From assembly GCA_011176535.1 (NCBI GenBank), contig DUEP01000082.1, positions 1 through 39,376 on the forward strand: DNA of 39,376 bases, in the 5' to 3' direction. The position numbers were made by a program, and so were the translations under genes. Positions 1 to 39,376 of the stretch are shown piece by piece. The DNA comes from Anaerolineae bacterium. Lineage in GTDB: Bacteria; Chloroflexota; Anaerolineae; Anaerolineales; DRMV01. Under the pieces are notes generated by a model that saw only the letters and a list, made by a program, of their open reading frames with translations, ran no database searches and had not been told where the DNA came from. Within the stretch, counting starts at the first letter, position 1. Every line of letters begins with the position of its first letter.

Positions 1-11
1 ATCCTTATCAT

Positions 12-1062
12 AGAGTTGTTGCGGAATAGAGCAAAAGGTTGTAAACTTGGGCATTCTCATCGGCCAAGAGGCAAAGCCCATGATCACTTTTGAGAATCTC
101 AGCAAGAGGCCCAGCACTTTCAAAAGCTTCACCGGGGTAAGTGTGGTTGCGTTTGAGGAATTGTTGGCGCAGGTGACGCCGCTATGGGTGGAAAGCGAGC
201 GGGCGCGGCTCGCCCGTCCTCAGCGGAAACGAGCCATTGGCGGCGGGAGGAAACCGGCGCTGGCCTTGCGCGAACAACTCCTGTTGACCCTGGTCTGGTT
301 GCGGCTTTACCTGACCACAGAAGCCTTGGGGGATTTGTTTGGTATTGACAAAGCCACGGTGAGTCGGTATACCCGCAGAAGGCTGCCCGTTTTACGAGCC
401 CTCGCGAGGCCACCTTAGGTTGGCCGGAAGCGCCCAAACGCGGGAAAAGTTTGGGGGAGGCGCGGGAGGAGCATCCCGACTTGTTTGCCTTTGTCGATGC
501 CACAGAGCAGCCTGTAAGACGGTCACAGGATAAGGAGAGCCAGGAGCGGCATTACTCGGGAAAAAAGAAGCGGCACACGCGCAAGGTGCAGAACATTGTG
601 AACGAAGAGGGCTTGGTGGGGGATGTCAGCGAGTCGGTACCGGGTTCGGTCCACGACCGCAAGTGGTTCACAGCGTCGGGGGCAGCGCGCAAGATGCCCA
701 AGGGGGTGGTGGTAGGCGGCGATGCGGGCTATCAGGGGCTCCAGGAAGACCTTTCTGAACATAGGGTTATCACGCCTTTCAAGAGATCCAAACACCCTCC
801 GCTCAACGAGGAGCAGAAACAACTCAACCAGGCTTTTGCCCGCTCCCGGATCATCGTGGAAAACACGATGGGCGCCTTCAAGCATTTCAAAGCCTTAGCG
901 GAGGTCTTTCGCCATGCCGTAGCCCTCTGGGATGATGTGTTTCGCGCCGTGTTGGCCATCGTCAATCCGCGTATTCAGAAGCGCATCCGCCAAGCCAGCG
1001 CGGCCTGAGAAGAGCCTGGGGTAGGGGAGACTCTACCTCTACCATTATTCTGCAATAACTCT
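12..1062 (+). mobile_element. IS5-family insertion sequence
   Basis: A complete-looking element of about 1.05 kb. The ends are imperfect inverted repeats: 12-28 reads agagttgttgcggaata, and the reverse complement of 1046-1062 reads agagttattgcagaata, so 15 of 17 bases match. They enclose one transposase gene read in two frames. The length, the single transposase and the DDE layout fit the IS5 family, perhaps the IS427-like subgroup whose transposase is often split over two frames. I see no convincing target-site duplication: the left flank is ..atcat and the right flank is ttttg... Movement in the present state depends on whether the frameshift is programmed or a mutation. Confidence 0.82.
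80..1008 (+). pseudogene. IS5-family transposase, frameshifted
   Basis: DDE transposase read in two frames. The first part (from ATG 80, preceded by an AGAGG at 66-70; TTG 47 is an upstream alternative) carries an N-terminal helix-turn-helix region (GIDKATVSRY) and stops at 416-418. The second frame is open well upstream of 451 and continues without a gap: REATLGWPEAPKRGKSLGEA, then FVDATEQ (first Asp), GGDAGYQG (second Asp) and VENTMGAFKHF (Glu). The frames join near 401-405, where ctc and cgc share C403. Restoring one C gives LRALREATLGWPE, as expected for the family. I see no canonical X-XXY-YYZ slippery heptamer, so a one-base deletion is at least as likely as programmed -1 frameshifting. 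The catalytic triad is intact in the second part. Confidence 0.8.
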
Positions 1063-1157
1063 TTTGTGATGAGTGCCAAAATCGCGTCAAAATTTGGTCT
1101 GACATGGGGTAGGCTTTGGGAAAAGCCCACCTTTTGGAAAGCCTGGGTTGGTCACGC

Positions 1158-2402
1158 TCACGCGTTGCGGCGGGCTTGCCCCCGCGCTTTCAGGGCAAAG
1201 GGAGCCCTTCCCAGCAAAGCTCCTTGCAGAGGTCGGGCTTCCAGAGCCAACACGCGACTGTTGGCGAAGTAGGGAAAGTCGAACATCACGGCGTCACCGG
1301 GCTTTTTGCCGGGCATGGGCATCAGGCGGGCCGTCAGGGGTTTGCCCAGGCGGGCGGCCAGGGTCGCCAGGTCGTAGAGCACGGCGGACAGTTGTTCCGC
1401 CGTGGCGTCGCCGGGCAGAGGCAGGGTGTCCAATCCGGTACCGCACACGGCGGAGTACAGCAGCAAATCTTTGACGCTCAGCGTGCCCTGGGCGGCGCGA
1501 TGGGCCAGGGTGGCGTCTTCCAGCACCGGGAGCATCAGGCCGCTGAAGCCCACGCGGGGGAAGCGAGCGGCGTCGATGGCCGCCGCCAGGATGGCTGCTG
1601 CGCTCAGCGAGCCGTGCAGGCCCACCTGAGGCACCCCTAAGCGCTCCATGGCGGCCCCTAAGGAGGTGGCCTCGTCGGGGAAGGGAGCCAGCGAAAAATC
1701 CAGGCCGAAGAAAGTTGCCTGACGCTTTTGGGCCACCGTTTCGGCCAGGCGGACCAGGCGTCCGGCGTGCTCTTCAATGGCCGCGGTGAGGTTGCGTTGC
1801 GCCTGGGGGATGTCGGCGGCCTGGCGGAAAGCTTGCACTGCCAGGTCGGCGGCTTCCAGCGCCAGGGCAAAGCCGAGCACGCCCGGGTCGGCGCGGCGCG
1901 GCTCGGCGTAGGCGGCGGGGAAGAAAGGCGCATGGGGCGGCACGCCGGCCAGGGCGGCGAAGCGCAGATTGGCAAAGCCGTTGGCCTCCAGGGGGGCGGC
2001 GGCGTGGATGACCTCGGCGCAGGCGCGGATGGCCGCCGGGTGGATGGTGCCCTCGGACGTGGCCATCACCCCGGAGAGGAACACCTTTTGGGTCGCGGAA
2101 AGCATCTCCGGGATCCAGGTGTAAGTGGCTGGATTTCCGGGTAAGGCCGGACCCAGGGAGAGGTAGTCCAACCCATGGGGTGCGGCCAGGGCCTCTGTTT
2201 CCTGAGCGAGGTGGCGGGCCTCCCGGTTGTTCTTGACCAGCAAGGGGAAGGGAATCGTCGCCAGCCGGGTGGTCTGCACGGGAATGTCGGCGGCCTCGTA
2301 CACCAGGCGCAGGGTGTTGGCCAGTTCCCCGGCCTGACGGAAGACCCCCTTGCGCGGCGGATAACCGGGATGGGCGAAGACGGTGATGGAGCGGATTTCC
2401 AT
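1158..2402 (-). CDS. DUF711 / UPF0210 family protein
   Basis: A 414-residue protein of the DUF711 (UPF0210) family. Matching features are the start MEIRSITVFAHPGYP, the segment VFLSGVMATSEGTIHPAAI, FGLDFSLAPFPDEATSLG in the middle, and VCGTGLDTLPLPGD towards the C-terminus. The biochemical role of the family is not known to me and none is assigned here. There is no signal peptide or membrane segment. An AGGAGG lies just upstream of the ATG (complement of 2410-2415), which supports this start. The gene sits 126 bp downstream of the RNA methyltransferase gene on the same strand and may be co-transcribed, since no terminator is visible between them. Its 3' end lies close to the insertion sequence. 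Confidence 0.85.
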   Translation of the reverse strand: MEIRSITVFAHPGYPPRKGVFRQAGELANTLRLVYEAADIPVQTTRLATIPFPLLVKNNREARHLAQETEALAAPHGLDYLSLGPALPGNPATYTWIPEMLSATQKVFLSGVMATSEGTIHPAAIRACAEVIHAAAPLEANGFANLRFAALAGVPPHAPFFPAAYAEPRRADPGVLGFALALEAADLAVQAFRQAADIPQAQRNLTAAIEEHAGRLVRLAETVAQKRQATFFGLDFSLAPFPDEATSLGAAMERLGVPQVGLHGSLSAAAILAAAIDAARFPRVGFSGLMLPVLEDATLAHRAAQGTLSVKDLLLYSAVCGTGLDTLPLPGDATAEQLSAVLYDLATLAARLGKPLTARLMPMPGKKPGDAVMFDFPYFANSRVLALEARPLQGALLGRAPFALKARGQARRNA

Positions 2403-2528
2403 GGAGACGCCTCCTGGGTTGTAAGACGCGAAATTGCCACCCGGGATACGCCCCTGGCCTTTGCATCCCCGGGCGAAGGCCCACCGGCCTGGATATCCTC
2501 ACCTCCCCCCCTGGGGCGCGGAGCGGCT

Positions 2529-3332
2529 TCAGCGGAGAGGCCTGGCCGCCTCCCTGCGTTGGCGCACCACTTCGAACAGGAGCACTGCGGTGGCCACGGC
2601 GGCGTTGAGGGATTCGGCCCCTCCAGGCATGGGGATGTGCACGACCTCGCTGGCCAGGGCGCGCGCCTGGGGCCCAGGGCCGTGGGCTTCGCCGCCGATG
2701 AGCAAGGCCAGGGGACGGCGAAAGTTGGCTTGGGTGTAGGGAGTGCCCGCGTGGGCTTCGGCCAGGATGAGGGGAAGCCCGGCCAGCAGGTGAGGCATCT
2801 CCTCCCAGGTCGCCCGGCGCAGGGGGAGGTGAAACTGCGCCCCCATGCCGCTGCGCAGCACTTTGGGGGCGAAGGGGTCGGTGTTGCCCGGCGGCAGGAG
2901 CACGCCCTGCACCCCGGCGGCCCAGGCCGTGCGCAAAATCGTGCCCAGGTTGCCGGGGTCGCGCAAATCGTCCAACACGAGCAGGAAGTCGGGGGTTGGC
3001 GGCCAGGGCAGGGCGGGCCAAGGGAAGAGGGCCAGGACGCCCTGGGGCGTTTCGGTGGCCGAGGCGCGGCGCAGGGCCTGGGGCGCGGTTTCGTAGAGGG
3101 CGACACCTTGCGCGGTCCAGGGTTGCAGCAACGGCGCGGCGCGCGTGGCCGCCTCAGGGGTGTAGAGCACGGCCTCGGGCCGCAGCCCGGCCGCCTGGGC
3201 TTCGCGCAGCAGGCGGAGGCCTTCGACCACGAAGCGCCGCTCTTCCCGGCGGGCCCTGGGGCTGCGTTGCAGGCGCGCCAGGCGCTTGATGAGGAGGTTG
3301 TGGGGGGAGGTGATGGCGTCTTTTGATGGCAT
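2529..3332 (-). CDS. TrmH/SpoU-family RNA 2'-O-ribose methyltransferase
   Basis: A SPOUT-class enzyme of 267 residues that should transfer a methyl group from S-adenosylmethionine to a ribose 2'-OH in rRNA or tRNA. All three SpoU motifs are visible: motif 1 in LRDPGNLGTILRTA (N and R), motif 2 in LLIGGEAHGPG, and motif 3 in PGGAESLNAAVATAVLLFE. The N-terminus (HNLLIKRLARLQRSPRAR...FVVEGLRLLREA) resembles the L30-like substrate-binding domain of RlmB/TsnR-type members. The precise target nucleotide cannot be told from sequence. The start has no Shine-Dalgarno sequence (upstream is ctaaaaaccgcc), so it may be translated from a leaderless message. It probably heads a unit with the downstream DUF711 gene. 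Confidence 0.88.
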   Translation of the reverse strand: MPSKDAITSPHNLLIKRLARLQRSPRARREERRFVVEGLRLLREAQAAGLRPEAVLYTPEAATRAAPLLQPWTAQGVALYETAPQALRRASATETPQGVLALFPWPALPWPPTPDFLLVLDDLRDPGNLGTILRTAWAAGVQGVLLPPGNTDPFAPKVLRSGMGAQFHLPLRRATWEEMPHLLAGLPLILAEAHAGTPYTQANFRRPLALLIGGEAHGPGPQARALASEVVHIPMPGGAESLNAAVATAVLLFEVVRQRREAARPLR

Positions 3333-3359
3333 GGCGGTTTTTAGGGTGCTCGGTGGCTC

Positions 3360-3466
3360 CGTGGCTCAGATGCCCTGTTGTGGGGGTGCCCGGAGGCCCA
3401 GATGCCCGGAGGCCTTGTTGTCTTGTTGCTCTGCGCACCAGGCATCTGAGCGACCAGGCATCTTGG
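3360..3466. repeat. Cluster of AGATGCC / GGCATCT words
   Basis: The 136-bp gap between two minus-strand genes is built from short repeated words. GCTCAGATGCC at 3364-3374 is exactly complementary to GGCATCTGAGC at 3441-3451. A second pair is ccAGATGCC at 3398-3406 and GGCATCT at 3457-3463. GCCCGGAGGCC occurs twice as a direct repeat (3388-3398 and 3404-3414). The transcript could fold into a nested stem. It may be a REP-like intergenic element; no coding potential is evident. Confidence 0.5.
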
Positions 3467-3468
3467 CA

Positions 3469-4026
3469 TCATTGCATCACTTCATCCCACACCTGGAGGA
3501 AGGCGTCCACCGTGGGGCGGTCGTAGAGCACCAGGCGCACCTCGCGCAGGCCGGAGTCGGGATGCTCGGCGAAATAGTCGTGGATGGCGGCGAAGGTCAC
3601 CCGCGCGGCCCGCGCTTTGGGAAAGCCAAAGATGCCCGTGGAGATGGCGGGCAGGGCGATGGAGGCCAGGCCCAGTTCGTCGGCGCGCGCCAGAGAACCT
3701 TGCACGGCGGCCCGCAGTTTGGCGTCTTCGTCGCCGCTGCCCCAAACCGGCCCCACGGCGTGGATGACATAGCGGGCGGGCAGGTTCCCTGCCGATGTGT
3801 AAGCCGGTCGCTCATGGGGCACGGGGCCGTGTTGGCGCACCCAGGCGTCGCTTTCCCGTTGGATGACCGGGCCGCCCTTGCGGGCGATCACGGCGGCCAC
3901 GCCGCCTCCGTGTTTCAGATGGGCGTTGGCCGCGTTCACGATGGCGTCTACTTCCTGGGCGGTGATATCGCCCTGGACGAGGCGCAGCACGGTGCCGTTG
4001 GACAGACTCAGCCGGCGGAGTTCCAT
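3469..4026 (-). CDS. Macro-domain protein (ADP-ribose / O-acetyl-ADP-ribose hydrolase type)
   Basis: A single macro domain of 185 residues, the usual length for stand-alone MacroD/YmdB-like enzymes, which bind ADP-ribose and remove it from proteins or deacetylate O-acetyl-ADP-ribose. Diagnostic segments are VQGDITAQEVDAIVNAANAH (residues 17-36), LKHGGGVAAVI in the ribose loop, VIHAVGPVWGSG, and PAISTGIFGFP in the phosphate loop. It is cytoplasmic, with no signal or membrane segment. A GAAGGTG sits a few bases before the ATG. A TATAAT on the minus strand (complement of 4075-4080) is a possible -10. It is divergent from fabI, and nothing in the neighbourhood names the substrate. Confidence 0.9.
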   Translation of the reverse strand: MELRRLSLSNGTVLRLVQGDITAQEVDAIVNAANAHLKHGGGVAAVIARKGGPVIQRESDAWVRQHGPVPHERPAYTSAGNLPARYVIHAVGPVWGSGDEDAKLRAAVQGSLARADELGLASIALPAISTGIFGFPKARAARVTFAAIHDYFAEHPDSGLREVRLVLYDRPTVDAFLQVWDEVMQ

Positions 4027-4109
4027 GGGTCACCTTCAAAGGAGGTGGCAAGCCTTCAGGCTCGGGCTAAGATGATTATACCCTCACAACCTTTACCGGG
4101 GGGATGGGT

Positions 4110-4115
4110 TATACT
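4110..4115 (+). promoter_or_regulatory. Possible -10 box upstream of fabI
   Basis: TATACT lies 33 bp before the fabI ATG in the short divergent gap. I see no matching -35 at 16-18 bp, so this is only a candidate. Confidence 0.3.
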
Positions 4116-4148
4116 TGGCAGAAGGTAACCCCATCTTGGAGGAAGACC

Positions 4149-4955
4149 ATGGGTTTGTTAGACGGGAAAACCGCGCTGATTTTCGGCGTAGCCAACGAAC
4201 GCTCCATCGCCTGGGGCATTGCCCGGGCGATACACCGGGAGGGTGCCCGCATCGGGCTGAGTTATGCCGGGCCGGTGCTGGAAAGGCGGGTCAGGCCGCT
4301 GGCGGCTTCCATCGGCTGCGATTTCGTCGAACCTTGTGATGTGACCGATGATGGGCAAATCGCCACCATCGTGGAACGGGCCAGGGCCCATTTCGGCCAG
4401 ATTGACATCCTGGTGCACGCCATCGCTTTTGCCGAGCGAGACGACCTGGTCCGGCCCTACTACCAGACCAGCCGGGCAGGCTTCCTTAAGGCCATGGAGA
4501 TCAGCGTGTACTCCTTCACGGCGCTGGCCCAGGCTTTTCAACCCCTGATGCGGCAGGGCGGTGCCATGCTTACCATGTCGTACTACGGGGGCGTGAAAGT
4601 GGTACCGCATTACAATGTGATGGGGGTGGCCAAGGCTGCGTTGGAGGCCTCGGTGCGCTACCTGGCGTACGATTTCGGGCCCATGGGCATCCGGGTCAAC
4701 GCCATTTCGGCCGGCCCCATTCGCACCCTGGCGGCCGCCGGCATCGCCGGTTTCCGCTCTCTGTACAAACTTTTCGCCGATTTGTCCCCGCTTCGGGAGA
4801 ATGTCACCCAGGAGGATGTGGGGGAGGCGGCGGTTTTCCTCTGCTCGGATCGGGCGGCCCGCATCACTGGCGAGATCCTGTATGTGGATTCCGGTTACAA
4901 TATCATGGGTGTGCCGGACCCCGAGGTGTTGACCAACCTGACCCGGAAGGATTAG
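4149..4955 (+). CDS. fabI: Enoyl-[acyl-carrier-protein] reductase (NADH)
   Basis: A FabI-type SDR enzyme of 268 residues that reduces trans-2-enoyl-ACP in the last step of each fatty-acid elongation cycle. The atypical nucleotide-binding start [15 protein letters not shown] (residues 11-25) is the FabI signature. The catalytic pair is Tyr155 and Lys162 in YNVMGVAK (Y-x6-K), with a second tyrosine at 145 (MSYYGG) as in the family. [16 protein letters not shown] and the C-terminal [12 protein letters not shown] also match. The open frame runs further upstream, but ATG 4149 is chosen because GGAGGAAG stands directly before it and the protein then has the normal N-terminus. Bactofilin starts 3 bp after the stop, so the two are probably one unit. 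Confidence 0.95.
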
Positions 4956-4958
4956 TCC

Positions 4959-5414
4959 ATGTTTCGACGGCGTGGTGCTGTTCCCTCAGAGCAAGGAAGT
5001 CCCAGGCCAGAGCCCGTGTTACGGGTGAGTTCGGTGCTGGGGCCAGAAGTGGTCTTCCGTGGCCGTCTGAGCGGACGCGGCGGTGTGCGCATTGAGGGGG
5101 CCTTTGAAGGCGAGATCGCGCTGGATGGGTTACTGGTCATCGGCGAAAGCGGCCGGGTGACCTGTGAAGAAGTGCGCGCTCGCCGGGTGATGGTGGCCGG
5201 GTTGTTGAAGGGCAACATCCTGGCCGAGAAGGTCGAGATTCGCCGCACCGGCCGTGTGTGGGGGGATGTGCGCACCGTGGCCTTTGCCACCGAAGAAGGG
5301 GCGTTCTTGCGCGGCAAGGTGCAGATGGAAGAGCAGTTGTCGTTGTCCTTCCAGGCGGAGACGGCCTCGCAGGGCGAGGTGCCCGCCGCCGAGGAGGGCG
5401 AGGAAGCCCCATAG
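4959..5414 (+). CDS. Bactofilin (polymer-forming cytoskeletal protein)
   Basis: A 151-residue bactofilin (DUF583). The central part, about residues 30-120, is a run of short beta strands typical of the right-handed beta-helix that polymerises head to head: VVFRGRLSGRGGVRIEGAFE, then IALDGLLVIGESGRV and VAGLLKGNILAEKVEIRRTG. The termini are charged, polar and probably disordered. Bactofilins form membrane-associated filaments used in cell shape or for positioning wall enzymes. It follows fabI with a 3-bp gap, which suggests translational coupling. There is no transmembrane segment. The specific role here is unknown. Confidence 0.88.
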   Translation: MFRRRGAVPSEQGSPRPEPVLRVSSVLGPEVVFRGRLSGRGGVRIEGAFEGEIALDGLLVIGESGRVTCEEVRARRVMVAGLLKGNILAEKVEIRRTGRVWGDVRTVAFATEEGAFLRGKVQMEEQLSLSFQAETASQGEVPAAEEGEEAP

Positions 5415-5457
5415 CACCGGGGGCTTCGTTCGCTCTGGATGCGGGAAACGCGAAGGT

Positions 5458-5486
5458 CGCCTGACGGTTGCATCATCCGTCAGGCG
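5458..5486. terminator. Hairpin between convergent genes
   Basis: A perfect 10-bp stem, CGCCTGACGG (5458-5467) and CCGTCAGGCG (5477-5486), with a 9-nt loop. It lies between the convergent bactofilin and epimerase genes. There is no strong T run, so it is likely a bidirectional or weak terminator. Confidence 0.6.
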
Positions 5487-5508
5487 GCTTGATGTTGCCC
5501 ACGGTTCC

Positions 5509-6438
5509 TCAGGAGACCTGGAAGCGAGGGTCGCGTTCCAGGGTGAGCCTGAGCCCTTCCTCCAGGGAAAAACGGGGCCGGTAGCCCAGTTTCTCGCGGG
5601 CCTTGGTGAGGTCGGCGCACATGCGCGACACGCCGCCGTTGGCCTGAGGGTTGGTCAGCACCTCGGCTTTGCGCCCTGTGAGATCGAGGATGAGTTCGGC
5701 CAGTTGGCGCACGCTGGTCTCTTGTCCGCTCCCCACATTGATGATTTCCCGGTTGACCTGGGGCGCGGTTGCCGCGGCGACCATGGCTTCCACCACATCG
5801 TCCACGAAGACATAATCGCGCGTCTGGCTCCCGTCGCCGTGGATGACCAGCGTGCCGCCGTGCACAGCGTGGTATAGGAAGTTAGGGATCACCGGTGGAT
5901 GAGCCGGGGGAAGATGCTGACCGGGGCCGTAAGCGTTGAACACGCGCAACACCACGGTCTCGATGCCCCACAGGGCGCCGATGGTGCGCACATAGTACTC
6001 CGCGGCCAACTTGGAAACGGCATAAGGGGAGAGCGGGTTGGGCCGCATATCCTCGCGCAGCGGCTGCTCCTCCTGCGCGCCGTACACCGCCCCGGAGGAA
6101 ACCAGTACCACCCGCCGGACCTGCACATCACGCATGGCCTCCATGAGGGTCACGGTGCCGCCCACGTTGACGCTGTTGTATTCCCTGGGGTGCAGCACCG
6201 ATTCGGGCACAGAGACCCGGGCGGCCAGGTGGAAGACGCAGTCCACATCTTGCAACAGGCTCCACAACTTGGGCCGGTCGTTGATGTCACCCCGCACCAG
6301 GACCACTTCGGGCGACAGTTGCTCCGGGTTGCCGGAAGCAAGGTTGTCCAACCCGCGCACCTGATGCCCCTCGGCCACCAAGCGATTAGCCAGAGCGGCC
6401 CCCAAAAAGCCAGCCACACCGGTAATGAGAAAGTTCAT
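5509..6438 (-). CDS. NAD-dependent sugar-nucleotide epimerase/dehydratase (extended SDR)
   Basis: An extended short-chain dehydrogenase of 309 residues, close to UDP-glucose 4-epimerase (GalE-like) enzymes. The Rossmann motif GVAGFLG (residues 7-13) and the following Asp31 fit NAD binding. VSSGAVYG (113-120) and Y139-x3-K143 form the catalytic Ser/Tyr/Lys set. FNAYGPGQ and DGSQTRDYVFVDDVVEA are typical of nucleotide-sugar substrates. The probable job is supply of an epimerised UDP-sugar for surface polysaccharide, but the exact sugar is not readable. The start is supported by GGGAGAGG before the ATG. No other glycan genes are adjacent. Confidence 0.9.
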   Translation of the reverse strand: MNFLITGVAGFLGAALANRLVAEGHQVRGLDNLASGNPEQLSPEVVLVRGDINDRPKLWSLLQDVDCVFHLAARVSVPESVLHPREYNSVNVGGTVTLMEAMRDVQVRRVVLVSSGAVYGAQEEQPLREDMRPNPLSPYAVSKLAAEYYVRTIGALWGIETVVLRVFNAYGPGQHLPPAHPPVIPNFLYHAVHGGTLVIHGDGSQTRDYVFVDDVVEAMVAAATAPQVNREIINVGSGQETSVRQLAELILDLTGRKAEVLTNPQANGGVSRMCADLTKAREKLGYRPRFSLEEGLRLTLERDPRFQVS

Positions 6439-6479
6439 GCCTCTCCCTGCGTACGGTAATGTGCCTGCGTGTGCGGGGG

Positions 6480-6508
6480 ATTATAACACCGCTGCGGGGG
6501 AATGTCTG
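6480..6508 (-). promoter_or_regulatory. Promoter of the epimerase gene
   Basis: On the minus strand: CAGACA (complement of 6503-6508), 17 bp, then a perfect TATAAT (complement of 6480-6485) carrying the extended TGt just upstream. Transcription would begin about 35 nt before the epimerase ATG. Confidence 0.6.
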
Positions 6509-6521
6509 GCACAAAAGGCTG

Positions 6522-6530
6522 TGATAAAAT
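6522..6530 (+). promoter_or_regulatory. Extended -10 of the response regulator gene
   Basis: TGaTAAAAT ends only 9 bp before the ATG at 6540, and there is no Shine-Dalgarno sequence. Transcription should start at or within a few bases of the start codon, so the mRNA may be leaderless. I find no good -35, as is common with TGn promoters. Confidence 0.55.
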
Positions 6531-6539
6531 TGGAACGCT

Positions 6540-7637
6540 ATGGCAGAAGGTCCCAAATTTCGTGTGTTGATTGTGGACGATCAGCGTGACCTGGCGCGAG
6601 CCATCCGGATGGCAGTGGCCGGGTTGGGCGAGGATTTTGAGGCGCTGGATGTGCCCTCGGCCGAGGAGGCTTTGCTCGAGGCGCAACAGAAGCGCATCGA
6701 TGTGCTGATCGCCGATGTGCGGTTGCCGGGCCTGCGGGGGGATGTCATGGTGCAGCGCATTCGGGCGTTGTGGCCCGAGGTGAAGGTGTTGCTGGTCACT
6801 GGGTTGCCCCGGGACGAGGCGCAAGAACTGGCCAACCGACTGGAGACCGATGCCCTCTTCCACAAGCCCTTTGAGATGGCCGATTTGTTGGACGCCGTGG
6901 AGCGTCAGGTGGGCGCAGTGGAGAGCGTGTTGGGCACGCCCTCCTCGCCGTTTTCCGAAACCGCTCAGGTGAAGCAGCGCCTCTCTTCTTTGCTGGTCGA
7001 CACGCGCAGGACCTTGGGGCTGCGCTCCCTCATGCTGGTGGGGGAATCCGGATACGCCCTGGTGCGGGCCGGGGAGTGTCCTGAGGGAATCGATGAGCCC
7101 AGGTTGATCACCCGTTTGCTGGCCGTGCTGAGTGCGGGGGGTAAGGTTTTGCGCCTTTGGCAGGAAACCCTGAGGCGTTGCTTGCATGTTTTTCCAATAC
7201 CTTGGGGGATGTTGTTGGTCGTTGCCATTGAAGCCCGATTTGCGTTGGTGGCCTGGGATGAGCAGGAAGAGGATCAGGAGCGGACGGTGAGGGTGGGGGC
7301 GGCGTTGTGGGCGTTGGCTTCCCAGGTCGAGGATGTGCTTCGTCAGTGGCGGTTGCTTCCGCCTTATCCGGCCTTGCCCCCGGCCCTTGAACCGACCCCT
7401 GCCCCCGAACCGGAAGCCGGGGAGGCCGCCGTGAACGAACCACCCTCAGAGGAGCTGTTGGCTTTGCTCGACCCCCAGGAGGTGGCCCTGGCGCCGGAAG
7501 AAGCGGAAGCCTTCTGGGACGCCCTGACGGCGGAGGACCCGGGGGTGGCGGCGGCTTCGGCGGATGTGCTTTCTTTCGAGGAAGCCAAGCGGTTAGGGTT
7601 GGTTCCTTTTTCAGGTGAAGATGAATCCGAGTCGTGA
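6540..7637 (+). CDS. Response regulator receiver protein with uncharacterised C-terminal region
   Basis: 365 residues. Residues 5-125 are a CheY-like receiver: acidic pair Asp13/Asp14 (IVDDQ), phospho-acceptor Asp59 (IADVRLPG), Thr87 (LVTG) and Lys109 (FHKPF) are all present, so phosphorylation should be possible. There is no recognisable DNA-binding or enzymatic output domain. Residues about 135-270 are a mixed alpha/beta region (SLMLVGESGYALVRAGE and later MLLVVAIEARFALVAWDE) that loosely recalls roadblock/LC7 or profilin-like folds; this is only a guess. Residues about 275-365 are Pro/Glu/Ala-rich and probably disordered. No histidine kinase is adjacent. The output may be protein-protein interaction. 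Confidence 0.8.
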   Translation: MAEGPKFRVLIVDDQRDLARAIRMAVAGLGEDFEALDVPSAEEALLEAQQKRIDVLIADVRLPGLRGDVMVQRIRALWPEVKVLLVTGLPRDEAQELANRLETDALFHKPFEMADLLDAVERQVGAVESVLGTPSSPFSETAQVKQRLSSLLVDTRRTLGLRSLMLVGESGYALVRAGECPEGIDEPRLITRLLAVLSAGGKVLRLWQETLRRCLHVFPIPWGMLLVVAIEARFALVAWDEQEEDQERTVRVGAALWALASQVEDVLRQWRLLPPYPALPPALEPTPAPEPEAGEAAVNEPPSEELLALLDPQEVALAPEEAEAFWDALTAEDPGVAAASADVLSFEEAKRLGLVPFSGEDESES

Positions 7638-7778
7638 CCTTCCCTCTGCTTCCCCCAGGGATCGGGGAAGTGGCTCTCAGGTTCCAGACGAAGACCCCCT
7701 GCCCGGTGGGTCCCAGGAGGAAGAATGGCCCCTCGTTTTTCGAGGCGTTGGGGTGATTTTCGTTTGGCCTTCTCTTTC

Positions 7779-7807
7779 TTCACACCCTGGACAGGGTGTG
7801 TTAAAAT
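7779..7807 (+). promoter_or_regulatory. Promoter of tRNA-Gln with embedded palindrome
   Basis: TTCACA (7779-7784), a 17-bp spacer, then TAAAAT (7802-7807) with the extended TGt. The first tRNA base is at 7823. A perfect palindrome, CACACCCTG-ga-CAGGGTGTG (7781-7800), overlaps the -35 and fills the spacer. It could be an operator, or the terminator hairpin of the preceding gene. Confidence 0.65.
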
Positions 7808-7822
7808 TGAGGCGCAATGCAC

Positions 7823-7893
7823 TGGGGCGTGGTGCAACGGCAGCACACCGGACTTTGGATCCGTTGATCCTGGTTCGAATCCAGGCGCCCCAG
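7823..7893 (+). tRNA. tRNA-Gln (anticodon TTG)
   Basis: Cloverleaf read by eye. The acceptor stem TGGGGCG pairs with CGCCCCA plus discriminator G. The D arm is GTGC/GCAC. The anticodon stem is CCGGA/TCCGT with a mismatch at its outermost pair (C27 with T43). The loop CTTTGGA puts TTG at 7855-7857. The T arm is CCTGG-TTCGAAT-CCAGG. The TGGGG acceptor start is typical of bacterial tRNA-Gln. CCA is not encoded (cct follows), so it must be added after transcription. Confidence 0.93.
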
Positions 7894-7994
7894 CCTGAAG
7901 ATTCTCGTTGGCCGGGCAGACCGCGCACAACCTCGGGTTGTGTGGGGTCTGCTTGTGTTTTATCGCCCATTCCGCATGGTGGGGAGGTGTGGTG

Positions 7995-9374
7995 ATGAGC
8001 GACGCCGTGATGGCTGTGGTGTTGGCCGCGGGGAAGGGAACCCGAATGAAGTCCAACCTGCCCAAGGTGTTGCACCCCTTGCTGGGGAAGCCGATGTTGG
8101 TCTATGCCGTGGCCGCGGCGCAGGAGGCCACCGGCGTTCCTCCGGTGGTCGTGGTGGGACATCAGGCCGGGCGGGTGCAACAGACCTTTGCCGAAACCGG
8201 GGTGCGCTTTGTGGTTCAGGACCCGCCCCTGGGTACCGGACATGCGGTGCAGCAGGCCCAACAGGCGGCCCAGGACGCCCGCTGGGTGTTAGTCACCAAT
8301 GGAGATATGCCCTTGATCCGTGGGGAGACCCTGCGGCGGCTGGTCGAAGCCCAGCGAGCGCACCCAGGCCCCATCACCCTGCTCACCGTCATCGCCGAAG
8401 ACCCGCGCGGCTTTGGCCGGGTGGTGCGCGATGAGCAGGGCTTTGTGCGCGCCATCGTGGAGGAGGCCGACGCCACGCCGGAACAAAAGGCCATCCGCGA
8501 ACTCAATGTGGGCGCCTATTGCTTTGATGCGGCCTGGCTTTGGGAACACCTGCCGCGCCTGCCGCTCTCGCCCAAAGGGGAATACTACCTGACGGACCTG
8601 ATTGGGCTGGCCGTGGCCGAGGGCCAGTCGGTCCAGGCGCTGACTTTGGAGGACCCCACCGAGGCCATTGGCGTCAACACGCGGGTGCATCTGGCCGAGG
8701 CAATGCGGGTGCTCCAGCGTCGCATTCATGAGCACTGGATGCTTGCTGGCGTCACCCTCGTGGACCCGGAGCGCACCTACATCGAGAGCACGGTGACCCT
8801 GGGGCAGGATACGGTGGTCTGGCCGGATACTTACTTGCTGGGCGACACCCACATCGGGGAAGGGTGTGAAATCGGCCCCAACACCTACATCCGCGATACC
8901 CGGGTGGGGCATCGTTGCAAAATTTTTGCTTCGGTGCTGAAGCAGGCCGTGGTGGAGGACGAGGTGGACATCGGCCCCTACGGCCACCTGCGCAAAGGCG
9001 CCCATCTGGCTCGCGGAGTCCACATGGGGAACTTCGGCGAGGTGAAAAACGCCTACCTGGGGCCGGGGACCAAAATGGGCCACTTCTCCTACATTGGCGA
9101 CGCCACCATCGGCGCCGAGGTGAACATCGGCGCGGGCACCATTACCTGCAACTACGATGGTGTGCGCAAACACCACACCACCATCGAAGATGGGGTGTTC
9201 ATCGGCAGCGATACCATGCTGGTGGCTCCTGTGCACCTGGGCAAGGGGGCCCGTACCGGCGCGGGGGCCGTGGTCACCAAAGATTTACCTCCTTTTACCC
9301 TGGCGGTGGGGATGCCGGCGCGGGTGATCCGTCGCCTGCAGCCTCCAGAGGAAGCCGCCGATGAGGCGGGGTAG
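7995..9374 (+). CDS. glmU: Bifunctional GlmU: GlcN-1-P acetyltransferase / GlcNAc-1-P uridylyltransferase
   Basis: A 459-residue cytoplasmic enzyme that makes UDP-GlcNAc for peptidoglycan and surface glycans. The N-terminal pyrophosphorylase domain opens with LAAGKGTRMKSNLPKVLH (residues 10-27) and contains VTNGDMPLI and NVGAYCF. The C-terminal half is a left-handed beta-helix of hexapeptide repeats. It carries GHFSYIGD (acetyltransferase catalytic His), NIGAGTITCNYDG and the closing VVTKDLPPFTLAVGMPARVI, so both activities look intact. The open frame extends upstream, but ATG 7995 is chosen for the GGAGG at 7983-7987 and the normal N-terminus; GTG 7992 is an alternative. It heads a run with the CBS protein 26 bp downstream. 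Confidence 0.95.
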   Translation: MSDAVMAVVLAAGKGTRMKSNLPKVLHPLLGKPMLVYAVAAAQEATGVPPVVVVGHQAGRVQQTFAETGVRFVVQDPPLGTGHAVQQAQQAAQDARWVLVTNGDMPLIRGETLRRLVEAQRAHPGPITLLTVIAEDPRGFGRVVRDEQGFVRAIVEEADATPEQKAIRELNVGAYCFDAAWLWEHLPRLPLSPKGEYYLTDLIGLAVAEGQSVQALTLEDPTEAIGVNTRVHLAEAMRVLQRRIHEHWMLAGVTLVDPERTYIESTVTLGQDTVVWPDTYLLGDTHIGEGCEIGPNTYIRDTRVGHRCKIFASVLKQAVVEDEVDIGPYGHLRKGAHLARGVHMGNFGEVKNAYLGPGTKMGHFSYIGDATIGAEVNIGAGTITCNYDGVRKHHTTIEDGVFIGSDTMLVAPVHLGKGARTGAGAVVTKDLPPFTLAVGMPARVIRRLQPPEEAADEAG

Positions 9375-9400
9375 CGGACTTTCGTATCGAGAGAGGAGCA

Positions 9401-10684
9401 ATGGAAGCCGACCTTAGTTTTATCGACCCTGTTCTGTGGAGTGGTTTGCTGGCGGGGGCGTTGTTGCTCGATCTCTGGTTTGCCTTCTGGCAGGCGATTT
9501 TGGGACGGTTTTCCCTGCGGGAATTGCTGGTGCTGCACAAGGACCATCCCGAAGAAAGCGAGCGGCTGATCGCTTTTTGGCGTCAGCGCGGGGTGCTTAT
9601 TTGGTGGTCTCAGGCCGGGCTTTTGCTGGCTCACTTTGCCCTCGCCACCCTGATCGGGTTGGGCCTGTGGTCTTATCGTGTGCGCTGGCAGATATGGCCC
9701 TGGGTGCTGGCGCTCACGGCCCTGGTGGTGGTTCTCCTGGAGGGGACGGTGGGCGCCTGGGCGGAGCGTCGTCGCGCCCGATGGGGGCTGCGGGTGGTGC
9801 GTTGGGCCGAGCGAGGGTTCCGTTGGACGCGGCCCTTCTCCACGGTGTTCGCCTGGCTGTTTCCCATGCGGCCGCGGGAAGGGTTTACCGAGGAAATGCT
9901 CGACGCCATGGCGCAGGTCACCGGAACGGGAGACGCTGCCCAGGACGAAGAAGAGCGCCACATGATTTCCTCGGTGGTGCGCTTTGAGACCCTGTTGGTG
10001 CGCGAAATCATGGTGCCGCGGATTGACATGGTGACCCTGTCCGTCACCACCACCGTGGAGCAAGCCTTGGAAACCTTCCTGCGTACGGGGTTTTCCCGCA
10101 TCCCTGTCTATCGGGATACGGTGGATGATATCGTGGGCCTCCTGTACGCCAAGGACCTCTTGCGGGTGTGGCATGAAGGCCGCCAGGTGGCCTCGTTGGA
10201 GCCTTTGTTGCGACCGGCCCACTTCGTGCCCGAAGCCAAGCGGGTGGGCGAGTTGCTCACCGAAATGCAGGCCCAGCGCATTCACATGGTCATTGTGGTG
10301 GATGAGTACGGCGGGGTGGCCGGTCTGGTGACTTTGGAGGATATCGTCGAAGAGATCGTCGGCGAGATTCAGGACGAGTACGATCAGGCCGAGGTGCAGT
10401 TGTATCGCCCGGTGGGCGAAGGCGAATATCTGCTCCAGGGGCGTTTGGACCTGGATGATTTCGCGGGTTTGATGGGGGTGAACCTGGACAAAGTCGATGC
10501 CGCCGAGGAGGCGGACACGGTGGGAGGGCTGATCTATGCGCTCATCGGGAAGGTGCCTGAAGGTGGGGAATCCGTGCTTCTGGGTGATGTGGAATTGATC
10601 GTGGAGCAGGTCCAGGGCCGGCGGATCGCCCTGGTGCGGGCCCGACGACTTTCGCCCCCAAGCGAGGAGGAGCACCATGCTTAG
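9401..10684 (+). CDS. CorC/HlyC-type CBS-domain membrane protein (CNNM-like)
   Basis: 427 residues. The N-terminal ~130 residues hold three or four hydrophobic segments (around 11-38, 65-90 and 98-118) in the place of a DUF21/CNNM membrane domain, though divergent. A linker with EEERHMISSVVRFE leads into a paired CBS module: IMVPRIDMVTL, FSRIPVYRDTVDDIVGLLYA, IHMVIVVDEYGGVAGLVTL and EDIVEEIVGEIQDEYD. A CorC_HlyC C-terminal domain follows (LLQGRLDLDDF...GGLIYALIG). The family is linked to Mg2+/Co2+ efflux or tolerance; older hemolysin names are not informative. GAGAGGAG precedes the ATG. The stop overlaps the next gene by 8 bp. Confidence 0.88.
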   Translation: MEADLSFIDPVLWSGLLAGALLLDLWFAFWQAILGRFSLRELLVLHKDHPEESERLIAFWRQRGVLIWWSQAGLLLAHFALATLIGLGLWSYRVRWQIWPWVLALTALVVVLLEGTVGAWAERRRARWGLRVVRWAERGFRWTRPFSTVFAWLFPMRPREGFTEEMLDAMAQVTGTGDAAQDEEERHMISSVVRFETLLVREIMVPRIDMVTLSVTTTVEQALETFLRTGFSRIPVYRDTVDDIVGLLYAKDLLRVWHEGRQVASLEPLLRPAHFVPEAKRVGELLTEMQAQRIHMVIVVDEYGGVAGLVTLEDIVEEIVGEIQDEYDQAEVQLYRPVGEGEYLLQGRLDLDDFAGLMGVNLDKVDAAEEADTVGGLIYALIGKVPEGGESVLLGDVELIVEQVQGRRIALVRARRLSPPSEEEHHA

Positions 10685-11081
10685 CCCTGAAGAACGTCAA
10701 CGACTGGTGGCGGCAGCCCGGGAGGCTCGTGAGTGTGCCTATGCCCCATACTCCCATTATGCCGTAGGGGCCGCTATCTTGACTGCCTCGGGGAAGATTT
10801 ACACCGGAGCCAATGTGGAGAACGCGGTGTATCCCCTGGGGCTGTGTGCCGAACGGGTAGCGCTGTTCAAGGCGGTTTCGGAAGGAGAACGTGCGTTCCG
10901 CGCCGTAGCCGTGGTCACGAGCAGCGGCGGCACCCCGTGTGGTGCATGCCGTCAGGCCCTGCGGGAGTTTGGCGCAGACTGGGATGTGGTGGTGGCCGAT
11001 GAGCAGGGCGAGGTCCGTCTGGAGACCACCTTGACCGTTTTGTTGCCCGCCTCGTTCAGTAGAGAGGATTTGGCGGACTGA
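10677..11081 (+). CDS. cdd: Cytidine deaminase
   Basis: A short (134-residue) tetrameric-type cytidine deaminase of pyrimidine salvage, converting (deoxy)cytidine to (deoxy)uridine. The zinc site is complete: CAE at residues 57-59 (Cys ligand and catalytic Glu) and PCGAC at 87-91 (two further Cys ligands). APYSHYAVGAAI and YTGANVENAVYP are the substrate-binding segments. Its ATG lies inside the last codons of the CBS protein gene (8-bp overlap), with AGGAGGAG in that gene acting as ribosome site. Its stop shares bases with the next start, so translation is probably coupled. Confidence 0.95.
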   Translation: MLSPEERQRLVAAAREARECAYAPYSHYAVGAAILTASGKIYTGANVENAVYPLGLCAERVALFKAVSEGERAFRAVAVVTSSGGTPCGACRQALREFGADWDVVVADEQGEVRLETTLTVLLPASFSREDLAD

Positions 11082-11809
11082 TGCGCGTTTTGGTCTTTTC
11101 CGATGTGCATGGCAATTTGATGGCTTTGGAAGCCGTGCTCGAGGCGGCTGGCCCGGTGGATGCCTACTGGTGCCTGGGGGATCTGGTGGGATACGGGCCG
11201 GATCCTGAAGCCTGTGTGCAACGCGTGCGCACCTTGCCCAACCTGATTTGTCTGTTGGGCAATCACGACGCAGCGGAGGTGGGGCTGCTGGATATGAGGT
11301 TCTTCAACGCCGAGGCCCGCCGCAGCCTGCAATGGACCCGCCAGCAACTTTCGCCCGCTTCGCTGCATTTTCTGGCCGGGTTACCTTTGACCCATACGGT
11401 GGCCGAACGGGTGACCCTGGTGCATGGCAGTCCGCGCCAACCGTTGGAAGAGTATTTGCTGACCGCGCATGTGGCCCGGGCGGCTTTTGACCGTTTGCAG
11501 ACGCCCTGGGCTTTTGTGGGGCATACCCATCAGCCGGTGGCCTTTTTCAACCGCTGGGGGTGGGTGCAGGCGCGGGTGCCGAAAGCGGGGGATACGCTTA
11601 CCCTGGAGGGGCGCCACGTCATCGTGAATCCGGGCTCTGTGGGGCAGCCCCGCGATGGCGACCCACGCGCTGCCTTTGCCATCTGGGATACGGAGGCGGC
11701 CACCTGGACCTGGCATCGGGCGGCTTATGATGTGGCCGCCGTGCAGGAGCGCATGGCCGGGTTGGGGTTGCCCGCCTTTCATATTTATCGGCTGGCCCTG
11801 GGACGTTGA
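11081..11809 (+). CDS. Calcineurin-like metallophosphoesterase
   Basis: A 242-residue phosphoesterase with the metal-binding motifs of the superfamily: D8-x-H10 (FSDVHGN), GD at 33-34 in LGDLVGYGPDP, GNHD (60-63), a later His in LVHGSP, and the closing FVGHTHQP. The GYGPDP variant groups it with YfcE-like and PrpE/ApaH-like bacterial enzymes that act on phosphodiesters or phosphomonoesters; the substrate is not readable. NPGSVGQPRDGDPRA near the C-terminus is also typical. It is cytoplasmic. The start overlaps the cdd stop (tgATGa arrangement), which indicates coupling within the glmU-to-phosphoesterase unit. Confidence 0.9.
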   Translation: MRVLVFSDVHGNLMALEAVLEAAGPVDAYWCLGDLVGYGPDPEACVQRVRTLPNLICLLGNHDAAEVGLLDMRFFNAEARRSLQWTRQQLSPASLHFLAGLPLTHTVAERVTLVHGSPRQPLEEYLLTAHVARAAFDRLQTPWAFVGHTHQPVAFFNRWGWVQARVPKAGDTLTLEGRHVIVNPGSVGQPRDGDPRAAFAIWDTEAATWTWHRAAYDVAAVQERMAGLGLPAFHIYRLALGR

Positions 11810-11935
11810 GCAGGGCGCTGCCGTGCCTGACGGGGGAGGCGCGGGGGGGCGAGATGGCGTCGGCCGGCATTGTGGGGAACTTTTCTCCTCGGATGCGCGT
11901 CTATGGGGCATACACCCGGTGAGAAGGAGGAGAAG

Positions 11936-12883
11936 ATGAAGCTCCGATGGTGGAAGATGGTGGTGGTTTGGCTGGGACTGATGGTGCTGGCGGGGTGCGC
12001 ATCCAAGGCGCGGGCGCCGTTGCCCATGGAACAGCCGTTACCTATGGCGAAGGGGGAAGAGACCATGGGCGTGAGTGTGCCTGAATCGCTGTCGGTCGCC
12101 GACGAGATAGCCGCGCAGCCATCGGTCGTTTCAGGAGAGGATGCTGCGCAGGGGCAACAAACAGAGCGCCTGGTGGTGCGCACCGCCTATCTCTCCATCG
12201 TGGTGCCTGATCCGGAGGCGACGATGAACGACCTGGCTGGCCTGGCCGAGGAGATGGGCGGTTTTGTGGTTTCCTCGGGCCTTTCGACCCTGCGGCTGGC
12301 GAACGGCGATGAGGTGCCCCAGGCCTCGATCACCTTCCGCGTGCCGGCGGAGAAATTCCAGGAGAGTTTGAGCCAGGTGCGCAGCATGGCCTCGCGGGTC
12401 AACGAGGAGCGCATCCAGGGCCAGGATGTGACCGAGGAGTATGTGGATTTGCAGGCTCGTCTGCGCAATTTGCGGGCCGCCGAGAAGCAACTGCAAGAGA
12501 TCATGGATCAGGCCACCCGCACCGAGGATGTGTTGCATGTGTATCGCGAGTTGACCAACATCCGAGGGGAGATCGAGCGCCTGCAGGGACGCATCCGATA
12601 CCTGGAGCAGGCGGCGGCCATGTCGTCCATCACGGTGGGTTTGGTCCCCGACGAAGCCGCGCAGCCCTTGCGCATCGGCGGCTGGGAGCCCAAAGGGGTG
12701 GTCAGGGATGCCCTGCAGGCCCTCATCCGCACCCTGCAGGGGTTGGTCACGGTGGTCATTTGGCTGATCGTCTATCTTTTGCCGGTGTTGGTGGCGCTGG
12801 GTGTGGTGTTCGGGCTGCCCGTCTTCGGCCTGATTCGCCTGTGGCGCCGCCGCAAGCGCCGGGTCGCGGTGTCCGAAGATTGA
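11936..12883 (+). CDS. DUF4349 lipoprotein with C-terminal membrane helix
   Basis: 315 residues. A signal peptide ends in the lipobox LAGC with Cys21 as the lipidation site. A low-complexity linker (about 22-85) leads to the DUF4349 domain (about 95-290): YLSIVVPDPEATMNDLAGLA, TFRVPAEKFQESLSQV and EEYVDLQARLRNLRAAEKQL, followed by a coiled coil to about 245 and an AAAMSSITVGLVP strand. A hydrophobic helix (about 267-297) and an Arg/Lys-rich tail (RLWRRRKRR) end the protein, so the C-terminus should be cytoplasmic. The function of the domain is unknown. The start is fixed by AAGGAGGAG before ATG 11936. A strong terminator follows the gene. Confidence 0.85.
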   Translation: MKLRWWKMVVVWLGLMVLAGCASKARAPLPMEQPLPMAKGEETMGVSVPESLSVADEIAAQPSVVSGEDAAQGQQTERLVVRTAYLSIVVPDPEATMNDLAGLAEEMGGFVVSSGLSTLRLANGDEVPQASITFRVPAEKFQESLSQVRSMASRVNEERIQGQDVTEEYVDLQARLRNLRAAEKQLQEIMDQATRTEDVLHVYRELTNIRGEIERLQGRIRYLEQAAAMSSITVGLVPDEAAQPLRIGGWEPKGVVRDALQALIRTLQGLVTVVIWLIVYLLPVLVALGVVFGLPVFGLIRLWRRRKRRVAVSED

Positions 12884-12900
12884 GTTCGCCAATGCCTCGC

Positions 12901-12937
12901 AAGGCGGGGGCTTGCCCTCAAAGCCCCCGCCTTTTTT
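12901..12937 (+). terminator. Rho-independent terminator
   Basis: A perfect 13-bp stem, AAGGCGGGGGCTT (12901-12913) and AAGCCCCCGCCTT (12921-12933), with a 7-nt loop and six T residues at 12932-12937. It ends the glmU-to-lipoprotein run and isolates the complex I genes. Confidence 0.93.
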
Positions 12938-13014
12938 CGTGCTTTCCAGGGCGGCAGCAATGTCCCCCAAAAGGGACGCAACAGGGAAAAATTGTGAGTC
13001 TTGGGACAAAGTTG

Positions 13015-13023
13015 TGGTAAAAT
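13015..13023 (+). promoter_or_regulatory. Extended -10 upstream of nuoA
   Basis: TGgTAAAAT ends about 96 bp before the nuoA ATG, giving a leader of roughly 90 nt. The -35 is poor at 17 bp; TTGTGA at 12992-12997 is 20 bp away. Confidence 0.5.
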
Positions 13024-13051
13024 GTGGCCTGTCAATCTGTGAACTTTGGCA

Positions 13052-13103
13052 CAGAAGGATGTCTGCTTTATTCCCTTCTGCCTCTCGTCGGGTCGGGCAG
13101 AAG
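13052..13103 (+). promoter_or_regulatory. Two mutually exclusive leader hairpins before nuoA
   Basis: Stem A pairs CAGAAGG (13052-13058) with CCTTCTG (13074-13080). Stem B pairs CTTCTGCC (13075-13082) with GGCAGAAG (13096-13103). Both use 13075-13080, so only one can form at a time. Stem B ends a few bases before the AAAGGAG ribosome site (13108-13114), so the choice could affect nuoA translation. This is read from sequence only. Confidence 0.4.
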
Positions 13104-13119
13104 CATCAAAGGAGCGCCT

Positions 13120-13476
13120 ATGTGGAACGTATGGTCCTATGTTGCCATTTTCTTCATTGTTGCGCTGCTGTTCCCTGTGCTGCCCATCGCGTTGGGCGTG
13201 ATTTTGGGGCCTAAGCGCGCCACGCCGATTAAGGTGCAACCTTACGAGTGCGGTATGGAGACCGTGGGGGATAGTTGGGTGCAGTTCAAGGCTCAGTATT
13301 ACATTTTTGCGCTGGTGTTCCTCATTTTCGATGTGGAATTGGTCTTCCTTTACCCTTGGGCTGTCGCCTACGATCTCCTGCCCCTGTATGCGGTGTTTGA
13401 AGGGGTGCTGTTCATCCTCATGCTGGCGCTGGCGTTGGTGTACGCCTGGCGCAAAGGCGCGTTGGAATGGATTTAA
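13120..13476 (+). CDS. nuoA: NADH-quinone oxidoreductase subunit A
   Basis: Complex I membrane subunit A (ND3-like), 118 residues with three transmembrane helices. KVQPYECGMETVGDSWVQF in the first loop contains the conserved Cys-Gly segment that lies near the quinone site, and FLIFDVELVFLYPWA is the second-helix signature with its acidic residues. ATG 13120 is preferred over upstream in-frame starts because AAAGGAG precedes it and the N-terminus matches the family. In most genomes nuoB, nuoC and nuoD follow directly. Here a strong terminator comes straight after the stop, and then nuoH. Confidence 0.95.
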   Translation: MWNVWSYVAIFFIVALLFPVLPIALGVILGPKRATPIKVQPYECGMETVGDSWVQFKAQYYIFALVFLIFDVELVFLYPWAVAYDLLPLYAVFEGVLFILMLALALVYAWRKGALEWI

Positions 13477-13504
13477 AGGCTGAAGGTTTCCCTTCGGCCT
13501 TTTT
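13475..13504 (+). terminator. Rho-independent terminator between nuoA and nuoH
   Basis: A 12-bp stem, AAAGGCTGAAGG (13475-13486) with CCTTCGGCCTTT (13491-13502), including one T-G wobble. The loop is tttc and there are five T residues at 13500-13504. It starts inside the nuoA stop codon. It should end much of the nuoA transcript or act as an attenuator for the genes downstream. Confidence 0.85.
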
Positions 13505-13547
13505 GTGTTGTATCTCAGCAGAGACTCAACGCTGGAAGGAGCGTGCC

Positions 13548-14774
13548 ATGAGTTTTTGGAACGACCCCGTGTCTGCCGTTGGTGACTGGCTGCGGGCGCT
13601 GCTTTCCGGCTGGGGATTGCCGCCGGAGGCGGTCACGGCCATTGTGTACTTCCTGGCTGCGTTGGTTCTGGCAGGGGTATTGTTTGGGTTTGTGGTCTTC
13701 CTCATCTGGTACGAGCGGAAACTGGTGGCCCGCATGCAGGACCGGTTGGGGCCCAACCGGGTGGGGCCTTATGGGTTGCTGCAGCCCATCGCCGATGTGC
13801 TCAAGTTGATCCTCAAAGAGGTGATCACCCCCGCGGAGGCGGATAAGCCGTTGTACAATCTGGCGCCCATCCTTTCGGTGGCGGGGGCGTTGTTGGTGTG
13901 GGCGGCGGTGCCTTTGGCACCCACCCTGGGGGTGGATATGAATGTGGGCGTGCTGTTCATCGTGGCCGCTGGCACGCTAAGCACCCTGGCGGTGATTCTG
14001 GCGGGATGGGCCTCCAACAACAAGTACGCCCTGTTGGGCGCTTTCCGCACCGTGGCCCAGGTGGTGTCCTACGAGGTGCCCATGGTGCTCACGCTGATGG
14101 TGCCGGTCATCCTGGCGCGCACCATGAGCGTGCAGGGCATCGTGCAGAGCCAGACGGTCTGGTACCTGGTTTATACGCCGGTGGCTTTGTTGGTGTTCTT
14201 CGTGGCCTCCATCGCCGAGATTGGGCGCACGCCTTTCGACCTGCTGGAAGCCGAATCGGAAATCGTGGCCGGGTTCCACATCGAGTACTCCGGCATGAAG
14301 TTCGCCATGTTTTTTGCGGGCGAGTTCCTCCATGCGTTCACAGTGGGGGCCTTGACTGCTTTGTTGTTCCTGGGCGGCTGGCGCGGCCCGGGGGTGGAGA
14401 TTTACCCCATTTTGGGCGTGGTGTATTTCTGGATCAAGGCCTTTTTGGCGTATACCGTGGTGGCCTGGATTCGGTTCACCTTCCCGCGCCTGCGTATTGA
14501 TCAGATGATGGACTTCTGCTGGAAGTTCCTCACCCCGCTGGCGCTGGTGCTGGTTATGGGCACGGCGGTGCTGGACAAGTTGGTTGTCGGCTGGGGCCCC
14601 TGGGGCCGTGCGCTGGCCCATCTGGCGATGAATATCGTCATCGGCTGGGCGGCGCTGGCCTGGAGCGAGGCGCAAACCCGGCGCAAGCCGCGCCCGGTGG
14701 TGAGCGAGCCGCGCCCGGTGGCTCGTCCGCCGCAACCCGCCGAGTCGGCCGAGGTGCCGGCAGAGGCCGCCTGA
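13548..14774 (+). CDS. nuoH: NADH-quinone oxidoreductase subunit H
   Basis: Complex I subunit H (ND1-like), 408 residues with about eight transmembrane helices, which forms the quinone chamber at the base of the membrane arm. ERKLVARMQDRLGPNRVGP (about residues 59-77) is the signature. RTPFDLLEAESEIVAGFHIE contains the conserved acidic loop, followed by YSGMKFAMFFAGEF. The C-terminus adds an unusual Pro/Ala/Arg-rich extension of about 35 residues (RKPRPVVSEPRPVARPPQ), probably disordered. ATG 13548 is chosen for GGAAGGAG at 13534-13541. Genes for the partner subunits B, C, D and I are not in the window. Confidence 0.95.
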   Translation: MSFWNDPVSAVGDWLRALLSGWGLPPEAVTAIVYFLAALVLAGVLFGFVVFLIWYERKLVARMQDRLGPNRVGPYGLLQPIADVLKLILKEVITPAEADKPLYNLAPILSVAGALLVWAAVPLAPTLGVDMNVGVLFIVAAGTLSTLAVILAGWASNNKYALLGAFRTVAQVVSYEVPMVLTLMVPVILARTMSVQGIVQSQTVWYLVYTPVALLVFFVASIAEIGRTPFDLLEAESEIVAGFHIEYSGMKFAMFFAGEFLHAFTVGALTALLFLGGWRGPGVEIYPILGVVYFWIKAFLAYTVVAWIRFTFPRLRIDQMMDFCWKFLTPLALVLVMGTAVLDKLVVGWGPWGRALAHLAMNIVIGWAALAWSEAQTRRKPRPVVSEPRPVARPPQPAESAEVPAEAA

Positions 14775-14799
14775 CCCAGTTCGTTGTGAGGAGTGAGCG

Positions 14800-15315
14800 A
14801 TGACGCTGGTGCAGATTGTCTTCCTGATCACCGCGGCGGTGATGGTGGTCGCGGCGTTGCGGATGGTCACGACGCCTAACCTGGTGCATGCCGCGTTATG
14901 GTTGGTGCTGGCTTTGTTCGGCGGCGCCGTGATGTATGTGCTGCTGGAGGCGCCTTTTCTGGCGGTCGCTCAGGTGGTGATTTACATCGGGGCCATCGCC
15001 ATCTTGATGATTTTTGCCATCATGCTCACCCGGCGGGAGCTGCGCGACCGCGGGCCGCAGACCGGCAGGCAGTGGCCCCTGGCCGCGCTGGTGGCGCTGG
15101 CGGTTCTGGCCGGGGTGATGGCTCTGGTGCGGGCCTGGCCAAGGTACACCATCGCTTCGGCCGACGCGGTGCCCGCCAACAGCATCCAATTGCTGGGGCA
15201 AAGTTTGGTGGCTCCGCAGGGCTTTGTGATCCCCTTCGAGGTGGCCTCGGTGCTGTTGCTGGCCGCTTTGATCGGGGCGATTTACATCGCCTGGGGACGC
15301 CGGGCAGGGAAATAG
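14800..15315 (+). CDS. nuoJ: NADH-quinone oxidoreductase subunit J
   Basis: Complex I subunit J (ND6-like), 171 residues with five predicted transmembrane helices. The third-helix region VAQVVIYIGAIAILMIFAIM is the conserved ND6 element, which contains the pi-bulge in known structures. It connects the quinone-site machinery to the antiporter-like subunits. GAGGAG precedes the ATG. The gene lies 25 bp after nuoH and 10 bp before nuoK, so these are clearly one transcript. The hydrophilic segment around residues 110-135 (ARAWP to NSIQLLGQ) is a normal loop. Confidence 0.94.
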   Translation: MTLVQIVFLITAAVMVVAALRMVTTPNLVHAALWLVLALFGGAVMYVLLEAPFLAVAQVVIYIGAIAILMIFAIMLTRRELRDRGPQTGRQWPLAALVALAVLAGVMALVRAWPRYTIASADAVPANSIQLLGQSLVAPQGFVIPFEVASVLLLAALIGAIYIAWGRRAGK

Positions 15316-15325
15316 GAGGCGTGCT

Positions 15326-15634
15326 ATGATCCCTCTCTCCTGGTACCTTACTTTGGCGGCGGTGCTGTTCAGCATCGGGTTGTATGGCGTGCTGGCCCGC
15401 CGTAATGCGGTGGCCATCTTGATGGGGGTGGAACTCATGCTCAACGCCGTGAATATCAATTTGCTGGCGTTCTGGCGCTACCGCGCTCCGGAGACGGTGA
15501 GCGGACAGGTGTTTGCCATTATCGTCTTTGCCGTGGCCGCGGCTGAGGTGGCCGTGGGGCTGGCGTTGTTCATTGCCGTCTATCGCCGCCGCCGCTCGAT
15601 TCTGGCCGACGATATCAACTTGTTGAAGTGGTAG
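15326..15634 (+). CDS. nuoK: NADH-quinone oxidoreductase subunit K
   Basis: Complex I subunit K (ND4L-like), 102 residues with three transmembrane helices. Two membrane glutamates needed for proton transfer are present: Glu36 in LMGVELMLNAVN and Glu74 in FAVAAAEVAVGLAL. The length and topology are normal. The start follows AGGAGG with a suitable spacer. It sits tightly between nuoJ and nuoL. Confidence 0.96.
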   Translation: MIPLSWYLTLAAVLFSIGLYGVLARRNAVAILMGVELMLNAVNINLLAFWRYRAPETVSGQVFAIIVFAVAAAEVAVGLALFIAVYRRRRSILADDINLLKW

Positions 15635-15662
15635 CCCGATCCCCAACTCTGGTGAGGGTGCT

Positions 15663-17873
15663 ATGCCGATGGAAACTTTGCTCTGGTTGATTCCCGCTTT
15701 CCCTTTGGTGGCCTTTTTCCTGATTGTGTTGTTCATTAACCCGAAGAAGGGGTTGAGCCACTCCCTGGCCCTGGGGGCGGTGTTTCTCTCCTGGCTGGGG
15801 AGTATGTTCGTGTTCATCCGGGCGTTACAGGCCGGGGCTGAGGCTCTGGTGGAGGAGCCTTTCCATTCGGTGGTCAACTGGCTGCCTGAGGGGGAGGGCT
15901 TTTTCCGCGTTGGGCTCTCGGTGGACCCCCTCACGGCGGTGGTCCTGTTCTTTGTGGCCTGGACGATTTTGATGATCTTCCTCTATTCCATTGGGTACCA
16001 CAACTATGGCGCTCCGGAGGGGGATCACGATCGCAAGGGCCTGCCGCCTCACGGCGCCACCGTGGAGGAGCATGGACACAGGCATAAGGTGCCCTCGGTG
16101 GAGCCCATGTACTCCCGCTTCTTCGCTTTTGTGAGCCTCTTTGCCTTTGGGATGTACCTGCTCGTGCTGTCGGACAACCTGCTCACGCTGTTCGTGGGCT
16201 GGGAGATCATGGGCCTGTGCTCTTATCTCTTGATTGGCTTTTGGTTCGCCAAGCCCTCGGCCCGTGCGGCAGCCATTAAGGCTTTTATGACTACGCGCGT
16301 GGGCGATGTGTTCATGCTGCTGGGCGTGGTGTACATCTACAAGGTGGTGGGCTCCCTGCGCTTTGCTGATATTTTTGCCCCTGAGAACTTGCACAAGTTA
16401 GCGGCTCTGCCGGCGCCGGTGCTGGGCCTTTCGGCGGCCGGGCTGGCCGGGCTGCTGCTTTTCACCGGCACGGTGGGCAAGTCGGCTCAGTGGCCCCTGC
16501 ATGTGTGGCTGCCCGACGCGATGGAAGGTCCCACGCCCGTCTCGGCCATGATCCATGCGGCGACCATGGTCTCGGCCGGCGTATACATGGTCATCCGTGT
16601 CTTCCCCCTGCTGAAGATCGGCTCGGAAGGTGGGGCGTTCCTCTCGCCGCTGGCGGTGATGGCGTTCATCGGCGCCTTTACCGCGCTCTTCGCGGCGAGC
16701 ATTGCCGTGGCCCAGAACGACATCAAGCGGGTGCTGGCCTACTCCACCATCTCCCAGTTGGGCTACATGGTGGCGGCCCTGGGTGCGGGCGCTTTCGTGG
16801 CTGCAACCTTCCATCTGATCACCCACGCTTTTTTCAAGGCGTTACTCTTCCTGGGAAGCGGTTCGGTGATTCACGGCATGGAGCACGGCGTGCTGCACAC
16901 CGACCAGCATGTGGATCCCCAGGATATGTTCAACATGGGCGGTTTGGCTAAAAAGATGCCTATCACCTTCTGGACCTTCCTCATCGGTGGGTTCGCCCTT
17001 TCCGGCTTCCCGGTGCTCACCGCGGGCTTCTGGTCCAAGGATGAGATTTTCGCCAGCGCTTTCGCCAACGGCCATAGGGTGGTCTTCTGGACCCTGGCGG
17101 CGGCGGCGCTGCTCACCGCCTTCTACACCATGCGGCAGATCACCCTGACCTTCCTGGGGAAGCCGCGCACCAAAGCGGCCGAGCACGCCCAGGAGACGCC
17201 CTGGACGATGACCGTGCCGCTGATGGTGCTCAGCGTCTTCGCCGTGGGGTATGGCTGGCTGGGTATTCCGGAGCATTTCCCCATCCTGGGCGGCCTGCTG
17301 CCCAACTGGTTCCATCACTGGGTGAACGCCACCTACGAGGGCCTGTTCAGCCAACTTCATCTGGCCGAGCACGCCGCCGAGACGGGCAGTGCGTTGCCGT
17401 TGCTGACTTCGTTGGTGGTCTCTTTGGGTGGTTTGTTCCTGGGCTGGCTGGTGTACCGGGATGTCACCGAGCCCGATCCTGCCCAGGATCCCCTGAAGAA
17501 GGTGCTGGGGCCGATTCACACGGTGTTGGCCAACAAGTACTACTTCGACGAGTTGTACGACTTCCTCTTTGTGCGGCCTTCGGTCTGGATCGCAGAGGTG
17601 TTGACCTTCCGCTGGATCGACCGGGGCGTCATCGACGGCATCCTGCACACCATGTTCCGTATGGCCTACGCCGTGGGCAAGTGGCTGAGCAAGTACATTG
17701 ACCTGCGCGTGATCAGCGATGGCGGTGACCTGATGGCGGCCAGCGTGCGCGGTTTTGGCCGTGGGTTGCGCGTGGTGCAAACCGGCCAGATTCAGCAGTA
17801 CATGCTCATCGCGCTGGTCAATCTGGTGGCCTTTGGTGCCGTGTTGTACTATTTCCTGGTCATGTTGCGCTAA
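15663..17873 (+). CDS. nuoL: NADH-quinone oxidoreductase subunit L
   Basis: Distal antiporter-like subunit (ND5-like), 736 residues, longer than the usual 610-660. The core is intact: GWEIMGLCSYLLIGFW, WPLHVWLPDAMEGPTPVSAM with the conserved lysine ahead of it (GTVGKSAQ), HAATMVSAGVYM, DIKRVLAYSTISQLGYM, and the C-terminal lateral helix region around 600-720. The extra length comes partly from an insertion at about residues 113-149, between LYSIGY and the SRFFAF helix. It contains six His plus several Asp/Glu and may bind metal. ATG 15669 is an alternative start two codons in. Confidence 0.95.
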   Translation: MPMETLLWLIPAFPLVAFFLIVLFINPKKGLSHSLALGAVFLSWLGSMFVFIRALQAGAEALVEEPFHSVVNWLPEGEGFFRVGLSVDPLTAVVLFFVAWTILMIFLYSIGYHNYGAPEGDHDRKGLPPHGATVEEHGHRHKVPSVEPMYSRFFAFVSLFAFGMYLLVLSDNLLTLFVGWEIMGLCSYLLIGFWFAKPSARAAAIKAFMTTRVGDVFMLLGVVYIYKVVGSLRFADIFAPENLHKLAALPAPVLGLSAAGLAGLLLFTGTVGKSAQWPLHVWLPDAMEGPTPVSAMIHAATMVSAGVYMVIRVFPLLKIGSEGGAFLSPLAVMAFIGAFTALFAASIAVAQNDIKRVLAYSTISQLGYMVAALGAGAFVAATFHLITHAFFKALLFLGSGSVIHGMEHGVLHTDQHVDPQDMFNMGGLAKKMPITFWTFLIGGFALSGFPVLTAGFWSKDEIFASAFANGHRVVFWTLAAAALLTAFYTMRQITLTFLGKPRTKAAEHAQETPWTMTVPLMVLSVFAVGYGWLGIPEHFPILGGLLPNWFHHWVNATYEGLFSQLHLAEHAAETGSALPLLTSLVVSLGGLFLGWLVYRDVTEPDPAQDPLKKVLGPIHTVLANKYYFDELYDFLFVRPSVWIAEVLTFRWIDRGVIDGILHTMFRMAYAVGKWLSKYIDLRVISDGGDLMAASVRGFGRGLRVVQTGQIQQYMLIALVNLVAFGAVLYYFLVMLR

Positions 17874-17896
17874 GCCCGGCGCATAAGGAGTGAGCC

Positions 17897-19447
17897 ATGG
17901 CGTTTCTCACCTCTCATTTGCTCACCTGGATTCTGTTCTTGCCCATCGCCGTTGCCGTGGTGTTGCTGTTCATCCCGCGGGAACAGAGGAATGCCCTTCG
18001 ATGGGTGGCCTTTTTGGGGAGTTTGCTCCCCCTGGCCTTGAGCGTGTACCTGTGGTTCCAGTTCGATGCTGGACAGACGGGATTCCAGTTCCAGGAACGG
18101 GTGTTGTGGTTTGCCCCCTCTAAGGTGCAGTACTTCGTGGGGGTGGATGGGCTTTCCCTGACGCTGGTCCTGCTTTCCACTCTGTTGACTTCAGCCTCCA
18201 TTCTGGCTTCCTGGAACATCCAGGATGAGTTGAAAGCCTACCTGGTGCTCTTTCTGCTCCAGGAAATGGGGATGTTGGGTGTGTTCCTCTCCCTGGACCT
18301 GGTGCTGTTCTTCGTGTTCTGGGAAATCGGTGTTATCCCCATGTTCTTCCTCATCCACCGCTGGGGCAGCCCCAAGGGAGAGCGCGAGATTTGGGGCGGC
18401 ATCAAGTTGAAGGCCCGCTCCTATGCCGCGTTCAAGTTCCTGGTCTATAGCATCGTGGGTTCGGTGGGGTTGCTCTTTGCGGCCGTGGCCCTGACGCGCA
18501 TGGTGGGCACTTCGGCGTTGCCCACTTTGCTGGCCGAGTGGCCTCAGGCCAGCGGGTCCTTCTTTGGCCTGCCGGTGAATGTGGTCAAGGCGTTGACCTT
18601 CTGGGGGATGGTCCTGGCCTTTGCGGTCAAGGTGCCCATGTGGCCCTTTCACACCTGGTTGCCCGACGCCCACACCGAGGCGCCCACCGCCGGCTCGATG
18701 ATCCTGGCGGGGGTGCTGCTGAAGTTGGGCGGCTATGGGTTCCTGCGCCTGGTGTTGCCGTTGTTCCCCGAGATGTCCAAGCACTACGCCGGACTGTTCG
18801 CCCTGCTGGCCATGCTGTCCATCGTGTTGGGCGCCTTTGCGGCCTACGGCCAGACGGACTTCAAGCGCCTGGTGGCTTACTCCTCGGTGAATCACATGGG
18901 CTTTATGGTGTTGGGCATGGCCGTGGCGGCGGCGGCCATCGGCACGAAGGACGCCGTCATCGCCTACAACGGCGCGGTGTTGCAGATGTTCAATCACGGC
19001 CTCTCTGCGGCCGGGATGTTCTTCCTGGTGGGCGTGCTTTACGAGCGCGCGCACACCCGCGATCTGGAGAAGTTCGGTGGGTTGTTCCCCCTGATGCCGG
19101 TGTACGGCGGCATCCTCATCTTCACTTCCATGGCTTCTTTGGGGTTACCCGGCTTGAACGGCTTTGTCTCCGAGTTCCTGGTGGTGCGCGGCGCCTGGCC
19201 GGTGTTCACCCTGTTCACCGCGCTGAGTATGTTGGGGCTGCTGTTCACCGGTGCCTACATTTTGAAGGCGATCAAGATGGTGCTGCATGGGCCGTTGAAT
19301 GAGCACTGGGAGGGGCACTTGACCGACATCTCCGCACGGGAGGTGGTGGTCATCGCGCCGCTCATGGTGCTTATGTTGTGGATTGGCGTGTGGCCCATGT
19401 GGATTTTGGATGTGATCAACAAGGTGGCATTGCACCTGGTCGGGTAG
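17897..19447 (+). CDS. nuoM: NADH-quinone oxidoreductase subunit M
   Basis: Antiporter-like subunit M (ND4-like), 516 residues with about 14 transmembrane helices. Signatures include VGVDGLSLTLVLLSTLLT, the conserved helix EIGVIPMFFLIHRWG with its key Glu, FAVKVPMWPFHTWLPDAHTE with the pumping Lys, and DFKRLVAYSSVNHMGFM. AAGGAG precedes the ATG and the gene follows nuoL after 23 bp. No insertions or losses are evident. Confidence 0.96.
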   Translation: MAFLTSHLLTWILFLPIAVAVVLLFIPREQRNALRWVAFLGSLLPLALSVYLWFQFDAGQTGFQFQERVLWFAPSKVQYFVGVDGLSLTLVLLSTLLTSASILASWNIQDELKAYLVLFLLQEMGMLGVFLSLDLVLFFVFWEIGVIPMFFLIHRWGSPKGEREIWGGIKLKARSYAAFKFLVYSIVGSVGLLFAAVALTRMVGTSALPTLLAEWPQASGSFFGLPVNVVKALTFWGMVLAFAVKVPMWPFHTWLPDAHTEAPTAGSMILAGVLLKLGGYGFLRLVLPLFPEMSKHYAGLFALLAMLSIVLGAFAAYGQTDFKRLVAYSSVNHMGFMVLGMAVAAAAIGTKDAVIAYNGAVLQMFNHGLSAAGMFFLVGVLYERAHTRDLEKFGGLFPLMPVYGGILIFTSMASLGLPGLNGFVSEFLVVRGAWPVFTLFTALSMLGLLFTGAYILKAIKMVLHGPLNEHWEGHLTDISAREVVVIAPLMVLMLWIGVWPMWILDVINKVALHLVG

Positions 19448-19494
19448 CCTTGTTGAACTCCCGTCTCTCTGTGTGAGGGCAAGAGCCTGCGACC

Positions 19495-20982
19495 ATGGTG
19501 TTGCACTTCTTGGGAGGTGCCTCGGTGTTCGGAAACGTTACCCCTGCAATGATCCGGGCGATTACGCCGGAATTGCTCCTGTTGGCCGTGGCTTTGCTGG
19601 TGATGCTCCTGGACATGGTCTGGAAGGATGACCAGCGCCGCTCCCTGGGATGGGTTACGGCGGCTGGTCTGGCCGTGACCATGGTGGTAAGTTTGTGGGT
19701 GGCCTTGCCACCCAAAGGTGGGGCCACGCTGTGGGGCGGCATGATTCGCCACGACGCCCTGGCCTTCGTGTTCCAGATCGCCTTTCTCTTCGCTGCGGCC
19801 GTCACGGCCTTGTTCGCCATGGATGTGGCAAGCATCGGGCGGCGGGGTGAGTTCTACCTGCTCTTGCTGGCCAGCACCTTGGGCATGACCCTGATGGCGG
19901 CGGCCAACGATCTCGTCATGCTTTACCTGGCCATTGAGACCACCTCCATCCCGTTGTATGTGCTGGCCGGTTTCATGAAGGACGACGAGGCCTCCACCGA
20001 AGCGGGCTTCAAATACCTGCTGTTCGGCGCCATGACCTCGGCGGTGATGCTTTATGCCTTTAGCCTGTTGTACGGATTTGCCGGAACGACCAGCCTGTCG
20101 GCGTTGCCTGGCGCGCTGCAGGCTTCCGGTGTGCCGCTGTGGGTGATTTTGGGTGTGTTGCTGCTCGCCCTGGCGGGGTTTGCCTTCAAGATTTCGGCGG
20201 TTCCGTTCCATTTCTGGGCGCCGGATGTGTACACCGGCGCGCCGTCCCCGGTGGCCGGGTTCCTCTCCACGGCTTCCAAGGCGGCCGGCTTTGCCGTGGT
20301 GCTCCGCGTGTTGCTGGTGGTCTTCACCGGCGCGGAGATGCCTTACTGGGGCGCTTTGCTGGCGGCTCTCTCGGCGGCCACGATGACCCTGGGCAACACG
20401 GTGGCCTTGACCCAGAAGAACATCAAGCGCCTGCTGGCCTATTCCAGCATTGCCCACGCGGGCTACATCCTGATGGGCTTGGTCGCCCTGACCAGCCTGG
20501 GGGTAACCAGCGTGGTCTACTACCTGCTGGCCTATCTGGCGACCAACCTGGTCGCCTTTGGGGTGGTCTCCATCGTGGGCAAGGCGCTGGGCAGCGATGA
20601 CCTGGACGCCTACGATGGGTTGCATCAGCGTTCGCCCGGTTTGGCGGCGGCGTTGCTGTGGGCCCTGCTCTCCCTGGCCGGCATCCCCCCCTTGGGCGGC
20701 TTCGTGGCCAAAGCGTGGGTGTTTGGCGCGGCGGTGAACGCGGGGTTGGTCTGGCTGGCCGTGCTGGCGGCCTTCAACGCCCTGGTGGCCGCGTTCTACT
20801 ATGTGTGGGTGCTCAAGCGGATGTACTTCCCCGCGCAGCCGGTGGCCGATCCGCAGCCGATCCCGGTGACGTTGCCCCAATCCCTGGCGCTTTGGGTGCT
20901 GGCCGTGGTCATCCTGGCTTTGGGTGTGGCCTTTGCTCCCTGGTACCATTGGGCGCAGGCGGCTGCGGCGGCGCTGTTTTAG
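19495..20982 (+). CDS. nuoN: NADH-quinone oxidoreductase subunit N
   Basis: Antiporter-like subunit N (ND2-like), 495 residues from ATG 19495. Core motifs are AIETTSIPLYVLAGF, AFKISAVPFHFWAPDVY with the conserved Lys, NIKRLLAYSSIAHAGYI and SLAGIPPLGGF. The start is uncertain. ATG 19495 has no good ribosome site, whereas GTG 19525, ten codons in, follows GGGAGGTG (19512-19519, ending 5 bp before GTG) and would begin just before ITPELLLLAVALLVMLL. It is the last gene of the complex I run. A promoter for the ATP synthase genes follows within 110 bp. Confidence 0.94.
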   Translation: MVLHFLGGASVFGNVTPAMIRAITPELLLLAVALLVMLLDMVWKDDQRRSLGWVTAAGLAVTMVVSLWVALPPKGGATLWGGMIRHDALAFVFQIAFLFAAAVTALFAMDVASIGRRGEFYLLLLASTLGMTLMAAANDLVMLYLAIETTSIPLYVLAGFMKDDEASTEAGFKYLLFGAMTSAVMLYAFSLLYGFAGTTSLSALPGALQASGVPLWVILGVLLLALAGFAFKISAVPFHFWAPDVYTGAPSPVAGFLSTASKAAGFAVVLRVLLVVFTGAEMPYWGALLAALSAATMTLGNTVALTQKNIKRLLAYSSIAHAGYILMGLVALTSLGVTSVVYYLLAYLATNLVAFGVVSIVGKALGSDDLDAYDGLHQRSPGLAAALLWALLSLAGIPPLGGFVAKAWVFGAAVNAGLVWLAVLAAFNALVAAFYYVWVLKRMYFPAQPVADPQPIPVTLPQSLALWVLAVVILALGVAFAPWYHWAQAAAAALF

Positions 20983-21050
20983 TGGGTGAGTCGGGTTGCG
21001 CCCTCGCCCTTGGGGCCAAGCAGCCTTTGAGATGGATTTTTGGCTCAGGT

Positions 21051-21080
21051 TTGACTTGAGCCGAGGCCGTATGTTACAAT
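21051..21080 (+). promoter_or_regulatory. Promoter of the atp (F0) operon
   Basis: TTGACT (21051-21056), an 18-bp spacer and TACAAT (21075-21080). The atpI ATG is only 10 bp beyond the -10, with no Shine-Dalgarno sequence between, so atpI may be read from a leaderless message. An imperfect inverted repeat, GGCTCAGG/CTTGAGCC (21042-21062), overlaps the -35. Confidence 0.7.
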
Positions 21081-21090
21081 TCGCAGCACC

Positions 21091-21408
21091 ATGAACGAGC
21101 AGAAGAAACCTACCGCGAGCCCCTGGCAATCCGTGTTCAATATGACCGTCGCCGCTGTCGCCGGTCAGGTGGGCTGTTTGACGGTGGTGGTCCTGACGCT
21201 GATGTTGCTGGGAGGCTTGTGGTTGGACGGCCACTTTGGGACCCGCCCGTTGTTTACCATCTTGATGTTGGTGTTCAGCGTCCCGGTGACGCTGGTGTTG
21301 ATGTTCACCGTGGTGCGCCGGGCGACGCAGCGCATTTCGGCGATGACGGGCGACCACACCTGGCCCTCGGAAACTTTATCTCAGGAGGAAGAGCGTGGCG
21401 AAGCCTAA
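21091..21408 (+). CDS. atpI: ATP synthase protein I (AtpI/AtpZ-like)
   Basis: A 105-residue membrane protein with two hydrophobic helices (about residues 27-46 and 56-76), divided by GLWLDGHFGTRP, a typical AtpI/AtpZ-family turn. It is the usual first gene of atp operons and aids c-ring assembly or Mg2+ supply; the exact role is debated. The C-terminal tail is acidic (TLSQEEERGEA). The gene overlaps atpB by 14 bp, and the AGGAGGAAG inside its 3' end serves atpB. The call rests on topology and position more than on strong motifs. Confidence 0.8.
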   Translation: MNEQKKPTASPWQSVFNMTVAAVAGQVGCLTVVVLTLMLLGGLWLDGHFGTRPLFTILMLVFSVPVTLVLMFTVVRRATQRISAMTGDHTWPSETLSQEEERGEA

Positions 21409-22429
21409 ATGGCTCCGAGGCAAGTACCGCTGGTGGATTTTGCTCACCATCATCGTGGGATTGGTGGCCACCCATTATGTGCCGCCCATTCAGCCGCATG
21501 TGCAACTGCCGGCCGAAAAGTTGTCCCATGAGCCGCTGTTCACCATCCCCGGCGGGGGCCCCATCTACCTGACCAATACCCTGGTGGCCTTGCTCCTGGT
21601 GGATCTGGTGTTGTTGGCGGTGGTCTTTGCGGTGCAACGGGCTGTGAAGAGCGGCGAGATGGTCCCGCGGGGGTTGAGCGGGGTGATCGAAGCCGCCCTG
21701 GAGTACCTGCACAACCTGACCGAAAGCAGTACGGCCAAGTGGACGGGGTTCATTTTTCCCTTCTTCGCCACCATTTTCTTGATGGTGTTGGTGGCCAATT
21801 GGATGGAGCTTCTCCCCGGGGTGGATAGCATTGGTTTTCTGGAACCCGCGGCCGAACACGGTTACCCCGTCAAGGAGATTTTGCCCGGCGTGGCCTTTTT
21901 GGTGAAAGGGGCAGTGGAGCACGGAGAAGGGTTCAAGTTGGTCCCCTGGGTGCGGGTAGTGCCCACGGATTTGAACTTTACCGTGGGATTGGCCCTGGTC
22001 TCGGTGTTCATGACCCAGGTGTTGGGCTTCAAGGCCCTGGGGTTGTCCTACCTGAGCAAGTTCTTCCGCTTCAGCGCCCTGGCGGAGCCCTTTAAGGTCT
22101 TCTCGGACCCCAACGAGCCCCGGAAGGTGCGCCGCTTCTTTAGCGCGTTCTTCATGGGCGCCATTGATTTTGTGGTCGGGCTGATCGAACTCATCTCCGA
22201 GTTCTCGAAGATTCTCTCGTTCTCTTTCCGGTTGTTCGGCAACATCTTCGCCGGTTCGGTGATGTTGTTTGTCATGGGTACCCTGTTGCCCGTGGTGCAG
22301 TCCTTCTTTTTGCTGTTTGAGTTGTTCGTGGGCATCATCCAGGCCTTCATCTTCGGCATTCTGACCATGCTCTTCATGTCCCTGGCCACCCAGGGCCATG
22401 GCGGGCACGAAGAACATGCCCACGCCTGA
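21395..22429 (+). CDS. atpB: ATP synthase F0 subunit a
   Basis: Stator subunit of the proton channel, 344 residues, longer than the common 230-280. The fourth-helix core EFSKILSFSFRLFGNIFAG contains the essential Arg, and FELFVGIIQAFIFGILTMLF is the last helix. The extra length lies in an N-terminal region and in loops such as VFSDPNEPRKVRRFF. The C-terminus ends in a short His-rich tail (HGGHEEHAHA). The start is GTG 21395 with a strong AGGAGGAAG just upstream, overlapping atpI. Confidence 0.95.
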   Translation: MAKPKWLRGKYRWWILLTIIVGLVATHYVPPIQPHVQLPAEKLSHEPLFTIPGGGPIYLTNTLVALLLVDLVLLAVVFAVQRAVKSGEMVPRGLSGVIEAALEYLHNLTESSTAKWTGFIFPFFATIFLMVLVANWMELLPGVDSIGFLEPAAEHGYPVKEILPGVAFLVKGAVEHGEGFKLVPWVRVVPTDLNFTVGLALVSVFMTQVLGFKALGLSYLSKFFRFSALAEPFKVFSDPNEPRKVRRFFSAFFMGAIDFVVGLIELISEFSKILSFSFRLFGNIFAGSVMLFVMGTLLPVVQSFFLLFELFVGIIQAFIFGILTMLFMSLATQGHGGHEEHAHA

Positions 22430-22501
22430 GGATGTGCCAAGAGCCTGCGGGCTTTGGATGACTTTTGCTAATCACCACTTTTCTTGAGGAGGTTAATCAG
22501 C

Positions 22502-22738
22502 ATGGAAGGAAACATCGTTCAAGCCGCTAAGTTGATCGGTGCGGGTCTGGCCATGATTGGCGCCATCGGTGCCGGGTTGGGCATCGGTGTGTTGGCGAGC
22601 GGGGCGGTGCAAGGGATTGCCCGTAACCCCGATGCTGCTGGCCCGGTGCAGACCAACATGATCCTGGGGATCGCCTTCGCGGAAGCCGTGGCCATTTACT
22701 GTCTGGTGGTGGCGCTGTTGATCCTGTTCGTGTTCTAA
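22502..22738 (+). CDS. atpE: ATP synthase F0 subunit c
   Basis: The proteolipid of the rotor ring, 78 residues forming a helical hairpin. The polar loop is ARNPDAAG (residues 40-47) and the ion-binding carboxylate is Glu61 in FAEAVAIY. The position corresponding to the Na+-ring Gln is Val30 (GIGVLASG), and Glu61 is followed by Ala rather than Ser/Thr. The residues therefore point to protons, not sodium, as coupling ion. ATG 22502 follows GAGGAGG (22486-22492). A TTG six codons upstream is in frame but overlaps the ribosome site and is rejected. Confidence 0.96.
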   Translation: MEGNIVQAAKLIGAGLAMIGAIGAGLGIGVLASGAVQGIARNPDAAGPVQTNMILGIAFAEAVAIYCLVVALLILFVF

Positions 22739-22769
22739 GGATTTCCCACCCTTCTGAAGGAGGGCGCTC

Positions 22770-23507
22770 TTGGACAAGTTAGGCATTAGCCTGGGCTATC
22801 TGATAGTCCAAATTTTCAACTTTATTGTGATGTTCCTCGTGCTCAAGCGGTTTGTGTACAAACCGATCTTGGGCATGTTGGAGAAACGCCGCCAGGCCAT
22901 TGCCCAAGGGCTGGAGGATGCCCGCATTGCGGCTGAAGCCCGGGCCAACGCCGAAAAGGAAGCGGAGAAGATCATCGCCGAGGCACAGGCCAAGGCGGCT
23001 CAGATTGTGCGGGAAGCCTCTGAACGGGCTGAATCCGTGGCGCGGGAGATTAAAGCCGCGGCCGAGGCCGAGGCGGCCAAGGCCCGTGAGCAGGCCCTGG
23101 CTGAGGTGGAGGCCGAGCGCAACCGCATGCTGGGTGTGTTGCGCAGTCAGGTGGCGGCCCTGGCTATCGCGGCGGCGCAGAAGTTGGTCGGCGAGGCCCT
23201 AAATGAGCAGCGGCAACATGCCTTGATTCAGGAGTTCTTCTCCGGCATCAAGGGCGGCAAGGTCACCGTGTTGGACGAAGTGGGCGAATTGCAGGGAACC
23301 GAGGCCGAGGTGGTCAGCGCCTTGCCGCTCACCGAGGAAGAGCAGGAGACCCTGCGCAAGGACCTTTTGAGCAAGACCGGTGCCCAGGCCGTCACCTTCC
23401 GGGTGGACCCCTCCATCGTGGGGGGGCTGATCATCCGTGTGGGCGACAAGGTCATCGACGGCTCGGTGGCTGGTCAATTGCAACTCCTGCGCGAAAAGTT
23501 GGGCTGA
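22770..23507 (+). CDS. atpF: ATP synthase subunit b with fused delta C-terminal domain
   Basis: 245 residues. Residues 1-160 are an F0 subunit b: one N-terminal membrane helix (about 8-28), then the KPILGMLEKRRQAIAQGLEDA signature and a long charged coiled coil to about 155. Residues 177-245 match the C-terminal domain of the delta subunit: VVSALPLTEEEQETLRKDLL, then VDPSIVGGLIIRVGDKVIDG and SVAGQLQLLREKL. The six-helix N-terminal delta domain that caps the alpha subunits is absent. The start is TTG 22770 behind GAAGGAGGG. Instead of atpA, G, D and C, a terminator follows. The fused part would join the two halves of the peripheral stalk in one chain. Confidence 0.88.
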   Translation: MDKLGISLGYLIVQIFNFIVMFLVLKRFVYKPILGMLEKRRQAIAQGLEDARIAAEARANAEKEAEKIIAEAQAKAAQIVREASERAESVAREIKAAAEAEAAKAREQALAEVEAERNRMLGVLRSQVAALAIAAAQKLVGEALNEQRQHALIQEFFSGIKGGKVTVLDEVGELQGTEAEVVSALPLTEEEQETLRKDLLSKTGAQAVTFRVDPSIVGGLIIRVGDKVIDGSVAGQLQLLREKLG

Positions 23508-23533
23508 TTGGTCCGTTATCAGGTGTCCGCATG

Positions 23534-23570
23534 AAACGCCCGGGGCCCTGTTGCCCAGGGCGTTTTGTTT
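23534..23570 (+). terminator. Rho-independent terminator of the atp operon
   Basis: Stem AAACGCCC (23534-23541) with GGGCGTTT (23558-23565), extended inward by GGG/CCC after one mismatch, followed by TTTTgTTT (23563-23570). It closes the F0 genes and separates them from murE. Confidence 0.8.
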
Positions 23571-23648
23571 CCCTGCCCAAGGCCTTGCGTGTCCCTCAGC
23601 GCCCCGTGGGAGCACAAGGCCTGGTTGTCCCTTTCGACGGAGGGTTCC

Positions 23649-25241
23649 ATGCAGCCCCGGCCCCCTGTGTTTCTCACCGAATTGCTGCGCCATCTCCCGT
23701 ATCCCGTGGAGCCACCGGAGAGCGACCCGCCCGTCACGGGTGTGGTGGCCGACTCGCGTCAGGTGCGCAGCGGGGATTTGTTCGTGGCGATCCAGGGCGT
23801 GCAGGTGGATGGGCACCGTTTCATCGAGGCGGCCATCGCCCGCGGGGCCTCGGCCGTGGTGGGTACGGAGCCGCGCGAGGGCCTGTCGGTGCCTTACATC
23901 CGCGTGCGCGACGGCCGGGAGGCGCTGGCTTATCTGGTGGCGGCGTTTTACGGCCACCCCTCGCGCCAGATGACCCTCATCGGTGTCACCGGCACCGACG
24001 GCAAGACGACCACCACCAACCTCATCTTTCACATCCTTAAGGCGGCGGGCCTGGCCGCCGGAATGATTTCCACGGTGAACGCGGTCATCGGCGAGCGGGT
24101 GTTGGATACCGGTCTGCACACCACCACCCCCCCTGCCCCTGAGGTGCAGCGCTACCTGGCCGAGATGGTCGAGGCCGGAACCACCCATGTGGTGCTGGAG
24201 GCCACTTCCCATGGGCTGGCGCAACATCGCGTGACCGGCTGTGACTTTGACATCGGCGTGGTGACCAACATCACCCACGAGCATCTGGACTTTCACGGCT
24301 CCTATGAGGCCTACCGGCGGGCCAAGGCGCGGTTATTCGATCTGGTGGCTCAGGCGGCGGTCAAGCCTCACGACGAGATTCGCTTAGCGGTGCTCAACCG
24401 CGACGACGCCTCCTATGCCTACCTGCGGGAATGGGTGCGCGTGCGGCAGGTCACCTATGGCTTGCACCCTCAGGCCGAGGTGCGCGCCGAAGAAGTGCGC
24501 TTTACCCCGCAAGGGCTGTTTTTCACCGCCGTGGGGCCGGGGTTCCGTGTGCCCATTGCCTCTTCGCTGGTGGGCGATTACAATGTGAGCAACATCCTGG
24601 CCGCGCTGACGGCCACCGTGGTGGGGCTGGGCATCGACCCCGAGGCCGCGCGCGCCGGGGTGGCGGCGGTGCGCAGCATCCCCGGTCGCATGGAGCGCAT
24701 CGATTTGGGGCAGGCGTTCACCGCCATCGTGGATTTCGCCCACACCCCCAACGCCTTGCGGCGCGCCCTGGAAACCGCGCGGCGACTGACCCGTGGGCGG
24801 GTGATCGCCGTCTTTGGCAGCGCCGGACTGCGCGACCGGGCCAAGCGGCGCATGATGGCCGAGGTTTCGGCCCAGCTGGCCGACATCACCATCCTCACCG
24901 CCGAGGACCCGCGCACCGAATCCTTAGACGCCATCCTGGCCGAGATGGCCGCCGGGGCGGAGGCCCACGGCGCCGTGGAAGGGGAGACCTACTATCGCGT
25001 GCCCGACCGCGGCGAGGCGCTGCGCCTGGCGGTGCGTCTGGCCCGGCCCGGCGATGTGGTCATCGCCTGCGGCAAGGGCCACGAACAGAGCATGTGTTTC
25101 GGCGAAATCGAATACCCCTGGGATGACCGGACGGCCTTGCGGGCGGCGCTGGCCGAGTTGTTGGGCGTAGAGGGCCTGCCCATGCCCTACTTGCCCACCC
25201 AGGGCCCTCCGCCGGAGGAGGAGAGCGACGATGCGGCGTGA
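23649..25241 (+). CDS. murE: UDP-N-acetylmuramoyl-tripeptide synthetase (MurE-type Mur ligase)
   Basis: 530 residues. It adds the third amino acid to UDP-MurNAc-L-Ala-D-Glu with ATP. Domain 1 starts with VTGVVADSRQVRSGDLFVAI. The ATP-binding loop is GVTGTDGKTTTTN (112-124). The central domain has LEATSHGLAQHR and NITHEHLDFHGSYEAY. The C-terminal domain has FAHTPNALRRAL, FGSAGLRDRAKRRMMAEVS and CGKGHEQ. The substrate-selecting tetrad is E419-D-P-R422 instead of DNPR of diaminopimelate enzymes, so the added residue may differ (ornithine or lysine are possible). ATG 23649 is chosen for the CGGAGGG just before it. Its 3' end overlaps the next gene by 11 bp. Confidence 0.9.
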   Translation: MQPRPPVFLTELLRHLPYPVEPPESDPPVTGVVADSRQVRSGDLFVAIQGVQVDGHRFIEAAIARGASAVVGTEPREGLSVPYIRVRDGREALAYLVAAFYGHPSRQMTLIGVTGTDGKTTTTNLIFHILKAAGLAAGMISTVNAVIGERVLDTGLHTTTPPAPEVQRYLAEMVEAGTTHVVLEATSHGLAQHRVTGCDFDIGVVTNITHEHLDFHGSYEAYRRAKARLFDLVAQAAVKPHDEIRLAVLNRDDASYAYLREWVRVRQVTYGLHPQAEVRAEEVRFTPQGLFFTAVGPGFRVPIASSLVGDYNVSNILAALTATVVGLGIDPEAARAGVAAVRSIPGRMERIDLGQAFTAIVDFAHTPNALRRALETARRLTRGRVIAVFGSAGLRDRAKRRMMAEVSAQLADITILTAEDPRTESLDAILAEMAAGAEAHGAVEGETYYRVPDRGEALRLAVRLARPGDVVIACGKGHEQSMCFGEIEYPWDDRTALRAALAELLGVEGLPMPYLPTQGPPPEEESDDAA

Positions 25242-25740
25242 GATCCTCACCTGGGAAGAAGTGGATCGCCTGATCGATCACCTGTTGCCTCAGTTCGAGA
25301 CCGAGTTCGACGCCATGGTCATCATCACTCGGGGCGGTCTCATCCCTGGCGGGATGCTGGCCGAGGCGCTGAACCTCAACTATATCCTCACCGCAGCCGT
25401 GGACTTCCCTTCTCAGGTGGCCATGGAGCGGGCCAAACTGGTCGCCTGGCCTAAATTCCTGCAGTTCCCCGAGGAGGGGCTGCTGACCGGACGGCGCACC
25501 TTGATCGTGGATGATGTCTGGGGGTCGGGGCGCACGATGACCGCGGTGCGGGCGCGTGTGTTGGCGGCGGGGGCCACACCGTACACCTGCGTGCTGCATT
25601 TCAACCCCCATCGCAGCCTATTTGGGAGTTTGCGACCCGATTACTACGCGGCCATCACCGATGCCTACATCGTCTATCCCTGGGAAATCGACCGCGGGAT
25701 CGACAAGGTACCCTTGACCTCCCCCCTGGGCGAGGGGTAG
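25231..25740 (+). CDS. Purine-type phosphoribosyltransferase (COG2236-like)
   Basis: A 169-residue type I phosphoribosyltransferase. The PRPP-binding motif is LIVDDVWGSGRTM (about residues 90-102), the first loop is VIITRGGLIPGGML, and the C-terminal YIVYPWE places an aromatic stacking residue over the base. This combination is typical of hypoxanthine/xanthine/guanine transferases of the COG2236 group, used in purine salvage; the preferred base is unknown. AGGAGGAG within murE precedes the ATG, so it is translationally coupled to murE, with no obvious metabolic link. Confidence 0.85.
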   Translation: MRREILTWEEVDRLIDHLLPQFETEFDAMVIITRGGLIPGGMLAEALNLNYILTAAVDFPSQVAMERAKLVAWPKFLQFPEEGLLTGRRTLIVDDVWGSGRTMTAVRARVLAAGATPYTCVLHFNPHRSLFGSLRPDYYAAITDAYIVYPWEIDRGIDKVPLTSPLGEG

Positions 25741-25775
25741 CACCAGGGGCCAGAAGATGGCCCCTGGTGTTTTTT
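25741..25775 (+). terminator. Rho-independent terminator
   Basis: A perfect 12-bp stem, CACCAGGGGCCA (25741-25752) and TGGCCCCTGGTG (25758-25769), with a 5-nt loop and six T residues (25770-25775). It begins directly after the stop of the phosphoribosyltransferase gene. The T run serves the plus strand only. Confidence 0.95.
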
Positions 25776-25778
25776 CGG

Positions 25779-26045
25779 TTACAGTTGCTCGAAGCGTTCC
25801 ACGGGGATGACGAACACCGTGCCCCGTTTGATGGCCGGCTCGGCCGGAGCCGCGCAGTGTCCCCGGATGAGTTGGAGGGCTTCCTCGACCTGGTGCTCTT
25901 CCACCCCGATGAGGATGGTGGCTGACCCCTTGCGCAAGAACCCTCCGCTGGACGCGATTTTGGTCACCCGGTAGCCGGCTTCCAGCAGGGCTTCGCTCAC
26001 CTGAGCGGTGTCGTCTTCCTGGATGATGGCAATAATCAGTTTCAT
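25779..26045 (-). CDS. DarA/PstA-like PII-type protein (cyclic-di-AMP receptor family)
   Basis: A small 88-residue PII-like protein of the DarA/PstA (DUF970) group, whose studied members bind cyclic di-AMP as trimers. It starts MKLIIAIIQ, has GYRVTKIASSGGFLRKGS (24-41) and ILIGVEEHQVEEAL, and ends in TVFVIPVERFEQL. Ligand-contact positions of the family, as I recall them, are kept at Arg26, Thr28, Phe36, Leu37 and Gly47; Gly24 and Ser41 replace common Asn residues. It is about 20 residues shorter than typical DarA, and the missing part is the large B-loop before the last strand. It lies 30 bp downstream of an antiporter that carries the same fold. AAGAGGTG precedes the ATG. Confidence 0.88.
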   Translation of the reverse strand: MKLIIAIIQEDDTAQVSEALLEAGYRVTKIASSGGFLRKGSATILIGVEEHQVEEALQLIRGHCAAPAEPAIKRGTVFVIPVERFEQL

Positions 26046-26075
26046 GGCAACACCTCTTGAGGGGGACAGGTTGGG

Positions 26076-27974
26076 TTAGATTTCTTCGTAGTGCTCCACA
26101 GGGAACAGGAACACCGTCGCGCCGCCTATGGTGACGGCTTTGGGGCGCGGGAGGGGCAGGGGCAGCCCCCTGGCCGCCCCTTCGGCCACGAATTCCACCC
26201 GACGGCGACAACTGGCCTGAAGGGCCTGAATCACATCCTCTACCTGCCCTTCGGGGATGCCCAGCATCAGGGTCAGGTTGCGCCGCTGCAGGAATCCACC
26301 GGTGCTGGGGAGCACCGTCACCGGGACGCCCAGTTTAGCCATGGCTTCGGCCGCGTTCTCGAAGTCCTGCTCCTGAATGATGGCCAGGGCCAAGTGGCGG
26401 ATGGGGGGCTCTTCCGCCGAGCGCCGCAGCAGGGACCCCGGCCAGGGCGGGAGTTCCAAAGCCAGGGCTTCGTCCACCTCGGCGGCCAGGCGGGAGAAGG
26501 TCTCCTCGGTGATAACCCCGTTTTGTAGCAGTTGCATCAGCGCACTGCGCTGGGCGCGCAGGGCTTCCAGCCGTGCGTTGCGCAGATCCTTCAGCGCCAG
26601 TTCGGGGTGGCGGCGCAGCAGTTCGTGCACCAGGGATTGCAGGCTGCGGCTGCGCTGTTCCAACAGGGGGCGCAGAATGCGCCAGGAATGTTCGGAGATC
26701 AGGCCGTCCTGGTACAGGTTTTTCAGGTGCTGATAAGCGGTGCGGGTGCTCACGGCGCGGGCGTGGCGCTCCTCGTAAAGCACCTGTTGTTCGTCCCGCT
26801 CGATGATGTTCAGTTTGCGAATGAGCATGCCGATGGTGCTGCCCTGCACCAGCAGCGTGAAGAGCACCACGCCGAAGGCCATCACCTGCACGAGAACGCC
26901 GTCGGGGCCCAACAGGGAGGGAAGCGCCACCGCCAGGGCCAGCGAGATGGCGCCCCGCAGGCCACCCCAGTACAGGATGTGCAGCCAGCGGAAGGGGATG
27001 CGGTCGCCCACCCAGGCCAGGCCGTACACATCCAGCGCCCGCGAGACCAGCACTGCCAGGATGGCCCAGCCGATCAGCACCAGATTCTCCCAAATGAGGG
27101 GCAGGTTGACCTGCAGTCCGATGAGCAGGAAGACGAAGGTGTTGGCGAAGAAGGACCCTGTTTCCCAGAAGTTGGTCACCACGATACGGGTGGTGGGGGA
27201 CATGCCTTTGGGGCCGATGTTGCCGTTGAGCAAGCCGGCGGCCACTACGGCCAGCACCCCGCTGACATGCAACTGTTCTGCCACCAGGTAAGCGCCGTAG
27301 GCCAGCACCACGGTCAGGGCCGTTTCCAGCAGGTAGTCGTCAACGCGGGCGATGATGCCCGATATGAGGGCCCCCAGCAGGCCGCCCACCAGCAGGCCGC
27401 CGCCGGCCACCCGTAGGAAGTCCACCACGCTTTGAAACAGGTTGAACTGACCGGTGAGGATGACCGCCAGCACCAGGTTGAACACCACGATGGCCGTCCC
27501 GTCGTTGAGCAGGCTTTCCCCTTCCAGCAGCACCTGCATCCGCTTGGGCACACCCAGGCGGCGGAACAACGTCACGACGGCCACCGGGTCGGTGGCGGCC
27601 ACCAGGGCGCCGAAAAGCATGGCGATGGGCAGGGGCAGCCCGGCGAAATAGTGCATGATGCTGCCCACCACCAGGGTGGTGAGCACCACTCCGGGGACAG
27701 CCAGGGTGAGGATGGGGGCCAGATCCTTGCGTAAGGCGTCGGCCCGCAGGTGGAAAGCGGCCTCGAAGATCAGAGGGGGAATCAGCAGACCCAGGACGAG
27801 GTCCGCCGTGAGGGGGATGTCCAGCCGGGCGAAGATGGCCAGGCCCAATCCCACCAGCACCAACCCCAGGGTGTAGGGCACCCGGAGGCGTCGGGCGGCC
27901 AGCCCGACCAACACGGCCACCAAAAGCAGGCCGATGGTCACTTCCAGGACGAGGAGCAAATTGAGTTCATCCAT
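26076..27974 (-). CDS. CPA1 Na+(K+)/H+ antiporter with C-terminal DarA-like domain
   Basis: 632 residues. Residues 1-392 are a CPA1/NhaP-type cation/proton antiporter with about 12-13 membrane helices: ATDPVAVV at 127-134, the catalytic Asn157-Asp158 pair in SLLNDGTAIVVF (typical of electroneutral exchange), and GGLRGAISLALAVALP. Residues 393-524 are a charged helical cytosolic segment. Residues 525-632 match DarA/PstA proteins: LALAIIQEQDF, VPVTVLPSTGGFLQRRNLTL, LGIPEGQVEDVIQAL, then a full B-loop and GGATVFLFPVEHYEEI. The position equal to DarA Arg26 is Pro, while Thr, Phe, Leu, Asn and Gly contacts are kept. AAAGGAGA precedes the ATG. It is probably co-transcribed with the stand-alone paralogue. 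Confidence 0.9.
   Translation of the reverse strand: MDELNLLLVLEVTIGLLLVAVLVGLAARRLRVPYTLGLVLVGLGLAIFARLDIPLTADLVLGLLIPPLIFEAAFHLRADALRKDLAPILTLAVPGVVLTTLVVGSIMHYFAGLPLPIAMLFGALVAATDPVAVVTLFRRLGVPKRMQVLLEGESLLNDGTAIVVFNLVLAVILTGQFNLFQSVVDFLRVAGGGLLVGGLLGALISGIIARVDDYLLETALTVVLAYGAYLVAEQLHVSGVLAVVAAGLLNGNIGPKGMSPTTRIVVTNFWETGSFFANTFVFLLIGLQVNLPLIWENLVLIGWAILAVLVSRALDVYGLAWVGDRIPFRWLHILYWGGLRGAISLALAVALPSLLGPDGVLVQVMAFGVVLFTLLVQGSTIGMLIRKLNIIERDEQQVLYEERHARAVSTRTAYQHLKNLYQDGLISEHSWRILRPLLEQRSRSLQSLVHELLRRHPELALKDLRNARLEALRAQRSALMQLLQNGVITEETFSRLAAEVDEALALELPPWPGSLLRRSAEEPPIRHLALAIIQEQDFENAAEAMAKLGVPVTVLPSTGGFLQRRNLTLMLGIPEGQVEDVIQALQASCRRRVEFVAEGAARGLPLPLPRPKAVTIGGATVFLFPVEHYEEI
26079..26402 (-). 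other. DarA-like sensor domain within the antiporter
   Basis: The codons for residues 525-632 of the antiporter. The domain is 108 residues, the usual length of a stand-alone DarA protein, so it looks like a gene fusion rather than a fragment. It shares AIIQE, GGFL, QVE and TVF-PVE with the neighbouring 88-residue protein. Confidence 0.85.
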
Positions 27975-28028
27975 CGTGTCTCCTTTAGATGCGGTTTTTG
28001 TCTGCCCTGCGCATCGTTCTCGGAAACC

Positions 28029-30413
28029 TCAGGGCTGATGGGCGCCGCGCAGCAGCACGCGGGCAGGGGGCGGGGGCAGCGGGGCTGTGGCGCCGTGGGG
28101 AAAGCGCACCGTGCCGCCCTGGGGAGCGACGGTCAGCCGCACGCCGCGCCAGAAAAGGGTCACCGGGTGGGCGAAGGCGCTTTCGGCCTGGAGTTCAATG
28201 GCCTTGGGCGTCAGGGAGACCACCCCGGCCAGACGCAGCGCCGGGCTCAGGGGCGGCAGGCCCAGGAGCACATTGCGCTGGCCCATGCCCTTCCCGGTGC
28301 GGGCGTGGTAGGCCTCGCGGAGGTAGCCTTCACGCTGCAGCGTCTCGCCGGCCCCTTGCCAAAGGCGGGTGAGCAAATCGGCGGCCAGGGGACGGGCACC
28401 GGCCTGCTCCAACCCTTCCAGGGCGAACAGGTTCCACAGCATGTGCACCGCCTCCCAGGCCGGGGCCTTGGGCCGCCTGGTGGGCACCAGGGGCAGCCCA
28501 TAGGGGCGAGCGTAGCCCTGGGGGCTTTGCAGCCGGCGGAGCACCTGCTGCTCCTGGGCGGGGGTGAGCATCCCGGCCCAAAAAGGCAGGAGCAGGGTAA
28601 GGTCGGTGCGCGTCAGGTCGGGCGTGCGCACCTCCACACGCGCCGAGGCGGGGAGGCCCTCCACGGTGAGGCTTTCCAGGCAGGCGTAGGTTTGCGTGGC
28701 GTTGAACACCATGCGCCCTTCGTACCAGGTCGGCGGCGCCGTCAGGTCTTCCCGGAGGGGCCGCCCCTGGCCGTCGCGACCCCGGAGGTGCACCTGAGGC
28801 CGCAGAGGGGCGTCGGCGTACACGATGATCACCGGGCGTATCGGAGGCGAGGCTTCTCCGCAGGGGCGCAGCGGGACGGCGCCCGAACCGCGGAGCTGGC
28901 CCAGGCGTTGCCCCGGCAGGCTCAGGTGGGTGTCGCGGTCCCAGCGCAGCGGGTGGGCGCGGCGGGGGTCCCAGGCCTGCTGCACCGCCTCCCGCAGGCG
29001 CCGGGCCCAGGCGCGGAGGGGTTTTTGCGCCTGGGGGCGTTGGGCCGGTGGGGCCAGGTTTTCCAGCACCTGGCAGGCGCGGTAGAGCAGCGCCCAAAGC
29101 GCCGGGTCCTCGACCGTGGCGAGGTCGGCGCCGGTGGACCAGGGGTGCCAGGGGCTGAACTCGGGCAGGCTCTCCAGCCCCACCTGAGCCGGATGGTGCC
29201 ATTCGGGCAGTCCGTCACTGTCGGTGTCCTGCTCCGGCGCAAACCACACCTGCAGGAAGCGCCACAACGGCTCGAACATCTGAGCGGCGAAGGCGGGGTC
29301 GGGCTGTGCAGCGTAAATCCGACCGGCCAGGTCCACCAACAGAGGCGAGGCCAGCGCGTGGGCCTGTTGGCCTGCCGGGCCTGGGCCCGCGTCGATCCAG
29401 CCGTCCGGTCGTTGGTGGGCCAGAAAACCCTGCAGCAGTTCGGCAGCCAAATTGGGGGCGTGGGGCAGCAGAAAGGCACTGCTCAGATACCACACCTCGG
29501 GCACGGTGAGACCGCTCCAGGCTGGGGGGTGGTCGCTGCCGTGGCCGTTGGGTGAGTAGCCCTGGTCCGGTTCCCGGGCGCGCAGGGCGAAGCGGTGCTG
29601 ACCCTCGCCGAAAGGCCCGTGGAGCAGGCGCAGGGCGCTTTGGCGGGCAAAAGTCAGCGCCCAGGCCTGAGTTTCGTCGGCGGGCTGTATCCTGGGCCAG
29701 GCTTGGTCGGCCAGGCGCAGGCGGGTGATTTGGGCTTCCCAGGGCCGGGCCGCCAGTCGGCGGGCGGTTTCCAGCCCGGCTTCGGCCTCGTAACCGACCA
29801 GATGGACCAGGGTGAGGCGACGCTCCTGGCCGGGGACCAGATCCAGGGGCAAAACCAGCGTGGGGTAGGGGCTGTACAGCCCTTCCGGCCCACCGGTGAG
29901 GAAGATGAGCAGGGGCAGGCCCTGGGTCTCCCCGGTGAGGAGCGCCGTGGCGTGATGCTGCCAGGGCTCCATGGGCCGCCCCTCTTCCCCCGGGCTGAGG
30001 TCGGCCACCCAGCCCAGGTACAGGGTCAGCGGTTCCGGGCCCGAATTGCGCAGGCTGAGGCGTGCCATGGCCGTCCGTCCGTCGGGGATGAACCATTCCA
30101 GCCGCCCCTGCGCCGTGGCGTGAGGCCGAAACTGAACTGCGGCGTAATTGGGGGCCAGCGCGGTCAACCGGAAGGGGCTGTCCTCCAGGCTCAGGCCCAT
30201 CACCTGGCGGCGTTCGGGGTCGGCGAAAAGCAGGGGGAACAGCCGCATGTGGCGGGCGCGGAGCCCGTAGGTGGTTTCCAGCACCACGGTGGTGGGGGCG
30301 TCTCTCAGGCTCAGGGCCCAGATGGTGTCGTCCACATAGGAAAGGGACCCCAGCCGCGCGTCGGCGGCCAGCACCAGGCGGTCCTGCGGCGAAAGGGAAC
30401 GGTCGCAGTGCAT
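28029..30413 (-). CDS. Six-hairpin glycosidase-like protein
   Basis: A 794-residue protein of the (alpha/alpha)6-toroid glycosidase type, loosely like GH63/trehalase or amylo-glucosidase families. Residues about 1-240 are beta-rich (SYVDDTIWALSLRDAPTTVV, LRNSGPEPLTLYLGWVADL). The helical toroid begins near 265 (WALTFARQSALRLLHGP). It includes AAELLQGFLAHQRPDGWID and DTDSDGLPEWHHPAQVGLE, a likely active-site segment, and continues through LWNLFALEGLEQAGARPLA. A small C-terminal beta domain ends it. No signal peptide is seen, so it should be cytoplasmic. The substrate is unknown. A TGgTAAAAT lies 6 bp before the ATG with no clear ribosome site. It may be co-transcribed with the antiporter 54 bp downstream. 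Confidence 0.72.
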   Translation of the reverse strand: MHCDRSLSPQDRLVLAADARLGSLSYVDDTIWALSLRDAPTTVVLETTYGLRARHMRLFPLLFADPERRQVMGLSLEDSPFRLTALAPNYAAVQFRPHATAQGRLEWFIPDGRTAMARLSLRNSGPEPLTLYLGWVADLSPGEEGRPMEPWQHHATALLTGETQGLPLLIFLTGGPEGLYSPYPTLVLPLDLVPGQERRLTLVHLVGYEAEAGLETARRLAARPWEAQITRLRLADQAWPRIQPADETQAWALTFARQSALRLLHGPFGEGQHRFALRAREPDQGYSPNGHGSDHPPAWSGLTVPEVWYLSSAFLLPHAPNLAAELLQGFLAHQRPDGWIDAGPGPAGQQAHALASPLLVDLAGRIYAAQPDPAFAAQMFEPLWRFLQVWFAPEQDTDSDGLPEWHHPAQVGLESLPEFSPWHPWSTGADLATVEDPALWALLYRACQVLENLAPPAQRPQAQKPLRAWARRLREAVQQAWDPRRAHPLRWDRDTHLSLPGQRLGQLRGSGAVPLRPCGEASPPIRPVIIVYADAPLRPQVHLRGRDGQGRPLREDLTAPPTWYEGRMVFNATQTYACLESLTVEGLPASARVEVRTPDLTRTDLTLLLPFWAGMLTPAQEQQVLRRLQSPQGYARPYGLPLVPTRRPKAPAWEAVHMLWNLFALEGLEQAGARPLAADLLTRLWQGAGETLQREGYLREAYHARTGKGMGQRNVLLGLPPLSPALRLAGVVSLTPKAIELQAESAFAHPVTLFWRGVRLTVAPQGGTVRFPHGATAPLPPPPARVLLRGAHQP

Positions 30414-30418
30414 ATCCC

Positions 30419-30427
30419 CATTTTACC
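30419..30427 (-). promoter_or_regulatory. Extended -10 of the glycosidase gene
   Basis: On the minus strand TGgTAAAAT is followed by ggggat and then ATG. The expected transcription start falls on or next to the start codon, which suggests a leaderless message. Confidence 0.55.
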
Positions 30428-30441
30428 AACTTCTCCCTTCG

Positions 30442-30450
30442 TGATAGAAT
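30442..30450 (+). promoter_or_regulatory. Extended -10 of the maoC-PBP unit
   Basis: TGaTAGAAT lies 26 bp before the MaoC-type start codon, which has its own GAGGGAGGG ribosome site. It sits back to back with the glycosidase promoter in a 63-bp divergent gap. Confidence 0.5.
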
Positions 30451-30476
30451 GGGATAAATCCGAGGGAGGGACGGCA

Positions 30477-30953
30477 ATGGACACCTATCAACCCCGTGGC
30501 ATGTATTTCGAGGATTTCAAGGAAGGTATGCGCTTTGTGACCGCCGGGCGCACGGTGACCGAGGCCGATGTGGTGCGCTTCGCGGCGCTCTCTGGCGATT
30601 ACAACCCGTTGCACACCGACGCCGAATACGCTAAGAGAACGCCTTTTGGCGCCCGCATCGCCCATGGCCTGCTGGTCACCTCCATGGTGACCGGTTTGGT
30701 GGACCGCACGGGCATGCTGGAGGGGACCACGCTGGCCTTTCGGGAGATCAACGAATGGAAGTTCATCCGCCCGGTATATCTGGGCGACACCATTCACGCC
30801 GTCCTGGAGGTGGAACAAACTCGCCCCTTGCGGCGTCTTGGGGGCGGCGCAGTGACCATTCGGGTGGAAGTGCGCAACCAGAAAGACGAAACGGTGATGA
30901 AAGGGCGCTGGACGGTGTTGATGCTCAGCCGCGAAGCCGGAGCGACGGCGTAG
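30477..30953 (+). CDS. MaoC-type (R)-specific enoyl-CoA hydratase-like protein
   Basis: A single hot-dog domain of 158 residues. The hydratase-2 motif is complete: ALSGDYNPLHTDAEYAKRTP with Asp41, Asn43 and His46 (catalytic Asp/His), followed by FGARIAHGLL. Related enzymes hydrate trans-2-enoyl-CoA to (R)-3-hydroxyacyl-CoA, or act on similar thioesters. The substrate here is not readable. ATG 30477 is preferred over far-upstream in-frame starts, which overlap the opposite gene, because GAGGGAGGG directly precedes it. The PBP gene begins 8 bp after the stop, so they share a transcript despite unrelated roles. Confidence 0.92.
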   Translation: MDTYQPRGMYFEDFKEGMRFVTAGRTVTEADVVRFAALSGDYNPLHTDAEYAKRTPFGARIAHGLLVTSMVTGLVDRTGMLEGTTLAFREINEWKFIRPVYLGDTIHAVLEVEQTRPLRRLGGGAVTIRVEVRNQKDETVMKGRWTVLMLSREAGATA

Positions 30954-30961
30954 GAGGCGCT

Positions 30962-33900
30962 ATGCCCCAGGACCCCGAGGAACGCCTCACCCCGCAGGAT
31001 GGTCTCCCCCCTGAGCAAGCCCCGGTGCCCCAGGAGGATGGGCAGGGTGGGCCGGCTTTTGAGCCTGCACCCCCGGTGCCGCCGCTGGACGAGGTCTTGC
31101 CGGAGGACCCCTTGCCCGGCGAGGGCGACCCGCCGGACACGATGGTGGAGCCACCGGCCGATGAGGAGGCCCCCGCGCCAGGCGGTTCGACCCAGGGGAT
31201 GCCCGACCTCAGCAGGGTAGAGCAGCCTGCCGGGGCGCAGGGTTCCCGTCCCCAGGGGGAAGTCCCTTCCCCCGGAGCGTTGGCCCCACCGCCTCGGGAG
31301 GCCACAGACGAGGCCGGGGCCTCGCCGGTGTCGGGGCGTGGCCAGGGCGCCGGGACCTCCGCGTCGGGGGAGAAGGCGGCCGAGGGAGCGGTCGCTCCGG
31401 GTGAGGCCCCGGCGGAGGACCATGCCGGGGAGCCCCCGCCCCCCAGCGAAGCGCCGACGCCTTATGTGCCGCCGCCCCCGCCCCTGGGCGATGTGCCGGT
31501 GACGCTACCCCAGGACTGGGACACCTACGGCCTGCCCTTGCCGCCCAGGGAAAAGCCCCGCCCCCGGGCGGCCGCCCGACGCGGGGGCGCAGGGGCGAGG
31601 GAAGGCTCCGCCACCCCCTCCGGGGACCGGGCCGAGGTGGAACCGCGGGTCGCGTCCACCGTGCCGCCATCCCCGCCGGGGCCGCCGCCCCGCCAGGGAA
31701 AAGGGCGCTCCTGGCGGCGACGGGGTCTGGGGTGTCTGGTGCGGCTGTTCCTTGGGGGGCTCTTTGTGGCGGTGTTGGTGCTCATTGCGGGTGCCGCCGT
31801 GGCAGTGTACCAGTACTATGCCATCGTGGCCACCCTGCCCAGCGTGGACAATCTCAAGCAACGCGCCGCGCATTTCGAGACCACGCGCATCCTCGATCGC
31901 GAAGGCAACCTGCTTTACGAGATCCTGGACCCCCATGCCGGTCGCCGCACCTATGTGCCATTGAGCAAGATTTCGCCCTATATGGTGGCCGCCACCCTGG
32001 CCACGGAAGACCAGGATTTCTACCAGCATCCGGGCTTCGATGTCTGGGCCATCGCCCGCGCCTTCTGGCAGAACTACACCACGGGCGAGATCGTTTCGGG
32101 CGCTTCGACCATCACCCAGCAGTTGGCGCGGGCCTTGTTGCTCAGCCCCGAAGAGCGCGCCGAGCGCACCTACCGGCGCAAGTTGCGCGAGGTGGTGCTG
32201 GCTGCCGAGATCACCCGCCGGTATTCCAAAGACGAGATTCTGGAACTCTACCTGAACGAGATTTACTACGGCAATCTGGCCTACGGTGTCGAAGCCGCCG
32301 CCGAAACCTATTTCGGCACCACGGCGGACAAACTTACCCTGGCCCAGGCGGCGTTTCTGGCCGGTCTGCCGCAGGCCCCGGCGGTGTATGACCCCTACAC
32401 GAACCGGGAGGCCGCCCTGGAGCGGCAGCGGCAGGTGCTGGTCTTGATGTACAAGATGAGCCAGGAGCGGGGGTGCATCGAGGTCTCCAACAGCGTGCAT
32501 CCGGTGTGCGTGTCCGCCGAAGAGGCGGCGAAGGCGGCGGCCGAGTTGGCGGCGTACCAGTTCAAGAACCCCGAGGTGCCCATCAAGCACCCCCATTGGG
32601 TGTTCTATGTGCGTTCCCTGCTGGAAAAGATGTTCGACCCGCAGACCATTTACCGTTCGGGGTTCACCGTGTACACCACGCTGGATCCGAAACTTCAGCA
32701 GCAGGCCGAAGATATCGTGCGCCAGCAGGTGGCCGCCCTTGCCGACCGTCATGTGACCGACGGGGCCCTGGTCGCCATTCGGCCCTCCACGGGCGAAATC
32801 CTGGCCATGGTGGGCTCGGCGGACTACTACAACGAGGCGATTGCCGGCCAGGTGAACATGGCGCTGGCCCCGCGGCAGCCCGGTTCGGCCATCAAGCCCT
32901 TGACCTATGTGGCCGCCTTTGAGAAAGGCTGGACCCCGGCCACCCTGATTTGGGATGTGCCCACGGAATTCCCGCCCTCCGGCGACCCCAACGACCCGCG
33001 ACCGCCGTATAAACCGGTGAACTACGATGGGCGCTTTCACGGCCCGGTGACCGTGCGCTACGCCCTGGCCAATTCCTACAACATCCCGGCGGTCAAGACG
33101 CTGCAATTTGTGGGCATTTACGACGACCCCAACACGCCCCAGCAGGAAGGGCTGATCGCCTTTGCCCGTCGGCTGGGCATCACCACCCTCAACCGCAACG
33201 ATTACGGCCTGTCGCTCACCCTGGGCGGCGGGGAAGTCAAACTGTTGGAACTGACCGCGGCCTACGCCGTGTTCGCCAACGGTGGGCGCCGGGTGCCTCC
33301 GGTGGCCATCCTGCGCATTGTGGATCGGGAGGGCAATGTGGTCTATCAGTACAGCCCCCCGCCGGGCGAACAGGTGGTGCGGCCGGAGCATGCCTATCTC
33401 ATCTCGTCCATCCTTTCGGACAACGAGGCGCGCACCCCAGCCTTTGGCCCGCACTCGGTGCTGCGGTTGCCCTTCCCGGCCGCGGCGAAGACCGGCACCA
33501 CGAACGATTTTCGGGACAACTGGACCATTGGCTATACCCCCGATGTGGTGGTGGGGGTGTGGGTGGGCAATGCCGACAACACACCCATGGTGAACTCCAC
33601 GGGCCTGACGGGGGCGGCGCCCATCTGGGCGCAGTTTATGCAGGTGGCCATCCAGCGTCTCACTGGTGGGCATCCCACCCCCTTCGTGCGTCCGCCGGGG
33701 GTGGTGGAGCGCATCATTTGCGCCGTTTCGGGCACCGAACCCTCGCCCCACTGCCCGACCCAGCGGCGGGAGGTCTTCGCTTTCGACCAGCCCCCTTTGC
33801 CCGCCAGCGAAGACTTGTGGCAGGAGGTCACCGTGGACACCTGGACCGGCCTGCTGGCCTCGAAGGACTGCGGCTCGGATTTCACCACCCGGCGCCTGAC

Positions 33901-34510
33901 CATCAAGGTCAACGACCCCTGGGCGGTGAAGTGGTTGCGGGAGACCCGCGAAGGCCGCCAGTGGGCGCGCAAGATGGGCTTCCATCCCCTGCTCTTCTAC
34001 CCCGAGCGTTCGTGCCGCGCCACGGACCCGCGCCCCAAGTTGCGCTTTGTGTTGCCGGAACCTGACCAGCAGGTGATCGAGTCCTTTATCGATGTCTTTG
34101 CCCAGGTGGACGCCACAGCCGATTTCAAACGCTACCGCCTGGAGTACGGGTTAGGAGAAGATCCCCAGGAGTGGTATGTGCTTTCTGAGGACGATGCCCC
34201 GGTGCTATCACCGGAGCGGATTTATACCTGGAATCTGCTGGACACCTTTTCCTGGGAGGAGATGCCCATCGGGCCGGTGACCCTGCGGCTTTATCTGGAG
34301 GGGACGCACGAGCATCAGTACGCCGAGCAGCGGGTGACAGTTTACCTGCAGGTGCCCACCCCGACGCCGACGCCCACGCCCACCCTGACGCCCACGTCCA
34401 CGCCGACGCCCACTCTCACCCCAACGCCTACCCTAACGCCCACTCCTACCGCAACCGCAACATCCACGCCCTCGCCCACGGGAACCCCCTCGCCTTCGCC
34501 CACGCCGTGA
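30962..34510 (+). CDS. Class A penicillin-binding protein (PBP1A-like)
   Basis: A bifunctional peptidoglycan glycosyltransferase/transpeptidase of 1182 residues. Residues 1-255 are an unusually long Pro/Glu/Gly-rich cytoplasmic segment. One membrane anchor spans about 260-287. The GT51 domain (about 310-490) has ATEDQDFYQHPG with catalytic Glu349, ASTITQQLARALLL and RKLREVVLAAEI. The transpeptidase has S642-AI-K645 (catalytic serine), S705-Y-N707 and K843-T-G845. An Ig-like beta domain (about 1020-1130) and a roughly 50-residue Thr-Pro repeat tail follow outside the membrane. ATG 30962 follows AGGAGG that overlaps the MaoC stop. Confidence 0.93.
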   Translation: MPQDPEERLTPQDGLPPEQAPVPQEDGQGGPAFEPAPPVPPLDEVLPEDPLPGEGDPPDTMVEPPADEEAPAPGGSTQGMPDLSRVEQPAGAQGSRPQGEVPSPGALAPPPREATDEAGASPVSGRGQGAGTSASGEKAAEGAVAPGEAPAEDHAGEPPPPSEAPTPYVPPPPPLGDVPVTLPQDWDTYGLPLPPREKPRPRAAARRGGAGAREGSATPSGDRAEVEPRVASTVPPSPPGPPPRQGKGRSWRRRGLGCLVRLFLGGLFVAVLVLIAGAAVAVYQYYAIVATLPSVDNLKQRAAHFETTRILDREGNLLYEILDPHAGRRTYVPLSKISPYMVAATLATEDQDFYQHPGFDVWAIARAFWQNYTTGEIVSGASTITQQLARALLLSPEERAERTYRRKLREVVLAAEITRRYSKDEILELYLNEIYYGNLAYGVEAAAETYFGTTADKLTLAQAAFLAGLPQAPAVYDPYTNREAALERQRQVLVLMYKMSQERGCIEVSNSVHPVCVSAEEAAKAAAELAAYQFKNPEVPIKHPHWVFYVRSLLEKMFDPQTIYRSGFTVYTTLDPKLQQQAEDIVRQQVAALADRHVTDGALVAIRPSTGEILAMVGSADYYNEAIAGQVNMALAPRQPGSAIKPLTYVAAFEKGWTPATLIWDVPTEFPPSGDPNDPRPPYKPVNYDGRFHGPVTVRYALANSYNIPAVKTLQFVGIYDDPNTPQQEGLIAFARRLGITTLNRNDYGLSLTLGGGEVKLLELTAAYAVFANGGRRVPPVAILRIVDREGNVVYQYSPPPGEQVVRPEHAYLISSILSDNEARTPAFGPHSVLRLPFPAAAKTGTTNDFRDNWTIGYTPDVVVGVWVGNADNTPMVNSTGLTGAAPIWAQFMQVAIQRLTGGHPTPFVRPPGVVERIICAVSGTEPSPHCPTQRREVFAFDQPPLPASEDLWQEVTVDTWTGLLASKDCGSDFTTRRLTIKVNDPWAVKWLRETREGRQWARKMGFHPLLFYPERSCRATDPRPKLRFVLPEPDQQVIESFIDVFAQVDATADFKRYRLEYGLGEDPQEWYVLSEDDAPVLSPERIYTWNLLDTFSWEEMPIGPVTLRLYLEGTHEHQYAEQRVTVYLQVPTPTPTPTPTLTPTSTPTPTLTPTPTLTPTPTATATSTPSPTGTPSPSPTP
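34356..34507 (+). repeat. Thr-Pro-rich coding repeat
   Basis: Degenerate 6-base periodicity (cc[c/g]acg-type codon pairs) encoding Thr-Pro with some Ser and Ala at the end of the PBP. Similar tails are common at the ends of exported Chloroflexota proteins and probably cross or contact the wall layer. Confidence 0.75.
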
Positions 34511-34576
34511 CCTGCGGGAGAGGCTGGCCCTCCGGCCGGGGCGGTTTGGTCGAGCAGTATGTATGAGGAGATGCTG

Positions 34577-36084
34577 ATGAGTGATGTGTCCCGTGAAAAG
34601 CGTGAGCAGGAACGCCGGGCCCGGGTAAGGCGGGGTTGTGGCTGGTGTTGGGCCTCAATGTGGCGGTCACCGTGGCCAAGGTGGCCCTGGGGATCTTGAC
34701 GGGGGCCCTTTCGGTGGTCGCCGATGGGTTTCACTCCATGGTGGATTCCTCATCCAACCTGATGGGGTTGGCCGCGTTGCGCTTCGCGGCCCGGCTCGCC
34801 GATGAGCGGCATCCCTACGGCTATCAGTGTTACGAGACCTTAGGCGCCCTGGCCATCGGGTTGATATGGGGGTCTCGGCCTGAGAGTTCCTGCGCGCGGT
34901 GGCCGAGCGGGTGCTGACCGGGCAGTTGGGCCAGATTTCGCTGTGGGCGGTGTGCGGCATGTTGCTGGCGCTGCCGGTCAATCTGTTCATCTTGTGGTGG
35001 GAGGCCCGGCAGGGGCGGGTGTTGCAGTCGGAAGTGCTGCTGGCCGATACGGCCCACACCCGCACGGATGTGTTCATCACGATTTCGGTCATTGTGGCGT
35101 TGGTGGGGGTGCGGTTGGGGGCCGTCTGGCTGGACCCGCTGGCCGCTGTGGTGGTGGTCGGGTTCATCCTGCGCGCCGCCTGGGGGATCGTCAGCGAAGC
35201 CGCGCGCTACCTGGCCGACACGCGGGTGGTGGATCATGATTCGGTGGTTCGCCTGGCCCAGGAGGTGCCCGAGGTGCAATTGGTGCACCGCGTGCGTTCC
35301 CGCAGAAAGTCCGGCGCGGCGTTCGTGGATCTGTATGTCAAGGTTTCCCCTGAGATGAGCACCGAGCAGGCCCACGCCATCGCCACCGAGGTGGAAAAAC
35401 GTCTGCGGCAGCAGTGCCGGGGGTGGCCGACGCCATCGTGCACATCGAGCCTGCCCATGCCCCGGATACCCTTTCCACCTGGCAGCAAACGTTGCTGCGG
35501 TGCGCCGCATCGCCGATGGGTTGGGGTTGGGCCTGCATGAGTTGCATCTGCATCCCCTGGCCGAAGGACACATCCTGGCCGAGATGCACCTGAAGTTCGC
35601 TCAGGAGGTGACCCTGGCCGAGGCTCATCGGCTGGCGCAGGTGTTTCGCCAGCGGGTGCAGGCGGAGGTGCCCCAGGTGGGGGAGGTGTTGCTCTGTCTG
35701 GAGCCGTTGTCGGGCCGGATGGAGGTCGCCGAGGCGCCTCCCGATGACATCACCCGCTCCCTGGAGGCCTTTCTCAAGGAGCGGGTGGCTCCAGGACGCC
35801 TGCTCTCGACGTGGGTGTACCGCGCGGCCGGGCATTTGCATGCCGCCATCCGGGTGGCCCTGCCTGGAGCATGGCCCCTGCCGCGAGCGTATGGCTGGGC
35901 CGATGTCCTGCAGCGGGCGGTGTTGCATGAGTTCGCCTCCCTCGCCCATGTGGCCGTCGAGGTTACGCCGGATGGAGACGAGGAGGGAGCAGTGAAAGAG
36001 CAAGCGGCGGCTTTCGGTTGTCTTGACGGCCCTGGGGCGGCATGGTATGATAGAAACGCAAAATTTAGCACTCAAAACCTTTGA
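34577..36084 (+). pseudogene. Broken cation diffusion facilitator (CDF) transporter
   Basis: A divalent-cation efflux gene interrupted at five places. Frame 1 starts MSDVSREKREQERRARV. The next frame begins AGLWLVLGLNVAVTVAKVA and holds the CDF metal-site motif VVADGFHSMVDSSSN. A later frame has ADTAHTRTDVF, the second metal site, and the C-terminal domain continues VPGVADAIVHIEPAHAPDTL and then RRIADGLGLGLHELHLH. All four frame changes (near 34627, 34872, 35414 and 35500) can be repaired by adding one base to a short homopolymer. A TGA at 34881 stands where family logic expects Trp. The last frame runs through the hrcA promoter and stops inside CIRCE. It is probably not functional, unless the bases are misread. 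Confidence 0.85.
36023..36051 (+). promoter_or_regulatory. Promoter of hrcA-grpE-dnaJ
   Basis: TTGACG (36023-36028), an exact 17-bp spacer and TATGAT (36046-36051) with an extended TGg. This is a near-consensus housekeeping sigma promoter. The CIRCE operator starts 13 bp downstream, in the initially transcribed region. Confidence 0.85.
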
Positions 36085-36091
36085 GTGCTAA
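36065..36091 (+). promoter_or_regulatory. CIRCE operator (HrcA binding site)
   Basis: TTAGCACTC (36065-36073), nine bases, then GAGTGCTAA (36083-36091): a perfect match to the CIRCE consensus. HrcA should bind here and repress its own operon until heat stress draws chaperonin away. Confidence 0.98.
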
Positions 36092-36105
36092 AGAAACGAG
36101 GCCCC

Positions 36106-37221
36106 ATGACCCCCAAACGACGGACAACCCGCCCCGACGGCCTGACCGAGCGCCAGCGCCTCATCCTGGCGTTGGTCGTAGGGGAGCATATTGCCTCCGC
36201 TCAGCCCGTCGGCTCCAAGCACCTGGTGACCAAATACCGCCTGAGCGTCAGCGCGGCCACGGTGCGCAACGAGTTGGCGCGCTTGACCCGTTTGGGGTAT
36301 CTCCGCCAGCCCCATGCTTCGGCGGGCCGTGTGCCCACCGAAAAGGGCTACCGCACCTTCGTCACCGAGTTGATGGGCCGGGTAGACCTGCCGGCCGAGG
36401 TCAAACACACCATCGCTCATCAGTTCGGCCAGGTGCGCCAGGACATGGAGGCCTGGATGCGCCTGGCGGCCTCGGTGTTGGCCCGTCAGTCCCGCATGGC
36501 GGCCCTGGTCACCGCGCCGCATCCCGAAGAGGTGCGCTACCAGCATGTGGAACTGGTGGCCCTTTACGGCCGACGGATCCTCATGGTGCTGGTGCTGGCC
36601 AGTGGGGAGGTGCGCCAGCAGATCCTGGTGCTCTCCGAGCCGGTTCCCCAGGCGCGGTTGCGGGCCGTGGCCGACCGCCTCAACGCCTATTGCGCCGACA
36701 AGACCTGGGAGGAGTTGGCTATCCTGCCCACCCCGGCCGATGCCTTGGAGGCGGACATCCTGCTCCTGGTGCGCCGGGAGATGGAAGCGGTGCAGCAGGA
36801 CTGGACCGAGGACCTGGTTCACGACGGGCTGGCCCAGGTGCTCAACGAGCCGGAGTTCGGCGAGTCGGAGGCCGCGCGCCGGACCTTGCGCCTCATTGAA
36901 GAACGCACCCTCCTGGAGCAACTGTTCCGCCGGATGGTCGCTACCACCGAGGTGGGCGGGGTGCAGGTGCTCATCGGCGGTGAAAACACCTGGGAGGAGT
37001 TGCGCGACTGCGCCATCGTGCTGGCGCGCTACGGCGTCTCGGGCGTGGCCACGGGGATGCTGGGTGTGGTGGGGCCAATGCGCATGGCCTACAGCCGCAC
37101 CATTCCCACGGTGCGTTATGTGGCGCATGTGTTGACGGACCTGGTGAGCGACACATTGCTTGACGAACCCACAGCAGAAGAGGGAAGGGAAGATGGCGAA
37201 GAGAAAGCGCAGGCAGTCTGA
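36106..37221 (+). CDS. hrcA: Heat-inducible transcription repressor HrcA
   Basis: A 371-residue repressor of class I heat-shock genes. The N-terminal winged helix-turn-helix (about 8-80) has LTERQRLILALVVGEHI, the HrcA signature QPVGSKHLVTKYRLSVSAAT, and VRNELARLTRLGYLRQPHAS. The middle and C-terminal GAF-like regions follow, with VQVLIGGENTWEELRDCAIV and GVVGPMRMAYSRTIPTVRYV near the end, where chaperonin sensitivity resides in the family. ATG 36106 (behind ACGAGG) is chosen over an in-frame GTG at 36085, which lies inside CIRCE. It overlaps grpE by 29 bp. Confidence 0.96.
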   Translation: MTPKRRTTRPDGLTERQRLILALVVGEHIASAQPVGSKHLVTKYRLSVSAATVRNELARLTRLGYLRQPHASAGRVPTEKGYRTFVTELMGRVDLPAEVKHTIAHQFGQVRQDMEAWMRLAASVLARQSRMAALVTAPHPEEVRYQHVELVALYGRRILMVLVLASGEVRQQILVLSEPVPQARLRAVADRLNAYCADKTWEELAILPTPADALEADILLLVRREMEAVQQDWTEDLVHDGLAQVLNEPEFGESEAARRTLRLIEERTLLEQLFRRMVATTEVGGVQVLIGGENTWEELRDCAIVLARYGVSGVATGMLGVVGPMRMAYSRTIPTVRYVAHVLTDLVSDTLLDEPTAEEGREDGEEKAQAV

Positions 37222-37864
37222 GGAGGAAATCCTCCCCACAGAACAACCGACTTCGGAAGAGGCAACCCCTTCCGTTGGCGAAGCCTCCCCCGTCGAACCT
37301 CAAGGGGGAGCACCGGAACCCCAGAGCGCGGAACCGACCCCTGAGTCCGGTGAGTCGGCCCCTGGGGCTTCGGATGAGGCGGAGGACCTGGCGGCCCGGC
37401 TGTCCTCCCTGGAGCAGGAACTGGAGGCCGTCCGTGCTCAGGCCCAGGAGTATCTGGACGGGTGGACGCGAGAGCGGGCGGCTTTTGCCAATTACAAGCG
37501 TCGGGTGGAAGAGGAACGGCAACGTCAGCAGCAACAGTTGCTGGCCGAGGTGGTGAAGGAGTTTTTGGTAGTGTTGGACGACCTGGAACTGGCGCTGAAA
37601 AACCGCCCGCAGGAGGGGGAGGGAGCGGCCTGGGCTGAAGGCATTGCGTTGATCTACAACAAGTTGTGCGCCCGGCTGGAGGCCAAGGGGGTGGAGCAGA
37701 TCGCGGTGGAGCCGGGGCAGCCCTTTGACCCTCAGTTTCATGAGGCCATTTCCCATGAGCCGGTGGACGGCCATGAGAGCGGCCATATCATTGAGGTGGT
37801 GCGCCCCGGTTACCGCGTGGGCGATCTGGTGATCCGCCCGGCACTGGTGCGAGTGGCGCAATAG
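37193..37864 (+). CDS. grpE: Nucleotide exchange factor GrpE
   Basis: A 223-residue co-chaperone that releases ADP from DnaK. Residues 1-65 are an acidic, Pro/Ser-rich tail, longer than usual. Residues about 68-110 form the long dimeric coiled coil (LAARLSSLEQELEAVRAQAQ). The conserved core follows: FANYKRRVEEERQRQQQQLL, FLVVLDDLELALKNRP and FDPQFHEAISHEPVDGHESG, then the beta-wing ending VGDLVIRPALVRVA. ATG 37193 is chosen for AGGGAAGGGAAG just before it; its codons overlap hrcA. The partner gene dnaK does not follow. Confidence 0.95.
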   Translation: MAKRKRRQSEEEILPTEQPTSEEATPSVGEASPVEPQGGAPEPQSAEPTPESGESAPGASDEAEDLAARLSSLEQELEAVRAQAQEYLDGWTRERAAFANYKRRVEEERQRQQQQLLAEVVKEFLVVLDDLELALKNRPQEGEGAAWAEGIALIYNKLCARLEAKGVEQIAVEPGQPFDPQFHEAISHEPVDGHESGHIIEVVRPGYRVGDLVIRPALVRVAQ

Positions 37865-37911
37865 GGCGGCTTTGGGCGCGGGGCTCGCGGCGTTGCGCGC
37901 CCTGAAGCTGC

Positions 37912-37935
37912 GGCGGGGAGGGGCTCCTCCCCGCC
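37912..37935 (+). repeat. Strong GC hairpin between grpE and dnaJ
   Basis: A perfect 10-bp stem, GGCGGGGAGG (37912-37921) and CCTCCCCGCC (37926-37935), with a 4-nt loop and no T run. It lies 26 bp before dnaJ, where dnaK is often found. It could slow transcription or protect mRNA ends rather than terminate. Confidence 0.6.
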
Positions 37936-37961
37936 CGATTTCCCCAGTTGGATGAGCGAAC

Positions 37962-39083
37962 ATGGCCCGTGATTACTACGAAGTGCTTGGCGTTCCGCGT
38001 AATGCTTCTCAAGAGGAAATCAAACGCGCTTTTCGGCGTCTGGCGCGGCATTATCACCCCGATGTGAGCGATGCGCCCGACGCCGAGGAGCGTTTTAAGG
38101 AAATCAACGAAGCCTACGCCGTGCTTTCGGACCCTGAAAAGCGGGCGGCTTACGATCGCTTTGGGCACGCCGGGGTGAACAACATGGGCGGCGCGCCGGA
38201 CTTCACCACCATGGATTTTGCCGACCTGTTCGAGGAATTGTTCGGCTTTGGCTTTGGTCGGCGCACAGGACCGCGCCGCCCGCGTCCGCGTCGAGGGCGG
38301 GATGTGCATCTCAAGGTCACTTTAACTTTTGAAGAGGCCGCCTTCGGCACTGAGAAGGCCATCGAGGTCACCCGGCAGGAGGTGTGTCCGGTCTGCCAGG
38401 GTTCTGGTGCGGCGCCGGGCACCCAGCCGGTGCGCTGCGCCACCTGCGGCGGCATGGGGCGGGTGCGCCAGGCCAGGCAGACCTTTTTCGGTACCCTGGT
38501 TCAGGAGTCGGTCTGCCCCACCTGCGGCGGCACGGGGGAAGCGATCACCACCCCCTGCTCCGAGTGCGGGGGGCGGGGGCGGGTGCGGCGTACCGTGCGC
38601 CGGGTGGTGCCCATCCCCCCGGGGGTAGACACGGGCACCCAGATCCGCCTGGCCGGGGAAGGCCACGCGGGCGAACATGGCGGCCCGGCCGGAGACCTGT
38701 ACCTGGAGGTGCAGGTTAAACCCCATCGCTTCTTCCGCCGCAAGGGCGACGATGTGCTGTTGCAGGTGAGCGTCAACATGGCGCAGGCCGCCTTGGGGGC
38801 GGAGATCAAAGTGCCCACGCTGGACGGCGAGGCCGTGTTGCGCATCCCGGCGGGGACACAGCCCGGCCAGGTATTCCGCCTGCCGGGGAAAGGCTTCCCT
38901 CACCTGCGGGGGAGTGGGCGCGGCGATCAGGTGGTGGTGGTGGATGTGGAGATTCCGAAACGGCTCAACGCCGAACAGCGGGAACTGCTGGAGAAACTGG
39001 CCGCCAGCCTGGGCACGGAGGTCAAACCCCAGCCGCGCAGCGTGATGGACCGCCTGCGGGACTTCTTGCTGGGAGAGGGGTAG
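37962..39083 (+). CDS. dnaJ: Chaperone protein DnaJ
   Basis: A type I Hsp40 of 373 residues. The J domain (about 4-68) has YHPDV with His32-Pro33-Asp34. The Gly/Phe region is short (about 75-110) and partly replaced by an Arg-rich stretch ([15 protein letters not shown]). The zinc-binding region (about 140-210) has the four CxxCxGxG repeats [24 protein letters not shown] and CSECGGRG. The C-terminal substrate-binding beta domains ([26 protein letters not shown]) complete it. It stimulates DnaK ATPase and delivers clients. prmA begins 3 bp after the stop, so the two are co-transcribed. Confidence 0.97.
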
Positions 39084-39086
39084 CCG

Positions 39087-39376
39087 ATGACCGAACCGGC
39101 GGCCCAATGGCTGGAACTCTCGCTGGTGGTGGATGGGGAACTGGCCGAGGCGGTGGCCGAAGTGCTCAGCCGCTACGCGCCCGGCGGGGTGGCGGTGGAA
39201 AGCACAGGCATCCGGGATAAAACGGAGGGCGAGGGGGTCCCCAAAGGGCCGCTGCGGGTGGCCGCGTATCTGCCGGTGGACCACCGCCTGAGCGAGGTGC
39301 GGCGACAAATCGAGGAAGCCCTGGGTCATCTGAGCGCCATCCGTCCGCTGCCCACGGTGCGCACCCGTTGGATCCG
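39087..39376 (+). CDS. prmA: Ribosomal protein L11 methyltransferase, 5' part
   Basis: The first 96 codons of a gene cut by the window edge. The protein begins MTEPAAQWLELSLVVDGELA and continues AEAVAEVLSRYAPGGVAVES, then RVAAYLPVDHRLSEVRRQIE. This matches the ferredoxin-like N-terminal domain of PrmA, which recognises L11. The SAM-binding catalytic domain would lie outside. The common dnaJ-prmA order supports the call. GGGAGAGGGG near the dnaJ stop serves as ribosome site. Confidence 0.8.
   Translation, partial: MTEPAAQWLELSLVVDGELAEAVAEVLSRYAPGGVAVESTGIRDKTEGEGVPKGPLRVAAYLPVDHRLSEVRRQIEEALGHLSAIRPLPTVRTRWI

Follow-up and report, generated by a model that had tools for sequence, protein, structure and literature searches.

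A DarA-type domain fused to a CPA1 antiporter and a free short paralogue carry complementary half-sites of a putative c-di-AMP sensor in Anaerolineales

The stretch of Anaerolineae DNA analysed here (39,376 nucleotides, hereafter the window) encodes a CPA1 antiporter that ends in a DarA/PstA-type domain, followed by a free, shorter DarA paralogue. Across the order Anaerolineales, such long and short copies form two distinct families of paralogues, and the half-sites that they retain of the cyclic di-AMP (c-di-AMP) pocket known from PstA complement each other. Judging from sequence, we propose, with about even confidence, that the two proteins make up a PII-like heteromer, to which the free subunit adds the missing part, and that this heteromer would gate the antiporter as a c-di-AMP sensor. 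The features of the locus are:

26076..27974, minus strand: fusion protein of 632 aa, a CPA1 Na+/H+ antiporter with DarA/PstA (PF06153) at its C-terminus
26817..27923, minus strand: antiporter membrane domain, residues 18-386 (PF00999; fold of SOS1/SLC9C1/NHE/NhaP)
27501..27506, minus strand: ND motif of the ion site, N157-D158 (invariant in 27 relatives)
26460..26792, minus strand: cytosolic helical domain, residues 395-505, continuing into SOS1/SLC9C1 in sequence and fold
26079..26402, minus strand: fused DarA-type domain, residues 525-632 (PF06153 match, site residues, solved-structure match)
25779..26045, minus strand: free short DarA paralogue, 88 aa, without the B'-loop (PF06153, site residues, AF2 model)
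28029..30413, minus strand: MGH1-like glycoside hydrolase, 54 bp upstream of the fusion, syntenic with fusion and unfused DarA pairs
25739..25771, plus strand: terminator-like hairpin of 14 pairs with a T tail on the plus strand, just beyond the free gene (such sites are no commoner than in shuffles)

An earlier note on this DNA had read the larger gene as an antiporter with a DarA-type C-terminal domain, and profile searches bear this out. In Pfam, residues 18-386 match PF00999 (E 2e-71) and residues 528-631 match PF06153 (CdAMP_rec); the second match, with an E of 9e-20 and 71.4 bits where the gathering score is 27, is the significant PII-like profile match that the note had suggested looking for. 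RCK_C/TrkA_C (PF02080) was sought in the fusion by Pfam and is absent. The protein passes the NCBIfam cut-off for TIGR00831 a_cpa1 (311 vs 279.6 bits), and the ND motif of electroneutral exchangers is present at N157-D158, exactly where it had been read. Compared by sequence with solved c-di-AMP receptors, the fused domain matches L. monocytogenes PstA (LmPstA; 4rww, E 8e-17) as well as SaPstA and DarA. The AlphaFold model (mean pLDDT 84.5) consists of the membrane domain, the cytosolic helical domain at 395-505 and a beta-alpha-beta-beta-alpha-beta domain at 525-625.

Residues 13-505 of the fusion match SOS1/SLC9C1-type exchangers in sequence. The fold agrees, with rice SOS1 (8iwo) aligned over 461 residues at a VIA Z of about 49 and an rmsd of 3.8 and SLC9C1 at a Z of about 47, in a VIA-align search with the whole fusion whose listed matches were all antiporters and which so barely tested the DarA end. 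In SOS1 and SLC9C1, the cytosolic helical domain is followed by a cyclic nucleotide-binding-type domain. Pfam finds no C-terminal cyclic nucleotide-binding domain (CNBD) in the fusion, and PF06153 stands in its place. Because the same position is occupied by RCK_C in two Anaerolineae relatives (L081 and L082, 55-56% identity) and by a CNBD in an alphaproteobacterial relative (L115), we take it to be a sensor slot that DarA fills in the fusion. The published c-di-AMP signature was sought in the RCK_C domains of L081 and L082 and was not found.

The free gene lies 30 bp downstream of the fusion on the same strand, as the note said, and that strand is the minus strand; the fusion ends in TAA, and in the window the free gene is in frame with it. 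Of the note's description of a stand-alone DarA-like gene, PF06153 membership stands (87.7 bits vs a gathering score of 27, E 8e-25, Pfam), but the product is not full-length: at 88 aa, it does not have the roughly 25-residue B'-loop of full-length DarA. The structure nearest to its AF2 model (pLDDT 86) is LmPstA with c-di-AMP. Both proteins score far below the cut-off of 140 for the DarA equivalog NF058593 (fusion 73.9 bits, free protein 90.5), and on these scores they are divergent paralogues, not DarA itself. The window's genome has no other PF06153 genes.

That genome also has one diadenylate cyclase (DAC), which the note had proposed to look for. It is of the CdaA type, with a membrane N-terminus and the motifs LHDGAVII and RHRAALG, and is followed by a CdaR-like gene; because this CdaA-CdaR operon is present, c-di-AMP is probably made in the window's genome. 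DAC presence is weak evidence, and useless as a discriminator, since it is nearly universal in the order (87 of 91 genomes). With the cyclase and the profile match both present, two of the outcomes that the note had named as refuting its reading did not occur. No ydaO riboswitch was found in the genome. The terminator-like hairpin fits the convergent plus-strand gene at 25231-25740. As for the glycoside hydrolase, its synteny with the DarA pair extends across the order, and no solved relatives were found by sequence; its mannosylglycerate-hydrolase-like family may, speculatively, hint at compatible-solute turnover.

Our surveys covered 91 genomes of the order and 80 loci drawn from a collection of 84,980 genomes, and the fusion survey was systematic within Chloroflexota. 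In Anaerolineales, PF06153 occurs as a pair: a long copy of about 108 aa and a short copy of about 88 aa. The search across relatives that the note recommended was productive: about 40 distinct loci have the long copy joined to a CPA1 antiporter, and others have it free. The two copies are co-conserved: the short one is present in 25 of the 26 fusion genomes, sometimes on another contig, and the sole exception (G454) lies on a 3.9-kb contig of a fragmented assembly. Gaps between long and short genes at the same locus are mostly -4 to +15 bp. Several genomes of the window's family have the short gene unlinked (L160, L162, L187, L192), and genomes such as G443 and G452 have a fusion with no adjacent short gene plus an unfused pair elsewhere. 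Unfused pairs occur in the orders GH-CPA1-long-short (L083), CPA1-long-short (L166), CPA2-(small P-II-like)-long-short (L143, L145, L150, L151, L165, L182), GH-long-short (L146, L149, L152, L154, L167, L196) and long-short-MFS (L168, L173, L174, L177, L179), GH being the glycoside hydrolase.

Several variants deserve mention in their own right. In the last arrangement, the pair sits directly upstream of an MFS permease, and the MFS-linked long copies are a distinct clade in which N41 is lost, F36 is mostly lost and T28 and G47 are kept (PstA numbering). Besides the pair, two of the CPA2 operons encode a small protein that matches P-II (PF00543) weakly (L143:4576-4944(-) and L151:3989-4369(+)), which gives three different PII-like subunits per operon. 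At seven loci (L065, L067, L068, L069, L072, L074, L077), two different short DarA genes follow the fusion; in several of these, R26 is retained in one short copy and N41 in its neighbour, an arrangement that would be compatible with a 1:1:1 ring. A single PF06153 protein of about 106 aa is encoded between atpA and atpG at L210, L214 and L217 (G176, G290, G411). It forms a separate clade, within the F-type ATPase operon, with R26, F36 and N41 all replaced, and is a possible further link between c-di-AMP and ion transport. PF06153 matches in long frames of other Chloroflexota (G131, G187, G195, G320 and others) were rejected as fusions; they have no second Pfam domain and are probably unannotated frame extensions.

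In PstA, about half a site comes from each monomer, with R26, T28, G47 and Q108 from monomer A and F36, L37, N41 and F99 from monomer B (Campeotto et al., PMC4316997); G94 and T97 also come from the neighbouring monomer, on the B side (Choi et al., PMC4475381). T28A, GGFL-AAAA and N41A cripple binding, and deletion of the B'-loop does not (PMC4316997). The short copies keep half-site A (R26 in 56/63, T28 in 62/63, G47 in 58/63, Q, R or H at 108 in 61/63), and on the B side have lost G94 (kept in 1/63) and mostly lost N41 (24/63). The long copies show the complementary pattern. Their half-site B is kept (F99 49/52, L37 47/52, F36 42/52, G94 42/52, N41 38/52) and their half-site A is eroded, with R26 retained in 1/52, residue 108 in 5/52 and T28 in 28/52. 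On the tree, T28 changes between intact and lost 8 times in long copies vs once in shorts. Glutamate at 108 in long copies amounts to a charge reversal, because canonical Chloroflexota DarA have arginine there.

The window follows this division. Its fused domain keeps half-site B (GGFL at 559-562, N566, equivalent to N41, and GGATVF) and, on the A side, T28 and G47, and has lost R26 (P551) and Q108 (E); the free protein keeps half-site A (R26, T28, G47, Q108), with N41 replaced by S and G94 lost. Of the TKLXXXGGFLXXGNTT-type motif, the long copy has T, GGFL and N, and the short copy T and GGFL. With R26, T28, G47 and Q108 from the short protein and G35, F36, L37, N41, G94, T97 and F99 from the long one, the pair is complete (11/11), and all known contacts are present solely at the short(A)-long(B) interface. 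Averaged over 43 same-locus pairs, short(A)-long(B) has 9.5 of the 11 contacts intact, short-short 8.2, long-long 7.2 and long(A)-short(B) 5.8. The short(A)-long(B) combination beats long-long in 43/43 pairs, retains at least 10 of the 11 residues in 24/43 and has all 11 in 16/43; no other combination is ever complete. Paired p-values overstate independence because the rows share ancestry, and a trade-off at N41 between long and short partners is a non-significant trend (p = 0.25). The composite pattern is broken in some genera that have a DAC, with GGFL lost from the long copy at L189 and L195. At L203-L207 (G431, G464, G470), which represent one genus of the window's family, N41 and G47 are lost in both copies with a DAC present, which would suggest loss of function or a changed ligand.

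In the domain tree, whose details are weak because it has few columns, the long, short, canonical, MFS-linked and ATPase-operon forms separate, with 7 changes for 6 groups against a shuffled mean of 75. In the antiporter tree, the 40 fused rows need 4 changes, and the simplest story would be a single ancient fusion event, followed by losses or rearrangements. At L221, from a sister family within the class, nearly all site residues are kept in both copies, in what looks like the ancestral state.

CPA1 exchangers are dimers. PII-like proteins form three-fold rings (PMC4475381, PMC4316997), so a free subunit that completes the ring is a simple fit to a dimeric antiporter; PII heterotrimers are known from GlnB-GlnK, as cited in PMC5448240. 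We propose that each antiporter subunit supplies one long DarA domain at the end of its SOS1/SLC9C1-type helical domain, two per dimer, and that the free 88-aa protein completes a three-fold ring. Such a mixed ring seems fairly likely to us. Its simplest composition would be two long and one short, a stoichiometry to which we give a little less than even weight. The ligand, which we consider likely to be c-di-AMP, would bind where half-site A of the short protein faces half-site B of the long domain; no other interface has all the known PstA contacts. Ordering of the long copy's B'-loop and of the ring would then move the helical domain and switch ion/H+ exchange; gating of the exchanger is, in our judgement, just as likely as the identity of the ligand. 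The switch would rather be on than off, a modest preference guessed by analogy, because c-di-AMP activates KhtTU (PMC10117811). The earlier note had given the free protein two possible roles, of which mixed trimers gain strong indirect support from the complementary half-sites and ligand titration is not favoured. A broader version is tentative, and we rate it below the proposal for the window's locus. In it, two obligate, non-identical PII-like subunits would each contribute part of the pocket, the free one would license gating, and CPA1, CPA2 and MFS transporters of Anaerolineales would all use the pair as a general c-di-AMP module.

The fused domain might instead be a self-sufficient c-di-AMP sensor whose copies trimerise between neighbouring antiporter dimers, with the short protein a separate regulator or decoy that shares the operon. 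The window's long domain might indeed bind alone, because it keeps T28, N41 and GGFL, together with G47 and F99, and R26 is dispensable: position 26 is glycine in c-di-AMP-binding LmPstA (PMC4475381). The unlinked short genes in the window's family would also suit this reading. We nevertheless think it unlikely. T28 is lost in 24/52 long copies, and T28A abolishes binding (PMC4316997); the residue at 108, which faces phosphate, is glutamate in most of them; all 11 contacts never occur together in a long-long pair; a three-fold ring stays incomplete on a two-fold antiporter unless another partner joins; and the short copy is kept in all but one of the fusion genomes.

Two further readings appear somewhat less probable still, and equally so. 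The heteromer may be real and bind another ligand, such as ATP/ADP, another cyclic dinucleotide or something else, which would be consistent with the family's divergence below the NCBIfam DarA cut-off, the binding of ATP/ADP by PII relatives, the many pairs with an incomplete composite site and the genus that lost residues in both copies and kept its DAC. Against this stand the absence of a Walker-type B-loop, the PstA-specific GGFL turn and T28 being among the best kept residues, the complete set of c-di-AMP contacts in the window and the CdaA-CdaR operon. Alternatively, the DarA domain could be mainly a docking or oligomerisation module, with the short copy acting in trans on several transporters or on the co-transcribed glycoside hydrolase. 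Pairs beside CPA2 and MFS transporters, or beside the glycoside hydrolase gene with no antiporter, and the genomes that combine a fusion lacking an adjacent short gene with an unfused pair elsewhere, agree with such a module; it does not account for each copy conserving a different half-site of the ligand pocket, when both could have lost theirs.

Our preferred reading, the heteromeric c-di-AMP sensor, has several implications. The long/short pair suggests that salt balance is switched by two proteins, and the fused antiporter suggests a first direct target for DarA/PstA, an old receptor family without a known one. Together with the unfused pairs beside other antiporters, the fusion makes the idea that DarA controls ion exchange directly testable. 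If true, a PII-like sensor with split half-sites would be of a new design, in which obligate heteromer formation lets a trimeric sensor work on a dimeric transporter, and a sensor besides RCK_C would be added to c-di-AMP control of ion balance.

In the open-access literature searched, we found neither a DarA/PstA-antiporter fusion nor a split DarA site described, in keeping with the note's remark that a built-in DarA gate was not known as described, and no paper on c-di-AMP signalling in Chloroflexota. Already known is c-di-AMP control of antiporters through RCK_C; DarA fused to an antiporter and the split half-sites are, as far as that literature goes, new. DarA/PstA is described in PMC7900238 as a free homotrimer of unknown target. 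Between them, the window's proteins share with the DarA/PstA of Firmicutes the fold, the GGFL turn, T28, N41, G47 and F99, and half-sites that lie on two neighbouring subunits. The known members are homotrimers of free, full-length proteins; in the window, an antiporter carries one copy as its last domain, the B'-loop is missing from the other, and the half-sites are divided between them. KhtTU and CpeAB are cation/H+ antiporters under c-di-AMP through RCK_C in KhtT and CpeA (PMC10117811), and CpaA is another that is bound or controlled by c-di-AMP (PMC4316997). The likeness lies in a c-di-AMP receptor, here a predicted one, coupled to a cation/proton antiporter, but the Kht and Cpe receptor is an RCK_C dimer and ours a PII-like DarA domain on a CPA1 exchanger without RCK. 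Plant SOS1 and sperm SLC9C1 have the same layout of CPA1 exchanger, cytosolic helical domain and C-terminal ligand-binding-type domain; theirs is of the cyclic nucleotide-binding type, which L115 keeps, and here it is DarA. SbtA-SbtB and AmtB-GlnK likewise place a membrane transporter under a PII-like protein. Their partners are free homotrimers on trimeric transporters, whereas the window's antiporter, which belongs to a dimeric family, has one of the PII-like subunits covalently joined to it.
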